Source: Flavobacterium anseongense
Lineage (GTDB): Bacteria; Bacteroidota; Bacteroidia; Flavobacteriales; Flavobacteriaceae
DNA length: 64,000 bases
Assembly: GCF_021608185.1 (NCBI RefSeq)
Contig: NZ_JAKIHN010000001.1
Location: forward strand, 620,001 to 684,000
Direction: 5' to 3'
The notes beneath the pieces were generated by a model, which was not told the origin of the DNA, did not search any database, and was given only the letters and a program-made list of their open reading frames with translations. The stretch's first letter is position 1. Every line of letters starts with the position of its first letter. Both the position numbers and the translations under genes were made by a program. Of this stretch, positions 1 to 64,000 are shown in pieces.

Positions 1-86
1 CCGGTTCAACCTTGGAATCCTGTAGTCGAGCGATACTGAAAATTCCAAATGCCAAAATCAGCATTGTTTGTATGGCGATGTCTCAT
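1..86 (-). CDS. possible 5' end of an unidentified gene cut by the window edge
   Basis: Reading the minus strand from an ATG at 86-84, the frame stays open to the window edge and would encode about 28 residues beginning MRHRHTNNADFGIF. I do not recognise the product. It would be divergent from the lipoprotein gene at 133. The alternative is that this is non-coding, since 28 open codons are not significant in themselves and another frame is also open. Confidence 0.25.
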
Positions 87-102
87 AATTAATCCTAATT
101 GT

Positions 103-110
103 TATATTTG
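103..110 (+). promoter_or_regulatory. -7 box (TATATTTG) of the 133 lipoprotein gene
   Basis: TATATTTG matches the Bacteroidetes -7 consensus TAnnTTTG and lies 22 nt before the ATG at 133. No TTG is found at the right distance upstream, so only the -7 half is supported. Confidence 0.45.
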
Positions 111-132
111 ATTACTAAACCAATTCCTCCAG

Positions 133-468
133 ATGAAAAAAATATGTTTACTATTGGGAATTACTCTATTACTGCAGAGTTGTTATAGTTATAAAAAGGT
201 CGAGGTAAATCCGAAAACTATGGTTCTTGGCCAGACATACAAAATAGAACGCAATCATAAAACTTCCAAAGTTGTCTATACCAGCAATGCCGATAGCGCG
301 ATTATTGTTTTGAAACATGGTGTTGAGGAGCGGATTCCGTTAAAAGATATTACCTCGGCCAGAGAAGGAAAATTTTCGCTGGCAAAAACACTTGTTTGGG
401 TTCCGGTAACTATAATTGGTCTAACTGTACTATTTATTTATGGCACTGGCGACTACGATAGCGAGTAG
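133..468 (+). CDS. small lipoprotein of unknown function
   Basis: The 111-residue product starts with a charged, hydrophobic leader and a lipobox (LLQSC, Cys17), so it is predicted to be an exported, lipid-anchored protein. Residues 20-80 form a mostly beta, Lys/Val-rich region, and residues about 87-103 are a hydrophobic segment that could be a transmembrane helix just before an acidic tail (GDYDSE). I do not recognise a family. The gene stands alone, with a TATATTTG box 22 nt upstream and about 100 nt before the next plus-strand gene. No function is assigned. Confidence is for the reading frame and lipoprotein nature only. Confidence 0.7.
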   Translation: MKKICLLLGITLLLQSCYSYKKVEVNPKTMVLGQTYKIERNHKTSKVVYTSNADSAIIVLKHGVEERIPLKDITSAREGKFSLAKTLVWVPVTIIGLTVLFIYGTGDYDSE

Positions 469-574
469 TAATAAATACTGCTTCCCCAGAATAACCCAAA
501 TTGTTAAGTTTCCCTAAAAACATTTCATTCACACTAAATATAATTGTTATTTTGTGCTTTGATAAAACAGCGGT

Positions 575-2173
575 ATGCCAAAATCTATATTCAAGTTAAT
601 TTGCTTTCTTTTTGTACTGTCAATGGCCAGTTGTGCCAAGCGCGGTTCGATTACCGGTGGTGATAAAGACACGATTGCTCCTGTTTTAAAAGCAAGTTTT
701 CCTAAAAATTTATCGACCAATTTTAATGGCAAGGAAATTAAATTGGTTTTTGATGAATATGTCAAGTTGAAAAACGTAAACAAACAGTTGATTATTTCGC
801 CTCCTATGAAAAATCAGCCTGAGATTTTGCCGCAAACGGCCAGTAAAATACTGACTATAAAATTAAAAGATACACTGCAACCAAACACAACCTATAGTTT
901 CAATTTTGGACAAAGTATTGAAGACAATAACGAAGGAAATCCGTATCAACAATTTAAATATGTATTCTCAACCGGAACTTACATTGATTCGTTGAAGATA
1001 AATGTCAAAGTGAAAGATGCTCTGGAAAAGAAAGTAGACAATTTCGTTTCGGTGATGTTGTATGAAATCAATGAAAAGTATACTGATTCGACGATTTACA
1101 AAGAAACTCCGAGATATATCACGAATACTTTAGACAGTTTGGAAGTCGTAACCCTTGAAAACATCAAAGCCGGAAAATATCTTTTGGTGGCATTAAAAGA
1201 CAATGGAAATAATAAATTCAATCCAAAATCAGATAAAATTGGTTTTCAAAAGCAATATATTACCATTCCAAACGATACTATTTTTGAAGTAGAATTGTTT
1301 AAAGAAAAACTTCCTTTCAAGGCTATAAAACCAACTCTAGATTCTGGAAGTAAATTAATAATGGGATATGAAGGTGACCCGAAAAATGTAAAAGTTACCG
1401 TTAAAAATGGTTCGGAAATTATACCGAGTTTGGTTACTCAAATTCAGAAAAAGGATTCCGTTCAGGTTTGGTTTAAACCCGTAAAAGCTGATTCTCTGAG
1501 CGTTGCTGTTGAAAAAGACAACTTCAAAAAAGATTTCATTGTAAAATTGAAAAAGCAAAAAGCAGACACATTGAGGATTAGCCCTGATTTTGTCGGAGCA
1601 CTTTTAAGAGAGCGTTTTGCTTTAAACAGTTCTATTCCTTTGGTGAAGTTTGATAAATCGAAAATTTCGGTTATCAATAAAGATTCTATAGCAGTTCCTT
1701 TTGATACCGAATATGATGATTTAAACCAAAAACTTTATTTCAATTTCAAAAGAGAGCCTTTAGAGCAGTATAAAATTAAATTACTGCCAAATGCGTTGAC
1801 CGATTTTTATGAGAAAACAAACGATACGCTAAACTATAAAGTTGGCACTAAAAATTCATCCGATTATGGTAATTTAAAAGTGGTTTTAGAAAATGCAAAA
1901 CGTTTTCCAATCCTAATTGAACTCACCGACAAAGCCGGAAAAGTAAAAGCTTCAGCCTACACGGAGAGTAATCCAATAGTTGAATTTATGACACTCGATC
2001 CCGATAAATATACGCTGCGTATTATTTATGACGACAACAAAAATAAGGTTTGGGATACCGGAAGTTTTTTAGAAAAACGGCAATCGGAAGAAGTCATTTA
2101 TTTCCCAAAAGAAATTGATGTCCGGACAAATTGGGATGTTGAACAGCCATTTAATTTGAAAATTACGAATTAG
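575..2173 (+). CDS. Ig-like domain lipoprotein (SbsA-type Ig-like N-terminus)
   Basis: The 532-residue product has a signal peptide and lipobox (SMASC, Cys20). It is followed by the GGDKDTIAP stretch that typifies Bacteroidetes lipoproteins beginning with an SbsA-like bacterial Ig-like domain (about residues 34-133). The rest is beta-rich with recurring DTL/DSL strands and no enzyme motif that I recognise. Such proteins are common, conserved cell-surface or periplasmic lipoproteins of unknown role in Flavobacteria. The stop codon overlaps the end of the convergent nitrilase gene by 4 bases. A near-repeated AATTACGAATT sequence sits at the junction. The start at 575 is the only one giving a proper signal peptide. 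Confidence 0.75.
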   Translation: MPKSIFKLICFLFVLSMASCAKRGSITGGDKDTIAPVLKASFPKNLSTNFNGKEIKLVFDEYVKLKNVNKQLIISPPMKNQPEILPQTASKILTIKLKDTLQPNTTYSFNFGQSIEDNNEGNPYQQFKYVFSTGTYIDSLKINVKVKDALEKKVDNFVSVMLYEINEKYTDSTIYKETPRYITNTLDSLEVVTLENIKAGKYLLVALKDNGNNKFNPKSDKIGFQKQYITIPNDTIFEVELFKEKLPFKAIKPTLDSGSKLIMGYEGDPKNVKVTVKNGSEIIPSLVTQIQKKDSVQVWFKPVKADSLSVAVEKDNFKKDFIVKLKKQKADTLRISPDFVGALLRERFALNSSIPLVKFDKSKISVINKDSIAVPFDTEYDDLNQKLYFNFKREPLEQYKIKLLPNALTDFYEKTNDTLNYKVGTKNSSDYGNLKVVLENAKRFPILIELTDKAGKVKASAYTESNPIVEFMTLDPDKYTLRIIYDDNKNKVWDTGSFLEKRQSEEVIYFPKEIDVRTNWDVEQPFNLKITN

Positions 2174-2940
2174 AAATTACGAATTTCAAAATTATCCCTG
2201 TCGTTTAAAAAAGCCAATTTGCTTCGGGTTTCCAAGAGTTTTTCTTTGTCTAAGCTTACGATAAAAATTCCATCCGTTTCCTGCGGTTCAAGCAAATAAT
2301 TTCCAAGAAAATCAACTACTTGTGAATGTCCAATGTATTCTAAATTATTGTTGTCGGTACCAATTCGGTTGACTCCAATCGTATAACACATATTTTCAAC
2401 GGCTCGTGCTTTTAGTAAAATATCCCAGGCATTAATTCGGAGTTTTGGCCAGTTGGCAACATAAAGCACTACATCATAATTTTCTACATTTCTGGAAAAA
2501 ACCGGAAAACGCAAATCATAGCAAACCAGCGGACAAATTCTGAAACCTTTATATTCGACAATTAATTTTTCTGTTCCGGCTGTATAGCATTTATCTTCTC
2601 CTGCCAACGAAAATAAATGTCTTTTGTCGTAGGTTTTGATATCGCCATTGGGAAAAACAAAAACCAAACGATTGTAATAATTCCCATTTTCTTCAATAAC
2701 CAAACTTCCTGTTATAGCGCAGTTTTTGGCTTTCGCCAGATGTTGAAGCCATAAAACGGTTTCGCCCTGCATGGTTTCGGCAACTACTTTCGGATTCATT
2801 GTAAATCCGGTAGAAAACATTTCGGGAAGGACAATCAAATCGACTTCTTCCATAAAGCCAGTAATCTTTTGTGCCAGATGACTTCGATTTTCCATCGGGT
2901 TTTCCCAAGAAAGGGATGTTTGTATAAGTGCTATTTTCAT
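2170..2940 (-). CDS. nitrilase-family amidohydrolase (omega-amidase-like)
   Basis: A 256-residue carbon-nitrogen hydrolase with the Glu-Lys-Cys triad in place: Glu40 in VLPEMFSTGF, Lys106 in TYDKRHLF and nucleophile Cys140 in PLVCYDLRFP. Length and motifs fit the YafV/omega-amidase branch, cytosolic enzymes that hydrolyse alpha-keto acid amides such as ketoglutaramate or ketosuccinamate, often as metabolite repair. Substrate is inferred from family only. There is no signal peptide. The gene follows the GH92 gene on the same strand after a 44-nt gap containing GGGATAAG-type short repeats, so co-transcription is possible but not shown. Confidence 0.88.
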   Translation of the reverse strand: MKIALIQTSLSWENPMENRSHLAQKITGFMEEVDLIVLPEMFSTGFTMNPKVVAETMQGETVLWLQHLAKAKNCAITGSLVIEENGNYYNRLVFVFPNGDIKTYDKRHLFSLAGEDKCYTAGTEKLIVEYKGFRICPLVCYDLRFPVFSRNVENYDVVLYVANWPKLRINAWDILLKARAVENMCYTIGVNRIGTDNNNLEYIGHSQVVDFLGNYLLEPQETDGIFIVSLDKEKLLETRSKLAFLNDRDNFEIRNF

Positions 2941-2984
2941 TTTTAGAGGGATTAGGGAAAAGAGATAAGGGATAAGTATTTTCG

Positions 2985-5798
2985 TTATTTAATAATTATT
3001 TCATCAATAAATATAAAAGCTTCTCCACCTGCGCCTTGATGCCATTCGGGTAATTTTCCATAATTATAGGCTTTGACTTTTACATATCTTGCGGTCATTC
3101 CTTTTACGAAACTGAAGTTTTTGATTATGTTTTCGCTTTCATTTGCATCAATATCATTGGTAATTGTTCCGACTAATGTAAAGTTACGATTATCTGACGA
3201 AATATAGTATTCGACTTTGGTTGGCATTAAAATCCAGGAGCGTGAATCCTGCAGAAAAATGGTGCCTATATAATTAATCGGGATTTCTTTTTGCAAATCA
3301 ACTACGGCTTCAAAATCCTGACCTTGATACCCTTGCCAGTCGCCTTTTCGCCAGTTTGTTGTTCCGTAAATTCCATCCAATAAACCATCAGGTCCGCCGG
3401 CATGATATTGCGTATTATAAGTCGATTTAATATTGATAGTGTACTTGTTTGGTTTTTTGAAGAAAGTCGCGGAAACTTTATTACTTATTACTCCATTTGG
3501 GTTTTTTGAAAAAGCTACAACTCTTGAGGATTCTGAAATATTTAATGCACTTAAGTATGGAAAGAAATTGTTATTATCATCAGTTTGATTAGCATTTAAA
3601 ATCGTGCAATATATCTTATCTTGAGGATTTTGGGTAATAATTTCAACTTTCAGCTTATCCTTAAACGATTTACTTTTAGCTTGAATGACAGGAACTCCAT
3701 ATGATATTTCAGGCAGAGCATAAGTTTCATTATCTTTAACTTTTCTTGAGAATTCACTTAAGAAATTATACATATCATTATCGTTGATAATTATACTTTT
3801 CCCGTTTTCTAAATTAATTTTTACTTGTTTGAAAATAGATTTCGTAAACTGCCACTCATTTAATCCTGGTGTAACTTGATAAATCCCCATTGAACTCAAA
3901 ACATACCACGCACTCATTTGCCCGCAGTCTTCATTGCCAATCAAACCATCAGGAGCATTTTTGTAGAAATCATTCAGAATGAAATGCACTTTTTCAGTTG
4001 TTTTTTCAGGCTTGCCAATATAATTATATAGATAAGCCATATGATGACTTGGCTCATTTCCGTGAGCATACTGCCCTATTAAACCTGTAACATCGGCTTG
4101 TTCCCGACCTGTTGTTTTGCTTTCGCTATTGAACATTTCGTCAAGTTTGGCTTCAAATTTTTCGGCTCCACCATAAGCTTCAATCATTCCGGGAATATCC
4201 TGCGGTACAAAAAACGAATACTGCCAACTGTTGCCTTCAGTAAAGTTGTTGTTGATCTCCTTTGCATCAAAAGGTTTGTCCCAACCGCCATTCTTTTTCG
4301 GACGCATAAAGCCGGTATTCCAATCAAAAATATTCCTCCAACTTTGGGAGCGTTTCATAAAATAATCATAATCACTTTCGTTTCTTACTTTTAATGCCAT
4401 TCGAGCAATACACCAGTCATCATAAGCATATTCCAAAGTTTTGGAAACGCTTTCGTGCTCATCATCCATCGAAATGAAACCTTGTTTTTTATAAGCATCC
4501 AAACCCAAATGATCTAGCATTGCCGAATGCTTTGCCGCTTCAAATGCTTTTTCATAATCAAAACCGGTAATACCTTTTGCCATTGCATCTGCCATCACAG
4601 AAACCGAATGATAGCCAATCATACAATCGGTTTCATTGGACGCCAATTCCCAAACGGGTAATCTTCCGCCTTGTTCGTATTGTTTTAAAAACGTATTGAT
4701 AAAATCGGCGGTGCGTTTCTTTTCTATCAAAGTATAAAGCGGATGCGCTGCTCTAAACGTATCCCAAAGCGAGAAAACTGAATAGTAATCAAACCCTTCT
4801 GCTTTGTGGATTTGGTTGTCTCTGCCACGGTATTTTCCGTCGATATCCTGAGCAATATTTGGCTGAACCATCGTATGATATAAAGCCGTGTAAAAGACTG
4901 CTAATTTATCTTTATCTGTTTCTGTGATTTCGATTTTAGATAATTGTTTGTCCCAAAGTTGCTCTGCTTCCTTTTTAACTTTTTCAAAATCCCAATCAAC
5001 TATTTCACTCATGTTAAGCCTTGTACCTTGATAAGCCGTTGGCGAAAGTGACACTTTCAACAGAATTTTTTCTCCATTCTTGACTTTTTTTGAAAAGCTT
5101 AACCCCAATTGGGTTCCGGCAAAGAATTTATCAGTGTTTCTTGCTGGTGCATATCCATTATTTCTAACATTATTGATTTGCATAGGAACACTGAATTCAA
5201 TTCGGGCAAAAACATATTGATCTTTTGCCCAGGCTTCACTTCGGCGCAGGATTTCGATTGTTTTATTGTCAATGATTTTTACTTCTCCCTGCAACAATTT
5301 ATCCCTGTGATTTAAATCGAGAATGATATTGGCCTGCCCGTCTTTGTTGAAAGTATATTCATGAAATCCAACTCTGGTTGATGCTGTCAATTTCACATCA
5401 ATATTGTGTTTGTCTAATTTCACAGCATAAAATCCGGCTGTTGCTTTTTCATTCGAATGAGAAAATGTTGAACTATATTCTTTTGGATTTAATGTAGGTT
5501 CGCCCATCGTTGGCATCAGCATAATATCGCCAAAATCGGAACAACCTGTACCGTTTAAATGCGTATGTGAAAATCCGTAAATAGTATTGTCGTCATAGTG
5601 ATAACCCGAACAGCCATCCCAACTTCCGTCAATTCTGGTGTCAGGTGAAAGTTGCACCATTCCAAACGGAACAGTTGCTCCCGGATAGGTGTGTCCGTGA
5701 CCACCGGTTCCAATCATTGGATTGACATATTGATGATAATTTTGGCCGAAAATGGAAAAACAAAGTAATAAAAGTAAACTTGAAAATTGTAATCTCAT
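2985..5798 (-). CDS. GH92 family alpha-mannosidase, secreted, with C-terminal discoidin-like domain
   Basis: The 937-residue product has a signal peptide (residues 1-18, ending FSIFGQ). It then carries the GH92 opening signature (VNPMIGTGGHGHTYPGA, then PFGMVQLSPDTR and GYHYDD) and the catalytic-domain blocks WDTFRAAHPL, TEGNSWQY and NEDCGQMSAWY. GH92 enzymes are calcium-dependent inverting exo-alpha-mannosidases acting on N-glycan or yeast-type mannans. Residues about 780-937 (KGDWQGYQGQDFEAVVDLQ onward) look like an F5/8 type C (discoidin) carbohydrate-binding module. It is probably periplasmic or surface-associated. It sits 32 nt downstream of the EEP hydrolase gene on the same strand, a likely two-gene unit. 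No SusC/SusD pair or regulator is adjacent, so this is not a typical polysaccharide utilisation locus. Confidence 0.93.
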   Translation of the reverse strand: MRLQFSSLLLLLCFSIFGQNYHQYVNPMIGTGGHGHTYPGATVPFGMVQLSPDTRIDGSWDGCSGYHYDDNTIYGFSHTHLNGTGCSDFGDIMLMPTMGEPTLNPKEYSSTFSHSNEKATAGFYAVKLDKHNIDVKLTASTRVGFHEYTFNKDGQANIILDLNHRDKLLQGEVKIIDNKTIEILRRSEAWAKDQYVFARIEFSVPMQINNVRNNGYAPARNTDKFFAGTQLGLSFSKKVKNGEKILLKVSLSPTAYQGTRLNMSEIVDWDFEKVKKEAEQLWDKQLSKIEITETDKDKLAVFYTALYHTMVQPNIAQDIDGKYRGRDNQIHKAEGFDYYSVFSLWDTFRAAHPLYTLIEKKRTADFINTFLKQYEQGGRLPVWELASNETDCMIGYHSVSVMADAMAKGITGFDYEKAFEAAKHSAMLDHLGLDAYKKQGFISMDDEHESVSKTLEYAYDDWCIARMALKVRNESDYDYFMKRSQSWRNIFDWNTGFMRPKKNGGWDKPFDAKEINNNFTEGNSWQYSFFVPQDIPGMIEAYGGAEKFEAKLDEMFNSESKTTGREQADVTGLIGQYAHGNEPSHHMAYLYNYIGKPEKTTEKVHFILNDFYKNAPDGLIGNEDCGQMSAWYVLSSMGIYQVTPGLNEWQFTKSIFKQVKINLENGKSIIINDNDMYNFLSEFSRKVKDNETYALPEISYGVPVIQAKSKSFKDKLKVEIITQNPQDKIYCTILNANQTDDNNNFFPYLSALNISESSRVVAFSKNPNGVISNKVSATFFKKPNKYTINIKSTYNTQYHAGGPDGLLDGIYGTTNWRKGDWQGYQGQDFEAVVDLQKEIPINYIGTIFLQDSRSWILMPTKVEYYISSDNRNFTLVGTITNDIDANESENIIKNFSFVKGMTARYVKVKAYNYGKLPEWHQGAGGEAFIFIDEIIIK

Positions 5799-5830
5799 TG
5801 TATTGTTGTTGTCTTTTAAAGTTTAAAAGC

Positions 5831-6679
5831 CTAATTGAATTTTACTTCTATATAAACTGGTAAATGATCTGATGGATACTTCAAGTCTTTGGAATCGCTC
5901 AACACACCATATTTTTTAACCTTAAACGGATTGTCTTTTGATAAAAAGATATAATCGATACGTTTAGTTACGGCTTCATTGTGTTTGAAAGCATTGAAAG
6001 TGCCGCTTGGTCCAAAAGGTTTCTCTTCAGAGATATCGCGACTGTCAAGCATTTCTTTTTTCAGATTGACGATTCTTTCTTCTGTGGGTTCCGAATTGAA
6101 ATCGCCCATAAAAAAGACAGGATAATTTTTGGTGTTCAACTCTTTGATTTTGGACAAAATCAAAAGAATAGAATTCGTTCGTGCCAATTCACCCATATGA
6201 TCTAAATGTGTATTGAAAATCCAGAATGTCTGTTTGCTTTTTTCGTCTTTGAACAAGGCATAAGTACAAACCCTGTTGAGCATTGCATCCCAACCTTTTG
6301 ATATTTTTTCAGGAGTTTCCGAAAGCCAGAATGTTTTTTCGTGAATTACTTTGAATCTGTCTTTTTTATAAAATATATTGGATGATTCTCCTTTGCCTTC
6401 GCCATCTCTTCCGATGCCAACGTAACTGTAATTTGGTAACATGGTTGTAATATCCGTAACCTGATGTGGTAAAGCTTCCTGAATTCCGAAAATATCCGGT
6501 TCGTGAAATATAACTTGAGAAGCCCAATAGTCTTTTCGGTTTGGCCAGGCGTTTTCGCCATCGGAAGCCAAATCTAAACGAATATTATAAGTCATTAATC
6601 TTAGTTTTTGTGCTGAAACAGCATCAGAAAATAAAATGGAAATCATTAAAAATAAACTTATAAAATATGGTTTCATCAT
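5831..6679 (-). CDS. secreted endonuclease/exonuclease/phosphatase (EEP) family hydrolase
   Basis: The 282-residue product begins with a signal peptide (cleavage near VSAQ, residue 23) and continues with the EEP-fold blocks: MTYNIRLD, DIFGIQEA, FNTHLDH (catalytic His region), FFMGDFNSEP (metal/active-site Asp-Asn) and the C-terminal SDHLPVY. Enzymes of this fold cleave phosphodiesters in nucleic acids, phospholipids or inositol phosphates. The motif set alone does not decide between them. The export signal argues for extracytoplasmic substrate scavenging. It is followed by the GH92 gene after 32 nt, suggesting co-expression. Confidence 0.88.
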   Translation of the reverse strand: MMKPYFISLFLMISILFSDAVSAQKLRLMTYNIRLDLASDGENAWPNRKDYWASQVIFHEPDIFGIQEALPHQVTDITTMLPNYSYVGIGRDGEGKGESSNIFYKKDRFKVIHEKTFWLSETPEKISKGWDAMLNRVCTYALFKDEKSKQTFWIFNTHLDHMGELARTNSILLILSKIKELNTKNYPVFFMGDFNSEPTEERIVNLKKEMLDSRDISEEKPFGPSGTFNAFKHNEAVTKRIDYIFLSKDNPFKVKKYGVLSDSKDLKYPSDHLPVYIEVKFN

Positions 6680-6964
6680 GTTAGTTCTTGTGTTTTATTC
6701 CGCTATGCTTCATACAGTTCGCCTAGTCGGCTTGTGTCAAATATACCATTTTTATCGAAAAGTCGTACTGAATAGGAATGTGCGTTAGGGATTCCTTCGG
6801 CAGTCGCTTCGCTCGTGTGTAGTGGCATCCTTTTTTTGGTTTGTACTTCGACAGGCTCAGTATGACAAACCAAAAAAAGGTAGACGGAAAGCCCGACCCG
6901 AAGGGAAACGCCATAAAAAAACGCATCCAAAAAATGAATGCGTTTATTTCTTATGTATAATGGC
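6680..6964. repeat. gene-free repeat-bearing spacer between EEP gene and sdhB
   Basis: These 285 bases hold no credible gene. Short minus-strand frames here have no recognisable product and run through repeats. The right half is copy 1 of the dispersed hairpin repeat (6782-6912). The left half (6690-6780) contains a further GC-rich stretch with an internal TATATTTG on the minus strand that precedes no gene with usual spacing. Confidence 0.6.
6782..6912. repeat. dispersed hairpin repeat, copy 1
   Basis: It starts GCGTTAGGGATT and has GGCATCC followed by a near-perfect 16-bp inverted repeat (arms about 6829-6844 and 6866-6881) rich in T and A. It ends with ACGGAAAGC, CCCGAAGGGAAACGCC. The right flank matches copy 4 at 57844-57950. 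The loop carries the CTTCGACAGGCTCAG sequence seen as an interspersed repeat in many Bacteroidetes genomes. Confidence 0.8.
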
Positions 6965-7726
6965 TTATTTCAAACTTGCTGCTAAGTACTCTCTGTTCAT
7001 ACGTGCGATGTTTTCCAATGAAATTCCTTTTGGACATTCCACTTCGCAGGCACCGGTATTAGTACAGTTTCCGAATCCTTCTTCGTCCATTTGACGTACC
7101 ATGTTTAATACACGCTGAGTAGCTTCTACTTTTCCTTGTGGTAACAAAGCATATTGCGAAACTTTGGCGCCAACAAACAACATAGCCGAACCGTTTTTGC
7201 AAGTTGCCACACAAGCACCGCAACCGATACAGGCCGCAGCTTCGAAAGCTCTGTCGGCATCGTGTTTTGGAATTGGCGTCGCATTAGCATCAATTGTTCT
7301 TCCTGAAGTGTTTACTGAAACGAAACCTCCGGCTTGTTGAATTCTGTCGAAAGAACTTCTGTCAACAACTAAATCTTTAACCACCGGAAATGCTTTACTT
7401 CTGAATGGTTCGATGTAAATGGTATCGCCATCTTTGAATTTACGCATGTGCAATTGACAGGTTGTTGTTCCCGTTTCCGGTCCATGTGCTCTTCCGTTGA
7501 TGTATAATGAACACATTCCGCAGATTCCTTCGCGACAATCATGGTCGAAAGCAACAGGCGATTTTTTATCATTGATTAATTGCTCGTTCAATTGGTCTAA
7601 CATTTCCAAAAATGAACTTGCCGTAGAAACATTATCTAATTTATAAGTTTCCATGCTACCTTTAGCTTGAGCGTTTTTTTGACGCCAAATTTTAAGGTTT
7701 ATATTGATGTTTTTTGCTGAAGACAT
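6965..7726 (-). CDS. sdhB: succinate dehydrogenase/fumarate reductase iron-sulfur subunit
   Basis: The 253-residue protein carries the electron wire between flavin and quinone. The N-terminal plant-ferredoxin-type [2Fe-2S] ligands are Cys64, Cys69, Cys72 and Cys90. The C-terminal bacterial ferredoxin half has Cys166-x2-Cys169-x2-Cys172-x3-Cys176, plus Cys221, Cys227 and Cys231, enough for the [4Fe-4S] and [3Fe-4S] centres. It is the last gene of sdhCAB, 9 nt after sdhA. The layout (C-A-B, one cytochrome b subunit) is that of the type B menaquinone enzymes of Bacteroidetes and epsilonproteobacteria. It faces the cytoplasm, bound to the inner membrane by SdhC. No terminator hairpin is seen immediately downstream, only the repeat. 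Confidence 0.96.
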
Positions 7727-7735
7727 AACTGTATA

Positions 7736-9745
7736 TTATTTGTAATTTCTAGCTGCAATTTTGATAAACTCGTATTTCAATTCTTCCTTGTTCAGGATTT
7801 CTTTGCTGATATCGTAACCCATATATTCCCATGCGCTAACGAACGAGAAGTTCTCGTCATCACGAAGCGTTTCTCCTTCTGAATCCTGATATTCTTCACG
7901 GAAGTGACCTCCACAAGATTCATTACGCTGCAATGCGTCCATCGCCATTAGCTGGCCTAAATCAATAAAATCAGCAACTCGCATTGCTTTTTCTAACTCA
8001 GGATTCAATTCATCTGAACTTCCCGGAACGTAAACGTCTTTATAGAATTCTTCTTTTAAAGCTGCGATTTCGGAAATAGCTTCTGTTAAGCCTTTTTCGT
8101 TTCTTGCCATTCCAACTTTATTCCACATAATCAAACCAAGTCTTTTATGAAAATGGTCAACCGATTTGGTTCCGTTGTTGTTTAGGAATTTATCGATAGT
8201 ATCTTTTACGCTTTTTTCTGCTTCTGCAAATTCAGGCAAATCCGTAGAAATTTTTCCTGTTCTGATTTCGTCTGCTAAGTAATTAGAAACCGTGTAAGGC
8301 AATACAAAATAACCATCTGCCAAACCCTGCATCAAAGCTGAAGCTCCAAGTCTGTTGGCTCCGTGATCAGAGAAGTTAGCTTCACCCGCAACGAAACATC
8401 CCGGAATGGTAGATTGTAAATTATAATCGACCCAAACGCCACCCATAGTGTAGTGAACCGCCGGATATATCTTCATCGGCGTTTCGTATGGATTCTCATC
8501 GGTGATTTTTTCATACATCGCGAAAAGATTTCCATATTTTTCTTCCAACCATTGCTTTCCTAATTTAGTAATTTCATCAGGAGTTGGATTGTGATTCCCT
8601 TTGGCATAAGCCGCTTGTTTTCCTTTGCTTTGAATTTCGGTGGAAAAATCTAAATAAACACCTTCATTGGTATCATTAGCTTCAATTCCGAAACCTTCGT
8701 CGCAACGCTCTTTGGCGGCTCTTGAAGCTACGTCACGCGGCACTAAGTTTCCAAAAGCAGGATATCTTCTTTCTAAGAAATAATCTCTATCGTCTTCGCT
8801 CAATTGAGTTGGTTTTAATTTCCCGGCACGAATGGCTTCTGCATCTTCTTTTCTTTTTGGCACCCAAATTCTACCTGAGTTACGCAATGATTCCGACATC
8901 AATGTCAGTTTCGATTGGTTAACTCCATGAACCGGAATACAAGTTGGGTGAATTTGAACAAAGCATGGATTTGCGAACAACGCTCCTTTTTTATGAATTT
9001 TCCAGCCAGCAGTTACATTACTTCCCATTGCGTTTGTAGAAAGGAAATAAACATTTCCATATCCACCAGTAGCAATAACTACTGCGTGTGCAGAATGTCT
9101 TTCTAATTCACCTGTAACCAAGTTACGGGCTATGATTCCACGTGCTTTCCCGTCAACTTTTACTAAATCTAACATTTCGTGACGGTTGAACATTTTGACA
9201 CGACCTAACCCAATTTGTCTTGATAGAGCAGAATACGCTCCAAGTAACAATTGCTGACCTGTTTGTCCCGCAGCGTAAAAAGTACGTTGCAATTGCGTTC
9301 CGCCAAACGAACGGTTATCTAACATTCCACCATAATCACGGGCAAAAGGAACACCTTGTGCCACACATTGGTCGATGATATTAGCCGATACTTCAGCCAA
9401 ACGGTGAACGTTAGCTTCACGTGCTCTATAATCGCCACCTTTTATCGTGTCGTAAAATAATCTGTAAGTACTGTCACCATCATTTTGGTAGTTTTTTGCC
9501 GCGTTGATTCCGCCTTGAGCAGCAATTGAATGAGCTCTTCTTGGTGAATCCTGGAAACAAAATGCTTTCACATTGTAACCCATTTCTCCCAAGGAAGCTG
9601 CTGCAGAAGCTCCGGCCAAACCGGTTCCAACCACGATAATATCAATTTTTGGTCGGTTATTTGGCGCCACTAATTTTAAATGATCTTTATAATCTGTCCA
9701 TTTGTCCGAAATTGGACCAGCTGGTATTTTTGAATCTAGTTTCAT
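7736..9745 (-). CDS. sdhA: succinate dehydrogenase/fumarate reductase flavoprotein subunit
   Basis: The 669-residue catalytic subunit oxidises succinate to fumarate with covalent FAD. Visible features are the Rossmann motif [13 protein letters not shown] (residues 38-50), the FAD-linking His72 in [14 protein letters not shown], the substrate-site block QIHPTCIP, the catalytic Arg region [10 protein letters not shown], and the C-terminal FAD contact [13 protein letters not shown]. It lies between sdhC (6 nt) and sdhB (9 nt) in one transcript. Length is typical for the type B group, longer than the roughly 590 residues of proteobacterial SdhA. Confidence 0.97.
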
Positions 9746-9751
9746 CTGAAA

Positions 9752-10417
9752 TTATTGATTAAAATGATGGAATAATGCAATGAAAATGAATCCGAATGGA
9801 ACAATTACTGCATATGCGTATCCTAGTTTGTGAAGTGCTCTCGAGAATTTGTTATTGAATCCAACAGATTGCATTGAAGAGTTGAAACCGTGCCATAAGT
9901 GCAAAAACAATAATACAAAAGCTAAGCAATATAAGCCTGTTCTTACCGGGCTTTCGAATTTATGAACCAATTCACCGTAATATCTTGTTGGATCTTGTGG
10001 AAGTGCTTCAACATATTTGTAATTCATTTCAGGAAACCAAAAATCGTAGAAGTGTAATCCCAAAAAAGCTAATACAACTAATCCTGAAATAATCATATTT
10101 CTTGATGCCCAGGAAGAGTTTGCTGACCCATTATTTTTAGCATAAGCTATAGGCCTTGCTGCTCTATTCTGTAGTTCCAAAACAAATCCCATTACAAAAT
10201 GAAATACAACACCAAATGCTAAAACAGGTTGCATTACATACTGAATTAACGGATTGTAACCCATAAAATCAGAACAAGAATTAAATACTTCTTCGCTGAA
10301 TACTGATGTTAAATTTATTGAAAAGTGAAGCGCTAAAAATGAAATTAAGAAAAGTCCTGAAAGCGCCATAGCGACTTTTTTAGCAATGGACGAACTTAAA
10401 ACGGAAGATTTTGCCAT
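9752..10417 (-). CDS. sdhC: succinate dehydrogenase cytochrome b subunit
   Basis: The 221-residue, five-helix membrane protein anchors SdhAB and reduces menaquinone through two b haems. Conserved-looking histidines lie in or near helices: LALHFS, FHFVMGF, LGLHFYDFW, HLWHGFN and LFHHFNQ. The start is taken at 10417 (MAKSSVLSSS), not at the in-frame ATG at 10450, because the promoter -7 box (10448-10455) overlaps the latter. It is the first gene of sdhCAB and is transcribed from that promoter with a leader of about 25 nt. Confidence 0.94.
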   Translation of the reverse strand: MAKSSVLSSSIAKKVAMALSGLFLISFLALHFSINLTSVFSEEVFNSCSDFMGYNPLIQYVMQPVLAFGVVFHFVMGFVLELQNRAARPIAYAKNNGSANSSWASRNMIISGLVVLAFLGLHFYDFWFPEMNYKYVEALPQDPTRYYGELVHKFESPVRTGLYCLAFVLLFLHLWHGFNSSMQSVGFNNKFSRALHKLGYAYAVIVPFGFIFIALFHHFNQ

Positions 10418-10447
10418 AAGATTGTGTAATTTATTTAAAAAACCACA

Positions 10448-10478
10448 CAAAAATACACCTATTTGCTAATAACTACAA
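10448..10478 (-). promoter_or_regulatory. sdhCAB promoter (TTG-N20-TATTTTTG)
   Basis: On the minus strand, TTG (10478-10476) is followed after 20 bases by TATTTTTG (10455-10448), an exact match to the Bacteroidetes housekeeping consensus. The box lies 30 nt upstream of the sdhC ATG and rules out the upstream in-frame ATG. Confidence 0.75.
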
Positions 10479-10566
10479 CCTTTTCGTTGTAATTTATAAT
10501 CAATTTAAAGTGAGTTTAACAGTTGTTTATTTTTTGTAGGCAATCGATTGCATTAAGTAAGCCCAT

Positions 10567-11454
10567 TTACTTAACATAAGTAGGAATTAAACCACGCAAT
10601 CCCATATCGACAACTTCCTCTCCGGCAGCTGGTTCATATTTCCCGTCAGCATTTACTTCTTGCCATTCAAAACTATTATTGATGGACAATGATAAGGTAA
10701 TCACCACATCATTAGTTTCGGTTCCGTCAATTATTAAATTACTGGCAAATCTTCCTGTAACAACACATGTATTTAAGTTTCGCGGAATTGGAGAAGTTGC
10801 TTCGATAGGGTTCGGAACAGTTGTCGTTCCCGGAAGTGCCTGTCCAGAAGTGGAGTAAGGATGGTCATTCAAGGCAAAAGCCCAATATCCTTGTGCTCTG
10901 TTTGCATTTACAGGAAAAGTAGTGTTTTCGATATCAAAAGAAGTTATATAAGTATTAAAACCGACAAAACTGGCTAAAGTCCCGTTGTAATCATTTCCGT
11001 TGGCAGCACGAACACTGATTTGGTAATTTTGATACGATAAAGATACTCGCATCCATTCATAACTTCCTGCAGCAACCTGACTTAAAGGGATTCTCAGAAA
11101 AGTTTCTCCTTCCGAAACTATTTTTGATTTACTAAAATCTATAGCATTACTTCCGCCAAGTGTCGTTTCCGGAGCGTGATATAAAATAGTGCCATCTCCT
11201 AGTTGCGTGTTAGCGTTTGGCGCTAATTCTACATAATGTGAAGATATCAAATTAAAAATAGGTGATTGTGCAGCATTTCCGGCTGCAACTGTTGAAGGTT
11301 GTCCTAAATTATTCAACCTCGCCTGAGTTGGGTCAAATTTGAATTTGATAATCAACATCGGCTCTTCTACTTCGTCATCTGAATCTTTCGAGCAGGAAAC
11401 AAAAGGAAGTGCTGCAGCTACTACTATTAAAAGGATTACATATCTCTTTTTCAT
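10567..11454 (-). CDS. lipoprotein of unknown function, second gene of a ChaN unit
   Basis: The 295-residue product has a signal peptide with a lipobox (PFVSC, Cys21) and a short acidic linker (SKDSDDEVEE). It is followed by one beta-rich domain of about 265 residues with no Cys pairs or enzyme motif that I recognise. Features include FKFDPTQARLNNLG near the start, SSHYVELAPNA about residue 72 and a C-terminal EVNADGKYEP, which may be a calcium-type loop. The pattern faintly recalls MbnP-like metal-protein partners, but the similarity is too weak to assign. It lies 12 nt after the ChaN-family lipoprotein gene, so the two are very likely co-transcribed and may act on the same surface substrate, possibly iron or haem. 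Confidence 0.65.
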   Translation of the reverse strand: MKKRYVILLIVVAAALPFVSCSKDSDDEVEEPMLIIKFKFDPTQARLNNLGQPSTVAAGNAAQSPIFNLISSHYVELAPNANTQLGDGTILYHAPETTLGGSNAIDFSKSKIVSEGETFLRIPLSQVAAGSYEWMRVSLSYQNYQISVRAANGNDYNGTLASFVGFNTYITSFDIENTTFPVNANRAQGYWAFALNDHPYSTSGQALPGTTTVPNPIEATSPIPRNLNTCVVTGRFASNLIIDGTETNDVVITLSLSINNSFEWQEVNADGKYEPAAGEEVVDMGLRGLIPTYVK

Positions 11455-11466
11455 TCTTTTGGGATG

Positions 11467-12321
11467 TTAGTGCGTTTTTGTAACGTCTTCATCTATAACG
11501 AGAATATAGTCTCCTTTATTATAATCTTCGGGCATTATTTTTTCTAAATCGTTTTGTTCTACCGTTGCAATGGTTATTACCTCTATGTCTGAAACATATT
11601 TTTTAAGATACCAACCAATGCCTTCAAAGTTGTCTGAATGATAAGTTCCGTTGTAGTGAATGAATACAGTGTCAGCTTTTAAATTCTTTTGAATAAAATA
11701 AGCCATCGTTGCATCTTTTATTGCCTGAGCTTTTGGCATGTTAGGACTGGCGTGATCTCCCATCATTTTCATCATATTGACATAGCCTGGTAAATTGGCA
11801 TCAAATTCAATAGGTAACGGAGCAATCCATAATTTTTCTTCCGGTGTCAGAGCATCTAATCCTTCAAATCCTTTTTTAGACACGATTGAAGCAAATCTTC
11901 TTGGAATATTTGTAGCAATAAAAGTCAATTTATTTTCCTTGGCAAAATCTACTAAAGGCTTGTAATCCGTTTTGTAATTAGACCAAAGTCGGGCAGTTGA
12001 ATCTAATTGTTTTTGATTAATCTCTCCGTTTAGATATTGGTCAAGTTGTTTTTGATTGTCGGCTTCCAGCATTTCGGCACCTAAAATAACTTTCTTTTTT
12101 TGTGCCAAATCTTTGGTTAGTTCCAATTCCAACCAATGAGCAATTGCGTTGTTGTGGTATTCCCCAAATAAAACTACTTGTGTTTTCTCTGCTGCTTTCA
12201 ATAATTTGACATAAGAAACCTTCTTGCCATTTTTGTCGAAAAGCTGGTACGCTTTTTTTTCTTGCGCGATTCCAATATTGGAAATCCATAAAAAAAGTAT
12301 TGCGGAAATTAATCGTTTCAT
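11467..12321 (-). CDS. ChaN family protein (haem/iron-binding uptake family)
   Basis: The 284-residue exported protein has a signal peptide ending near NIGIAQ (residue 19, no lipobox Cys). Its core is the ChaN/Cofac_haem_bdg (TIKI-like) fold, with VVLFGEYHNN (the GE-x-H motif), ILGAEMLEADNQ, a DYKPLVDFAKENKL helix and FIATNIPRRFAS. ChaN of Campylobacter is an iron-regulated haem-binding lipoprotein. The family also includes erythromycin-esterase/TIKI-like members, so the biochemical role here is uncertain. It is the first gene of a two-gene unit with the unknown lipoprotein downstream and is divergent from the M24 aminopeptidase. Confidence 0.85.
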   Translation of the reverse strand: MKRLISAILFLWISNIGIAQEKKAYQLFDKNGKKVSYVKLLKAAEKTQVVLFGEYHNNAIAHWLELELTKDLAQKKKVILGAEMLEADNQKQLDQYLNGEINQKQLDSTARLWSNYKTDYKPLVDFAKENKLTFIATNIPRRFASIVSKKGFEGLDALTPEEKLWIAPLPIEFDANLPGYVNMMKMMGDHASPNMPKAQAIKDATMAYFIQKNLKADTVFIHYNGTYHSDNFEGIGWYLKKYVSDIEVITIATVEQNDLEKIMPEDYNKGDYILVIDEDVTKTH

Positions 12322-12349
12322 GGCCGTCTGTTTTTAATTCCAAATGTTT

Positions 12350-12357
12350 TAACTTTG
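12350..12357 (+). promoter_or_regulatory. -7 box (TAACTTTG) of the M24 aminopeptidase gene
   Basis: TAACTTTG matches TAnnTTTG, 26 nt upstream of the ATG at 12384. It lies inside the N-terminal extension that would exist if translation began at 12300, supporting the later start. The -33 half is not clear. Confidence 0.5.
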
Positions 12358-12383
12358 GGACATACAATAATAATCATTTCATC

Positions 12384-13676
12384 ATGAAATACCATCAAAT
12401 AGACCGCAATTTGTTCATTAAAAACCGAGCAAAATTTACGGCACAAATGAAACCTAACAGCGTTGCTGTATTTAATTCCAACGATATTTATCCGGTTTCT
12501 GCCGATAGTTCACTGCCATTTGAACAACATCGCGATATTTTTTATTTATCCGGAGTTGATCAGGAAGAAAGTATACTGTTGCTTTTTCCGGACGCACCTT
12601 ATGAGCATTTAAAACAAATCTTATTTCTAAAGGAAACCAACGAGCACATTGCGATTTGGGAAGGCGAAAAGCTGACGAAAGACAGAGCTTTTGAAGTTTC
12701 CGGAATTAAATCGGTGATTTGGCTACAGGATTTTCACAAAACGTTGAAGGAAGTTATGGCTTACGCCGAAACGATGTATATCAACACCAACGAGCATTAT
12801 CGAGCATCGATTGAAACCGAAACCCGTGAAGCGCGTTTTGTAAAATGGTGGAAAGAAAATTATCCGGCACACAAAGTGGAAAAATCGAATCCTATTTTGC
12901 AACGCATTCGTTCTATCAAAGAAAGTGAAGAATTGGATTTGATTCAAACCGCCTGTGATATTACCGAAAAAGGATATCGCCGTGTATTGCAGTTTGTAAA
13001 ACCAAATGTAATGGAATATGAAATCGAAGCCGAGTTTGCTCACGAGTTCCTAAGAAACCGCTCCAAAGGTTTTGCCTATACGCCAATCATTGCCTCGGGA
13101 AACAACGCGAACGTTTTGCACTATATTGAAAACAACCAACAATGTAAAGCAGGTGATTTGATATTGCTTGATGTTGGTGCCGAATATGCAAATTATTCCA
13201 GCGACATGACCAGAATGGTTCCGGTTTCAGGAAAATTTACCGATAGACAAAAGCAGGTTTACAATGCGGTTTTACGTGTAAAAAACGAAGCAACCAAAAT
13301 GCTGACCGTTGGTAATTTATGGAAACAATATCATGTAGAAGTTGGTAAAGTAATGACTTCCGAATTGCTTGGTTTGGGATTAATTGACAAAGCTGATGTT
13401 CAAAACGAAAACCCGGATTGGCCGGCTTATAAAAAATATTTCATGCACGGAACGTCCCATCATATGGGATTAGATACGCATGATTACGGACTTTTACACG
13501 AGCCGATGAAAGCCAATATGGTTTTCACTGTCGAGCCTGGAATCTACATTCCTGCGGAAGGTTTTGGAATCCGTATTGAGGATGATGTAGTGATTCAGGA
13601 AAAAGGAGAGCCGTTTAACTTAATGAGAAACATTCCGATTGAGGCTGATGAAATTGAATCGATAATGAATTCCTAA
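12384..13676 (+). CDS. Xaa-Pro aminopeptidase (M24B family)
   Basis: The 430-residue cytosolic metallopeptidase removes N-terminal residues preceding proline. The AMP_N domain spans residues 1-130 (NSNDIYPVSADSSLPFEQ, FYLSGVDQEES). The pita-bread catalytic domain follows, with dinuclear metal ligands Asp (LLDVGAEYANYSSD, two Asp), His (HGTSHHMGLDTHD), Glu (FTVEPGIYIP) and Glu (GIRIEDDVVI). The start at 12384 was chosen over the in-frame ATG at 12300, which would overlap the divergent ChaN gene start and the predicted promoter. Monocistronic, ending in a probable terminator at 13758-13789. Confidence 0.93.
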   Translation: MKYHQIDRNLFIKNRAKFTAQMKPNSVAVFNSNDIYPVSADSSLPFEQHRDIFYLSGVDQEESILLLFPDAPYEHLKQILFLKETNEHIAIWEGEKLTKDRAFEVSGIKSVIWLQDFHKTLKEVMAYAETMYINTNEHYRASIETETREARFVKWWKENYPAHKVEKSNPILQRIRSIKESEELDLIQTACDITEKGYRRVLQFVKPNVMEYEIEAEFAHEFLRNRSKGFAYTPIIASGNNANVLHYIENNQQCKAGDLILLDVGAEYANYSSDMTRMVPVSGKFTDRQKQVYNAVLRVKNEATKMLTVGNLWKQYHVEVGKVMTSELLGLGLIDKADVQNENPDWPAYKKYFMHGTSHHMGLDTHDYGLLHEPMKANMVFTVEPGIYIPAEGFGIRIEDDVVIQEKGEPFNLMRNIPIEADEIESIMNS

Positions 13677-13736
13677 TTTAGAGATAAGGGATAAGTAAAA
13701 AGGGATAAGACGGCTCACATTTGATATTAAGAGGAG

Positions 13737-13753
13737 AATGTCCAGTGGACATT
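13737..13753. repeat. 17-bp perfect palindrome
   Basis: AATGTCCA-G-TGGACATT is a perfect odd palindrome in the spacer after the aminopeptidase gene, 8 nt before the terminator stem. It could be a protein-binding site or an extra stem of the 3' end. Confidence 0.6.
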
Positions 13754-13757
13754 CGGT

Positions 13758-13789
13758 AAAACGGCTCACTAAAGTGAGCTGTTTCTTTA
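13758..13789 (+). terminator. intrinsic terminator of the M24 aminopeptidase gene
   Basis: A stem of about 11 bp (CGGCTCAC / GTGAGCTG core with a TAAA loop) is followed by GTTTCTTTAT. The T-run is broken by one C, so efficiency may be moderate. It also abuts the end of the convergent DUF1398 gene. Confidence 0.6.
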
Positions 13790-14176
13790 TATAGGAATCT
13801 GTTCCACCAAAACCTCATTTTCTGCTTTGTCATAGTAAGTGCAGGTCATTTTATCCATAACAACAATCCATTTTTCTACGCCTGATTTGGCACAATCTAA
13901 CAGAAAGGTTTTATAATCTGTTTTGCCTTGTTGATGTGCTTTTAAATCGGTTTTGAATTGTTCAATCATGGTTTCATCTGCTATGGAAAGTGTTTCTGAA
14001 AAACCTTCAGATGAAACTTTGAAATTATCTTTCCCACAATAATTGGTGTGGTTGTCAAAAACAAAAGTTTCAAAAGACGTTACGCCAAGCGCAATAATAT
14101 CCTGCATGTATTTTGGAAAATCGGCTCCGCTTTTTACTTTCGAATGTGCTTCTTTGATTTGTTGGATGGTGAACAT
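13787..14176 (-). CDS. DUF1398 family protein
   Basis: The 129-residue soluble protein begins MFTIQQIKEAHSKVKSGADFP and matches the DUF1398 (YbcV-like) pattern: short, with conserved HTNYCGKD and a C-terminal GVEKWIVVMDKMTCTYYD. The function of the family is unknown. The start at 14176 is preferred to the in-frame ATG at 14218 because the -7 box on the minus strand (14203-14196) lies between them. It is divergent from the alpha/beta hydrolase gene and ends against the aminopeptidase terminator. Confidence 0.8.
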   Translation of the reverse strand: MFTIQQIKEAHSKVKSGADFPKYMQDIIALGVTSFETFVFDNHTNYCGKDNFKVSSEGFSETLSIADETMIEQFKTDLKAHQQGKTDYKTFLLDCAKSGVEKWIVVMDKMTCTYYDKAENEVLVEQIPI

Positions 14177-14195
14177 AATATTATAATTTGAAGTC

Positions 14196-14203
14196 CAAAT
14201 GTA
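14196..14203 (-). promoter_or_regulatory. -7 box (TACATTTG) of the DUF1398 gene
   Basis: On the minus strand TACATTTG lies 19 nt before the ATG at 14176. No TTG is present at standard spacing. Confidence 0.5.
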
Positions 14204-14223
14204 CTTTTTTAATTTCAAAAATT

Positions 14224-14231
14224 TACTTTTG
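14224..14231 (+). promoter_or_regulatory. -7 box (TACTTTTG) of the alpha/beta hydrolase gene
   Basis: TACTTTTG matches TAnnTTTG, 20 bp from the opposing box of the DUF1398 gene. It lies downstream of the in-frame ATG at 14199, which therefore cannot be the start if this promoter is used. Confidence 0.5.
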
Positions 14232-14258
14232 TATACAACACAATTAATCCGACAATTC

Positions 14259-15044
14259 TTGAAGCAGCTCGCCTATAAAAACACCAAAATCTCTTTTACT
14301 GACGAAGGCAAAGGAACTGCTGTGGTTTTATTGCACGGTTTTCTCGAGAATAAAACGATGTGGAGTGCATTCATTCCTGAACTCAGCAAGAAACACAGAA
14401 TCATCACCATCGATTTATTAGGTCACGGCGAAACAGAATGTTTGGGTTATGTTCATTCTATGGAAGATCAAGCTGATATGGTTCACGCCATTTTACACGA
14501 CTTGAAAATCAGAAAAGCCGTGTTTGTTGGTCATTCTATGGGCGGTTATGTGGCTTTGGCTTTCGCCGAATTATATCCGGATAACGTTAAAGGAATTGTG
14601 TTGCTAAACTCAACTTCTCGCGCTGATAGTGATGAACGAAAGAAAAATAGAGACAGAGCGATTAAAGCTGTGAAACAAAACTACACCAACTTTGTACGCT
14701 TGTCTATTGCGAATTTGTTTAGCGAAGACAATCGCGAAAAATTGGAAACTGAAATTGAAAAAGTAAAACTAGAAGCGTTGAAAACGCCGTTGCAAGGTAT
14801 TGTTGCCGCACTCGAAGGTATGAAAATCAGAAAAGATCGTGAAGTGTTGTTGCATTTTGCGCCTTATCCTATTCAGCTGGTTTTGGGTAAAAAAGATGGC
14901 GTTTTGATTTATGATGAAAACGTTGACCAGATTGAAAAAACCAAAGTTGAGCTCACCACTTTTCCTGACGGACATATGTCACACATTGAAAACGAAACGG
15001 AATTGAAGAAAGTATTGGTGGATTTTTTAAAGAAGGTTAAATAA
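14259..15044 (+). CDS. alpha/beta hydrolase
   Basis: The 261-residue alpha/beta-fold hydrolase has an oxyanion motif LLHGFLENKTMW near residue 25, nucleophile elbow VGHSMGGY, an Asp region LGKKDGVL and catalytic His in GHMSHIEN. It most resembles the small esterase/MhpC-like group. The substrate is unknown. I take TTG at 14259 as the start (MKQLAYKNTKISF): the only in-frame ATG upstream (14199) precedes the putative -7 box and would add a non-conserved, hydrophobic 20-residue extension. The stop overlaps the convergent addB-like gene by 8 nt. Confidence 0.85.
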   Translation: MKQLAYKNTKISFTDEGKGTAVVLLHGFLENKTMWSAFIPELSKKHRIITIDLLGHGETECLGYVHSMEDQADMVHAILHDLKIRKAVFVGHSMGGYVALAFAELYPDNVKGIVLLNSTSRADSDERKKNRDRAIKAVKQNYTNFVRLSIANLFSEDNREKLETEIEKVKLEALKTPLQGIVAALEGMKIRKDREVLLHFAPYPIQLVLGKKDGVLIYDENVDQIEKTKVELTTFPDGHMSHIENETELKKVLVDFLKKVK

Positions 15045-17802
15045 CTTTCTCCTCAAAAGGAATTTCCATATTAAGTATTTCCTGCAGTAGAACAACAATC
15101 TGCTCCAAATAGTTTTCCATGATTTCGGTTGAAATTATTTCTACAACATCTTTGTCCTGCTTAAACTGAAATGGTAAAAATCCTGTTTTTAAGTTTTTAA
15201 AAGATACTATTCCGGCTTCGATTTCCTGACCGTTTGCTTTAGTTTCATACATAAAAGCATACGCTAAAACCTGAATTATTTTGTCGTTTTTGATATCTTC
15301 GGTTAAACCGCTCCAACTTTTTAAAATAACATTGTTCTTATCTACTTTTCCTGTTTTATAATCGATGATTCTAATCTTTCCGTTGCGGAGTTCGATTCGG
15401 TCCACATTTCCTTTTATCAGCACAGGAAAAGGCAAGCGGGTATCGGATAATATTCTTTCATAAGTAGTTTCTAAAGCTATGATTTGAATTTCATCGCCTT
15501 TATTGATAGCTTCTAATTCTGTTTTTAGAAAGTTCAGCACGTTTCGCTTGGCAACTTCAAAGGCTAACAGATTTCTTCCTTTTTTGATTTCGCCTTCTTT
15601 ATAAACATTTTTGAATTGGTTTAAAACTTCTTCATCAATTTTTGAAATGCAGCTTTTGATATCTTGACTAGTTAAAAGTCGCCCAATAGTTGGTTTATAT
15701 AATTCTTCTAAAGTGCCATGAATAATAGTTCCTAGTGTATTAACCGCAATGTTTTCTTCAACCTCATCCGTTTCAGAAATGCGTAAAACCCTTTGAAAAT
15801 AAAACTGAATTGGGTTGCGAATGTATGTCGTCAACGATGACGGTGAAAATCCCTTATCCGCAATTTCGCGCAAGCGAGTCATGACGCTTTCTGTTTTTGG
15901 AACAACAATCGGTTGATGCGCAATAGTAGGCACATCCGGATTATAATATTGAAATGTCAGGTTGTGATTGGGTTGTTTCTCGATTTCTAATTGTGTGATG
16001 AAACGGCTCTTTTCGCCAGCATCAAAACCCTGACTATCGGAATTATAAATTAAATAAACGTTTTTGGCCCGTTGCAGTAAATGATAGAAATGATAGGTAT
16101 AAATAGCATCTTTTTCTTTATACGTTGGCAAACCATATTGCAATTTCACATCATATGGAATGAAAGAATTGATAGATTTTCCTGCTGGAAATTTGCCTTC
16201 GTTCACCGATGTAATGATTACGGTTTCGAAATCCAACACACGACTTTCTAAAACACCCATTATCTGTAAACCGCTCAAAGGCTCGCCTTCAAAAGAAACT
16301 TCAGCTACATCAATGACTTGTTTGTAAATGGCTTGTAAGGTCTTAAGGTCGTTTATGGATTTATGTACCGAAAAATAGGAAATCATTTTATTGATGACTT
16401 TAAAAATCGAATACACAAAAGCATTTGTTATTTTTTCTTCTTCGTTTTCATAACTCAAATTTCCTTTTATTTTCAGCAGAATTTGAGCAATATTTTCTAA
16501 AACAGTTACAGAATCTGCATCCCATTTTTGGAACAATAACGAAAACAGTGCATTGTCTTTGGCGTAAAGCTCTTCTAGCTTTTTATGGGTAATAAACGAA
16601 TAGTTGTTTTTATTAATTATGAAAACCAATTCGTTAGCATTTACATAAGGCTCTATAAGTGGATGCGTTAAAACATCGAGCACGTCTTTGTAGTACATCA
16701 CATAACTTGACGGATTTCTGGTCAAAGCGTTGGTGTGCAGTTTGAATAATTTGGCAATCAGCAATTGCGCCGGATTGTTTTTGCTCGAAAATCCCATAGT
16801 GATATTCAACGCATCAACATTCGATGGCAGCGAATACAACATTGGCAACAACAAACTTTCTTCTCCGAGAACTAATGCAACATGTTGAAGGCTTTCATTT
16901 TCTGCTTGTTTTTGGATGATGCTTCCCGCTATTTTAGCTTGTCCGATAGCTTTTGAAGTAGCAATGACATGAATGTTCTTTTCGGTCTTAAAATCGTTTG
17001 AAATCCATTCATAAGGATGTGTTTTATAATAAGTCCATTCCGATTTAAACTTTCGTTGAAAATGTCCGGCATCATGAAATGTATCGTGAAGCAAAGTCTC
17101 GTCAATATCCCAATAAATTTTGGCGACATCAAGTGCTAAAAGATGCTGAATTATTTTCTCTTCGGCTTGATTGAGTGCATTGAAACCTGCAAAAACAAAT
17201 TGTTCCCCGTTATTATTTTCAGAAAAGTGATTTAAGTTTTCAACGGCTTCGCGATAAATTAACCCTTGATAGCCAATTCCTTTATTTTCTAAATGCTGAT
17301 ATAGTGAATGATAATATTGTGGTAGTTTTTTCCAGAAAAGCAGGTGCTTTTCTATCAAATCCGTTCTTTTATCTACATCAACAGACCAATGTTCTATTTC
17401 CTTGATGTCTTCGATATATTTTAAAATTTTGTCTGCTTCTAAAAGATAGCGGTCGATTTCATTAAAATCCTGAAGCAATGTTTTTGCCCAATTCGCAAAG
17501 TTTTCAAAGGATTCCTGTTTCGCTTTTTCTGTTAGTGAAAGGTAAACTTCATAAAATTCAAAAAGCAACTCTACACTATCAACCGAGCGAATACCGGCAA
17601 TATCCTGAATAAACTCTTCGATGCTGATTATCTCGGGTGCAAAAACATTGTTTGAAACTAACTTTTTTAATTCTTCGAGCAAAAAGACTTTGGCTCTTTT
17701 GTTTGGTAAAACAATAGTTAATTCGGATAAGTTAACGGTCCCGAGGTTTCGGGATTTTAAAATTTCTTGGGCAAGTTGTTGAAGAAAAGTTGGTTTAGAC
17801 AT
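15037..17802 (-). CDS. PD-(D/E)XK nuclease family protein, AddB-like
   Basis: The 921-residue protein has a degenerate helicase-like N-terminal and central part (TIVLPNKRAKVFL near residue 28; LGEESLLLPMLYSLP about 305; TSVNEGKFPAGKSIN about 545). The C-terminal RecB-type nuclease domain contains LGTIIHGTLEELY, GNVDRIEL and IIDYKTGKVD, the Asp and Lys of the latter being catalytic. This arrangement matches AddB/RexB, the partner of AddA in end resection for recombination. An AddA-like gene lies 2.8 kb upstream on the same strand, separated by ompA and kbl. Four-Cys Fe-S ligands of Bacillus AddB are not evident. Confidence 0.85.
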   Translation of the reverse strand: MSKPTFLQQLAQEILKSRNLGTVNLSELTIVLPNKRAKVFLLEELKKLVSNNVFAPEIISIEEFIQDIAGIRSVDSVELLFEFYEVYLSLTEKAKQESFENFANWAKTLLQDFNEIDRYLLEADKILKYIEDIKEIEHWSVDVDKRTDLIEKHLLFWKKLPQYYHSLYQHLENKGIGYQGLIYREAVENLNHFSENNNGEQFVFAGFNALNQAEEKIIQHLLALDVAKIYWDIDETLLHDTFHDAGHFQRKFKSEWTYYKTHPYEWISNDFKTEKNIHVIATSKAIGQAKIAGSIIQKQAENESLQHVALVLGEESLLLPMLYSLPSNVDALNITMGFSSKNNPAQLLIAKLFKLHTNALTRNPSSYVMYYKDVLDVLTHPLIEPYVNANELVFIINKNNYSFITHKKLEELYAKDNALFSLLFQKWDADSVTVLENIAQILLKIKGNLSYENEEEKITNAFVYSIFKVINKMISYFSVHKSINDLKTLQAIYKQVIDVAEVSFEGEPLSGLQIMGVLESRVLDFETVIITSVNEGKFPAGKSINSFIPYDVKLQYGLPTYKEKDAIYTYHFYHLLQRAKNVYLIYNSDSQGFDAGEKSRFITQLEIEKQPNHNLTFQYYNPDVPTIAHQPIVVPKTESVMTRLREIADKGFSPSSLTTYIRNPIQFYFQRVLRISETDEVEENIAVNTLGTIIHGTLEELYKPTIGRLLTSQDIKSCISKIDEEVLNQFKNVYKEGEIKKGRNLLAFEVAKRNVLNFLKTELEAINKGDEIQIIALETTYERILSDTRLPFPVLIKGNVDRIELRNGKIRIIDYKTGKVDKNNVILKSWSGLTEDIKNDKIIQVLAYAFMYETKANGQEIEAGIVSFKNLKTGFLPFQFKQDKDVVEIISTEIMENYLEQIVVLLQEILNMEIPFEEKVI

Positions 17803-17810
17803 TCTATAAA

Positions 17811-17843
17811 AATAAAAAAACGCTCCGAATATCGGAGCGTTTT
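17811..17843 (-). terminator. intrinsic terminator of the OmpA-family gene
   Basis: On the minus strand AAAACGCTCCG / CGGAGCGTTTT pairs around a 5-nt loop and is followed by a T-run, 23 nt after the ompA stop. Confidence 0.85.
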
Positions 17844-17865
17844 CTTGAAAATATTTTGGAAGAAA

Positions 17866-19260
17866 TTATTTTACTAATTTCACTTCAACTCTTCTATTGT
17901 TAGCTTTACCAGCTTTAGTTTTGTTAGTGTCAATTGGTTTAGATTCACCAAAACCAGCTGAAGCTAATCTTGAACTAGCAATACCACTTTCAATTAAGTA
18001 ATTTTTAACTGCAGCAGCTCTGTCTTCAGATAATTTTTGGTTAGCAGCATCTTTACCATCGCTATCTGTGTGACCTTCTATAGAGAAGTTAGAGTTTGGA
18101 TACTCTTTCAAGATAGCTGTAATAGCTTGTAATACTGGATAAGTTTGTTGTTTGAATGAAGCTTTACCACTATCGAATAAGATAGTTTTAGCATAGTCGT
18201 TTAATCTTTTGATAGCTTCTTCTGTAACTTCTGGACAACCATTGTTAGCTACTGTTCCTGCTACATCCGGACATTTATCATCTTTATCTAAAACTTTATC
18301 TCCGTCTCTATCCGGCCAAGGACAACCACCGTTTTCTTTTGGACCTTTAACATCTGGACATTTGTCTGATTTATCAGTGATACCATCACCGTCAGCATCT
18401 GGGCAACCACCTAAAGATTTTAAACCGGCAACATCTGGACAAGCATCATCTTTATCAGCAATTCCGTCACCATCAGTATCAGGACATCCATTAAATTCAG
18501 CTGGACCAGCAACTTCAGGACAAGCATCAGAAGCATCTGTAATTCCGTCAGCATCTGTATCAGGACATCCGTTAAATTGTTTTAAACCAGCAACTTCAGG
18601 ACAAGCATCATCTTTATCGTAGATTCCGTCACCGTCAGTATCTTTTCCTCCAAATTTGAAAGTAAGACCAGCGAAGTGCTGCATGTGAGATGGCATATCT
18701 TCACGAACATCCTCGAAAGATTGTTTGTATGTCGAACGCCAAGACAAACCTACCATTTCAGTAAACCAATAAGTTAAACCTAAACCTCCGTTTAATGTAC
18801 CTGCATGTGACTCATCACCAATCCAAGTGTAACCTCCACCAATATGGATAGATGGTTCAATTGTTTTAGATTTTATTAAGTTCATCAAGCTGTAGTTAAT
18901 TACCGCATCAGCTGCATAATAATTTTTATCTCCTGGGTTAACTACGGTATATGGTCCTTCACCAACTCTTGGTAATACATATCTAGTTAGTCTGTTAATA
19001 GATCCTGTAACTCCAAAAGAGAAATTACTTCCTACGTATTTAGTTACGTTTAAATAAGACACCGAATTAATAATGTTCCAGTTATCTTTAGCATTAAAGA
19101 ATTGGGAAAATTGGTCTTCCAATTTAGAAGCAGCACTTACTCTTGTATCTACTGCATTAGCCCCAAACGAAATCGCCCAAGGGTTGTTACTGTCTTGAGC
19201 TTGTGAGCTGATAGAAGCTAACATTACCAGAGCAACGAATAATTTGTTAAGATGTTTCAT
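17866..19260 (-). CDS. OmpA family outer membrane protein with thrombospondin type 3 repeats
   Basis: The 464-residue protein has a signal peptide (cleaved after SSQAQ, about residue 22) and an N-terminal beta-barrel of about 180 residues. Five or so TSP3 calcium-binding repeats follow (pattern DxDGDGIxDxxDxCPxVAG, about residues 205-345), each with paired Cys. The C-terminal OmpA peptidoglycan-binding domain contains [22 protein letters not shown] and NNRRVEVKL. It is an abundant Bacteroidetes porin linking outer membrane and peptidoglycan. The start at 19260 is used because the promoter box 19297-19304 overlaps the in-frame ATG at 19299. It has its own promoter and terminator and is monocistronic. 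Confidence 0.95.
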
Positions 19261-19296
19261 ACTTAATTTGATTAGATTATAAAAATTATAATGAGA

Positions 19297-19326
19297 CAAA
19301 AGTAATACGTTATATTATAATATCAA
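19297..19326 (-). promoter_or_regulatory. ompA-family gene promoter (TTG-N19-TACTTTTG)
   Basis: On the minus strand TTG (19326-19324), a 19-nt gap and TACTTTTG (19304-19297) match the Bacteroidetes consensus exactly. The start codon is 36 nt downstream. Confidence 0.78.
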
Positions 19327-19383
19327 AATCAAAATGTTAAAATGTGTGAATTATATAAGGATTCTACACTAATTATGAAAGTT

Positions 19384-20583
19384 TTACAGTTTCTTTTCAA
19401 TCTTTAGCATTTTTCCAACCTCTATAAAGGCTGCAATTGCTTTGTCTAAGTGCTCTTTAGTATGAGCCGCTGATAATTGAACCCGAATCCTAGCCTTATC
19501 TCTCGGAACTACAGGAAAAAAGAAACCAATAACATAAATTCCTTTCTTTAAAAGCTCATCTGCCATTATTTGAGATAACTTTGCATCATATAACATTACC
19601 GGAACGATTGCAGAATCGCCATCAATGAAATCTATTCCTGCTTTACGCAAACCATCTTTGAAATAGTTGGTATTCCATTCTACTTTATCGCGCAGCGTTG
19701 TGTCTTTTTCTAATAGTTCGAAAACTTTGATTGATGCGCCAACAATAGCCGGTGCCAATGAATTGGAAAACAAATAAGGGCGCGACCGTTGACGCAGAAT
19801 TTCAATCACTTCTCTTTTGGCTGTAGTATAACCGCCCATTGCACCGCCTAATGCTTTTCCTAAAGTTCCTGTGATGATGTCAACTCTTCCCATAACACCT
19901 TTGGCTTCGAGCGTTCCTTTTCCTGTTGCTCCTATAAAACCTGCTGCATGACATTCATCAACCATTACTAAAGCATCATATTTATCTGCCAAGTCGCAAA
20001 TTTTATCTAATGGCGCCACTAATCCGTCCATCGAAAAAACACCATCTGTAACTATAAGTTTAAAACGATGTCCGGCTTCGACCGCTTTCTTTAACTGATT
20101 TTCCAAATCTTCCATATTGGAATTTTCATAACGATAGCGCGCCGCTTTACACAAACGAACGCCATCAATAATAGAAGCGTGGTTCAAACTATCCGAAATA
20201 ATACAATCTTCTTCACCAAGCAAAGGTTCAAAAACGCCTCCATTGGCATCAAAAGCCGCCGCATATAATATAGTGTCTTCTGTACCGTAAAAATCGGCTA
20301 TCTTTTTTTCCAAAGTTTTGTGAATATCCTGTGTTCCACAAATGAAACGCACCGATGACATCCCGAAACCATGCGTATCCAAAGCGTCTTTGGCTGCCTG
20401 AATTACTTCAGGATGCGATGACAATCCCAAATAGTTATTGGCACAAAAGTTTAAAACCGTTTCTCCGTTTACTGTAATTTCTGCGCCTTGTGGCGATGTG
20501 ATAATGCGTTCTTTTTTGAAAATTCCATTTTGTTCAATGGTGTTTAGTTCGTTTTGTAGGTGTTGTTGAATTTTTCCGTACAT
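19384..20583 (-). CDS. kbl: glycine C-acetyltransferase (2-amino-3-ketobutyrate CoA ligase)
   Basis: The 399-residue PLP enzyme is of the alpha-oxoamine synthase family. Signals are [16 protein letters not shown] near residue 45, [10 protein letters not shown], the [11 protein letters not shown]-Asp motif and the Schiff-base lysine in [14 protein letters not shown]. It interconverts 2-amino-3-ketobutyrate plus CoA with glycine plus acetyl-CoA in threonine catabolism. The usual partner tdh is not in this window. KBL is preferred to BioF or serine palmitoyltransferase because of near full-length agreement with Bacteroidetes KBL motifs and the absence of bio genes nearby. Confidence 0.92.
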
Positions 20584-20607
20584 GTTGTTTAGTTTGTTGT
20601 TTTGAGA

Positions 20608-23600
20608 TTACAAATTTACCACTTCCAAAGTTTCTCCGATATAAACCAGGGCTTTTTTAGTCACTTTATAACCCATTTTTTCAATGGCGTTTTGATAATT
20701 TTCTAACTGTAATTGGTATTTGGTTTGGTGTGAACCAGTTTTATAATCCAATAGGTAGATTTCATTATTCTTGTTAAGCACCATTCTGTCTGGCTTTACA
20801 AGGTTTCCTTCTTTTTGGATAATGGTTTTTTCGTTTAAGATTTTATGCTCGTTCGAGAAAAATAATTGCAAATCATGATGATTTACAATTTCATGAATGG
20901 TTTTTAATACTTCCTCTTTTTGCGAAGAAACAATCAATCCGTTTTCGATGGCTTTGGTTGGTGCCAAATCAATATCTTCTTTTGTTTTGATGAATGACAG
21001 AATCTCATGCAGAATGTTTCCGTATTCTATAGCTTTTTGCTGTTTGGTATTCCACATCAAACTTTCACGCTGTGCAATTTTGATGTTTTTCGGATTTAAT
21101 GTTGCCGAAAGTTGTGGAATCGTTTCGGTTTCATCTTTATTTACTTTAGGTGCTGATAGTTTTTCGGCTGAACCAAATTCGTATTCCAATTTACTTTCAT
21201 CAAAGCCTTTGTCTTCCAAAAATTTGATAAAAAACGACGCCATATTATTTGGATAACTGCCTTCTTTATTTTGAGTTTGCATCCCTGAAATGACATGCAA
21301 TTGCTCTTCAGCACGGGTCATTGCTACATATAAAACATTGATATCGTCTAATAATTCTTCCTGCTTTTTCTGATTGTAAATCAGTGCCGATTCTTCACCA
21401 TAAGTGGAAACATTGTTGTTTTTATCGACTAAAACCTTAGACAACCCAACTTGTTCTTCATCAGCGTTCAGCCAAATTTTTTCTTTTGGACCAGCACTGT
21501 AATTTTCTTCGGCAAACGGAAAAATAACTACCGGAAACTCCAATCCTTTGGATGTGTGAATGGTCATTATGCGCACTGCTTCTTTGCCTTCGGGCGATGG
21601 AATGCTCAACTTGCCCGAATTAATTTCCCAATACGAAAGAAAATCCGAAATTCCGACCTGCTTTTTTAAATCCTGTTCGAGTACAATGTCCAGAAAGTAC
21701 TGCACATAAGCATTTCGTTTTTCAATAGGAATAATTTTCGAAATGATACTTTCTGTCGCTTCGTACAATGATTTTTTTCTGGTGTTTTTAAATGAAAAAT
21801 GAATCTCAAAACCGGCTAACCATTGCTCAAAATCAGCTTCAGTATTTTGTTCCATTCCAAGTGCGATAAAATCGTGAATTGCCATTTCTTGTTGATTGTT
21901 TGATGCAATGTAATACAAGAAATTTGCTTTGGATTCGCGGTCATTATTGTTTTTCAAATAATATAAAACAGCAACTATACACTGAACTTCCGAAGAAGAA
22001 CCAATAAGCAAACTCTCCGAAGACAAAATCGGAATGCCTTGTTGGGTTAAATAATTGGCAATCGCAAATCCGTTGTCTTTTTTTCGGGTTAAAATGACGA
22101 TGTCTTTATAACTGAAACCTTTGCTTTTTACTTTTTGGATGGTGTTTAAGGTTGCCAATAAATACAATTCCTCTTTTGCCGGATTTTCTTCTTCGCCTAA
22201 GTCAAGTTTTTCAGCTTTCGGTACAAAAGAAATATTCACATATCCGCCTTTTTTAGAATTTAATAATTGATGACTGTGATTTTGATACAAATCTTTATAA
22301 TCTTCGTGTGTAAATTCATTCGCTATGAATCCAAAGAAATTGTTATTAAAATCGATGACTTCTGAATAACTTCGATAATTAGTTTCTAATGATTTTACTT
22401 CTTTCGTATGATGCAAAAAAGAATTTTCTTCTTTGCTCAACTCAATAAATTGCTCGGCTTTCCCGCCACGCCAGCGATAAATTGATTGTTTCGGATCGCC
22501 AACAATCATCAGCGAACCTCTTTCTCCCAGTAAATCTTCGCTCGAAAGCGAATTGTCAATTAACGGAATCAGGTTTTGCCATTGCATTTCGGATGTGTCC
22601 TGAAACTCATCAATAAAAAAGTGTTTGTATTTTTCACCTAATCGCTCATAAATAAAAGGTGCAGGTTGATTTTGGATTTGGTCGTGAATTAATTTGTTGA
22701 ATTCGGTTATGGATAAAATTCCCTGCTCTTTTTGAATTTCGGTTAGTTTATTACTCAACGTATTTAACAACGAAAGCGGCGTGATGTTTTTTAGAAACGC
22801 AGCATAGAAATTTTTCTTTTCGAATTTTTTATAAATCGACCCCAGGATTTCGATCAGTTGTGGAATTATTGCTTCAATAATAGCTTTGTTTTTATCGTCT
22901 TTTTTTATTTTAACATCATCAAATTCTCTGAATCTGTGGTTGTTTGCTCTGCTATCTTTTTCTTTGAAGAAATTCAAATGTTTTGGAAAAGTGCCATAGG
23001 GAAAAGAATCTGTTTCAATTCCGTTTTTTTCAATCAGTAGTAATGCTTCACTTGCCAAATCAACTGTTTCAGATTCTAATTGCTCGCAAAGTTCTACGAG
23101 CTTATTTTTGATAACAATAAAATCCTCTATTTTCTTTTTGTCAAAATGCCCAATTTCCTCGCGATTGTTTTCGTTTAAAATCAGCTTTCCGGTTTCCATA
23201 ATTTCACGTGAAATGTCCCAGGATTTATCATCATCGGTTTTTTCCATGGTAAAATCGACCAAAAGTTTTGTCAATTCGTCATCGTTTCCGGCTTCGGCAA
23301 TAATGGCATCAACGGCTTCGGTCAACAAACTTTCGGTATCCAAAGAGACTTCAAAAGTTATTGGCAGATTCAAATCGTGTGCAAAAGCGCGAATGACTTT
23401 ATGGGTGAATTTATCAATAGTCGAAATATCAAATGCGGCATAATTGTGAATTAAGTTTTTGATAATGTTTTTGGCTTTTTCAGTAATAGCATTCAAACTC
23501 AAACCTGTGTCCGAACTGATAACCTGCATTAATTGCAGTGCTTTCTCCGATGGATTTTCTTTGCTGAATTCAGAAAGGTTTTCCAACACGCGGCTTTTCA

Positions 23601-23760
23601 TTTCGTGTACCGCTTTATTTGTAAACGTAATGGCGAGAATATTTCTATAAGCATCCGGCTTTTTAGACAGCAGAATTATTTTCAGATATTCCTTTACCAA
23701 AGTATAGGTTTTACCCGAACCTGCCGATGCGTCGTATATGGAAAAAGCTGGTTTTTGCAT
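20608..23760 (-). CDS. UvrD/Rep-type helicase-nuclease, AddA-like
   Basis: The 1050-residue protein has all SF1A helicase signatures: Walker A ASAGSGKT (residues 11-18), motif Ia AITFTNKAV, motif II FFIDEFQDTSEMQW, motif III VGDPKQSIYRWRGG, motif IV ETNYRS, motif V MTIHTSKGLEFP and motif VI LYVAMTRAEEQ. A C-terminal RecB-like nuclease domain follows, with YGNILHEIL, VKPDRMV and LLDYKTG. This is the AddA architecture for processing double-strand breaks. The ATG overlaps the stop of the upstream GNAT gene by 1 nt, so it is translated from the same transcript. The partner addB-like gene is at 15037-17802. Confidence 0.93.
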   Translation of the reverse strand: MQKPAFSIYDASAGSGKTYTLVKEYLKIILLSKKPDAYRNILAITFTNKAVHEMKSRVLENLSEFSKENPSEKALQLMQVISSDTGLSLNAITEKAKNIIKNLIHNYAAFDISTIDKFTHKVIRAFAHDLNLPITFEVSLDTESLLTEAVDAIIAEAGNDDELTKLLVDFTMEKTDDDKSWDISREIMETGKLILNENNREEIGHFDKKKIEDFIVIKNKLVELCEQLESETVDLASEALLLIEKNGIETDSFPYGTFPKHLNFFKEKDSRANNHRFREFDDVKIKKDDKNKAIIEAIIPQLIEILGSIYKKFEKKNFYAAFLKNITPLSLLNTLSNKLTEIQKEQGILSITEFNKLIHDQIQNQPAPFIYERLGEKYKHFFIDEFQDTSEMQWQNLIPLIDNSLSSEDLLGERGSLMIVGDPKQSIYRWRGGKAEQFIELSKEENSFLHHTKEVKSLETNYRSYSEVIDFNNNFFGFIANEFTHEDYKDLYQNHSHQLLNSKKGGYVNISFVPKAEKLDLGEEENPAKEELYLLATLNTIQKVKSKGFSYKDIVILTRKKDNGFAIANYLTQQGIPILSSESLLIGSSSEVQCIVAVLYYLKNNNDRESKANFLYYIASNNQQEMAIHDFIALGMEQNTEADFEQWLAGFEIHFSFKNTRKKSLYEATESIISKIIPIEKRNAYVQYFLDIVLEQDLKKQVGISDFLSYWEINSGKLSIPSPEGKEAVRIMTIHTSKGLEFPVVIFPFAEENYSAGPKEKIWLNADEEQVGLSKVLVDKNNNVSTYGEESALIYNQKKQEELLDDINVLYVAMTRAEEQLHVISGMQTQNKEGSYPNNMASFFIKFLEDKGFDESKLEYEFGSAEKLSAPKVNKDETETIPQLSATLNPKNIKIAQRESLMWNTKQQKAIEYGNILHEILSFIKTKEDIDLAPTKAIENGLIVSSQKEEVLKTIHEIVNHHDLQLFFSNEHKILNEKTIIQKEGNLVKPDRMVLNKNNEIYLLDYKTGSHQTKYQLQLENYQNAIEKMGYKVTKKALVYIGETLEVVNL

Positions 23761-24281
23761 TAGTTTTTAGTAATCAGATAAACAAAATTCAACTTGCTTG
23801 GTTCGCCATAATACTCGACTTCAAATTCGTCTACTTTTACAGCACCTATTTTTGTGATAGCTTTTTGCGAACGAATATTAAATGCTCCTATATGAAAATA
23901 GACTTTATCCACAAACTGAAACGCATAATCGAGCATTAGTTTTTTCAAGGCTTTGTTGTAACCATTGCCCCAAAATTTTGTTCCGATAAAAGTATAACCA
24001 ATCAAAACGGAATTATCTTCTTCATTGAAATCATAATAACGACTACAGCCAACTGTTTCATTGGTGGCGTCATCCAGAATTAAAAAAGCGCCTTTTGATT
24101 CTATTGCACCTTTGAAATAATTGGTAAAATCTTCTAATTTGTATCGGTTTGGATTTGGATGTTGTTCCCAAACTTTAGGATTGGAAGCTACTTCAAACAA
24201 TCGGTCAAAATCAGATTCCTCAAGCGGAACTAATTTTATCAAATCATCATGAAGAAATGTTGGCTGTAAATCGAACGGCAT
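23760..24281 (-). CDS. GNAT family N-acetyltransferase (RimJ/RimL type)
   Basis: A 173-residue acetyltransferase with the RimL-like layout: N-terminal LVPLEESDFDRLFEVAS, central GYTFIGTKFWGNGYNKALKKLM (acetyl-CoA loop) and C-terminal HIGAFNIRSQKAITKIGAVKV. The substrate may be a protein N-terminus, an aminoglycoside or a small amine and cannot be told. It is translationally coupled (TAATG) to the downstream AddA-like gene, though functions seem unrelated. It is divergent from the superoxide dismutase gene. Confidence 0.88.
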   Translation of the reverse strand: MPFDLQPTFLHDDLIKLVPLEESDFDRLFEVASNPKVWEQHPNPNRYKLEDFTNYFKGAIESKGAFLILDDATNETVGCSRYYDFNEEDNSVLIGYTFIGTKFWGNGYNKALKKLMLDYAFQFVDKVYFHIGAFNIRSQKAITKIGAVKVDEFEVEYYGEPSKLNFVYLITKN

Positions 24282-24336
24282 TATAGTTCTATATTAAATA
24301 TTTATAAAGTCACTTCCTTTTCCGAAGTTAAATGTA

Positions 24337-24344
24337 TAAATTTG
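24337..24344 (+). promoter_or_regulatory. -7 box (TAAATTTG) of the superoxide dismutase gene
   Basis: TAAATTTG lies 38 nt before the ATG at 24383. No TTG occurs 17-23 nt upstream. Confidence 0.5.
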
Positions 24345-24382
24345 AATTCAATTATTTTTAATAACTTTTAAATACAATAGTC

Positions 24383-24991
24383 ATGGCTTTCGATTTACCG
24401 CAGTTACCTTATGCTTACGATGCATTAGAACCACATATTGATGCTAGAACGATGGAAATTCACCATTCAAAACATCACAATGCTTATACAACTAATCTAA
24501 ATGCTGCTGTAACAGGCACCGATTTAGAAGGAAAAACAATAGAAAATATTTTAATCAATTTGGATATGAAAAATGCAGCCGTCAGAAATAACGGTGGCGG
24601 ATTTTATAATCACAATTTGTTTTGGAGAGTAATGTCGCCAACTGGCGGCGGTAAACCAACAGGAGATTTAGCAGATGCTATTGATGCTGCATTTGGTTCG
24701 TTTGATGAATTTAAAGCACAATTTGCAAAAGCCGGAGCGACACGTTTTGGTTCAGGTTGGGCATGGCTTTGTGTTCACAAAGGAGGAAAAGTTGAAGTTT
24801 GTTCAACACCTAATCAAGATAATCCTTTAATGCCGGAAACTGGTTGTGGTGGATTTCCAATCTTAGGAATGGACGTTTGGGAACATGCATATTATTTAAA
24901 TTATCAAAACCGCCGTCCTGATTATATTGAAGCATTCTTTAATGTGATTAACTGGACAGAAGTGGCAAGATTATACGCTACAGAAAAATAA
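24383..24991 (+). CDS. superoxide dismutase, Fe/Mn family
   Basis: The 202-residue cytosolic enzyme dismutates superoxide. Metal ligands are visible: His in [12 protein letters not shown], His in GFYNHNLFW, and Asp and His in [20 protein letters not shown]. The NNGGG segment (Gly where FeSODs have the active-site Gln) together with NQDNPL (Gln in the MnSOD position) points to a manganese or cambialistic type. It lacks a signal peptide. It is transcribed alone from a TAAATTTG promoter and ends in a strong terminator at 25012-25042. Confidence 0.95.
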
Positions 24992-25011
24992 AAAGAAATC
25001 ATTTTATCCAT

Positions 25012-25042
25012 AAAACCGATTGTGAAAGCAGTCGGTTTTTTT
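25012..25042 (+). terminator. intrinsic terminator of the superoxide dismutase gene
   Basis: AAAACCGATTG pairs with CAGTCGGTTTT around a 6-nt loop and is followed by a T-run, 20 nt after the stop codon. Confidence 0.88.
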
Positions 25043-25056
25043 ATTTTGAAAACATC

Positions 25057-25140
25057 AAAAAAATAAACAGGCGGAATTGCTTCCACCTGTTTGCCCCAAA
25101 TCTACCATAACTTACTTAACCTACTAAATACTATGGTAAA
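25057..25140 (-). ncRNA. putative small RNA A (tandem with B)
   Basis: The unit has no ORF. On the minus strand a TAGCTTTG -7 box is followed by TTTACCATAG, then GTAGGTTAAG, then TTATGGTAGA, so TACCATA/TATGGTA forms a 5' hairpin of at least 7 bp. A linker, ATTTGGGGC, leads to a 12-bp terminator stem (AAACAGGTGGAA / TTCCGCCTGTTT) and a T-run. One terminator pair is G-U on the minus strand but C-A on the plus strand, which fixes the transcribed strand. Predicted length is about 84 nt. It is a paralogue of unit B at 25251-25331. No known Rfam family can be named from sequence alone. Confidence 0.6.
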
Positions 25141-25141
25141 G

Positions 25142-25149
25142 CAAAGCTA
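25142..25149 (-). promoter_or_regulatory. -7 box (TAGCTTTG) of small RNA A
   Basis: TAGCTTTG on the minus strand precedes the TACCATAG start of unit A at nearly the same distance as the box of unit B. There is no TTG at standard spacing, so A may be weaker or regulated. Confidence 0.5.
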
Positions 25150-25250
25150 ATAACTTGAACTAAATAAATGTACTTTTTGTTAAAATATATTTGGATGATA
25201 GGCAAATGAGAGGTTAAATACCTTTTTTTAAATGATTTTCAGACAATTAT

Positions 25251-25331
25251 AAAATAAAAAAGGTGAAAATTTCTTTTCACCCTTTTTGCCCCAAATCTAC
25301 CATAAACTTAACCTACTAATGCTATGGTAGA
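25251..25331 (-). ncRNA. putative small RNA B (tandem with A)
   Basis: On the minus strand TCTACCATA and TATGGTAGA form a perfect 9-bp hairpin whose loop contains GTAGGTTAAG. The linker TTTGGGGC follows, then a terminator stem (GGTGAAAA / TTTTCACC, 4-nt loop) and TTTTTTATTTT. Length is about 80 nt. A full-consensus promoter sits immediately upstream (25333-25364). No reading frame of note. The 5' hairpin and linker match unit A closely, while the terminator stems differ in sequence but keep the fold, the pattern expected of an RNA gene duplicated and then diverged. Confidence 0.65.
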
Positions 25332-25332
25332 C

Positions 25333-25364
25333 CAAATATAAACTGATTATAAATGTTAAAACAA
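25333..25364 (-). promoter_or_regulatory. promoter of small RNA B (TTG-N21-TATATTTG)
   Basis: On the minus strand TTG (25364-25362), 21 nt, then TATATTTG (25340-25333), with transcription predicted to begin within TCTACC. It lies in the purF 3' flank, so the RNA is not simply the purF 3' UTR. Confidence 0.7.
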
Positions 25365-25418
25365 AAAATATAGATGAAATGCACCAATAATCGTTTAACT
25401 TCAGAAAATGTTAAAATT

Positions 25419-27317
25419 TTAGTAGGCACGTGCATTTTTTCCCTCATAAAAATTCATAAATGCCTTATTAGCAACACGGTTACCACCTGGAGTTGGATAG
25501 TCCCCTGTAAAGTACCAATCACCTAAATTTTTTGGACAGGCGAGGTGTAAATTTTCTACGGTTTGGAAAATGATTTTTACTTCTGCATTTATGTCTTCCG
25601 AGGTTAGTAATTCTGCTATTTTATTCGAGATTTCCTGGTCTGTGAAGGGTTTATATATTTCGGTTACGTAATTGATAACATCGTTATCTTTATAATTAAT
25701 CTGTGCTTTACATTTATCATAAACCTCATCTACTATGTGATATAAATTACGCTCTTTTAATAACTCCAATGTCGCTTGAAAAGCAACTAATCCTTCCAAT
25801 TTTGCCATGTCAATACCATAACAATCCGGAAAACGTATTTGTGGCGCTGATGAAACTACAACAATTCGTTTTGGATGCAATCGGTCCATCATTTTGATTA
25901 TCGACATTTTTAAGGTGGTTCCTCTAACGATACTATCATCAATAATAACCAAATTATCTTTTGGCTGAATTACGCCATAGGTAACATCATAAACGTGTGC
26001 AACTAAATCATCCCGGCTACTGTCTTCTGTAATGAATGTTCTTAGTTTGGCGTCTTTGATGGCAATCTTTTCGGTTCTGATTTTTACCGAAAGGATTTCT
26101 TCAAGCTTTTCTTTTGTTAATGTCTTTCTGTTATCTAAAATAAATTGATTCTTTCTTTGATTCAGAAAATCGTTCGCCGCCTCTACCATTCCGTAAAAAG
26201 ACGTTTCTGCCGTGTTTGGAATGTATGAGAAAACTGTGTTGTCGGTATCATTATCAATAGCGTCCAAAACTGCCGGAAGAATTAGTTTTCCTAATTCTTT
26301 TCGTTCCTGATAAATTTCTGCATCACTTCCGCGTGAAAAATAAATACGCTCAAAAGAACAAGCTTTCTTTATAGTTGGCTCAATAATTTCTTCTTCGGTT
26401 ATGAATCCGTTTTTCTTGATGATTACAGCATGTCCCGGTTGCAACTCCTGTACTTTTTCAAACGGAACATTAAAAACCGTTTGAATAACCGGTCTTTCAG
26501 AAGCTACAACGGCAATTTCATCATCCTGATAAAAATAAGCGGGGCGAATTCCCGCAGGATCACGGAAAACAAATGCATCGCCATGACCTAATAGTCCGGC
26601 CATTGCATAACCGCCATCCCAACCTTTGGAAGCGCGTTTTAAAATTTTGGTGATATCTAATTTCTCAGCAATAACAGGGGAAGCTTCCCTTTTAGAAAGC
26701 CCGTTATTTTTACATTCCTGATACAAATCGGTAACAGCATCATCAAGGAAATGACCAATTTTTTCCATAACGGTAACGGTATCTGTCATTTCTTTTGGAT
26801 GCTGGCCCAATTCTACCAAACTATTAAAAAGTTCAGTAACATTGGTCATGTTAAAGTTTCCTGCCAAAATCAGATTACGATGCATCCAATTATTTTGTCT
26901 CAAAAACGGATGAACGCTTTCTATGCTGTTTTTTCCAAAAGTTCCGTAGCGAACATGTCCTAAAAACAATTCACCGATGTATGGGATATTTTCTTTCTGT
27001 AACGCCACATTATCCTGATATTCCGGATGCGAAGTTAGTTCGTCATTAATTCTTTCATTGATTTGAGCAAAAACATCCTGAATCGCCTGAGATTTATTAG
27101 AGCGAACTCGGCTTATGTATCTTTCGCCAGGTTCAACATCTAATTTTATCGAGGCAAATCCGGCCCCGTCTTGTCCGCGGTTGTGCTGCTTTTCCATCAG
27201 CAGATACATTTTTTGTATGCCGTAAAAAGCCGAACCATACTTTTCTTTGTAGAATTCTAATGGTTTTTTTAATCGTAAAAGTGCAATTCCACATTCGTGT
27301 TTTATCGCGTCGCTCAT
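25419..27317 (-). CDS. purF: amidophosphoribosyltransferase-type protein
   Basis: The 632-residue enzyme of the PurF type catalyses the first committed step of purine synthesis (PRPP plus glutamine to phosphoribosylamine). The N-terminal Ntn glutaminase nucleophile is Cys9 after a short propeptide (MSDAIKHE-CGIALL). MEKQHNRGQDGAG and GHVRYGT are glutaminase motifs, and VIIDDSIVRGTT is the PRPP-binding loop of the C-terminal PRTase domain. It is longer than the roughly 500-residue E. coli enzyme, as is usual in Flavobacteria. The start at 27317 is chosen over the ATG at 27380, which would read through the terminator region of the upstream kinase gene. Confidence 0.92.
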   Translation of the reverse strand: MSDAIKHECGIALLRLKKPLEFYKEKYGSAFYGIQKMYLLMEKQHNRGQDGAGFASIKLDVEPGERYISRVRSNKSQAIQDVFAQINERINDELTSHPEYQDNVALQKENIPYIGELFLGHVRYGTFGKNSIESVHPFLRQNNWMHRNLILAGNFNMTNVTELFNSLVELGQHPKEMTDTVTVMEKIGHFLDDAVTDLYQECKNNGLSKREASPVIAEKLDITKILKRASKGWDGGYAMAGLLGHGDAFVFRDPAGIRPAYFYQDDEIAVVASERPVIQTVFNVPFEKVQELQPGHAVIIKKNGFITEEEIIEPTIKKACSFERIYFSRGSDAEIYQERKELGKLILPAVLDAIDNDTDNTVFSYIPNTAETSFYGMVEAANDFLNQRKNQFILDNRKTLTKEKLEEILSVKIRTEKIAIKDAKLRTFITEDSSRDDLVAHVYDVTYGVIQPKDNLVIIDDSIVRGTTLKMSIIKMMDRLHPKRIVVVSSAPQIRFPDCYGIDMAKLEGLVAFQATLELLKERNLYHIVDEVYDKCKAQINYKDNDVINYVTEIYKPFTDQEISNKIAELLTSEDINAEVKIIFQTVENLHLACPKNLGDWYFTGDYPTPGGNRVANKAFMNFYEGKNARAY

Positions 27318-27351
27318 TGTAGTTGTTGTGTTGTAGTTAGTTGTATTGTAA

Positions 27352-27380
27352 AACAAAAATGCCCCGAAAATTCGAGGCAT
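27352..27380 (-). terminator. intrinsic terminator of the PfkB kinase gene
   Basis: On the minus strand ATGCCTCG and CGGGGCAT (one G-U pair) form a stem around AATTTT, followed by TTTTTGTTTT, only 4 nt after the stop codon. Confidence 0.85.
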
Positions 27381-27384
27381 AAAT

Positions 27385-28311
27385 TTATGATAATTCTATT
27401 TCAAATTGTGTTAATGCTTTGAATTGTTTTAGTCGCTCGTTAACTTCGTGTTTTGTCAAACTCAACATTCTTTCGGTTCCAAATTTCTCAACGCAGAAAG
27501 AAGCCAAATTAGAACCTTGTATGATTGCCGTTTTCATGGTATCAAATGAAATATCTCCTTGTTGCGTAATGAATCCTGCAAAACCACCTGCGAACGTATC
27601 ACCAGCACCAGTCGGATCGAATACATCAGCTAAAGGCAATGCCGGAGCAAAGAAAATTTCATGATCATGGAAAATCAATGCGCCGTGTTCTCCTTTTTTA
27701 ATCACTACATATTTTGGCCCCATAGTGTGGATTTTCTTAGCAGCTTTTACCAAAGAATATTCTCCTGATAACTGACGCGCTTCTTCATCATTGATTGTAA
27801 TTACATCAACGCGTTTGATTACGTCTAATAATTCAGGTAATGCACAATCCATCCAAAAGTTCATTGTATCCAATACAACTAGTTTTGGTTTTTGTGCCAT
27901 TTGATTCAAAACTCCTGTTTGCACAATTGGATGTAAGTTTCCTAACATCACCACATCAGCATCTTTAAAATTTTCAGGAACAATCGGATTGAAATCAGCC
28001 AACACATTTAATTCGGTAGCCAAAGTATCTCTCGAGTTCATATCGTTGTGGTAACGACCACTCCAAAAGAAAGTCTTTCCGCCTTTAACAACTTCTAATC
28101 CCGAAATATCAATATTTCTTGACGTTAATAAATCTAAATATTCTTGTGGAAAATCATCTCCAACAACCGAAACAATAGCCGATTGCAAGTTAAAATGCGA
28201 AGCCGAAAGTCCAATAAAAGTTCCTGCTCCACCTAAAATTTTGTCTGTTTTCCCAAAAGGAGTTTCGATAGCGTCAAAAGCAACCGTTCCCACTATTAAA
28301 AGTTTGTTCAT
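27385..28311 (-). CDS. PfkB/ribokinase family sugar (or nucleoside) kinase
   Basis: The 308-residue kinase starts MNKLLIVGTVAFDAIETPFG. It has the N-terminal glycine-rich LGGAGTFIGLSASH (sugar-binding) block and the C-terminal ATP/anion-hole signature DPTGAGDTFAGGFAGF with catalytic Asp. Substrate unknown. In many Bacteroidetes the same gene sits beside purF, as here, hinting at a role with nucleosides or ribose phosphates, but this is inference. It has its own promoter (28336-28366) and terminator. Confidence 0.9.
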   Translation of the reverse strand: MNKLLIVGTVAFDAIETPFGKTDKILGGAGTFIGLSASHFNLQSAIVSVVGDDFPQEYLDLLTSRNIDISGLEVVKGGKTFFWSGRYHNDMNSRDTLATELNVLADFNPIVPENFKDADVVMLGNLHPIVQTGVLNQMAQKPKLVVLDTMNFWMDCALPELLDVIKRVDVITINDEEARQLSGEYSLVKAAKKIHTMGPKYVVIKKGEHGALIFHDHEIFFAPALPLADVFDPTGAGDTFAGGFAGFITQQGDISFDTMKTAIIQGSNLASFCVEKFGTERMLSLTKHEVNERLKQFKALTQFEIELS

Positions 28312-28335
28312 TGTCTGGTTTTCAAATTAAAGGCG

Positions 28336-28366
28336 CAAAGATAAGCCTAAAGTTTGATAGTTGCAA
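28336..28366 (-). promoter_or_regulatory. PfkB kinase promoter (TTG-N20-TATCTTTG)
   Basis: On the minus strand TTG (28366-28364), 20 nt, TATCTTTG (28343-28336). The start codon is 24 nt downstream. Confidence 0.75.
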
Positions 28367-28386
28367 AGGTTATTGGAAAGCAATTT

Positions 28387-28866
28387 TTAGAGTAGTTTTT
28401 GCTCTTCTTTTTCATAAAAAGCATCGACAGATAAATTGGGCAAACCCGAAGCCATTACGGCCAACTCATCACAGCGTTCATTTTGCGGATGATTATTATG
28501 CCCTTTTATCCATTTAAAATCGACTTGGTGCTGACGGTAAATTTTTAGAAAACGCATCCACAAGTCCGGATTCTTTTTGTCTTTGAAGCCTTTTTTCTCC
28601 CAACCAAAAACCCATTTTTTTTCGACAGCATCGACTACATATTTCGAATCGGAAATAACTAAGACTTTCATGTTGGGTTTTGTTATTTTTTCCAAACCAA
28701 CGATTACTGCTAGCAATTCCATTCGGTTATTGGTTGTATGACGAAAACCTTCGTAGAATTCTTTTTTATAATTTGTGCCAACCAATTCCATTACAACGCC
28801 ATAACCACCGTTTCCGGGATTTCCTTTGGCTGCGCCGTCGGTGTATATGTGGACTTGGTGTGACAT
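28387..28866 (-). CDS. rnhA: ribonuclease HI
   Basis: The 159-residue enzyme cleaves RNA in RNA-DNA hybrids. The active-site acidic residues appear in IYTDGAAKGNPG (Asp10), NNRMELLAVI (Glu), VISDSKYVVDA (Asp) and NERCDELAV (Asp). WIKGHNNHPQNE carries the flexible-loop His. Length is normal. It lies between purN and the PfkB kinase on the same strand. The upstream spacer contains an AT-rich inverted repeat (28870-28879 with 28925-28934). Confidence 0.95.
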   Translation of the reverse strand: MSHQVHIYTDGAAKGNPGNGGYGVVMELVGTNYKKEFYEGFRHTTNNRMELLAVIVGLEKITKPNMKVLVISDSKYVVDAVEKKWVFGWEKKGFKDKKNPDLWMRFLKIYRQHQVDFKWIKGHNNHPQNERCDELAVMASGLPNLSVDAFYEKEEQKLL

Positions 28867-28869
28867 TTG

Positions 28870-28934
28870 GATTATTAGATTGTTGGATTATTGGAATTGT
28901 AAATATAGAAGTTCTTCTAAGAAGTCTAATAATC
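28870..28934. repeat. inverted repeat in the purN-rnhA spacer
   Basis: GATTATTAGA (28870-28879) is inverted as TCTAATAATC (28925-28934), the latter ending at the purN stop codon, with a smaller CTTCT/AGAAG hairpin inside. There is no T-run after it, so it is not a standard terminator. Confidence 0.5.
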
Positions 28935-29497
28935 TAACCTTCTAACAATCTCTCAATTACTTCAGGAAAATGCTCGTGTTCTAGTTCGTGAATTTTGCAG
29001 GCGATTTCATCTGCGGAAGCGCAATCTTCGATATTTACTTTTTGCTGAAAAATAAATTCGCCTTCGTCATAATGTTCGTTGACATAATGAATGGTGATTC
29101 CGGTTTCTTTTTCTCTATTATCCAAAACTGTTTGATGTACTTTCATGCCATACATTCCTTTTCCTCCGTATTTTGGGAGCAGTGCGGGATGTATATTGAT
29201 GATTTTTTTCGGATAAGCTGCTACAATTTCTTCGGGCATTTTCCAAAGAAAACCTGCCAGAACTATTAAATCGGGTTGGAATTCCACAATTTTATCCAAA
29301 ACAAAACCTTCTGAGAGCTGTTCTTTGTTGAAGATTAGTGCTGGAACATTATGTATTTTTGCCTTTTCTAAAACTTTGGCATTTGGATTGTTCGTGAAGA
29401 CACCAACCACGATAATATCATGGCGATTTTTGAAGTATTGAATAATATTTTCCACATTGGAACCAGTGCCTGAAGCAAAAAGCAAAACCTTTTTCAT
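28934..29497 (-). CDS. purN: phosphoribosylglycinamide formyltransferase
   Basis: The 187-residue enzyme transfers the formyl group from 10-formyl-THF to GAR in purine synthesis. Motifs are the N-terminal phosphate loop LFASGTGSNVEN and the catalytic Asn/His pair in INIHPALLPKYGGKGM; GITIHYVNEHYDEGEFI contains the catalytic Asp. The start at 29497 (MKKVLLFASG) fits the family. An in-frame ATG at 29572 would add 25 residues without similarity. It is divergent from acpP. Confidence 0.95.
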   Translation of the reverse strand: MKKVLLFASGTGSNVENIIQYFKNRHDIIVVGVFTNNPNAKVLEKAKIHNVPALIFNKEQLSEGFVLDKIVEFQPDLIVLAGFLWKMPEEIVAAYPKKIINIHPALLPKYGGKGMYGMKVHQTVLDNREKETGITIHYVNEHYDEGEFIFQQKVNIEDCASADEIACKIHELEHEHFPEVIERLLEG

Positions 29498-29663
29498 GCG
29501 AAGATTATATTTGTTTTTTATTTGAACATGGAATCGCCAAGGCGATTTCATAGAAAATAAATTACAGCACAAAAAAAAGAATAAATACTCGAATTAAAGC
29601 CATGATATTACAAGATTCTGAAATATATTTTTTATTTTCGTGGTACATTTACTAACAAAAATG

Positions 29664-29692
29664 TTGTTTTAAGATAAAGTTTTTTATTTTTG
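29664..29692 (+). promoter_or_regulatory. acpP promoter (TTG-N18-TATTTTTG)
   Basis: TTG (29664-29666), 18 nt, TATTTTTG (29685-29692). The ATG follows after 30 nt of A-rich leader, a translation-enhancing feature common in this phylum. Confidence 0.78.
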
Positions 29693-29722
29693 CCAACAAA
29701 TTAAAATTAAAAATTAGAAATT

Positions 29723-29959
29723 ATGTCAGACATTGCATCAAGAGTTAAAGCGATTATTGTAGACAAATTAGGCGTTGATGAAAACGAAGTTGTAACAGAA
29801 GCAAGCTTCACAAATGATTTAGGAGCTGATTCATTAGACACTGTTGAGTTGATTATGGAGTTCGAAAAAGAATTTGATATTCAAATTCCGGACGATCAAG
29901 CTGAAAACATTGCTACTGTAGGTCAAGCTATTTCTTACATCGAAGAAGCAAAAAAATAA
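29723..29959 (+). CDS. acpP: acyl carrier protein
   Basis: The 78-residue, strongly acidic four-helix protein carries the phosphopantetheine attachment motif [12 protein letters not shown] (Ser37). It shuttles acyl intermediates in type II fatty acid synthesis. It is followed by a terminator and then fabF, which has its own promoter, so acpP can be expressed in excess over fabF. Confidence 0.97.
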
Positions 29960-29967
29960 TAAACACT

Positions 29968-30004
29968 AATCCGTGAGACTTGAACTAGTTTCACGGATTT
30001 TTAT
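29968..30004 (+). terminator. intrinsic terminator of acpP
   Basis: AATCCGTGA and TCACGGATT pair around a 15-nt interior that can itself pair (ACT/AGT), followed by TTTTATTATTTTT. Confidence 0.85.
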
Positions 30005-30053
30005 TATTTTTACTGAAAAGAGTAAAACTGATTGACATCCAATCCCAAAAATA

Positions 30054-30088
30054 TTGAAATACCCTTGTCTCTTTAATGATTATATTTG
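30054..30088 (+). promoter_or_regulatory. fabF promoter (TTG-N24-TATATTTG)
   Basis: TATATTTG (30081-30088) with TTG at 30054-30056. The 24-nt spacing is one base over the usual range. The ATG is 49 nt downstream. Confidence 0.55.
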
Positions 30089-30137
30089 AAGAAAACATGG
30101 GTATTATTTGTTTAAATACAATTGTAAAAAATAAATT

Positions 30138-31391
30138 ATGACATTAAAACGAGTTGTAGTAACCGGTTTGGGCGCAATAACACCAATTGGAAATTCCATC
30201 GAAGAATACTGGAAAGCCTTGATAAATGGCGTTAGTGGTGCTGCTCCAATTACTTATTACGATACCGAAAAGCATAAGACAAAGTTTGCCTGCGAAGTCA
30301 AAAACTTCAACATTGAAGATTATATGGATCGCAAAGAGGCAAGAAGAATGGACAAATTTGCCCAATATGCTGTTGCAGCAAGTCAGGAAGCCATTGCTGA
30401 TGCAGGAATTACTGATACCAATGTTGACAAACAAAGAGTTGGTGTAATTTGGGGCGCAGGAATTGGCGGATTAGAAACTTTCCAGGAAGAAGTAATCAGC
30501 TATGCACAAGGCGACGGAACACCTCGTTTCAATCCTTTCTTTATTCCAAAAATGATTGCCGATATTGCTCCAGCTCACATCTCGATGCGAAATGGTTTTA
30601 TGGGTCCAAATTATACTACCGTTTCTGCTTGTGCTTCTTCTGCCAATGCCATGATTGATGCTTTTAATTACATTCGATTAGGAATGTGTGATGTTATTAT
30701 TTCAGGTGGTTCAGAGGCTGCGGTAACTATTGCAGGAATGGGCGGATTTAATTCGATGCAGGCTCTGTCAACAAGAAATGACAGTCCGGAAACTGCCTCA
30801 AGACCTTTTGATGCAACGCGTGACGGATTTGTTCTTGGCGAAGGTGCCGGTGCATTAGTCCTTGAAGAATACGAACATGCAAAAGCCCGTGGTGCTAAAA
30901 TATATTGTGAAATTGGTGGTGGCGGAATGTCATCTGATGCCTATCACTTAACCGCTCCACATCCTGAAGGAATTGGTGTAATTGCTGTAATGGAAAACAC
31001 CTTGCGTGATGCCGGTATGAAACCGGAACAAGTTGACCACATCAATACTCACGGAACTTCGACGCCACTTGGTGATGTTGCCGAACTAAAAGCGATAAGT
31101 GCTGTTTTTGGTGATCATGCCAAAACAATCAATATCAATTCTACCAAATCGATGACAGGTCATTTACTTGGTGCAGCTGGTGCGATTGAAGCTATTGCAG
31201 TGATTTTGGCAATGAAAAACGGCATCGTTCCTCCGACGATTAATCACACTGTTGTGGATGAAAATATTGACCCAAGTTTGAACTTAACATTGAATAAAGC
31301 TCAAAAAAGAGAAATCAATGTGGCAATGAGTAACACTTTTGGATTTGGTGGTCACAACGCTTGCGTTTTATTCAAAAAACTTGAAGCTTAA
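30138..31391 (+). CDS. fabF: beta-ketoacyl-ACP synthase II
   Basis: The 417-residue condensing enzyme extends acyl-ACP with malonyl-ACP. The Cys-His-His triad is visible: TVSACASSANAM, HINTHGTSTPLGD and KSMTGHLLGAAGAIEA, with the C-terminal NTFGFGGHNACVLF. Length and motifs fit FabF rather than FabB. It is the first gene of a fabF-rnc transcript, 7 nt before rnc, an arrangement often seen in bacteria with the acp-fabF-rnc order. Confidence 0.97.
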   Translation: MTLKRVVVTGLGAITPIGNSIEEYWKALINGVSGAAPITYYDTEKHKTKFACEVKNFNIEDYMDRKEARRMDKFAQYAVAASQEAIADAGITDTNVDKQRVGVIWGAGIGGLETFQEEVISYAQGDGTPRFNPFFIPKMIADIAPAHISMRNGFMGPNYTTVSACASSANAMIDAFNYIRLGMCDVIISGGSEAAVTIAGMGGFNSMQALSTRNDSPETASRPFDATRDGFVLGEGAGALVLEEYEHAKARGAKIYCEIGGGGMSSDAYHLTAPHPEGIGVIAVMENTLRDAGMKPEQVDHINTHGTSTPLGDVAELKAISAVFGDHAKTININSTKSMTGHLLGAAGAIEAIAVILAMKNGIVPPTINHTVVDENIDPSLNLTLNKAQKREINVAMSNTFGFGGHNACVLFKKLEA

Positions 31392-31398
31392 TCCCTAG

Positions 31399-32139
31399 AT
31401 GAAAATTCTAAAAAATATATTTCAAAAATCCCGTTCAAAAGAGGACGGGTTTTTTTTTAATGAAATTCAAACTATAATAGGTTTCAAACCCCAATCTATT
31501 ATTTATTACCAAAAAGCATTCACTCACCGCTCTACAAATCAAACGGATTTAAAGGGAAATCCTATGAATTATGAACGTTTGGAATTTTTGGGTGATGCCA
31601 TGTTAAGTGCCGTAATTGCTGCGCATCTTTACAACAAAGCTCCTGCCGGCGATGAAGGTTATTTGACCAAAATGCGCTCCAAAATTGTGAGTCGGGAACA
31701 TTTAAATGAATTGGGAAGAGACTTAAATTTAATCCGATTTGTGGAAAGTAAAGTGCCCACACAACACTTTGGCGAAAACATACACGGAAATATTTTTGAA
31801 GCATTGGTTGGCGCTATTTTTCTTGATAAAGGTTATGATTATTGTGAAAAATTTATCCAAAAAAGCGTTATCATACCGTATGTTGACATAGCCAAATTGG
31901 AAGGAAAAGTTATCAGTTACAAAAGCCTGCTGATTGAATGGTGTCAAAAGGAAAAAAAATCATTCTTTTTTGATGTATTTGATGACAATGGAAATGATGG
32001 GCAAAAATATTTTGGCGTTAAACTTAGCATCGATAATAAAGTAATTGCCAAAGCCAGAGCAACATCAAAAAAGAAAGCAGAAGAAAAAGCAGCACAACGC
32101 GCTTATTTTGCATTTCAGGAAAAAATTGACAATAAATAA
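31399..32139 (+). CDS. rnc: ribonuclease III
   Basis: The 246-residue double-strand RNA endonuclease processes rRNA precursors and structured RNAs. The signature NYERLEFLGDAMLSAV contains the metal-binding Glu and Asp, and NIFEALVGAIFLDKG the catalytic Asp/Glu end. A C-terminal dsRNA-binding domain (SYKSLLIEWCQKEKK to KKKAEEKAAQRAYF) completes it. It lies 7 nt after fabF. Confidence 0.95.
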   Translation: MKILKNIFQKSRSKEDGFFFNEIQTIIGFKPQSIIYYQKAFTHRSTNQTDLKGNPMNYERLEFLGDAMLSAVIAAHLYNKAPAGDEGYLTKMRSKIVSREHLNELGRDLNLIRFVESKVPTQHFGENIHGNIFEALVGAIFLDKGYDYCEKFIQKSVIIPYVDIAKLEGKVISYKSLLIEWCQKEKKSFFFDVFDDNGNDGQKYFGVKLSIDNKVIAKARATSKKKAEEKAAQRAYFAFQEKIDNK

Positions 32140-32238
32140 TGCGGATTCTCCAAAAACTATAACGTTTGAGTTCATAAAATATCGTTAAGCTAAACTATTG
32201 TATGTGGAAATCTGTTACAGATAAACTATATTTACATC

Positions 32239-32246
32239 TAATTTTG
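32239..32246 (+). promoter_or_regulatory. -7 box (TAATTTTG) of the IPExxxVDY-pyk unit
   Basis: TAATTTTG ends 7 nt before the ATG at 32254, implying a very short leader. No TTG at standard spacing. Confidence 0.45.
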
Positions 32247-32253
32247 CGAATTT

Positions 32254-32739
32254 ATGGCTGTTCACAAATTGCATCTTGAAGAGTTTGACGAAATAGATTA
32301 TCAGTTAATTGCGATACATTCGACTTTAGAAGACTATCGATTGGCTTATTATATCAACCAAAATCTACCAGTTAATCTCAAAAAAGGCAATTGTAATATA
32401 CAGATTAGCAATAAAGAAGGTGAAACACAGTTTACGCGATTTGTTTTTGAAGATTCAAAAGATATTGTGTGGAATTTAGTTCAAAATCAAAATGATGTTT
32501 TTGTTCCTTCACCAAGTGGCAATCAAGGGTTATTTGCCGAAAGCAATAATAAATTTTCAACAAAAATTTATTTGATTCCCGAGTTTAAAAAAGTAGATTA
32601 TTTTTTAAAAATTGAAAATGGGGAAGTCAAAATTGATATGACAAAAATTACAAACAGTATTAAAAAAATAGATAGAGTAAGCACTGTTTACGCTGTAGAA
32701 GTAGAAAAAATAAAATCAAAAAATAATTTAATTTTTTAA
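32254..32739 (+). CDS. IPExxxVDY family protein
   Basis: The 161-residue protein carries the name-giving motif IPEFKKVDY at residues 108-116. The family is confined to Bacteroidetes and has no known function. It is soluble, with no signal peptide. The gene is 5 nt before pyk and presumably in the same transcript, which is a recurrent neighbourhood and suggests a link to central metabolism, unproven. Confidence 0.88.
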   Translation: MAVHKLHLEEFDEIDYQLIAIHSTLEDYRLAYYINQNLPVNLKKGNCNIQISNKEGETQFTRFVFEDSKDIVWNLVQNQNDVFVPSPSGNQGLFAESNNKFSTKIYLIPEFKKVDYFLKIENGEVKIDMTKITNSIKKIDRVSTVYAVEVEKIKSKNNLIF

Positions 32740-32744
32740 ATATA

Positions 32745-34175
32745 ATGCCAACTAGAAAAAAAACCAAAATCGTTGCCACACTTGGTCCTGCATGTAGTTC
32801 GAAGGAAGTAATTAAGAAGATGATCGACGCTGGAGTAAATGTGTTTCGTGTTAATTTTTCCCACGCCGATTACACCGATGTAAAAGAAAGAATTGATATC
32901 ATTAGAGGTTTGAATGATGAATTTGGATACAGCACCGCAATTTTAGCCGATTTACAAGGTCCAAAACTTCGCGTTGGTGTGATGAAAGAAGATGTGGTTG
33001 TGAACCCCGGAGATATCATCACTTTTCAAACTGCCGAAGATGTTCCGGGAACAAAGGAACGTGTTTACATGAATTATATCGAATTTCCAAGAGATGTAAA
33101 TCCGGGTGAACAAATTCTTTTAGATGACGGAAAGCTAATTTTTGAAGCTATCGAAACAAATGGCACCACCGAAGTAGTCTGTAAAGTAATTCAAGGCGGC
33201 CCTTTAAAATCTAAAAAAGGAGTCAATCTCCCTCAAACCAAAGTTTCTTTACCAGCTTTGACAAAAAAAGACATCAAAGATGCAATGTTTGCTATCGAAC
33301 AACAAGTAGATTGGATTGCGCTTTCCTTTGTTAGAACGCCAAAAGATTTAGAAGAATTGCAGGATTTGATTGCCAAACATTCGTCTTATAAAATTCCGAT
33401 TGTTGCAAAAATTGAAAAACCCGAAGCTGTAGAAAACATTGATAAAATAGTAGCTTTTTGCGATGGATTAATGGTTGCCCGTGGTGATTTGGGTGTGGAA
33501 ATTCCGGCGCATGAAGTTCCGTTGATTCAGAAGAAATTAATTCACAGAGCCAAAACAGCCCGTATCCCGGTAATTGTGGCAACACAAATGATGGAAACGA
33601 TGATTACGAGTTTAACGCCAACTCGTGCCGAAGTAAATGACGTAGCAAATTCTGTTATGGATGGTGCTGACGCAGTAATGCTTTCGGGAGAAACATCGGT
33701 TGGAAATTATCCTGTGGAAGTAATCGAAAAAATGACGCAAATCATTGAAGCTGTTGAAGATTCTCCACTGATAATTGTACCACAAAATCCGCCTCACGTT
33801 AGAACCAAACGTTTTATTACTAAATCGATTTGTTATCACGCGGCGATTATGGCCAACGAGATTAAGGCAAAAGCCATTTCAACTTTAACCAATAGCGGTT
33901 ATACAGCTTTTCAGATTTCGGCTTGGAGACCAAAATCGCATATTTTAGTTTACACATCTAACAAAAGAATTTTAACGCAGTTAAGTTTGCTTTGGGGTGT
34001 TAATGCCTTCTTTTATGACAAATTCGTAAGCACCGACGATACTGTTGGTGATGTGAATGAAATTGCCAAAGAAAAAGGATACGTAAAAAAAGGCGATATG
34101 CTTATCAACCTGGCAGCCATGCCGGTTGCTGATAAAGGAATGGTGAATACTTTACGTGTTTCTGAAATAGAATAA
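32745..34175 (+). CDS. pyk: pyruvate kinase
   Basis: The 476-residue enzyme converts PEP and ADP to pyruvate and ATP. Motifs are TKIVATLGPACSSKE at the N-terminus, FRVNFSHADY (substrate Arg/Asn), ILADLQGPKLRVG, IVAKIEKPEAVEN with the catalytic Lys, MVARGDLGVEIP and the ATQMMETM block. The C-terminal domain (ITKSICYHAAIMANE onward) is complete. Likely co-transcribed with the IPExxxVDY gene. Confidence 0.97.
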   Translation: MPTRKKTKIVATLGPACSSKEVIKKMIDAGVNVFRVNFSHADYTDVKERIDIIRGLNDEFGYSTAILADLQGPKLRVGVMKEDVVVNPGDIITFQTAEDVPGTKERVYMNYIEFPRDVNPGEQILLDDGKLIFEAIETNGTTEVVCKVIQGGPLKSKKGVNLPQTKVSLPALTKKDIKDAMFAIEQQVDWIALSFVRTPKDLEELQDLIAKHSSYKIPIVAKIEKPEAVENIDKIVAFCDGLMVARGDLGVEIPAHEVPLIQKKLIHRAKTARIPVIVATQMMETMITSLTPTRAEVNDVANSVMDGADAVMLSGETSVGNYPVEVIEKMTQIIEAVEDSPLIIVPQNPPHVRTKRFITKSICYHAAIMANEIKAKAISTLTNSGYTAFQISAWRPKSHILVYTSNKRILTQLSLLWGVNAFFYDKFVSTDDTVGDVNEIAKEKGYVKKGDMLINLAAMPVADKGMVNTLRVSEIE

Positions 34176-34204
34176 TTACATTTACTTTAATAAATAAAAT
34201 AATT

Positions 34205-34951
34205 ATGAACTCAAATAATCCTTTTTTTAAAACAAAATCGTTTAAAGAAAATAACGATGGTGTTACGCATGATGCTGTTATTATTGATCGTAATGAAACA
34301 ATGACTGTTTCGGGAACGATTAATAAAAGTTTCCTAATGTTGATTTTATTGGTTGCCAGTGCCGCAATAACCTGGTCAATGACGAATCCAATTGTTTTTG
34401 CTATTGGTGGAGCAATTGTTGGTTTTATTTTGGTACTAATTGCCACATTCAAACCGCAACTTTCCGGATATTTAGCACCGGGTTATGCCATTTTTGAAGG
34501 CTTATTTATTGGTGGGATTTCAGCAATTTTTGAAGTTGCTTATCCTGGAATTGTAGTTCAGGCTGTAAGTTGCACTTTTGTAACGTTTATGGTTTGTTTC
34601 GGATTATATAAATATGAAATTGTAAAAGTTACCGAAACATTTAAATCAGTTGTCGTAGCTTCTACTTTAGCTATCGCTACTTATTATTTGATTTCATGGA
34701 TTGCAACATTGATTTTCCCAAGTTTCCAACCGGTGCATTACGGAAATTCTATGATGAGTATCGGTATCAGTGTTTTTGTGATTGTAATTGCTGCCTTGAA
34801 TTTGTTTTTGGATTTTGACCAAATTGAAAAAGGCGTACAACAAAAAATGCCAAAATACATGGAATGGTATGGCGCTATGGGATTAATGATTACGTTAGTT
34901 TGGTTATATATCGAATTCTTACGATTGCTTTCTAAACTTAACAGAAAATAA
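34205..34951 (+). CDS. Bax inhibitor-1/YccA family membrane protein
   Basis: The 248-residue protein has a 30-residue polar N-terminus and about seven transmembrane helices, including the diagnostic GYLAPGYAIFEGLFIGGISAIFE stretch (read in pieces: PGYAIFEGLFIGG) and the last helix pair with DFDQIEKG and EWYGAMGLMITLVWLYIE. BI-1 family proteins are inner-membrane calcium-leak channel-like proteins. The bacterial role is poorly defined. It is 29 nt after pyk and may be read through from it. Ends at a bidirectional terminator. Confidence 0.9.
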   Translation: MNSNNPFFKTKSFKENNDGVTHDAVIIDRNETMTVSGTINKSFLMLILLVASAAITWSMTNPIVFAIGGAIVGFILVLIATFKPQLSGYLAPGYAIFEGLFIGGISAIFEVAYPGIVVQAVSCTFVTFMVCFGLYKYEIVKVTETFKSVVVASTLAIATYYLISWIATLIFPSFQPVHYGNSMMSIGISVFVIVIAALNLFLDFDQIEKGVQQKMPKYMEWYGAMGLMITLVWLYIEFLRLLSKLNRK

Positions 34952-34967
34952 TCTCATTTAATAAACG

Positions 34968-34995
34968 AAAAAGCTGCCAATCGGCAGCTTTTTTT
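34968..34995. terminator. bidirectional intrinsic terminator (BI-1 gene / dinB)
   Basis: AAAAAGCTGCC and GGCAGCTTTTT form a stem with T-runs on both strands, shared between two convergent genes. Confidence 0.85.
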
Positions 34996-34999
34996 ATGC

Positions 35000-36082
35000 T
35001 TAAAACTCAAACCGCAATTGCACCACAACAGTTTTCTTGATTTCGGTATTTAAATTGTTTAATGAAATGCCGAGCAATCGAACGGATTCTTTCATTCGTT
35101 CCTGATATAACAGCTCTTTTGCCGTCTCCAGAATCAATCCTTTATCCGAAATAAAGTAAGGCAGTGTTTTGCTTCGCGTTTGTGTCGTAAAATCGCTGTA
35201 TTTAATTTTTAACGTTACCGTTTTCCCTGAAATGTTGTACTTCTTCAAACGGTTTTCGAGTTCAGATGCTATGCGCTCCAGCTTTTCTATCATAAATATT
35301 TCTGACGTCAGGTTTTCGTTAAACGTATGTTCAGCGGCGACCGATTTTGTAATTCGGTTAGGCTTTACCTGACTGTTGTGAATTCCGCGTACGATGTTAT
35401 AATAATACAAACCACTTTTATTGAAGTGTTCTTCTAAAAACTCAGCCGATTTTGACTTTAAATCTTTACCGGTAAAAATCCCCAAATGATACATTCTGTC
35501 AGCTGTTACCTTACCAACGCCATAGAATTTTTTGATGTCTAAGTTTTCCAAAAAAGGTTCTACTTCTTCGGGGTTTACTGTTTTTTGTCCGTTGGGTTTG
35601 TTGTAATCGCTGGCTACTTTTGCCACAAATTTGTTGACTGATATTCCGGCAGAAGCTGTTAGTCCAACTTCTTCGAAAATTCTTTTTCTGATTTCCTGTG
35701 CGATTAATGTCGCACTTGGATTTCCTTTTTTGTTTTGCGTAACATCCAGATATGCTTCATCTAAAGATAAGGGTTCGACCAAATCGGTGTATTCGTGAAA
35801 TATCTTTCGGATTTGTTTTGAAATTTCTTTATAACGGTCAAATCTTGGTCGGACGAAAATCAAATCGGGACAATTTCTTTTGGCCTGAACGCCACTCATC
35901 GCGCTTCTTACTCCAAACTTTCTGGCTTCATAACTTGCTGCCGAAACTACGCCTCGTGTTTCGCTTCCGCCAACGGCTAACGGTTTCCCTTTTAGTTCCG
36001 GATTATCCATTTGCTCAACAGAAGCATAGAATGCATCCATGTCGATATGAATAATTTTTCTGTATGGAATTGGTTCAGCCAT
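35000..36082 (-). CDS. dinB: DNA polymerase IV
   Basis: The 360-residue Y-family translesion polymerase has catalytic Asp14 (with Asp16) in HIDMDAFYASVEQ, second metal motif LSLDEAYLDVT, GISVNKFVAKVAS and a DinB little-finger domain at the C-terminus. A consensus promoter ends only 4 nt before the ATG, so the mRNA may be leaderless. The -33 element lies inside a 50-bp tandem repeat. No LexA-like palindrome was recognised at the promoter. Confidence 0.95.
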   Translation of the reverse strand: MAEPIPYRKIIHIDMDAFYASVEQMDNPELKGKPLAVGGSETRGVVSAASYEARKFGVRSAMSGVQAKRNCPDLIFVRPRFDRYKEISKQIRKIFHEYTDLVEPLSLDEAYLDVTQNKKGNPSATLIAQEIRKRIFEEVGLTASAGISVNKFVAKVASDYNKPNGQKTVNPEEVEPFLENLDIKKFYGVGKVTADRMYHLGIFTGKDLKSKSAEFLEEHFNKSGLYYYNIVRGIHNSQVKPNRITKSVAAEHTFNENLTSEIFMIEKLERIASELENRLKKYNISGKTVTLKIKYSDFTTQTRSKTLPYFISDKGLILETAKELLYQERMKESVRLLGISLNNLNTEIKKTVVVQLRFEF

Positions 36083-36086
36083 ATCA

Positions 36087-36114
36087 CAAATTTATAATAT
36101 ATTTACCTCACCAA
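36087..36114 (-). promoter_or_regulatory. dinB promoter (TTG-N17-TAAATTTG)
   Basis: On the minus strand TTG (36114-36112), 17 nt, TAAATTTG (36094-36087), then TGAT and the ATG. The predicted start site coincides with the start codon. Confidence 0.7.
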
Positions 36115-36208
36115 GTGTTTATTTGTTATAAGTGTTCGGTGAATCTTTCGATTTAAGACACCGAGTATTTATTTGTTATAGGTGTTTGGTGAATGCTTTG
36201 TATTTGAA
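36109..36208. repeat. tandem repeat, two 50-bp units
   Basis: Unit 1 (36109-36158) and unit 2 (36159-36208) both begin CACCRAGTRTTTATTTGTTA and continue with RGTGTTYGGTGAAT. They differ most at their 3' ends. The unit includes an inverted CACC / GGTG pair able to form a hairpin. Confidence 0.85.
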
Positions 36209-36212
36209 GAAA

Positions 36213-36287
36213 TAGCCCAGATTGCAACGGTATCCTTTTTTGTTTTTTTAAACAAAAAAGATATAGTGGAAAGCTGGAAATAGCTCC
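36213..36287. repeat. dispersed hairpin repeat, copy 2
   Basis: It starts TAGCCCAGATTG, has TATCC followed by TTTTTTGTTT / AAACAAAAAA inverted arms and ends GATATAGTGGAAAGC, GGAAATAGCTCC. It matches copy 3 (44098-44173) almost base for base. Confidence 0.82.
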
Positions 36288-36293
36288 TAAAAA

Positions 36294-36761
36294 ATGGTAG
36301 AAATAGAACGTAAATTTTTAGTGCTTTCGAATGATTTTATAAATGAGGCTTTCGCCAAAAAAAGAATCGTTCAGGCGTATTTGAACTCTAATCCGGAGCG
36401 AACAGTTCGCATCAGAATTAAGGAAGACAAGGGGTTTTTGACCATCAAAGGAAAAGGAAACGAAACAGGCACAACGCGTTTGGAATGGGAAACTGAGATT
36501 CCGTTACAGGATGCAGAAAAGCTTTTGACTATTTGCGAAAGTGGCACTATTGATAAGATTCGCCACGAGGTAAAAGTGGGAAATCATATTTATGAAGTTG
36601 ATGTTTTCGTCGGCGAAAATGAAGGTTTGGTTGTTGCCGAAATCGAACTGCAATCTGAAGACGAAACTTTTGAAAAACCGAATTGGCTTGGTAAAGAAGT
36701 CACTAATGACGAACGGTTTTATAATGCTTATTTGAGTGTTAAACCTTTTAAAAATTGGTAA
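36294..36761 (+). CDS. CYTH domain protein (triphosphate tunnel metalloenzyme)
   Basis: The 155-residue protein starts with the diagnostic MVEIERKFLV (EXEXK-type motif). Tunnel-lining basic residues follow in RTVRIRIKED and FLTIKGKG, plus acidic EWETEIPL and EVDVFVGENEGLVVAEIEL. Bacterial CYTH proteins of this short type hydrolyse inorganic triphosphate or similar anions. Cyclase activity is less likely. The stop is immediately next to that of the convergent rlpA-like gene. Confidence 0.92.
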   Translation: MVEIERKFLVLSNDFINEAFAKKRIVQAYLNSNPERTVRIRIKEDKGFLTIKGKGNETGTTRLEWETEIPLQDAEKLLTICESGTIDKIRHEVKVGNHIYEVDVFVGENEGLVVAEIELQSEDETFEKPNWLGKEVTNDERFYNAYLSVKPFKNW

Positions 36762-37301
36762 TTATTTTGGTTGAATCACTTCTTCTATTGTCACTATTAC
36801 GACGCCTGAATTTTTGTTAGAAGTTATTTCCATAAATGCTCTTCTGCTTAAATCTATTTCACGTGCTTTTGAAAATGGCCCGCGGTCAGTAACCTCAACT
36901 ATTACGAATTTTCCATTGGCTTCGTTGGTTACTTTTACCTTTGTACCAAAAGGCAGTTTTTTGTGGGCTGCTGTGTATCCGTTATTGTCAAATTTTTTAC
37001 CGCTGGCAGTTCGTCTTCCGTGAAATCGGTTATGATAATAAGATGCATGTGCATTTTTCTTGATCAACTTTAACTTTGAATTAGCAAGATAAAAGTCTAA
37101 AGAATCGATTTCTAAGATTGTTTTAATTTTAGAAGTGTCAACTTTGAAAGCAGCGGCAACTTTTTCGGGCTCTTTAGCTTCAGTAACTTTGGCTGTTTTC
37201 GCTTTGCTTTTAGCTTTTTTGTGATACTTACTTTGGGCTGAAACACCTGTAAATAAAGAGGTAAACAGTACAAAAAACAGTATAAATATCTTATTATTCA
37301 T
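36762..37301 (-). CDS. RlpA-like septal ring lytic transglycosylase
   Basis: The 179-residue product has a signal peptide (cleaved about FTGVSAQ, residue 23), a Lys/Ala-rich linker and a C-terminal double-psi beta-barrel RlpA domain (about 85-175). The domain contains ASYYHNRFHGRRTASGKKF, AAHKKLPFGT, VTDRGPF and EIDLSRRAF. RlpA-type enzymes cleave naked glycan strands in the periplasm. The conserved Asp of the active site (VTDRGPF) is present. There is no SPOR domain. Confidence 0.9.
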   Translation of the reverse strand: MNNKIFILFFVLFTSLFTGVSAQSKYHKKAKSKAKTAKVTEAKEPEKVAAAFKVDTSKIKTILEIDSLDFYLANSKLKLIKKNAHASYYHNRFHGRRTASGKKFDNNGYTAAHKKLPFGTKVKVTNEANGKFVIVEVTDRGPFSKAREIDLSRRAFMEITSNKNSGVVIVTIEEVIQPK

Positions 37302-37347
37302 AAGTGGTATTTTAATTTGAGGGCTTCATTACAAAAAGTGTACCTTG

Positions 37348-37373
37348 ATAAAAAAAGTCCTTTTCAGGACTTT
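37348..37373 (-). terminator. intrinsic terminator of the 37386 membrane protein gene
   Basis: On the minus strand AAAGTCCT / AGGACTTT with a 4-nt loop, followed by seven T. Confidence 0.85.
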
Positions 37374-37385
37374 AAGTTTTGCTTT

Positions 37386-37808
37386 TTAAAACCACAACTT
37401 CCATGGAATTCGGCTTAAAATTAACAGCAATCCCAACCCGTAGAATATAAAAATGCTATTAAATTTTGCTTCACTGGTGGCTGCTTTTTTATGTTTTGAC
37501 CAACCAATAGTTATTAAAACAATCGCCAAAATATTTATTAGTGGATGTTCCAACCATGTCAATCTTACATCCGATTCTGCCATTTGTCCAATTGAAGCGG
37601 AGCCAAGCGGAGAAACAAAATATAGAATCAAACCGACTACTAATTGTATGTGTGTAGCAATAAGTCCAAACAACGCAATTTTTCGGTCTTTGGCAGTGAA
37701 TTCTTTTTTAGAGGTTTTTCCAAGAAATGAATTTACCACTGCAAAAACTAATAATAATAAAGCTAAATAAGCCCATCCAGAATGGAATTTTTGAACAAAA
37801 GTGTACAT
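37386..37808 (-). CDS. small four-helix membrane protein (cytochrome b-like)
   Basis: The 140-residue protein has four predicted transmembrane helices, starting about residues 11, 44, 85 and 118. His residues lie near the membrane faces (KFHSGWAY, ATHIQLVVG, WLEHPLINI, WSKHKKA), a pattern like small cytochrome b-type proteins, and related Flavobacterium genes are often labelled so. No haem motif can be proven. Transcribed alone, with its own terminator. Confidence 0.7.
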   Translation of the reverse strand: MYTFVQKFHSGWAYLALLLLVFAVVNSFLGKTSKKEFTAKDRKIALFGLIATHIQLVVGLILYFVSPLGSASIGQMAESDVRLTWLEHPLINILAIVLITIGWSKHKKAATSEAKFNSIFIFYGLGLLLILSRIPWKLWF

Positions 37809-37850
37809 CGTTTTATTTTTTAGAGTAACAAATATAACGAAAAAGGCATA

Positions 37851-37889
37851 AAAAAACGGTCTCGTTTTAAATAACGAGACCGTTTTTTT
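37851..37889. terminator. intrinsic terminator of pgi (symmetric)
   Basis: AAAAAACGGTCTCGTT and AACGAGACCGTTTTTTT form a stem of about 16 bp with T-runs on both strands, immediately after the pgi stop codon. Confidence 0.88.
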
Positions 37890-37894
37890 GATAA

Positions 37895-39538
37895 TTATTT
37901 GTTTTTCAGGAAATGCTTGAGTAAAAATTCTGTTGAACTATCGTGCTGTTTCACTTTTGAATCGTGTATTTCATCCAAAATAGAATTGGCTAATTGTTTT
38001 CCTAATTCAACGCCCCATTGATCATAACTAAAAATATTCCAAATAATTCCCTGAACAAATATTTTATGCTCATACAGCGCGATTAAAGAACCCAAAGTTT
38101 TTGGCGTGAGTTTTTCTATTAAAAAAGTATTCGTTGGTTTATTGCCCTTAAAAACCTTGAATGGAAGTAAGAATGCCGCTTTTTCTCCTGATATATTTTG
38201 TTTTTCAAATTCAGCTTTAACCTGTGCTTCGGTTTTACCGTTTAATAAGGCTTCGGTTTGTGCAAAAAAGTTAGACATCAACTTGTCGTGATGATCCTGG
38301 TTTCCGTAAAGTGGTTTTACAAATCCAATAAAATCAGTTGGAATTAATTTTGTCCCTTGGTGAATTAATTGGAAGAAAGCGTGTTGTGAATTGGTTCCCG
38401 GTTCACCCCAAATGATTGTTCCCGTTTGGTAATTTACCGGTTTGCCATCACGTCCAACACTTTTACCATTGCTTTCCATAATGCCTTGTTGCAAATATGG
38501 CGCAAGTTTTTGTAAATATTGAGTGTATGGAATTAATGCTTCGCTTTCAGCTCCAAAAAAATTGTTATACCAAATGCTAAGCAGTGCCAAAACAACCGGA
38601 ATATTTTCTTCGAAATCAGTCGTTTTAAAATGCTCGTCCATTTCGTTTGCGCCTTTAAGCAAGTCATCGAAATTGTCAAATCCGACTGCTAAACTGATAG
38701 ATAAACCAACAGCGCTCCAAAGTGAAAATCGTCCGCCAACCCAATCCCACATTGGGAAAATATTGTTTGGATTAATTCCGAAATCGGTAACTTTTTGAAT
38801 ATTGGTTGAAACCGCCACAAAGTGTTTGGCAACATCTTCCTGCTTGGCTGATTTTAAAAACCAAGTTCTGATCGTTTCTGAATTGGTTAAGGTTTCCTGC
38901 GTTGTAAATGTTTTAGAAACGATTACAAAAAGTGTGGTTTCGGGATTTAATTTTTTGATGATTTCATTCACATGATCACCATCAACATTCGAAACAAAAT
39001 GAACATTCAGATGGTTTTTATAGAATTGCAACGCTTCAACAACCATTGCCGGGCCAAGATCTGAACCGCCAATTCCAATGTTTACAACATCTGTAAAAGC
39101 TTTTCCGGTATATCCTTTTCTTGTCCCTGAAATAACTTCGTTACTGAAGTCTTTTATTTTATTTTTTACCTGATAAACTTCAGGCAATACATTTTCTCCA
39201 TCAACTAAAACCGTTGCATTTTGTGGAGCACGTAATGCTGTGTGAAGCACGGCTCTGTTTTCGGTTTGATTGATATTTTCTCCTGAAAAATAGCTGTCGA
39301 TTGCTACTTTTAAGTTTACTTCTTTGGCTAAATCCTGAAGTAAAGTCAGCGTTTCATGATTGATTATATTTTTAGAATAATCAACTAGGAAATCATTCCA
39401 TTGGATGTGAAATTTTTCCGCTCTTGATTTATCATTTGCAAACATTTCCGTCATGGAAATATGCTTCATTTGAGCGTAATGCTGATTGAGTTTTTCCCAA
39501 GCCTTTGTGGTGGTCGGATTTATATTTGGTAAAGCCAT
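37895..39538 (-). CDS. pgi: glucose-6-phosphate isomerase
   Basis: The 547-residue glycolytic enzyme interconverts glucose 6-phosphate and fructose 6-phosphate. Family blocks are [63 protein letters not shown] and the C-terminal [13 protein letters not shown] with catalytic Lys. The start at 39538 ([11 protein letters not shown]) is chosen because the promoter box (39557-39564) overlaps the in-frame ATG at 39559. Confidence 0.96.
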
Positions 39539-39556
39539 TTTATTGATTTTGAATGA

Positions 39557-39564
39557 CAAATTTA
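39557..39564 (-). promoter_or_regulatory. -7 box (TAAATTTG) of pgi
   Basis: On the minus strand TAAATTTG, 18 nt before the chosen pgi start. No clear -33 element. Confidence 0.5.
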
Positions 39565-39622
39565 CAAATATGATTGGTATAAAATTTAGGAATCTTTTAC
39601 GCTAACGTTGTAGTTGAGAAAA

Positions 39623-40858
39623 TTATTTTTTGGAAGCCTCAGAAATACTATCCAATTCTCTTTTTAGCGGATTCATGTATTCCATATATTTTTGTTTATA
39701 CTTTGAATCCATTGCTGTAGATGTTGGCAATTTCAATCGTAAAGCGTCAACCTGCACACCATTTTTCCAAAAACGATAGCAAACGTGTGGTCCGGTTGCT
39801 AAACCTGTGCTTCCAACTTTACCTATAACCTGACCTTGTGTTACTCTTTGACCGCGTCTGACCAATATTTTTGACATGTGTAAATATTGCGTTGAATAGG
39901 TTCTGTCGTGTTTTACCTTGACAAAATTTCCGTTACCAGTAGTATAACCTGCCTGCTCAACAAACCCTGCAGCTGTTGACATAATCGGCGTTCCTGTTGG
40001 TGCTGCATAATCTGTTCCGTTGTGCGCTTTCCATCTTTTTTGAACAGGATGAAATCTGTTTTTAGTATATCTTGAAGTGATATTTATGAATTTTAATGGT
40101 GCTTTTAGGAAAAAGTTTTTCAATGTTTTTCCTTCTTCATCGAAGTATTGCTGCTTTTTGGTATTGGCATCCGGAGCAAAAGGGAAAGCATATACTTTCT
40201 TTCCTTTGTATTCAAAAAAGGATGCTTTTAAACTATCAACGCCGTCATAAATTGTATCATTGATGTATCGTTCGGTAAACTTTAAGGCAAACTTATCTCC
40301 TTTTTTTAATTTGAAAAAGTCAATCGACCAGGCATAAATTTTAGCTATTCTTGTGGCCAGTGCGGGATCAACTTTTAGATTTTGAAGTGTTTCAGAAAGC
40401 GAACCATTTAATGCTCCTGCAATGGTTCGGGTTTTAAACATTAATGGCTTTGCTTTTTTATGAACGACTATTGAATCTCTGAAATCAATCACATAGAAAT
40501 TCAATTTGTCCGGTTGGTATATAAAAACCTGAATTTTGTTGGTTCTGTCTTTACTTCTTAAAATAGTAAATGGTTTTCCTTTTCGGATGCTTCTAACGTC
40601 GAAAGTGTCTTTTACTTTGGCGACAATATCGTAAACTTCTCTTCCGTTAAGGTTTTGTTTTTCTAATAGACTCCCAAAAGTATCACCTGATTTTATAGTA
40701 TCGTTAACGATATTAAAATCATGAATATTGAATCCGAACTCGACCAATTTTGGTTTGGCTTTCGGAACAATAACTTCTTCTTCTTTGGCTTGATTACATG
40801 AGATTATGACTGTTGAGAGAAGAAAAACGACAACTACTTTTTGGAAAACTTTTAACAT
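39623..40858 (-). CDS. M23 family (LytM-type) peptidase lipoprotein, atypical metal site
   Basis: The 411-residue product has a lipobox (VIISC, Cys21) and an N-terminal domain with a SGDTFGSLLEKQNL block resembling the OapA/LysM-like module of other cell-wall M23 proteases. A C-terminal LytM domain follows (AHNGTDYAAPTGTPI, YLHMSKI, GQVIGKVGSTG). In the last metal motif the usual H-x-H is GPHVCYRF: the second His, normally a zinc ligand, is Cys. Whether zinc is bound is open. It is the last gene of a DUF3108-TDO-M23 operon, 6 nt after TDO. Confidence 0.9.
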   Translation of the reverse strand: MLKVFQKVVVVFLLSTVIISCNQAKEEEVIVPKAKPKLVEFGFNIHDFNIVNDTIKSGDTFGSLLEKQNLNGREVYDIVAKVKDTFDVRSIRKGKPFTILRSKDRTNKIQVFIYQPDKLNFYVIDFRDSIVVHKKAKPLMFKTRTIAGALNGSLSETLQNLKVDPALATRIAKIYAWSIDFFKLKKGDKFALKFTERYINDTIYDGVDSLKASFFEYKGKKVYAFPFAPDANTKKQQYFDEEGKTLKNFFLKAPLKFINITSRYTKNRFHPVQKRWKAHNGTDYAAPTGTPIMSTAAGFVEQAGYTTGNGNFVKVKHDRTYSTQYLHMSKILVRRGQRVTQGQVIGKVGSTGLATGPHVCYRFWKNGVQVDALRLKLPTSTAMDSKYKQKYMEYMNPLKRELDSISEASKK

Positions 40859-40864
40859 ATGCTT

Positions 40865-41800
40865 TTATACTCCTTCGCCCCAGTTTTTTAATTCTTCTTC
40901 GCTCCACAATTCAGGGAAAAATATTCTGCGTTGGTATTTTGGATGCATGTATTTTTTCCAATCGCTTCCTCCTGTTGCTTCGCCAGAACCTTTTCCGCTG
41001 TCGATATATTTTTTGGCAGCATTCAAATGCCCCATTACCCATGTAACATTAGTTGTGTAGTCATAATGGCGCATCGCTTTTACTAGTTCTGCATTTTTTT
41101 GATCCGCTTCGGGCAATTGTTTGAATTTTTGCCAGATGTTAATCGTGTTGTATTCCTCCATGAAGCGAAGAAACTCTTCACGATATTTCCTTTCGAATTC
41201 TAAAATTAGATATGATTTTTCTCCAGTTGCATGGTCTTTGCCTGCAGCTTGCCAATACAAATGTTCGAGTGCGTGCGAATAAGGTGTATTGCGGTCTATG
41301 TTGGCTCTGAATCGATAGTCAATCAGGTTAATTAAATCGGTTGAAGCGAATTCTATAAATCGGTATTGTGCGCTTTGGAATCCGCTTGCCGGAGTTAGTG
41401 TGTTTCTGAATTTCATGTATTGTTCTACTTCCATTCCGTCTCCCATGATGTCGAAAGAAGTCGTCAACATATCAAAATAGCGGCTGATTCGTCTAAGTTT
41501 TTCAGTAAAGAAATCGGTTTTTGGTTTATCGGTATGACACAGTTGATTGATTTCCCAAAGTATCATTTTGAACAATAATTCATTGACCTGATGATACATA
41601 ATAAAAACCATTTCGTCAGGAAGAACGGTTCTTTGTATTTGCAAATTCAGTAACGCATCCGTTTGGATATAATCCCAATAAGTTATTGGTTTTGACCAAA
41701 GCAAACCTTCAAGATGGGTTTCGGTTTTTTGATTTATAGCATCAAATTTTTGTTCTAATGCTTCTAATAGTGCTTCTGAATTTGTTTTAGTGTTCATCAA
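40865..41800 (-). CDS. tryptophan 2,3-dioxygenase family protein
   Basis: The 311-residue haem enzyme opens the indole ring of tryptophan to N-formylkynurenine. Motifs are TYWDYIQTDALLNLQ, EMVFIMYHQVNELLFKMIL (distal and substrate-binding His), SGFQSAQYRFIEF, an axial His candidate in VTWVMGHLNAAKKY and the C-terminal GEATGGSDWKKYM. It lies directly between DUF3108 (adjacent, no gap) and M23 genes. Kynurenine formamidase or kynureninase genes are not visible in this window. Confidence 0.93.
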   Translation of the reverse strand: MMNTKTNSEALLEALEQKFDAINQKTETHLEGLLWSKPITYWDYIQTDALLNLQIQRTVLPDEMVFIMYHQVNELLFKMILWEINQLCHTDKPKTDFFTEKLRRISRYFDMLTTSFDIMGDGMEVEQYMKFRNTLTPASGFQSAQYRFIEFASTDLINLIDYRFRANIDRNTPYSHALEHLYWQAAGKDHATGEKSYLILEFERKYREEFLRFMEEYNTINIWQKFKQLPEADQKNAELVKAMRHYDYTTNVTWVMGHLNAAKKYIDSGKGSGEATGGSDWKKYMHPKYQRRIFFPELWSEEELKNWGEGV

Positions 41801-42574
41801 TTATTTTAATTTAACCATAAATGGATTTTTTAATCCTTTATAACTGTCCAAATCGGCTTTTATGGATCCAACTGCTAAGCTGGCTTTTATTCTCAACGGA
41901 ATTTTGTTTTCATCATCTGAAATCCAAACCGTAAGACTTTCTTCCTCTTTGAAGACTCTTCCCGACTGCACAATTGGTCTAAACATCATTGTTGAGGCGG
42001 TTCCAAATTTAGTTTTTAAATTTTCCCTGCCTATAAATTTTAACTTAAACTTAAATATTTCATCATCAAAAAACATATCTACTACAATCGATTCTCCAAC
42101 TTTGAGTTTATCAATGTTTGGATGGTTTCTTAAAAAATAAAAAGTTGAAATTATATCCTGAACATTCTCGGTAACAGAAATCGTTTTTTCTGTTTTGTTT
42201 TTATAATCTTTTACTAAGACCTTATTGGCATCTTGATTAAAAAATCCTTCCTGATTTTTAGTGTAACCTCCCTCGTCAATTTTTCTAACAAATTGAAAAG
42301 GTTTGTTTGTAACTTTATCAAAATAACTTTCATAGTTATCATCTACCTTAAAGAAAAAACGTGACATTCCGACTGTATATCCTTTGCCTATGGCATGATA
42401 TATTTTTTTATTCCCTTTGAGAGCTTCTTTTACTTCGAGAGTAGCATAGCCTGCATTTACAAATCCGTAATGGATTCTAAACTTAAACCATTCCCCTGAA
42501 TCATAGGCGTCGGGTTTTTGAGTATCGAAACTTACAGTTATAAAAACCAATAATAATAGAAAATACTTTTTCAT
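41801..42574 (-). CDS. DUF3108 domain-containing exported protein
   Basis: The 257-residue protein has a short signal peptide (about residues 1-16) and a beta-rich DUF3108 body: RIHYGFVNAGYATLEV near the start, VDDNYESYFD, QDIISTFYFLRNHP and a C-terminal VWISDDENKIPLRIK. DUF3108 proteins of Gram-negative bacteria are periplasmic and of unknown function. The first gene of the DUF3108-TDO-M23 transcript, with a strong promoter at 42615-42645. Confidence 0.88.
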   Translation of the reverse strand: MKKYFLLLLVFITVSFDTQKPDAYDSGEWFKFRIHYGFVNAGYATLEVKEALKGNKKIYHAIGKGYTVGMSRFFFKVDDNYESYFDKVTNKPFQFVRKIDEGGYTKNQEGFFNQDANKVLVKDYKNKTEKTISVTENVQDIISTFYFLRNHPNIDKLKVGESIVVDMFFDDEIFKFKLKFIGRENLKTKFGTASTMMFRPIVQSGRVFKEEESLTVWISDDENKIPLRIKASLAVGSIKADLDSYKGLKNPFMVKLK

Positions 42575-42614
42575 GTTTGGGGTTATTTTTATACTGCAAT
42601 TGCAATTTCTGTTC

Positions 42615-42645
42615 CAAATGTATTAAAACAAAAAAACCCAATCAA
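42615..42645 (-). promoter_or_regulatory. DUF3108-TDO-M23 operon promoter (TTG-N20-TACATTTG)
   Basis: On the minus strand TTG (42645-42643), 20 nt, TACATTTG (42622-42615), 40 nt before the ATG. The -33 element overlaps the terminator stem of small RNA C, so the two units are packed end to end. Confidence 0.72.
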
Positions 42646-42743
42646 ATTAATGACTGAGTTTTTATGCTATTAACCAACCAAAAAACTATAAATTATGAAA
42701 ATTTATCCAAAAATTAGAGGAAACCACTCCCCGTTTTTTTGAT
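42626..42743 (-). ncRNA. putative small RNA C
   Basis: On the minus strand, from about 42743: GGGGA/UUCCUC hairpin, a 7-bp AUAAAUU/AAUUUAU hairpin, then ATAG, seven bases, GTTGGTTAA, and a 12-bp terminator stem whose G-U pairs (plus-strand C-A) fix the strand, ending TTTTTTTGTTTT. Length is about 118 nt. There is no significant reading frame. A full-consensus promoter precedes it (42748-42779). The ATAG-N5-7-GTWGGTTAA segment is shared with units A and B at 25 kb. I take the three as members of one small-RNA family. Confidence 0.55.
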
Positions 42744-42747
42744 GGTG

Positions 42748-42779
42748 CAAATGTAATTAAAACTATTGCATAATTACAA
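42748..42779 (-). promoter_or_regulatory. promoter of small RNA C (TTG-N21-TACATTTG)
   Basis: On the minus strand TTG (42779-42777), 21 nt, TACATTTG (42755-42748). It does not serve a protein gene directly: the next one has its own promoter. Confidence 0.7.
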
Positions 42780-42865
42780 GTGTTTTTTTAACTTTAACAA
42801 TTAATTAATAAAGAATAGTCTTTTTTGTGGTTATTTTTTAAATAATATTCAAAGAAAATAATCTT

Positions 42866-44029
42866 TTACAAAGTCCCTCTCAACATTTGTTCTCTTTCGA
42901 TAGATTCGAATAACGCTTTGAAGTTTCCGGCACCGAAACCTCTGGCTCCCATTCTTTGAATGATTTCGAAAAACAATGTTGGTCTGTCTTCTATAGGTTT
43001 GGTAAATATTTGTAACAGATAACCTTCTTCATCGGCGTCAATCATGATTCCCAATTTTTGAAGTTCATTGATGTCTTCTTTGAATTTATCCATATGGTCT
43101 TTTAATCTTTCGGGAATGGCATCATAATATGCTTGTGGCGGTGTGCTTAAGAATTCGATACCTCTTGAACGCATATCGGCTACGGTTTTTAAGATATCAT
43201 CAGTAGCAACAGCAATGTGTTGAACACCTTCATCCTCATAGAAATCTAAATATTCTTCTATTTGAGAACGTTTTTTACCGTTTGCAGGCTCATTGATAGG
43301 AAATTTAATTCTTCCATTTCCATTCGACATTACTTTAGACATTAGAGCAGAATACTCTGTCGTGATTTGTTTGTCATCAAAAGAAAGAAAGTTTACGAAT
43401 CCCATGACATCTTCAAACCATTTTACCGCTTCATTCATTCTGTTCCAACCTGTATTTCCAACCATATGGTCGATAAATTTCAATCCAACAGGCGCCGGAT
43501 TGTAGTCAGATTTCCATTCGCTGTATCCGGGTAAAAAGATTCCGTTATAATTTTTACGTTCAACAAAAACAAAAACGGTTTCCCCATAAGCACCATAGAT
43601 ACCTGCGCGAACTACTTCTCCATTTTCATCTTTTTCAACAACAGGTTCAAAATAAGGTTTAGCTCCGCGGTTTGTAGTTTCTTCAAAAGATTTGCGCGCG
43701 TCTTCTACCCAAAGAGCAATAACTTTAACGCCATCACCATGTTTTTTAACGTGTTCACCTATTGGAGAGTTGCTGTTTAAAGCTGTTGTCAATACCAAAC
43801 GAATTTTATCTTGTTTTAATACATAAGACGCTCTGTCTTTTATTCCTGTTTCTAATCCGGCATACGCCAATGATTGAAATCCGAAAGCTGTTTTGTAAAA
43901 GTGTGCTGCCTGTTTTGCGTTGCCAACGTAAAATTCGACATAATCTGTTCCTAAAAGCGGAAGGAAATCCTGTGCGCCTTCGAATATTTTTTCCAGTCCG
44001 TATTCTACGGATTTTATTTCTTTACTCAT
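42866..44029 (-). CDS. hppD: 4-hydroxyphenylpyruvate dioxygenase
   Basis: The 387-residue non-haem iron enzyme converts 4-hydroxyphenylpyruvate to homogentisate in tyrosine breakdown. It has two VOC-fold domains. Iron ligands appear as His in LKFIDHMVGN, His in EGVQHIAVAT and Glu in RPTLFFEIIQR. It shares strand and a 171-nt spacer with homogentisate dioxygenase upstream; the spacer contains repeat copy 3. Confidence 0.95.
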   Translation of the reverse strand: MSKEIKSVEYGLEKIFEGAQDFLPLLGTDYVEFYVGNAKQAAHFYKTAFGFQSLAYAGLETGIKDRASYVLKQDKIRLVLTTALNSNSPIGEHVKKHGDGVKVIALWVEDARKSFEETTNRGAKPYFEPVVEKDENGEVVRAGIYGAYGETVFVFVERKNYNGIFLPGYSEWKSDYNPAPVGLKFIDHMVGNTGWNRMNEAVKWFEDVMGFVNFLSFDDKQITTEYSALMSKVMSNGNGRIKFPINEPANGKKRSQIEEYLDFYEDEGVQHIAVATDDILKTVADMRSRGIEFLSTPPQAYYDAIPERLKDHMDKFKEDINELQKLGIMIDADEEGYLLQIFTKPIEDRPTLFFEIIQRMGARGFGAGNFKALFESIEREQMLRGTL

Positions 44030-44097
44030 TGTGTTAATTTGTTAATTCGGTTATTTGGTTATTTGATAATCCGAATGTTGTTGTTAGTTTTAACTTC

Positions 44098-44173
44098 TAG
44101 CCCTGATGGTAGCGGCATCCTTTTTTGTTTTTCAAAAACAAAAAAGATATAGCGGACAGCAGGAAATAGCTCC
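44098..44173. repeat. dispersed hairpin repeat, copy 3
   Basis: TAGCCCTGATGG, AGCGGCATCC, TTTTTTGTTTTT / AAAAACAAAAAA arms, GATATAGCGGACAGC, GGAAATAGCTCC. Right after it a CTTCGACAAGCTTAGGATGACA fragment is found, a relative of the sequence lodged in copy 1. Confidence 0.82.
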
Positions 44174-44199
44174 TTCCTTCGACAAGCTTAGGATGACAT

Positions 44200-45357
44200 T
44201 TACTCTACCCAGGATTTATAATATTCTCCATCGTCTAATCCCATAGCTTCTTCGGTTACCATCAATGGACGGAACGTGTCCACCATCACGGCTAATTCTT
44301 GTGTTACGGTTTGGCCAATGCTTCTTTCCATTGCGCCTGGTGCCGGACCGTGTGGAATTCCTTTTGGATGCAACGTAATATGTCCTTGTTCGATATTATT
44401 TCGTGACATAAAATCACCATCAACGTAGTACAAAACCTCATCGCTGTCAATATTGCTGTGATTGTATGGTGCCGGAATTGCTTTTGGATGGTAATCATAA
44501 ACCCTTGGACAGAACGAGCAAACCACAAAAGTTGCCGTTTCAAATGTTTGATGAACCGGTGGCGGTTGATGCACACGACCTGTTATTGGCTCAAAATTAT
44601 GGATACTGAAACCGTATGGGAAATTATATCCGTCCCAACCAATCACATCAAAAGGATGAGTAGCATATACCATTTCGTGTATCATACCTTCTTTTTTGAT
44701 TTTGATTGTGAAATCTCCTTTTTCATCGTGCGTCTCCAACTCGGTTGGCAGTTTAAAATCTCGTTCGCAAAAAGGGGAATGTTCTAAATGTTGTCCGGAT
44801 GCGTTTTTATATCTTTTCGGTGTATAAAATGGCGTATATGATTCTACATAAAACAATCGGTTATCGGAACTTTCGAATTCGATTTGATAAATCATTCCGC
44901 GTGGAATGATAAGATAATCTCCGTATTCGAATGAAATATTACCCATCATCGTGCGCAATTTTCCTTTTCCTTTGTGAATGAAAATCATTTCATCTGCATC
45001 GGCGTTTTTGTAGAAATAAGTTGTGAGTGACTTTCTTGGAGCCGCAAGTCCAATAATGCAATCGCGGTTAACGAGCATGGCTTTCCGGCTATCGAGGAAA
45101 TCATCTTCGGGTTTTAATTCGAAACCTTTCAGCAGCAATGACTTTATATTTTTGCCTATGGCAATTTTGGGTTCTACTGAATATGATTTGGTTATTTCCT
45201 TGACTTGTGTTGGTCTGTGAACGTGATACAGCAGAGAAGCATGACCGTGAAATCCTTCGGTGCCAAAAAGCTGTTCGTAATAGAAACCTCCGTTGGGTTT
45301 TTCAAACTGCACGTGTCTTTTTTGTGGGAAATCGCCAAGTTTATGATATAGTGGCAT
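44200..45357 (-). CDS. hmgA: homogentisate 1,2-dioxygenase
   Basis: The 385-residue cupin-type iron enzyme opens homogentisate to maleylacetoacetate. Motifs are PPPVHQTFETATFVVCSFCPR, HPKAIPAPYNHSN and ITLHPKGIPHGPAPGAMERS, which contain the expected His and Glu ligands. The start at 45357 (MPLYHKLGDFPQ) was chosen; the upstream in-frame ATG at 45381 adds an unrelated FNLIIII segment. With HPPD it supplies two successive steps of tyrosine catabolism. Maleylacetoacetate isomerase and fumarylacetoacetase are not in the window. Confidence 0.94.
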   Translation of the reverse strand: MPLYHKLGDFPQKRHVQFEKPNGGFYYEQLFGTEGFHGHASLLYHVHRPTQVKEITKSYSVEPKIAIGKNIKSLLLKGFELKPEDDFLDSRKAMLVNRDCIIGLAAPRKSLTTYFYKNADADEMIFIHKGKGKLRTMMGNISFEYGDYLIIPRGMIYQIEFESSDNRLFYVESYTPFYTPKRYKNASGQHLEHSPFCERDFKLPTELETHDEKGDFTIKIKKEGMIHEMVYATHPFDVIGWDGYNFPYGFSIHNFEPITGRVHQPPPVHQTFETATFVVCSFCPRVYDYHPKAIPAPYNHSNIDSDEVLYYVDGDFMSRNNIEQGHITLHPKGIPHGPAPGAMERSIGQTVTQELAVMVDTFRPLMVTEEAMGLDDGEYYKSWVE

Positions 45358-45622
45358 AATAATAATGATTAAATTAAACAATGTGAAAATGTAGCAATTG
45401 GTATATTGTTACATTGAATAATTGATCCATTGATTAACTCATTCCGGATTTCTCTTAATCAGAAATTTTAAATGTGCTAGCAAATTATTCCAAGTAGTTT
45501 TCATGTACACAAATATCGGAAAAATATAAATGCTGAAAATGATATTTATCAATTTTTAATAAAACAAAAAAGGATTGAAGAGCGAACCCTTTAATCCTTT
45601 TGTGATTTATATTTTCAGAAAA
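45358..45622. other. gene-free spacer, 265 nt
   Basis: Between hmgA and the APC permease gene I see only the permease terminator at its left end (45566-45602) and AT-rich sequence with several TTGAT/ATCAA steps. There is no ORF, promoter pair or other structured element that I could support. Confidence 0.5.
45566..45602 (-). terminator. intrinsic terminator of the APC permease gene
   Basis: On the minus strand AAAAGGATT pairs with AATCCTTTT across a 17-nt interior, followed by TTGTTTT, 20 nt after the stop. Confidence 0.75.
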
Positions 45623-47098
45623 TTATTCTTTATCATTATTCAGTCTGCTATTTTTCTTGCTGTAGCCAAAATAAACAACAAAACCGATAGCTAACCAACC
45701 GATAAGTCTTAACCAGTTTGTCCAGCCTAATCCATAAATCATAGCAAGACAAACAATTATCCCTAAAATTGGTACTAATGGCACCAATGGTGTTTTAAAT
45801 TCGCGTTTCATATCAGGCTCTGTTTTTCTTAAAACAATAACCGAAATACAAACCAATATAAAGGCAAAAAGTGTTCCTATACTTGTCATATCACCAACAA
45901 TATCCCCCGGAATAAATGCGGCAAATAATCCAACAATTACCAAAATTACCAAGTTAGCTTTGTATGGTGTTTTGAATTTTGGATGTACATCACTGAATGA
46001 CTTTGGCAACAAACCATCTTTACCCATTGAGTAAAATACTCTTGACTGACCTAATAGCATTACTAAAATTACAGATGAGAATCCGGCTAATATTGCCACA
46101 GTTACGAACTGAGCCAACCATTCAAATCCCGGCATTGCCGAAGTTATCGCATTAGCAACAGATGCTTCTTTTCCGCCTGTTCTAAAAAACTCAACCGATT
46201 CAAGACCTGTCAATACATGAGCAAAAAGAATATACAAAACAGTACAAACTGCCAAAGATCCGAGGATTCCAATTGGCATATCGCGTTTTGGGTTTTTGGT
46301 TTCCTGAGCTGCTGTGCTCACCGCATCAAATCCGATGAAAGCGAAGAAGACCGTTCCTGCCGCGCCTAGAATTCCCATAATTCCTCCAAAACTATGACCA
46401 ACACCGTGTTCGTCTGTAAAGATTCCCGGTTCAGGTATATAAGGCGTATGATTTTCAGGTTTTACAAAATGCCATCCAAAAATTATAATCATAACAACAA
46501 TCGCCACCTTAACTACTACAATAATTCCGTTTACAAAAGCAGATTCTTGTGTTCCTTTGATTAAAAGCAAACTGATGGCAGCTACGATAAACAGTGCAGG
46601 CAGGTTAATTATTCCGCTTATACCATCGGCTGAAGTTTGAAAAGGAGAATGACACCACTCATACGGAATTGGGCTCACATGGAGCACATTGACCAGAAGG
46701 TTATTGAGGTATTCACTCCATGCGATACCAACAGTAGCTGCTCCAACGGCATATTCTAATATTAAATCCCAACCGATAATCCATGCTAGGAATTCACCCA
46801 TAGTAGCATAAGTGTAAGTATAAGCACTTCCGGCAATAGGAATAGAAGAGGACAATTCGGCATAACACAAACCTGCCAAAGCACAACCAATGGCTGCAAC
46901 GATGAAACCAATGGTAACTGATGGCCCGGCATTTTGAGCTGCGGCTGTTGCTGTTCTAACAAAAAGTCCGGCACCGATGATTGCTCCAATTCCAAGAGCG
47001 ACCAGTGACCAAGCGGTCAGTGTTCTTTTTAATCCTTTTTCAGATTCAGACGCTTCAGCAAGTAACAGCGCCATAGGTTTTCTTTTCCAAATAGACAT
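45623..47098 (-). CDS. APC superfamily amino acid permease (cationic amino acid transporter-like)
   Basis: The 491-residue inner-membrane protein has about 12-14 helices. LTAWSLVALGIGAIIGAGLFVRT carries the APC helix-1 unwound glycine motif (split here: GIGAIIGAG). The segment FFAFIGFDAVSTAAQETKNP and a long KDGLLPKSFSDVHPK loop fit the CAT/YfnA-type group. Substrate probably basic or branched amino acids. Strict assignment is not possible. A TATATTTG box sits 30 nt upstream. Confidence 0.92.
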   Translation of the reverse strand: MSIWKRKPMALLLAEASESEKGLKRTLTAWSLVALGIGAIIGAGLFVRTATAAAQNAGPSVTIGFIVAAIGCALAGLCYAELSSSIPIAGSAYTYTYATMGEFLAWIIGWDLILEYAVGAATVGIAWSEYLNNLLVNVLHVSPIPYEWCHSPFQTSADGISGIINLPALFIVAAISLLLIKGTQESAFVNGIIVVVKVAIVVMIIIFGWHFVKPENHTPYIPEPGIFTDEHGVGHSFGGIMGILGAAGTVFFAFIGFDAVSTAAQETKNPKRDMPIGILGSLAVCTVLYILFAHVLTGLESVEFFRTGGKEASVANAITSAMPGFEWLAQFVTVAILAGFSSVILVMLLGQSRVFYSMGKDGLLPKSFSDVHPKFKTPYKANLVILVIVGLFAAFIPGDIVGDMTSIGTLFAFILVCISVIVLRKTEPDMKREFKTPLVPLVPILGIIVCLAMIYGLGWTNWLRLIGWLAIGFVVYFGYSKKNSRLNNDKE

Positions 47099-47128
47099 AT
47101 TGTGGTTTTTTAGTTAAAAAATAGTATT

Positions 47129-47136
47129 CAAATATA
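47129..47136 (-). promoter_or_regulatory. -7 box (TATATTTG) of the APC permease gene
   Basis: On the minus strand TATATTTG, 30 nt before the ATG at 47098. No TTG at standard spacing. Confidence 0.5.
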
Positions 47137-47178
47137 GTTTTTTATGTGTGAAATATATAAAAATGTTTTTCGGTTTTT

Positions 47179-49392
47179 TTAAAACCAAAAGCCAATGCTA
47201 AAATAAGTAAATCCTTTAGTCAGTTCGGGCGACCAGGAATATTTGATTTCGATTGGTCCAACAACTGATTCTAAAGCATATCCGATAGCATAGCCTGTAT
47301 ATTTTGGTTTTGATAACCAATCCCCGTTCTCGAATAAATCATCTTCGGCATTGGCATAGTTTGCAGCAAAATTTATGTGATTCTTTTTGTAAATCTCATA
47401 ATCCAAAGTGAAGCATGATTTAATATAACTATCTGCCGATATACTCAAAAAATCGTATCCATAAAAATGTTTGAAATTATTAATTGTATTAAAACCGTAA
47501 CCTCCTAAAACAAAGTCGAAAAAGTGAACACTATCTTCACCAATAATAAAACCGGCTTCTGACTGTACTTTTAATGTTATCTTGTTATAAAAAGTTTTGA
47601 CAATTCCGATTTCCCCTTTTGCAATTGAATAGCGATTGAATTCTTTTGTGTAATCGGAAGAAAATAAATAGGATTGAATATCTCCGGAAAACAACCATCC
47701 TTTTTTTGGAAATAGTTTATTGTCAAAAGAATCGTATTTCATATAACCAAAAACACTTGCATAAGTACTTTTCTCAAACGTTGGATTAATTTGTCCCAAA
47801 TTCTCTGATTCTATTTTTAAATATTTATGCTCTATTCCGGCTCCAATTAAAAACTTTTGAATGAAAACAGTTTGCAGGTACGCTTGATTCGTTAAATCTG
47901 AAAAATCAATATTGATTGTGCTTAATCCTAATTGCGTTAACAATTCCCCGTTTCTAAAATCGGTACTAACGTTTTTGTTAAAAGTATTGTAGCGTGATTT
48001 GAAACCAAAACTCCAATAGAAACCATTGTCTATATAGTAATCAAAATTGTATCGGATGTTATCCCCAAGTCCAATATCGAGTGATGCTACATCATTTTTA
48101 AACAGTGATTTTTTTTGGGTAATATTCGCCAAAACTGCACTTTTGTACAAGCCGTCATAATGAAGCCCGAACTTCAAAAAGGTTTTCGTCGTATTCTCAG
48201 TCAAACTCAATTTTAATTCATCTTCGTCTTGATTTTTCTCAATGGTGTAGCTAATTCTGCTAAAATTTTGAGTTGCATTTAAGTTGTTAATTCCCGTTTT
48301 CAAATCTTCATAACTTATTTTACTCCCGCTTTTAAAATGCAGTTTTCCCAGCATATAAGCTCTGGTATAATTATCCAATTTGTTTATGGAAATACTTTTT
48401 ATTTGTAAAAAATCCTTTTCAACCTTCATTTTATTAGGTTGATATGTTCCTGTTGTATCACCAAGTTTTTTAATTTGTTCATAAACCCCAAAAGCAGCAG
48501 CTTCGCCTTTCTTGATAATTTCTCTTCCTTCATCAAAAGAAATTACACCATAATCAGAAACATCGGGTTTAATATAAATATCGGTTAGTTTAACCTTATC
48601 TTTCATCATCTTTATCATGTCCAAATTTGTTATTTGAACCAAAATTCGAGTAGCATCTTTCAGCGAAGTTCTATCTTTCAAATCGTCCTGAACATCTACT
48701 CCAATGATGATATCTGCTCCCATTTTCCGGATTTCTTCTACAGGATAATTATTAACAACGCCACCATCAATCAAAAGTTTACCGTCAATTTCTACCGGGG
48801 AAAATAACGATGGAAAAGCCGAACTGGCTAACATCGCTTGCGCCAAATAACCATTTTGCAAAACCACTTGCTCGCCTTTTTCGATATCCGTAGCGACACA
48901 TAAAAACGGAATGGGAAGTTTATTAAAATCGGTAACGTTCCTTACATTATGCGTAAGTTTTGATAACAAATTATAATTATACATTCCTTTAGAAAGCGCT
49001 ATTGGAATGCCTATTTTGAGTTTATTAAAAGGAAGTGTGATTGCATACATTTCATCGTTGCGCTTTTCATAAAAGTTTTTGGATGAACGTGGAATGTAAT
49101 CCTGAAGCAACTGATCAAAGTCGGTATTATAAAAAATTGAATCTATTTGAGTCGCATTATAACCCGAAGCGTACAAACCGCCAACAACAGCGCCCATACT
49201 TGTACCGCCAATATAATCGATTTTTACGCCTGCCTGTTCTAATACTTTTAAGACGCCAATATGTGCAAATCCTTTGGCACCACCACCACTAAGCACCAAA
49301 CCAATTTTTGGCCGGTTTTTTTTAATAGTGTCTTGAGCAACAATAGTCTGAAGGAAAAAAATACCAATAAAAACAAGTATTATTTTTTTCAT
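47179..49392 (-). CDS. patatin-like phospholipase with Omp85-type beta-barrel
   Basis: The 737-residue product has a signal peptide (about residues 1-19). A patatin domain follows with oxyanion hole SGGGAKGFAHIG, nucleophile GTSMG and catalytic Asp in LIDGGVVNNYP. Next come a POTRA-like segment (about 350-440) and a C-terminal surface-antigen/BamA-type beta-barrel ending in GFTYFSIGFWF, with the terminal Phe typical of outer-membrane insertion. The layout matches PlpD-like type Vd systems but with a Bacteroidetes barrel. Predicted outer-membrane phospholipase. It lies 8 nt after uvrC on the same strand. Confidence 0.92.
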   Translation of the reverse strand: MKKIILVFIGIFFLQTIVAQDTIKKNRPKIGLVLSGGGAKGFAHIGVLKVLEQAGVKIDYIGGTSMGAVVGGLYASGYNATQIDSIFYNTDFDQLLQDYIPRSSKNFYEKRNDEMYAITLPFNKLKIGIPIALSKGMYNYNLLSKLTHNVRNVTDFNKLPIPFLCVATDIEKGEQVVLQNGYLAQAMLASSAFPSLFSPVEIDGKLLIDGGVVNNYPVEEIRKMGADIIIGVDVQDDLKDRTSLKDATRILVQITNLDMIKMMKDKVKLTDIYIKPDVSDYGVISFDEGREIIKKGEAAAFGVYEQIKKLGDTTGTYQPNKMKVEKDFLQIKSISINKLDNYTRAYMLGKLHFKSGSKISYEDLKTGINNLNATQNFSRISYTIEKNQDEDELKLSLTENTTKTFLKFGLHYDGLYKSAVLANITQKKSLFKNDVASLDIGLGDNIRYNFDYYIDNGFYWSFGFKSRYNTFNKNVSTDFRNGELLTQLGLSTINIDFSDLTNQAYLQTVFIQKFLIGAGIEHKYLKIESENLGQINPTFEKSTYASVFGYMKYDSFDNKLFPKKGWLFSGDIQSYLFSSDYTKEFNRYSIAKGEIGIVKTFYNKITLKVQSEAGFIIGEDSVHFFDFVLGGYGFNTINNFKHFYGYDFLSISADSYIKSCFTLDYEIYKKNHINFAANYANAEDDLFENGDWLSKPKYTGYAIGYALESVVGPIEIKYSWSPELTKGFTYFSIGFWF

Positions 49393-49400
49393 AAAACGGG

Positions 49401-51200
49401 TTAGGGTTTACTTATGTTGTAAAATTCGGAAATTTTTTTGGCTTTTGATACTCCGACAACATCAGAAATTTCTTTTTCTGTGGCTAATTTCAATCTTTTA
49501 ACACTTTTGAAATGTTTTAATAACGTGAGCATGGTCTTTTCGCCAATTCCAGGAATCAGTTCTATGGTCGAATTTAATGCCGATTTACTTCGCTTATCGC
49601 GATGATGTGTAATTCCGAAACGATGTGCTTCGTTACGCAACTGCTGAATAATTTTTAAGGTTTCCGATTTTTTATCCAGATACAGTGGAACTGAATCACC
49701 CGGATAAAACAATTCTTCCAGTCGTTTGGCAATTCCGATGATGGCAATTTTTCCTCGTAAGCCTAAATCATCAATGCTTTTCAATGCCGATGACAATTGC
49801 CCTTTCCCACCATCAATAATGATTAATTGCGGCAACGATTGTTTTTCGTCCAAAAGACGTTTGTATCTTCTGTAAACCACTTCTTCCATTGATGCAAAAT
49901 CATTTGGTCCTTCAACGGTTTTGATATTGAAATGACGATAGTCTTTTTTACTTGGTTTACCATCTTTAAAAACCACACAAGCCGAAACCGGATTCGTCCC
50001 CTGAATATTCGAGTTATCAAAACATTCAATATGTCTAGGCTCAACCGAAAGTCGTAAATCCTTCTGCATTTGTGCCATAATTCTATTGGTATGGCGTTCC
50101 GGATCTGTAATCTGAATTTGTTTCAGTTGCTCCAATCGTTGGTATTTTGCATTTCTTTCGGAAAGGTCAAGAATTTGTTTTTTGTCTCCGAGTTGTGGCA
50201 CAGTAACTTTTATTTTATCGCCAAAATCTAAAGCAAACGGCAAAATAATCTCTTTGGATGTCAGGTTAAAGCGTTCCCGAAGTTCAACAACTGCAAGTTC
50301 TAATAACTCTTCATCGGTTTCATCTAATTTCTTTTTGAGTTCCAATGTGAATGAGCGAATGATGGCGCCATGCGAAATCTGTAAAAAATTGACGTAAGCC
50401 ATTGCTTCATCCGAAACAATCGAGAACACATCTATGTTGGAAATCTTTGGATTAAGAACAGTAGAATATGACTGATAATTTTCTAAAACAGCTATCTTTT
50501 CTTTGATTTTTTGAGCGGCTTCAAATTTCATTTCTGCTGCAAAATCATTCATCTGCTTTTTGAAATCACGCATGCTGTCTTTGAAGTTTCCTTTCAGAAT
50601 CTGACGAATCGCTTCAACTTGTTTCTGATAGTTTTCTATAGTTTCCAATCCTTCACATGGGCCTTTGCAATTCCCTATGTGATATTCCAAACACACTTTA
50701 AATTTGCCCGATTTGATGTTGCTTTCGCTCAAATCATAGTTACAGGTCCGCAACGGGTACAACTCTTTAATCAAATCTAAAATAGTATTTACCGTTTTAA
50801 AATTAGTGTACGGACCAAAATATTCTGAGCCGTCTTTAATCATTCTTCGCGTTGGAAATATTCGGGAAAAAGGTTCTTTTTTGATGCAAATCCACGGATA
50901 GGTTTTGTCATCGCGCAGCAAGACATTATAACGTGGCTGTAGTTTTTTTATCAGATTGTTTTCCAACAAAAGTGCATCCTGTTCCGATGAAACTACGATG
51001 TGTTTAATGGTAACAATCTTCCTGACCAACACGTTGGTTTTGGCGTTGTCATGAACTTTATTGAAATAGGAAGTAACTCTTTTTTTGAGATTTTTGGCTT
51101 TGCCAACATACAGTATTTTGCCTTCTTTATCATAATACTGATACACGCCGGGATTATCCGGAAGGGTTTGTATTTGAAGTTCGATAGAAGGAATTTCCAT
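49401..51200 (-). CDS. uvrC: excinuclease ABC subunit C
   Basis: The 599-residue dual-incision nuclease of nucleotide excision repair. It has a GIY-YIG domain (PGVYQYYDKEGKILYVGKAKNLKKR), a Cys cluster CNYD..CLEYHIGNCKGPC, a UVR motif (AAEMKFEAAQKIKEKIAVLE), an RNase H-like C-terminal nuclease (ECFDNSNIQGT) and a helix-hairpin-helix (IPGIGEKTMLTLL). The gene is upstream of the patatin gene and divergent from the cyclo-ligase gene. Confidence 0.97.
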   Translation of the reverse strand: MEIPSIELQIQTLPDNPGVYQYYDKEGKILYVGKAKNLKKRVTSYFNKVHDNAKTNVLVRKIVTIKHIVVSSEQDALLLENNLIKKLQPRYNVLLRDDKTYPWICIKKEPFSRIFPTRRMIKDGSEYFGPYTNFKTVNTILDLIKELYPLRTCNYDLSESNIKSGKFKVCLEYHIGNCKGPCEGLETIENYQKQVEAIRQILKGNFKDSMRDFKKQMNDFAAEMKFEAAQKIKEKIAVLENYQSYSTVLNPKISNIDVFSIVSDEAMAYVNFLQISHGAIIRSFTLELKKKLDETDEELLELAVVELRERFNLTSKEIILPFALDFGDKIKVTVPQLGDKKQILDLSERNAKYQRLEQLKQIQITDPERHTNRIMAQMQKDLRLSVEPRHIECFDNSNIQGTNPVSACVVFKDGKPSKKDYRHFNIKTVEGPNDFASMEEVVYRRYKRLLDEKQSLPQLIIIDGGKGQLSSALKSIDDLGLRGKIAIIGIAKRLEELFYPGDSVPLYLDKKSETLKIIQQLRNEAHRFGITHHRDKRSKSALNSTIELIPGIGEKTMLTLLKHFKSVKRLKLATEKEISDVVGVSKAKKISEFYNISKP

Positions 51201-51248
51201 GAAAGATTTAGGATTTGCGAATCAGGATTTAGGATTTTGAAACAATTT

Positions 51249-51256
51249 CAAAGTTA
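51249..51256 (-). promoter_or_regulatory. -7 box (TAACTTTG) of uvrC
   Basis: TAACTTTG on the minus strand, 48 nt before the uvrC ATG. No clear -33 element. It is back to back with the cyclo-ligase box. Confidence 0.45.
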
Positions 51257-51268
51257 TAAAAATTAAAG

Positions 51269-51276
51269 TACTTTTG
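51269..51276 (+). promoter_or_regulatory. -7 box (TACTTTTG) of the 5-FTHF cyclo-ligase gene
   Basis: TACTTTTG ends 4 nt (AAGT) before the ATG at 51281, so the message could be leaderless, as proposed for dinB. Confidence 0.5.
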
Positions 51277-51280
51277 AAGT

Positions 51281-51847
51281 ATGAATAAAAAAGAACTCCG
51301 AGCAAAATACAAAGCCTTGCGTCAGGAATTATCACCTGACAAAATTGAAGACAAGAGTTTGGCGATAGCCAATAAAATGTTGCAGCTAGACATTTGGGAG
51401 AAAACTTATTTTCATTTGTTTCTGACCATCGACGAACAAAAAGAAGTAGAAACCGAATTTATTCTTCAAATATTAGCAGGTAAAGACAAAGAAATTGTAG
51501 TGGCGAAAAGCAATTTTGAAACGCTTGAAATGACCAATTATTTATTGACCGACAATACTAAATTTCAAAAAAATAAATACAATATCTACGAACCTGCTGA
51601 CGGAATTGAAGTCCCAAACGCTAAAATTGAAGTAGTTTTTGTTCCGCTTTTAGCTTATGATAAACTTGGAAACAGAGTAGGCTATGGCAAAGGATTTTAC
51701 GACAACTTTCTCTCGAAATGTCCTGAAGATGTGATAAAAATTGGATTGTCCTTTTTTGGACCCGAAGAAACTATTGATGATGTTTCTCCAACTGATATTC
51801 GGTTAGATTATTGCGTAACGCCAACAACTAACTATTCGTTCCGATAG
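51281..51847 (+). CDS. 5-formyltetrahydrofolate cyclo-ligase
   Basis: The 188-residue ATP-dependent enzyme converts 5-formyl-THF to 5,10-methenyl-THF. It starts MNKKELRAKYKALRQELS and has the C-terminal substrate/nucleotide signature VPLLAYDKLGNRVGYGKGFYD. It is cytosolic and expressed alone. The 3' end overlaps the end of lspA by 20 bp in tail-to-tail orientation. Confidence 0.93.
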   Translation: MNKKELRAKYKALRQELSPDKIEDKSLAIANKMLQLDIWEKTYFHLFLTIDEQKEVETEFILQILAGKDKEIVVAKSNFETLEMTNYLLTDNTKFQKNKYNIYEPADGIEVPNAKIEVVFVPLLAYDKLGNRVGYGKGFYDNFLSKCPEDVIKIGLSFFGPEETIDDVSPTDIRLDYCVTPTTNYSFR

Positions 51848-52451
51848 AAGTCTTTTTAGCAAATGCTCTTTTGTTAAACACTATCAGAATTCCAACTCCA
51901 GTTGAAATCGCCATATCGGCAATGTTAAAAATAGCATTGAAAAATTTGAATGGATGTCCACCCCAAATTGGCAGCCATTCCGGGAAATTCCCTTCTATAA
52001 TTGGGAAATATAACATGTCGACTACTTTACCATGAAACCAAGTACCGTAAGGGTTCTCAGCGAATAAAGTTGCTAAGTTATTGTAGCTGTTATCGAAAAT
52101 AACACCATAAAAAACAGAATCTATAATATTCCCAACTGCACCGGCAAAAATTAAAGAAATGGCAACCATTAAATAATTAGAACTGTGTTTTGTGCTTGCA
52201 TCATACAGCCAATAACCTATTCCAAAAACGGCTAAAATTCTAAAAACGGTTAGTATTAATTTGCCATTAGCTCCCGGAATTTTTGCTCCCCAAGCCATTC
52301 CTTCGTTTTCTATCAGTAATATTTTAAACCAACTGGCAACGTCAATTTGTCCGGCTTCACCATAAACGAAATTGGTTTTGATATAAATTTTGACGAATTG
52401 GTCAACCAATAAAATAATGGCAATGATTAAAATGGAATTTCTTAAGGACAT
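51828..52451 (-). CDS. lspA: lipoprotein signal peptidase
   Basis: The 207-residue four-helix inner-membrane aspartyl protease cleaves prolipoproteins after diacylglyceryl transfer. The catalytic Asp residues lie in VGNIIDSVFYG and FNIADMAISTG. NEGMAWG is the first conserved loop. It would process the lipoproteins encoded in this window. The -7 box TATTTTTG is found 19 nt before the start. Confidence 0.95.
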   Translation of the reverse strand: MSLRNSILIIAIILLVDQFVKIYIKTNFVYGEAGQIDVASWFKILLIENEGMAWGAKIPGANGKLILTVFRILAVFGIGYWLYDASTKHSSNYLMVAISLIFAGAVGNIIDSVFYGVIFDNSYNNLATLFAENPYGTWFHGKVVDMLYFPIIEGNFPEWLPIWGGHPFKFFNAIFNIADMAISTGVGILIVFNKRAFAKKTSIGTNS

Positions 52452-52470
52452 TTCTTGGATTTTATTGGCG

Positions 52471-52478
52471 CAAAAATA
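52471..52478 (-). promoter_or_regulatory. -7 box (TATTTTTG) of lspA
   Basis: TATTTTTG on the minus strand. A TTG lies 14 nt upstream, shorter than consensus spacing. Confidence 0.45.
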
Positions 52479-52634
52479 ACAATATTATTATACAAAAGGC
52501 AGAATATTTTTTAGTTATAAATCTCATTCTATACATTTTATGGATGTTAGCAAAAGAATTGTTAACTTCACCATCAAAAGCAACCAAATTAGTTTTTTTT
52601 CATCCAAAAGAAACTAACCAATAAAAGACTGATT

Positions 52635-53882
52635 ATGAAAAAAATTTATTTATTCGCGGTTTGTATTTTTTCGATTTTCATTTCTTCATGTGATTCCGAT
52701 GATTCTCAAAAAGAACAAGCAAAATTTGCGGTTCCGACTTTAAAATCATTAGGTGCAATTAGAGCAAATATCTCTGTAAGCTCCGCAAGACAAACCAATT
52801 CTGACGGTAAAATTTATGTTGCCGAAAATTATCTTTTCTACATTGCAAAAGAACAAGGCGTTCATGTTTTTAACAACACTAATCCTGCTGCACCTGTAAA
52901 TATTGCGTTTATAAATATTGAAGGCGTTCATGATATTTCGGTGAAAGGAAATTATCTTTTTGCTGACAACTTTGTCGATTTATTGGTTTTTGATATAAGC
53001 AATATTCAAAATATCACTTTGGTAAGAACGGTAGAAAACACTATTGGTTTTAGCCCTGTTTATCCTGATGATGCTGAATTTTATGATTACACCGTTCATC
53101 CAACCGGAGACGAAATAATTACAGGTTTTGCTATTGAAATGAGAGACAGACCCGATGCTCAGGAAGTAATATGGGCAGAAGATGCTTTGGCATCATTTAA
53201 TAGTGCTGTTGGAAATGCTATTGGAACTGGCGGTTCGTATGCCCGTTTTCAGATAAGAAACAATGCGCTCTATACAATTGACTCTTATAAATTGAATGTT
53301 TTCAATATCACCAACCCGCTTACCACCTTTTTTGACAAAGAAGTATATATGACGCAATGGTTTGGTGGCGGAGAATTTGAAACCTTATTTATCCAGAAAA
53401 ATATATTATTTGTAGGTTCAACTACCGGAATGTATACGGTTGATGCCAGTGACGAGTTCAACCCTTATTTTGTTTCCGGATTTTCTCATGCAACAGCCTG
53501 CGATCCTGTAGTTGTTAATGAACATACTGCCTATATTACTGTTCGAGGCGGTTCATTCTGCGGTGCCATCGAAGATCAGATTAATGTTATCGATGTTACC
53601 GATATTGCTAATCCGACCTTACTATCAACGTATCTTATTGCTGAGCCTTATGGATTAGGAATTAAAAATGGTACGCTGTATGTTGGTTGCGGGAATAACG
53701 GATTGAAAGTATTTAATGCTGCTAATAGCGCTGGTCTTACTTTAGAAAATACTTATGAAGGAAATGTAAAAGACATCATTCCTTTAGACAACCATTTAAT
53801 TGTTATTGGTGATAATAAAATAACGCAATACAGTTATGGTCCTAATTTTACTCTGACACAGTTAAGTCAAATCAATTTATAA
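52635..53882 (+). CDS. LVIVD repeat lipoprotein (beta-propeller-like)
   Basis: The 415-residue product has a signal peptide and lipobox (FISSC, Cys19) with an acidic linker (DSDDSQKEQ). Repeats of LVIVD/LHVFN-type strands follow: GVHVFNNTNPAAPVNI, LLVFDISNIQNITLV, LNVFNITNPLTTF, INVIDVTDIANPTLL and LKVFNAANSAG. Such proteins form surface-exposed seven-bladed propellers of unknown function. Gene is flanked by convergent dksA-like and divergent lspA genes, interrupting what is often an ileS-dksA-lspA order in Flavobacteria. Confidence 0.85.
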   Translation: MKKIYLFAVCIFSIFISSCDSDDSQKEQAKFAVPTLKSLGAIRANISVSSARQTNSDGKIYVAENYLFYIAKEQGVHVFNNTNPAAPVNIAFINIEGVHDISVKGNYLFADNFVDLLVFDISNIQNITLVRTVENTIGFSPVYPDDAEFYDYTVHPTGDEIITGFAIEMRDRPDAQEVIWAEDALASFNSAVGNAIGTGGSYARFQIRNNALYTIDSYKLNVFNITNPLTTFFDKEVYMTQWFGGGEFETLFIQKNILFVGSTTGMYTVDASDEFNPYFVSGFSHATACDPVVVNEHTAYITVRGGSFCGAIEDQINVIDVTDIANPTLLSTYLIAEPYGLGIKNGTLYVGCGNNGLKVFNAANSAGLTLENTYEGNVKDIIPLDNHLIVIGDNKITQYSYGPNFTLTQLSQINL

Positions 53883-53884
53883 AT

Positions 53885-53913
53885 AAAAAAGCTCCGAAAT
53901 TCGGAGCTTTTTT
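53885..53913. terminator. symmetric terminator (LVIVD gene / DksA-like gene)
   Basis: AAAAGCTCCGA and TCGGAGCTTTTTT pair around AAT. Runs on both strands serve two convergent genes. Confidence 0.87.
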
Positions 53914-53929
53914 ATGTTTAGTAAAATTG

Positions 53930-54310
53930 TTATCGTTGCAAATTTTTAGCTTCAATACTCATCGTAGCGTGAGGAACAACGCGCAATCTTTCTTTCGAAA
54001 TTAGCTTTCCTGTAACTTTACAAACGCCGTATGTCTTATTTTCTACACGGAAAAGGGCATTTTTCAAATCGCGGATAAACTTCTCCTGACGGATTGCTAA
54101 CTGCGAATTAGCTTCTTTAGACATTGTTTCGCTTCCTTCTTCGAATGCTTTAAACGTTGGCGATGTATCATCGGTTCCGTTATTTAAATCATTCATATAG
54201 GCGCTTTTTATCAACTCTAAATCAATTTTTGCCTTTTCTATTTTTTGTAAAATAATTTCTTTGAACTCTGCTAAATCTGCATCCGAGTATCTCATTTTTT
54301 CTTCTACCAT
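53930..54310 (-). CDS. TraR/DksA family protein lacking its zinc-finger cysteines
   Basis: The 126-residue protein has an N-terminal coiled-coil helix pair and a C-terminal zinc-finger-like region. The C-terminal half has YGVCKVTGKLI and VVPHATMSIEA. Of the usual four Cys only one remains, so a classic zinc finger cannot form, as in many Bacteroidetes homologues. It still has the LISKERLRVVP block of the family. Likely a secondary-channel regulator of RNA polymerase. The start could also be MRYSD, five residues in. It follows ileS by 7 nt. Confidence 0.88.
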   Translation of the reverse strand: MVEEKMRYSDADLAEFKEIILQKIEKAKIDLELIKSAYMNDLNNGTDDTSPTFKAFEEGSETMSKEANSQLAIRQEKFIRDLKNALFRVENKTYGVCKVTGKLISKERLRVVPHATMSIEAKNLQR

Positions 54311-54317
54311 CTTTTTG

Positions 54318-57300
54318 CTATTTTGAGATTAATATTTTTGTTTTTATGTCGTCAAACTCAATTTCTGTACCGTTGTTCAAATCATCTACAAAAACTAAGG
54401 TTTCTGTTAGTGTTTCCGATTTGATGTAATTTTCATTGGCTGTAACTGCTTTTTCTAAACCGTTGTTTGTTTGCAAATGAACCTTGATTTTATCTGTTAC
54501 TTCAAATCCTGAATCTTTTCTAAGGTTTTGAATTCTGTTTACTAATTCTCTGGCAATTCCTTCTTTTACCAATTCTTCTGTTAAGGTAATGTCTAATGCT
54601 ACTGTAATTCCGTTTGCATTTGCCACTAACCAACCCGGAATGTCCTGAGAGGAAATCTCAACATCATCGGATGTTAAAATTATACTATTTCCTGAAATAA
54701 CAAGCGATAACTCTCCTTTGCTGTCTAATTCGTTAATTTGTTCGGCCGATAAATTTTGTATCTCTTTGGCAATCAATCCCATGTCCTTACCAAAACGTGG
54801 TCCAAGTGCTTTGAAATTTGGCTTAATCTGCTTCACCAAAACGCCCGATGCATCGTCTAAAAGTTCGATTTCTTTAACGTTTACTTCGGCTTTTATCAGG
54901 TCGGAAACCGCCTCAATTTCAACACGCTGATTATCGTCAAGTACAGGAATCATAACCTTTTGCAACGGTTGACGCACTTTTATCATTTCCTTTTTTCGAA
55001 GTGATAAAACCAGTGACGAAACCGTTTGTGCTTTCATCATTTTGCTCTCGAGTGATTTATCAACAAAGTTTTCAACCGAAACAGGAAATTTCGCCAAGTG
55101 AATACTGGTAAATTCCTCACTATTAGTGGCATTAACTAAATCACGGTACAATTTGTCCATAAAGAACGGAGCGATAGGTGCCGATAATTTTGCTACGTTT
55201 ATCAAACAAGTGTACAAAGTTTGATAAGCCGCAATTTTATCTTTTTCGTATTCTCCTTTCCAGAATCTTCTACGGCACAAACGAACATACCAGTTACTCA
55301 AATTCTCCTGAACGAAGTCAGAAATCGCTCGAGCTGCTTTTGTTGGTTCGTAATCGGCGTAAGCTTCATCAACCACTTTTATCAAAGTATGCAATTCTGA
55401 TAAAATCCATCGGTCAATTTCCGGTCTTTCTTCTAATGGGATTTCCACTTCAGCGTATTTAAAACCATCTATATTAGCATATAACGAGAAAAACGAATAG
55501 GTATTATATAAAGTTCCGAAGAATTTACGACGCACTTCAGCAACACCTTCGATATCAAATTTCAAGTTGTCCCACGGATTGGCATTTGAAATCATGTACC
55601 AACGCGTGGCATCCGGACCATACTCCGCCAATGTTGTAAACGGATCAACAGCATTTCCTAAACGTTTGGACATTTTTTGTCCGTTTTTGTCCAGAACCAA
55701 ACCGTTTGACACTACATTTTTATAAGCAATTTTATCAAAAACCAACGTTCCGATAGCATGTAATGTATAGAACCAACCTCGTGTTTGGTCAACGCCTTCG
55801 GCTATAAAATCGGCCGGGAAATCTTTGTTCTGGTCAATTTTATCTTTGTTTTCAAATGGATAATGCCATTGTGCATAAGGCATTGCGCCCGAATCAAACC
55901 AAACGTCAATCAAATCAGCTTCGCGTTTCATAGGTTTTCCCGATGGAGAAACTAACGTAATGGCATCAACAACATTTTTGTGTAAATCAACCAGATCATA
56001 ATTGGCTTCGCTCATGTTTCCGATTTCAAAACCTTTAAACGGATTCTCTTTTTGAAAACCAGCAGCAATTGATTTCTCGATAGCATTATAAAGTTCTTCA
56101 ACCGAACCGATTATCACTTCTTCTGTTCCGTCTTCCGTTCTCCAGATTGGCAATGGAATTCCCCAATAACGTGAACGCGATAAGTTCCAGTCGTTGGCAT
56201 TCTTTAACCAGTTTCCGAAACGCCCTTCACCGGTTGCTTTTGGTTTCCAGTTGATGGTTTCGTTTAGGTCGAACATTCTGTCTTTGATTTCGGTTACTTT
56301 GATAAACCAGGAATCTAACGGATAATATAATAATGGTTCGTCTGTTCTCCAGCTGTGTGGATAACTGTGAACGTATTTTTCAACTTTGAACGCTTTATTT
56401 TCTTCTTTTAATTGGATGGCGATTTCAACATCGGCGGAACGTTCCGGTGCAGTTCCTGCATCGTAATATTCGTTCTTCACATACTTACCTGACAAATCAC
56501 CTAAGCCTTCAATAAACTTCCCTTGTAAATCTACCAAAGGCACCAGATTTCCATTGGCATCCAAAACCAACATTGGCGGTACTTCGGGTTTTGCTTCTTT
56601 GGCTACTTTGGCGTCATCGGCACCAAAAGTCGGCGCAGTATGTACAATTCCGGTTCCGTCCTCAGTAGTAACAAAGTCTCCCGAAATAACCCTGAAGGCA
56701 TTTTCCGGAGTTTGGTATGGCAATGCCAATGGCATTAATTGCTCGTATCTAATTCCGACTAAATCTTTCCCTTTAAATTCAGTTAAAACTTTGAACGGAA
56801 TGTTCTTATCGCCAGCTTTGAAATTTTCAAAATCTGACGCTTCTTCACTTGCAAAAAATCCTTTTCCGAATTGTTTCCCGACTAAGTTTTTAGCCAAAAC
56901 CACATTGACAGCTTCGAATGTATATTGATTGAAAGTTTTTACTAAAACATAATCTATTTTTGGCCCAACGGTCAATGCAGTGTTACTTGGCAATGTCCAA
57001 GGTGTGGTTGTCCAGGCTAAAATATGAACCGTTCCAAAACCTTGTAAAAAGCCTGGTAAGGTTTCTGCTAGAGTCTTGAATTGCGCTACAACCGTTGTAT
57101 CCGTAACATCTCTATAACTTCCAGGTTGGTTTACTTCGTGTGAAGATAATCCAGTTCCGGCTTTTGGAGAATACGGCTGAATTGTGTAGCCTTTGTATAA
57201 TAAATCTTTATCGTAAATCTGTTTTAGCAACCACCAAACGCTTTCCATGTATTTGGATTTATAGGTTACGTATGGATCTTCCATATCTACCCAATAGCCC

Positions 57301-57719
57301 ATTTTTTCGGTAAGGTCATTCCACACATCGGTATAACGCATTACGGTTCTTTTGCACGCTTCGTTGTATTCTTCTATGGAAATGGTTTTCCCGATGTCTT
57401 CTTTGGTGATGCCTAATTCTTTTTCGGTGCCTAATTCAACCGGTAAACCGTGAGTGTCCCAGCCTGCTTTACGCTTAACCTGGAAACCTTTTTGCGTTTT
57501 ATAACGACAGAAAATATCTTTAATCGCACGCGCCATTACGTGGTGAATTCCGGGCAAACCATTTGCAGATGGCGGTCCTTCAAAAAACACATAAGGTGTA
57601 GCGCCTTCGCGAGACGTTACGCTTTGTTCGAAGATGTTGTTTTCTTTCCAAAAATCAAGAACTTCTGAGGCCACTTTTGGCAAATCAAGTCCTTTATATT
57701 CAGTAAACTTAGTACTCAT
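54318..57719 (-). CDS. ileS: isoleucine--tRNA ligase
   Basis: The 1133-residue class I synthetase has HIGH-type NGLPGIHHVMAR about residue 53, a CP1 editing domain (WTTTPWTLPSN), catalytic WDTHGLP and the KMSKR signature (QKMSKRLGNAVDP). Length and KMSKR put it in the large, eukaryote-like group (IleS type 2), the group associated with low mupirocin sensitivity. This is group-level knowledge, not a measured property here. It is the first gene of an ileS-dksA-like transcript. Confidence 0.97.
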   Translation of the reverse strand: MSTKFTEYKGLDLPKVASEVLDFWKENNIFEQSVTSREGATPYVFFEGPPSANGLPGIHHVMARAIKDIFCRYKTQKGFQVKRKAGWDTHGLPVELGTEKELGITKEDIGKTISIEEYNEACKRTVMRYTDVWNDLTEKMGYWVDMEDPYVTYKSKYMESVWWLLKQIYDKDLLYKGYTIQPYSPKAGTGLSSHEVNQPGSYRDVTDTTVVAQFKTLAETLPGFLQGFGTVHILAWTTTPWTLPSNTALTVGPKIDYVLVKTFNQYTFEAVNVVLAKNLVGKQFGKGFFASEEASDFENFKAGDKNIPFKVLTEFKGKDLVGIRYEQLMPLALPYQTPENAFRVISGDFVTTEDGTGIVHTAPTFGADDAKVAKEAKPEVPPMLVLDANGNLVPLVDLQGKFIEGLGDLSGKYVKNEYYDAGTAPERSADVEIAIQLKEENKAFKVEKYVHSYPHSWRTDEPLLYYPLDSWFIKVTEIKDRMFDLNETINWKPKATGEGRFGNWLKNANDWNLSRSRYWGIPLPIWRTEDGTEEVIIGSVEELYNAIEKSIAAGFQKENPFKGFEIGNMSEANYDLVDLHKNVVDAITLVSPSGKPMKREADLIDVWFDSGAMPYAQWHYPFENKDKIDQNKDFPADFIAEGVDQTRGWFYTLHAIGTLVFDKIAYKNVVSNGLVLDKNGQKMSKRLGNAVDPFTTLAEYGPDATRWYMISNANPWDNLKFDIEGVAEVRRKFFGTLYNTYSFFSLYANIDGFKYAEVEIPLEERPEIDRWILSELHTLIKVVDEAYADYEPTKAARAISDFVQENLSNWYVRLCRRRFWKGEYEKDKIAAYQTLYTCLINVAKLSAPIAPFFMDKLYRDLVNATNSEEFTSIHLAKFPVSVENFVDKSLESKMMKAQTVSSLVLSLRKKEMIKVRQPLQKVMIPVLDDNQRVEIEAVSDLIKAEVNVKEIELLDDASGVLVKQIKPNFKALGPRFGKDMGLIAKEIQNLSAEQINELDSKGELSLVISGNSIILTSDDVEISSQDIPGWLVANANGITVALDITLTEELVKEGIARELVNRIQNLRKDSGFEVTDKIKVHLQTNNGLEKAVTANENYIKSETLTETLVFVDDLNNGTEIEFDDIKTKILISK

Positions 57720-57959
57720 TTTTGTCGTTTTCTTTAATCAAGTCTGCGAAAGTAGTGATTATTAGTAAATAGGCAAAAGGCAAGAGGCAAAAGTTATCGT
57801 TTTGCTGTAAAAACAAGAATAATTTAATATTGTAAAGTGAATTGCGTTAGCGATTGGAGAGGAAATCCTTTTTTTAAATTGCCATGGGTTTTAACCCGTG
57901 GTAATTTAAAAAAAGATTGGAACGGAAAGCACGGCCCGAAGGGAAACGCCCTAATTAAA
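57720..57959. repeat. gene-free spacer with short GGCAAAAG repeats and hairpin repeat copy 4
   Basis: The 240 nt between ileS and recO contain GGCAAAAGGCAAGAGGCAAAAG-type short repeats (57773-57794) and copy 4 of the dispersed hairpin repeat. No ORF. A TACTTTCG sequence near 57750 on the minus strand is one mismatch from the promoter box and could drive ileS. Confidence 0.5.
57844..57950. repeat. dispersed hairpin repeat, copy 4
   Basis: GCGTTAGCGATTGGAGAGGAAATCC, then TTTTTTTAAATT and AATTTAAAAAAA arms with an internal CCATGGGTT / AACCCGTGG stem (one mismatch). It ends ACGGAAAGC, GGCCCGAAGGGAAACGCC, shared with copy 1. Confidence 0.82.
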
Positions 57960-58673
57960 TCAGGCAAAAACCTCTTTTAAAACCTCGAGTGATTTTGGTT
58001 TTTTGAAGCCATCGAGGTGAATGGCGTAATAGTCGAGGAGGATTTTTAACAGGATTTGACGCTCGACACCGGCGAAAACTTTTTGGTCGGAGTCAAATTT
58101 TAAATCGATAAGTTTTTTGAACAGAAACGTTTCGTGTTCGGATAGGCAATTAGTTCTCTGAAAGGTTGTAAAATTTCCTTCTTTGCAGTCAAAAAACTTG
58201 AAGACAGCTTCAGAATTGTCCGGATAAAAGCCAAAAAACTTGGTCATTTCCAACATCAGAATCAGATGAAAATTAGCCATTTCGTTGTGCGCATCGAGCC
58301 AAAGCAAAGCCGATTCGAGAAAATCGAACAGGTTTTCGTTTTGCTCTTCCTCGTGTATACTGTGATGGATGATTTCGGAAAGAAAGATGGCGATCGTGCT
58401 TTTGACAATATCAGTTGAAATCGTTTGGTAAGCGTGAGCCAATTTGATTTCTTTGAAATGCTCCAAAGTGCCTTTGTTCTTGTGATTGGCTTCTATTTCC
58501 AGTAACGACAATGGTTGGAAATAGGCAATTTTTTGATTGGATTTCTTTGCCGAAAAAGCATTGGGAACAAAATAGCTTTTTAAACCATCAGACTGTGTAA
58601 AACATTTTACTATCAGGCTTTTTTCCTGATATTTTAGCGAAGAAATGACGATGGCTTTGGTTTTGACAAGCAA
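57960..58673 (-). CDS. recO: DNA repair protein RecO
   Basis: The 237-residue RecF-pathway protein starts with an OB-fold (MLVKTKAIVISSLKYQEKSLIVK) and continues with a helical domain containing FLSEIIHHSIHEEEQNENLF and FHLILMLEMTKFFGFYPDNSE. It loads RecA onto SSB-coated DNA. C-terminal zinc-finger Cys are not obvious, as usual in Bacteroidetes. It lies 35 nt after the porZ-like gene. Confidence 0.92.
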   Translation of the reverse strand: MLVKTKAIVISSLKYQEKSLIVKCFTQSDGLKSYFVPNAFSAKKSNQKIAYFQPLSLLEIEANHKNKGTLEHFKEIKLAHAYQTISTDIVKSTIAIFLSEIIHHSIHEEEQNENLFDFLESALLWLDAHNEMANFHLILMLEMTKFFGFYPDNSEAVFKFFDCKEGNFTTFQRTNCLSEHETFLFKKLIDLKFDSDQKVFAGVERQILLKILLDYYAIHLDGFKKPKSLEVLKEVFA

Positions 58674-58708
58674 AAGAAGGTACGATTTACGAAGTTAGAA
58701 GTACGAAG

Positions 58709-61003
58709 TTACCGAATTATCATCACTTTTTTAACAGCAGTTTCGGAAGCATCTTCGGCGGCGATGAAAATCATATAAACTCCGGAAGCCACGTTGTATT
58801 TACCAAAGGCTGTGGTGTCCCATTCTACTGTTCCTCCCTCGGAAGTGGTTTCGTAGACTAAATTTCCTTCGATGTCGGTGATTTTGATGTTGGCTTTGGA
58901 GATTAATCCGGCGATTTTTACTGTTCCTACAAATTCGGGGCGAACCGGATTTGGATACACATAAACCGATTCTAAATTATCGGCTGGTTTTGTTGCTATG
59001 CCTTGAAAAGAAACCATTCCTCTATCGGTAGCAAAGAAAATTTCACCGGTAACCGAATTAATATCGATGTCATTTATCACATTGCTAGGCAAGGGTGAAT
59101 TGTCTTTTGTAAAATGATAAATGGTTTCCTGACCATTAGATGAAAATAGAAAAACCCCCGAATCGGCAGTGCCAATCCATTTTTGGTTGGAACCATTTAC
59201 GGCAATGTCGGTAATAAACTGTTCGTATAAAAGTTCCTGCGCCAAGCCGTCTTCTAAAATAATTATGGCATTGGCTTTCATTTGTTCTTCGCTGGTGTAG
59301 CTTCCTGCGCTTGGCAATACGCGTAATCCTTTGGTTGTTCCAATCCAAACCTGATTTCGGTTATCTACCGCAATTGCTCTAACATCCTGCGATGGCAGAT
59401 TTCCTGAATCGACTCCTTCGGTTAATTTTTTAAAAATGTTATTGGTTTCGTTAAAGGCAATCACTCCATTTGTATAGGAGGCTATCCATTTTGTACCGTT
59501 TCTATCGATGGCAATTTTGCTGTAATCATTACTTGCATAACCTGTTAAAATCGTTTCCATATCAAAAGTCTGCCATTGTCCGCCTGACTTTAAAACGCTT
59601 AAGCCGTTTTTTACACGGCTGTTGGTTACCCATAAATTTCCGGATTTATCAAAAACCGAAGGTCCAATTCTTATGCCTATTGTTGATGGCGAACTCAATG
59701 ATTTCAACGTACTGTTGCTTTCGTTAAAAAGTGTCGTTGGCACATCTGAGTCTACTTGCAGTAATCCTCTATTATAAGAGCTGAAAAACGTCTGATTTTC
59801 ATCATTTGGATTTACTGTAATTCTGGTCAACGCCTCTGTGCTTGGGAGTGCGCTATAAGGAATATAAGACCATGTTTTTGTTGCGTCATATTTACTTATC
59901 CCAAATGTTGAAAGTGAAAAACCTATATATGCGTAGGGGTTGTACAAAATGTCATATCCACCATAAACTGCCCATAAATTGGAAGACGAACTATTGATTG
60001 AAAAGATATTATTTCGAAATGGTCCGTTGGGCATAATGAATTCGAAATTAGTTGGTGAACTTATTGGTGAAGAAACAATGCCGTTTTCATTTGTTCCGAT
60101 GTAAATCGTTTCGTTGGCAACAGTCGCACAGGTAAAGGTTACCGGAATTGCAGTTATTTGTGTGTTTTGAATATGAATTATTTGACTTAATGAGGTGTTG
60201 TATATAAAAACATGACCCGAAGAAGTTACTACTAAATAATTTGAGGTAGCGCGAATATCAAGTCCGGGCTGTCCGATTGTGCCAAATTCCTCGAAGTAAA
60301 ACCCATTGTGTCTGTAGACTTTATTATTGGTGTTCATGGCAATCAACTGATTGTTGAAGGTCACGATTCCGTTCCAATAGCCACCGTCAAAAACCTGCCA
60401 TTGGGCAAAATCAATAAGGTTTGGATTTGTTATTGCGGCTTTTCTAATTCCGTAAAATTGTGTTACTGCATAGATATCACCATTGAAAATTGTGGTTTGA
60501 TAGACTTTTATTTCCTGTCCGGCCGGACCGATAAAATAAGTGTCGCCAAATTCTAAGGTTGCCAATTTATATTGTACAATTCCAAAATCGCAGGAAACAT
60601 ATACGATGCCGTCATGTTCCATGAAATGGTTTACCCTTTTGATATTGGCCGGAATGTTTTTATTGATGATGTCTACAACATTAAGCATACTTCCGTCGGC
60701 ATCATTTATGACAATCATCAATCCGTCTTCATAGCCTACAATTGTTTTATTGAAAGTATTGCTGTGATAAATCGCAGAAATGGTTTGCCCCGAAAGCCCA
60801 TCAACGGTATTTATAGTTTTTATATCGTTGGAAGCAAGGTTTTTGGTAAACAGCGCATTTTCGGCTGCTGCATAAATTTTAGTGGTTGATTCCGAGATAT
60901 CTTTAATTTGATTGTATGAAAAATAACCCTTCCAATTTTGAAATGGTTGTGATAACCCTATTTGAAAAAAAAGAAATAAAACTGCGAAAATGCACTTTTT
61001 CAT
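58709..61003 (-). CDS. PorZ-like type IX secretion protein with beta-propellers and CTD
   Basis: The 764-residue product has a signal peptide (about residues 1-18) and two beta-propeller-like halves with many IYAAAENALF, KWIGTADSGVFLF, VWIGTTKGLRVL and NLWVTNSRV blades (the two-component regulator propeller type). It ends in a type A T9SS sorting domain (YVYPNPV, NIKITDIEGNLVYE, NVASGVYMIFI, KKVMIIR). This arrangement, and its position beside recO, are those of PorZ, a T9SS attachment-complex component that delivers anionic LPS. The start at 61003 (MKKCIFAVLF) is chosen over 61024. Confidence 0.85.
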   Translation of the reverse strand: MKKCIFAVLFLFFQIGLSQPFQNWKGYFSYNQIKDISESTTKIYAAAENALFTKNLASNDIKTINTVDGLSGQTISAIYHSNTFNKTIVGYEDGLMIVINDADGSMLNVVDIINKNIPANIKRVNHFMEHDGIVYVSCDFGIVQYKLATLEFGDTYFIGPAGQEIKVYQTTIFNGDIYAVTQFYGIRKAAITNPNLIDFAQWQVFDGGYWNGIVTFNNQLIAMNTNNKVYRHNGFYFEEFGTIGQPGLDIRATSNYLVVTSSGHVFIYNTSLSQIIHIQNTQITAIPVTFTCATVANETIYIGTNENGIVSSPISSPTNFEFIMPNGPFRNNIFSINSSSSNLWAVYGGYDILYNPYAYIGFSLSTFGISKYDATKTWSYIPYSALPSTEALTRITVNPNDENQTFFSSYNRGLLQVDSDVPTTLFNESNSTLKSLSSPSTIGIRIGPSVFDKSGNLWVTNSRVKNGLSVLKSGGQWQTFDMETILTGYASNDYSKIAIDRNGTKWIASYTNGVIAFNETNNIFKKLTEGVDSGNLPSQDVRAIAVDNRNQVWIGTTKGLRVLPSAGSYTSEEQMKANAIIILEDGLAQELLYEQFITDIAVNGSNQKWIGTADSGVFLFSSNGQETIYHFTKDNSPLPSNVINDIDINSVTGEIFFATDRGMVSFQGIATKPADNLESVYVYPNPVRPEFVGTVKIAGLISKANIKITDIEGNLVYETTSEGGTVEWDTTAFGKYNVASGVYMIFIAAEDASETAVKKVMIIR

Positions 61004-61065
61004 CTGAAAATAATTAGCATACAAATATAGTATAAACGCAAAAAATATCTAATTGTTGTATTTGA

Positions 61066-61097
61066 AACAAAAAATGCCATCAGGAATGATGGCATTT
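61066..61097 (-). terminator. intrinsic terminator of gdhA
   Basis: On the minus strand AAATGCCATCA and TGATGGCATTT pair around a 4-nt loop, followed by TTTGTTTC. Lies 29 nt after the stop. Confidence 0.87.
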
Positions 61098-61125
61098 CAA
61101 GGGTTTAAATTGGTTGGTTTATTAA

Positions 61126-62469
61126 TTATACTATCCCTTGTGCTAACATGGCATCGGCTACTTTTACGAAACCAGCAATGTTTGCTCCTTTTACATAGTC
61201 TGTATATCCTGATGCATCTGTACCGTATTTTACACAAGCTTCGTGGATGTTTGCCATGATATTTTTCAATCGTTGGTCAACTTCTTCCGATGTCCAACTT
61301 AAACGCAGAGAGTTTTGCGACATTTCAAGACCTGAAGTAGCTACTCCACCGGCATTTGAAGCTTTACCCGGAGCGAAAAGAATTTTTGCATTTAAGAATT
61401 CAGTAACTGCTTCCGGAGTTGATGGCATGTTAGCACCTTCGGCAACACATATACATCCATTGGCGATTAGTGTTTTTGCTTCGTCACCGTTTAATTCGTT
61501 TTGCGTTGCACATGGCAATGCGATATCACATTTCACTTCCCATGGACGTTTTCCGGCTACGAATTTTGCAGAAGGATATTTAGCCACATAATCAGAAATT
61601 CTTCCGTAGTTTACGTTTTTGATTTCCATGATGTAAGCTAATTTCTCAGCATTGATTCCGTCAGCATCGTAAATATATCCTGAAGAGTCAGAAGCTGTAA
61701 CTACTTTTCCCCCAAGTTCAGTTGCTTTTTGGATAGCGTATTGTGCTACGTTTCCAGAACCGGAAACCACAACAGTTTTCCCGTCAAAGCTTTGTCCTTT
61801 GGTTGCTAACATGTTTTGGGCGAAATAAACATCACCGTAACCTGTAGCTTCGGGACGGATTAATGAGCCCCCGAAAGTGATTCCTTTTCCGGTTAAAACT
61901 CCGGTAAATTCGTTTCTTAACCTTTTATATTGACCGAACATATAACCAACTTCTCTTCCTCCAACACCAATATCTCCGGCAGGAACGTCAGTATCAGCAC
62001 CGATATGTTTAGCTAATTCCGTCATGAATGCCTGGCAGAATTTCATGATTTCGATATCTGATTTTCCTTTAGGGTCAAAATCAGAACCACCTTTTCCGCC
62101 ACCCATTGGTAATGTTGTCAAACTGTTTTTGAATGTTTGTTCGAAAGCAAGGAATTTTAAGATACTTAGATTTACTGAAGGGTGAAAACGAATTCCGCCT
62201 TTGTATGGTCCGATTGCTGAGTTCATTTGGATTCTGTAACCGCGGTTTACTTGAGTGTTTCCGGCATCGTCAATCCAGGTTACGCGGAACATGATTACTC
62301 TTTCCGGCTCCACCATTCTTTCCAAAAGCATTTTGTTTTGGTATTTTTTATTTTGTTCGATAAACGGAATTACTGTTTCAGCAACTTCCATAACTGCCTG
62401 CATAAATTCTGGTTCATGACCATTTCTTTTTGCAACCAATTCCATAAATGCGTTAATACTTTGTGACAT
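61126..62469 (-). CDS. gdhA: NADP-specific glutamate dehydrogenase
   Basis: The 447-residue enzyme couples 2-oxoglutarate, ammonia and NADPH to glutamate. Motifs are [14 protein letters not shown] (substrate Lys), [20 protein letters not shown] (catalytic Lys), [15 protein letters not shown] and the Rossmann [13 protein letters not shown]. Length and residues match the hexameric NADP type used for ammonium assimilation. Monocistronic, with -7 box and terminator. Confidence 0.96.
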
Positions 62470-62516
62470 AAATTATACTGTTATATTTTTTAAGAAATCG
62501 ATTTCGTAAAATCGGA

Positions 62517-62524
62517 CAAATATA
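62517..62524 (-). promoter_or_regulatory. -7 box (TATATTTG) of gdhA
   Basis: TATATTTG on the minus strand, 47 nt before the start. The nearest TTG is too close (9 nt), so -33 is degenerate, which may mean activator dependence. Confidence 0.5.
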
Positions 62525-62696
62525 CATTTTATTCAAATAATGCTGTTATTTTTTTTAAATTCTCATTGTTTTTATACTTATGTCAAGAAAACTTGAATAA
62601 ACCTATTAAAGTAATGGCATTTAAAACTTTTTACTTATTTTTTCGTATATAAATCAAGTATTTTTTATTTTTTTTTATAACTGATTGATGTTTTTA

Positions 62697-62704
62697 TATA
62701 TTTG
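62697..62704 (+). promoter_or_regulatory. -7 box (TATATTTG) of the 62726 gene
   Basis: TATATTTG ends 21 nt before the ATG at 62726 and overlaps the earlier in-frame start at 62702, ruling that start out. Upstream is a T-rich tract. Confidence 0.5.
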
Positions 62705-62725
62705 TCGAGATTTGAACTAATTAGT

Positions 62726-63514
62726 ATGCAAAAGCCCAAAAATTTTATCATAACCTTACTACTGTTATTTGGTTTGTCAAATAGCGTAAATGCTCAATTT
62801 GGATTTTCCCACGAAATTGGTGCCATACTTGGTCCAGTTGCTTTTCAGTCGGATTATGGTGAGCGTCATGATTTTGCTACCAATGCCGGGAATACCGGTT
62901 ATGGTATTGGGATAATTCATTATTTGAATTTTTCTTATAAAGCTGAGTGTAATTGTTATACTCCGGAAACTTATTTTAATGATCACTTTAAATTAAGAAG
63001 TGAGTTGTCATACAACAAAACCGAATTGCAACATTTTGGAAGATGGGTTGATGATAGCAGAACCAGTTTAATGGCCAATCAATTAAGAGCAATGAGAGGT
63101 AGTACTGCTGTTACTAATGTTGGTATGCAATTGGAGTTTTTCCCGTTGAGTATTCGAGAATTTACGGCTACTTTAGGTTCGTTTGCCCCTTTTATTAGTT
63201 TGGGTGGACAATTTAGTTTTTACGATCCAAGAGCTTGGTCAGAACTTGGCCCTTTGAATACGCCTATTTCAACACCAATTAAATATTATGATGCCACAAC
63301 AAATGACGGCGGAACTGTTTGGTCTATAGTTTCCAGTATTGGTTGTAGATATAAATTAAGTGAACTGTCTGATTTGATGGTTGATTTAAGATGGCAATAT
63401 TATTTCTCTAATTGGGTTGACGGTTTGAATCCGGATCCAACAATTTATACTGAGAACAGAGCCAACGATTGGAATGTTTGGTTTAATGTTGGGTATATTT
63501 ATTATCTTCAATAG
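62726..63514 (+). CDS. THC0290_0291-like exported beta-barrel protein
   Basis: The 262-residue product has a signal peptide (cleavage after SVNAQ, about residue 25). The mature part starts FGFSHEIGAILGPVAFQSDYG, the pattern of the Flavobacteriia-specific THC0290_0291 family. It is beta-rich, ending in the Tyr-rich strand VGYIYYLQ expected for an outer-membrane barrel. Function unknown. Start at 62726 (MQKPKNF) chosen because the promoter box precedes it. Confidence 0.75.
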   Translation: MQKPKNFIITLLLLFGLSNSVNAQFGFSHEIGAILGPVAFQSDYGERHDFATNAGNTGYGIGIIHYLNFSYKAECNCYTPETYFNDHFKLRSELSYNKTELQHFGRWVDDSRTSLMANQLRAMRGSTAVTNVGMQLEFFPLSIREFTATLGSFAPFISLGGQFSFYDPRAWSELGPLNTPISTPIKYYDATTNDGGTVWSIVSSIGCRYKLSELSDLMVDLRWQYYFSNWVDGLNPDPTIYTENRANDWNVWFNVGYIYYLQ

Positions 63515-63523
63515 AAATTTACG

Positions 63524-64000
63524 CTACTCTTTTTCGACAGCATCTTTATAATCCGGATATAAAAATTTGTTATAAGGAAACCTTGTTATGTGAATTTTTC
63601 TCACAGCTTCGTATACTTTTTCTCTGAATTCTTCAAAATTCTCTTTATTAGTGGCCGAAATAAATAAGGTGTTTTTTTCTCCAACATTACTCATCCAAGT
63701 CGTTTTCCATTCTTCTAAAGTGTAATGCTTTGATGTTTTTTCGGTAATTAAATCATCGGCTTCAATTTCTTGATTTTTAAATGCATCGATTTTATTAAAC
63801 ACCATTATCGTTGGTTTATCATTGCTCTTTATATCCTGCAAAATCTGATTCACGGAGCTTATATGTTCTTCAAAATCAGGGTGCGAAATATCAACAACGT
63901 GTAATAATAAATCTGCTTCGCGGACTTCATCTAACGTACTTTTGAAAGAATCTACCAATTGAGTTGGCAGTTTTCTAATAAACCCAACGGTATCTGAAAG
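63524..64000 (-). CDS. hflX: GTPase HflX, C-terminal part (5' end beyond the window)
   Basis: At least 158 residues of the GTPase are encoded; the frame is open through the right edge. Visible are G3 SDTVGFIRKLP, LLLHVVDISHPDFEEH, G4 MVFNKIDAFKN and G5-like ISATNKENFEEF. HflX rescues stalled or stressed ribosomes by splitting them. The N-terminal HflX domain and P-loop lie outside the window. It is convergent with the 62726 gene. Confidence 0.93.
   Translation of the reverse strand, partial: LSDTVGFIRKLPTQLVDSFKSTLDEVREADLLLHVVDISHPDFEEHISSVNQILQDIKSNDKPTIMVFNKIDAFKNQEIEADDLITEKTSKHYTLEEWKTTWMSNVGEKNTLFISATNKENFEEFREKVYEAVRKIHITRFPYNKFLYPDYKDAVEKE

Follow-up and report, generated by a model that had tools for sequence, protein, structure and literature searches.

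Two tandem candidate small-RNA genes between sodA and purF of Flavobacterium anseongense, with conserved complementarity to the leaders of CAP-domain lipoprotein genes

Introduction

What is encoded in the 427 nt that separate sodA from a purF-like gene in Flavobacterium anseongense, and on which target would the products act? The question arises within a 64,000-nt stretch of this genome (positions 620,001 to 684,000 of contig NZ_JAKIHN010000001.1, hereafter the window), in whose gene-free purF/sodA gap a first-pass annotation had proposed two small-RNA (sRNA) genes in tandem on the minus strand, belonging to no described family. According to the FopS paper (PMC11697453), these bacteria are devoid of the sRNA chaperones that are classical in Pseudomonadota; the only sRNA-target pair outside Bacteroides found in our literature search was Rfp18 of F. 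psychrophilum. Trans-acting antisense sRNAs are a known kind of regulator, whereas a family with a conserved target such as the one analyzed here is undescribed in Rfam 15 and the literature searched.

Organization of the locus

The size of the gap and the repeats found in it bear out the proposed arrangement. Units A and B are both located on the minus strand, each one comprising a -10 box, an ACCAUA..UAUGGU hairpin, a GAUUUGGGGC linker and a terminator (Table 1), and their 5' halves are nearly identical as had been claimed, with a repeat of 30 nt (90% identical) and another of 14 nt (identical) spaced 195 and 192 nt, respectively. The sequence TATGGTAGATTTGGGGC has exactly two occurrences in the window; with up to 3 mismatches it is found in 3 places, against 0.11 expected.

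Table 1. Features of the purF/sodA gap and its flanking genes, in positions of the window.
Feature	Position	Strand	Basis and remarks
sodA	24383..24991	+	PF02777 and PF00081; convergent neighbor, placement conserved
Unit A small RNA, ~78 nt	25060..25137	-	Covariance model and fold; +1 inferred at 25137
Unit A intrinsic terminator	25065..25092	-	Fold; family covariation; includes a U-G pair specific to the minus strand
Unit A pairing segment 2, GUAGAUUUGGGGC, linker	25093..25105	-	Window repeat; complement in CAP leaders
Unit A pairing segment 1, AGUAGGUUAAG	25115..25125	-	Perfect complement at 4 genomic sites only
Unit A -10 box, TAGCTTTG	25142..25149	-	Sequence; box position conserved in 62 units
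Unit B small RNA, ~77 nt	25252..25328	-	Covariance model and fold; +1 inferred at 25328
Unit B intrinsic terminator	25256..25287	-	Fold; family covariation
Unit B pairing segment 2, GUAGAUUUGGGGC, linker	25288..25300	-	Complement in CAP leaders
Unit B pairing segment 1, AGUAGGUUAAG, hairpin loop	25307..25317	-	Perfect complement at 4 genomic sites only
Unit B -10 box, TATATTTG	25333..25340	-	Sequence; TTG at 25362-25364, spacing 21; box position conserved in 62 units
TTTCATCTATATT upstream of unit B	25367..25379	-	Motif frequent in CAP upstream regions as well
purF-like gene	25419..27380	-	TIGR01134, E 5e-37, 128 bits (below the model's own cut-off of 350 bits); upstream same-strand neighbor, placement conserved

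Distribution and synteny of the sRNA family

Unit B was used as a DNA query against 149 genomes of Flavobacteriaceae, the family of the window, sampled as one per genus plus a second Flavobacterium. Matches were obtained in 129 genomes at E<=0.01 and in 120 at E<=1e-6, the other 20 genomes giving no match at E<=0.01; the sRNA family is present in most sampled genera. From the best 30 loci we extracted 62 units and built a covariance model, R1, from all of them; it scores unit B at 92.5 bits and unit A at 68.0 bits, both being among the 62 units of the model. A covariance search across relatives had been proposed as a check in the first-pass annotation; when R1 was run with stricter filters over a phylum sample of 395 genomes, strong matches (E 1e-14 or better) appeared in 33 of the 41 Flavobacteriaceae and in none of the 354 other genomes, 65 of which gave weak matches only (best 35.9 bits). 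In the genome under study R1 finds two copies, both at this locus (blastn counted a third match), and some other genomes carry additional copies at distant places.

The placement of the units is also conserved, since purF and sodA both lie within ~3 kb in 23 of the best 30 loci, one of them does in 6 and neither in a single locus. A 33-base Flavobacterium form was found in at least 119 stretches of named genomes; among 80 loci listed for it most are from Flavobacterium, a few come from unclassified bins and one is from a Lentimicrobium bin.

Promoters and 5' ends

The 62 units were aligned at the first A of ACCATA, and the bases upstream were T at -12 (58/62), A at -11 (59/62), T at -8 (62/62), T at -7 (59/62) and G at -5 (51/62). 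The TAnnTTTG box that had been reported for both units is therefore conserved in position throughout the related units, and this box (TA..TT.G) sits where the sigmaA box TAnnTTTG is located in F. psychrophilum, from -12 to -5 (PMC9723704). Because the ACCATA-aligned box occupies the sigmaA position, we place the 5' ends at 25328 and 25137, slightly displaced from the ends near 25330 and 25139 that had been suggested. The full promoter TTG-N21-TATATTTG assigned to unit B is present as described, but its TTG at -33 is not conserved in the relatives.

Some upstream tandem copies, at four of the inspected loci and at others, carry a variant -10 box (e.g. TACTTTAG or TAAATTGG) and also a C at the TTYATGG position; tandem copies with a variant box may be differently regulated.

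Fold, terminators and coding potential

Folded from the predicted +1, unit B gives a z value of -3.6, with 1 of 200 dinucleotide shuffles as good, and unit A a z value of -4.5, with 0 of 200. In the alignment of 62 units the consensus ACCATAACATAAGTAGGTTAAGTTYATGGTAGATTTGGGGCA is nearly invariant and the terminator varies with compensation: changes on both sides were seen in 8 of 20 pairs, all in the terminator, a number reached by 0 of 500 shuffles, whereas 10 of 500 equalled the number of additional pair types. This agrees with the earlier observation that the terminator stems of the two units differ in sequence and keep their pairing. The pair in the terminator of unit A that is G-U on the minus strand only was also confirmed. 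Compensatory change had been anticipated for both stems; it is found in the terminator but not in the 5' hairpin, whose stem hardly varies and shows no covariation in the 62 units. With so little variation, the 5' stem neither supports nor opposes the predicted fold. The 9-bp hairpin described for the 5' end of unit B includes promoter bases, so that the predicted transcript would have the ACCAUA/UAUGGU stem.

These data bear on whether the units could instead be processed pieces of the purF 3' UTR or genes for short peptides. The purF-like gene does lie upstream on the same strand, and the linker contains the frame AUG GUA GAU UUG GGG CAA; however, every unit has a conserved promoter box and a terminator of its own, and the linker has an added A (GGTAAGATTT) in 10 of the 62 units followed by an A-run of varying length, thus no reading frame is kept in it. 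We consider this explanation extremely improbable. Conservation in 129 of 149 genomes, the promoter box, terminator compensation and placement support the units as putative independent small-RNA genes, as had been proposed, each apparently equipped with the own promoter and terminator that characterize trans-acting sRNAs, judging from sequence.

CAP lipoprotein leaders as predicted targets

Searching the own genome with the linker (up to 3 mismatches) yielded two unlinked genes, on contigs C12 and C34, the sRNAs being on C1. Both leaders read TTTGCCCCACATCTAC ... CTTAACCTACT-ACT-ATG and are complementary to the linker and the loop of the sRNAs. In the whole 3.07 Mb genome CTTAACCTACT occurs exactly four times, namely in both sRNAs (on the opposite strand) and in the two leaders, where three bases separate it from the ATG. 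The products of the two genes are CAP-domain proteins of 166 aa (PF00188, E 9.8e-14 and 3.6e-13) with a lipoprotein-type signal according to our own reading; they show a weak likeness, below the cut-off and only a lead, to DalA, described as a peptidoglycan-binding outer-membrane lipoprotein of Rhodobacterales (PMC10470522).

The predicted duplexes between the sRNAs and the CAP leaders reach -46.6 to -50.6 kcal/mol, energies that ignore internal folding of either RNA. The control consisted of 3,136 starts from 464 kb of this genome, each an ATG opening a frame of 50 codons or more; the best of them gave -36.8, and they averaged -18.2 with unit B and -18.1 with unit A. Pairing of the GTAGGTTAAG loop and the GGGG linker with targets, which had been put forward as plausible, is strongly supported by this sequence complementarity, as the CAP leaders are complementary to both. 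The units thus show complementarity, kept in relatives, to mRNAs encoded elsewhere, as would be expected of a trans-acting sRNA.

The leader of the CAP gene on C34 (L007, ~1430-1540) carries the GCCCCACATCTAC element twice, as if it had been duplicated.

Other sites in the genome were also considered. One-mismatch complements of the loop number 17 besides those above, of which 2 have an ATG frame of at least 40 codons close downstream, with -26 to -31 kcal/mol. Linker-only sites followed by AUG (up to 3 mismatches) were 38+41 vs 45+34 in the backward control, thus showing no excess, and the sole non-sRNA linker site with a single mismatch opens a frame of 15 codons. The exact bipartite pattern GCCCCANATCTAC-N9-35-TTAACCTACT was found in this genome only, 1 of 149, therefore leaders were compared by orthologue instead. 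Matches of the bipartite pattern in the 149 genomes are mostly sRNAs on the other strand, and among the matches listed 6 of the 23 remaining sites are at CAP genes. Eleven bipartite loci were inspected: two are sRNA loci, one is a CAP gene, one holds a 363-codon frame and the remaining seven have frames of up to 48 codons.

Conservation of the complementarity

A CAP relative is present in 42 of 61 Flavobacterium genomes. From this genus we took the 29 best-scoring loci, not all CAP matches of the 42 genomes, and scored them with the sRNA unit of one relative; 26 of the 29 could be scored, since three had no acceptable start, and a few starts look early. All 26 leaders scored at -34.7 or lower, with a mean of -42.1 as compared with -15.4 for the reversed sRNA, and 200 base shuffles per leader never gave an equally good value.

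Outside the genus the complementarity is weaker and shorter. A first set of 28 leaders from other genera (of 29 CAP loci, one having failed the start rule and its CAP start having been counted in the background at -34.5) had a mean of -26.0, vs -17.5 for the background and -18.7 for the reversed sRNA (p 1.6e-12). In a larger set, scored with the consensus sRNA, 107 CAP leaders of 110 loci averaged -24.7 vs -15.9 for 436 background starts (p 2e-40); this set includes the first one and two loci from Flavobacterium, some genomes contribute two CAP copies, and sRNA-bearing loci are part of the background. Both p-values are too small because related genomes were treated as independent. Thirty-six of the 107 leaders fall within the best 1% of the background and 66 within the best 5%, 71 missing the best 1%. 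The reversed sRNA scored -18.0 on the CAP leaders, better than the background mean of the sRNA itself, so the difference in energy may be due in part to base composition.

Among CAP start regions from other genera (the two Flavobacterium loci being left out), 73 of 105 hold a perfect complement of 8 nt or longer, compared with 26 of 436 in the background and 3 of 105 for the reversed sRNA; the other 32 regions have no match of 8 nt. The commonest perfect complements are CCAAATCTA, TGCCCCAAAT and ACCTACTTATG. By our own reading, one group of leaders has the AACCTACTTA element immediately downstream of the ATG, not upstream of it.

Co-occurrence and a shared upstream motif

At thresholds of E<=1e-6 and 1e-10, both the sRNA and a CAP protein were detected in 101 of the 149 genomes, the sRNA alone in 19, CAP alone in 3 and neither in 26. 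Positions of both were available for 91 genomes, those among the matches listed for 103 genomes with both; in 33 of the 91 a CAP gene is no more than 70 kb away from the sRNAs, a limit set after the positions were seen. Shared ancestry inflates the co-occurrence as well as the linkage counts.

The 19 genomes with strong sRNA matches and no detected CAP protein speak against control of CAP mRNAs by the sRNAs, and would fit better with CAP leaders acting as a sponge that soaks up sRNAs whose main job is elsewhere. Such a role would also suit the double linker complement in the C34 leader and the scattered non-CAP matches to the bipartite site. On the other hand, the pairing site adjoins the AUG, very few of the other one-mismatch loop sites precede a frame of 40 codons or more (and these at modest energies), and linker-only sites before an AUG are no commoner than in the backward control; we regard the sponge as quite unlikely and antisense control of CAP mRNAs as the better account.

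Regarding transcriptional control, TTYRTCKAW was found upstream of 24 of 29 CAP genes vs 16 of 367 background ORFs, and upstream of 24 of 26 within Flavobacterium; the stricter TTH-N-TCGAT precedes 58 of 107 CAP genes, a count for which no background was taken. When a profile derived from the regions preceding CAP genes was applied to the sRNA promoters, it scored above both the more distal upstream DNA and shuffles (p 1e-9 and 4e-11), but with only 14 positions above 6 bits in the last 100 nt of the 62 sRNA promoters, and the usual motif spacings differ (20 vs 42 bp). From these sequence data the case for a shared motif appears moderate, and a common regulator of sRNA and CAP genes is plausible. 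The direct repeats ~21 bp apart presumably recall LytTR sites. As a definition of the regulon, TTTCATCKATNTT with one mismatch proved too short (89+83 vs 69+73 in the control).

In the own genome, TTTCATCGAT was seen upstream of three genes with signal-like product starts, one of which has a second copy ~21 bp further along; the motif may be common to a regulon of secreted proteins.

Proposed mechanism

We propose that the locus probably contains two tandem genes for trans-acting antisense sRNAs, whose loop and linker would pair with CAP leaders and block translation. Each RNA of ~77 nt would be made from its own sigmaA-type promoter, starting with ACCAUA and ending at its own terminator, and the tandem copies would raise the sRNA dose. 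Loop AGUAGGUUAAG and linker GUAGAUUUGGGGC would then pair with the leader of the CAP (PF00188) lipoprotein mRNA up to the start codon, most likely stopping ribosome loading next to the AUG and leading to less surface lipoprotein. Blocked translation is the likeliest outcome because the predicted duplex extends along the CAP leader as far as the start codon, which in some species it spans; FopS blocks translation of susC by pairing with the start region (PMC11697453).

We infer repression rather than activation mainly from this geometry. Pairing alone gives no sign, and the sRNAs might bind the CAP mRNA and stabilize it or activate its translation, as could be thought from Rfp18, whose deletion lowers two protease mRNAs in Flavobacterium (PMC9723704). 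A leader paired up to the AUG is nevertheless the arrangement in which FopS blocks translation (PMC11697453), and we think activation unlikely.

The similar upstream motif suggests one regulator for sRNA and target, which would constitute an incoherent feed-forward loop. In its widest form, a single transcription factor acting through TTTCATCKAT repeats would drive both CAP and the tandem sRNA genes in an ancient, family-wide loop retained by most genera, in which the pairing sites shift (before, across or after the AUG) and complementarity is retained; we offer this tentatively, as a possibility that we rather doubt.

The putative sRNA occurs in most sampled genera of a large family, and for it a single conserved target is sharply predicted, down to the individual bases that could be mutated. 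Post-transcriptional control in these bacteria thereby becomes open to direct testing, and the CAP lipoproteins gain a first handle. The family merits an entry in Rfam since it is absent from release 15.

Comparison with known RNA families

Rfam 15 at its cut-offs gave no match at either unit nor in the loci of 15 relatives, in line with the first-pass annotation, which knew of no described family. No published description of the sRNA family was found in the literature searched by title and abstract, where the loop string AGTAGGTTAAG matched only unrelated papers. The F. psychrophilum catalogue, with 85 new RNAs and an sRNA list Rfp1-89 (PMC9723704), may contain the family.

FopS (RF04319) was considered as a candidate. 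Units B and A might be distant members of that family chiefly targeting SusC or PUL mRNAs, since they give sub-threshold matches (20.4 and 19.9 bits) and FopS is also multicopy and pairs with start regions (PMC11697453). Those scores, however, are far under the 56-bit gathering score, none of 60 relatives rose above the cut-off, and an antisense to any AU-rich start region may look somewhat alike; several of 22 inspected sub-threshold matches resemble, in our own reading, gene starts on the opposite strand. The layout differs as well, with a seed in a predicted hairpin loop plus linker, in tandem at one locus, in place of a single-stranded 5' seed without 5' hairpin, and the conserved complement was found in CAP genes. 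We judge membership in FopS very unlikely, and treat the units as a separate family.

In another family of the order, sub-threshold FopS matches (L041 and L042, ~1501-1570) read CATAGTAAGATTTTGGGTTAG plus a terminator; they resemble FopS and the linker part of the sRNA family, and are possible intermediates.

Flavo-1 (RF01705), like our units a conserved RNA motif of Flavobacteria, with no known function (PMC9723704), has three copies above the Rfam cut-off in the window, all on the plus strand (36210-36284, 44095-44170 and 57839-57940), and a fourth, weak one under it (6806-6902). The two units match Flavo-1 neither at its 42-bit gathering score nor in a permissive scan.

The Rfp sRNAs of F. 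psychrophilum (Rfp18 and others) are similar in being conserved, independent sRNAs of the same genus, whereas Rfp18 is described with a third stem-loop and with protease and adhesin targets (PMC9723704). With FopS/GibS of Bacteroides the units share their short length, multiple copies, own sigma promoters and terminators, predicted pairing with start regions of surface-protein mRNAs and a weak sequence likeness. They differ in that FopS/GibS has 12-15 copies per genome instead of two tandem copies at one locus, and acts on SusC and PUL genes, whereas the conserved complement here lies in CAP lipoprotein genes. FopS also binds the RRM-1 protein RbpB.
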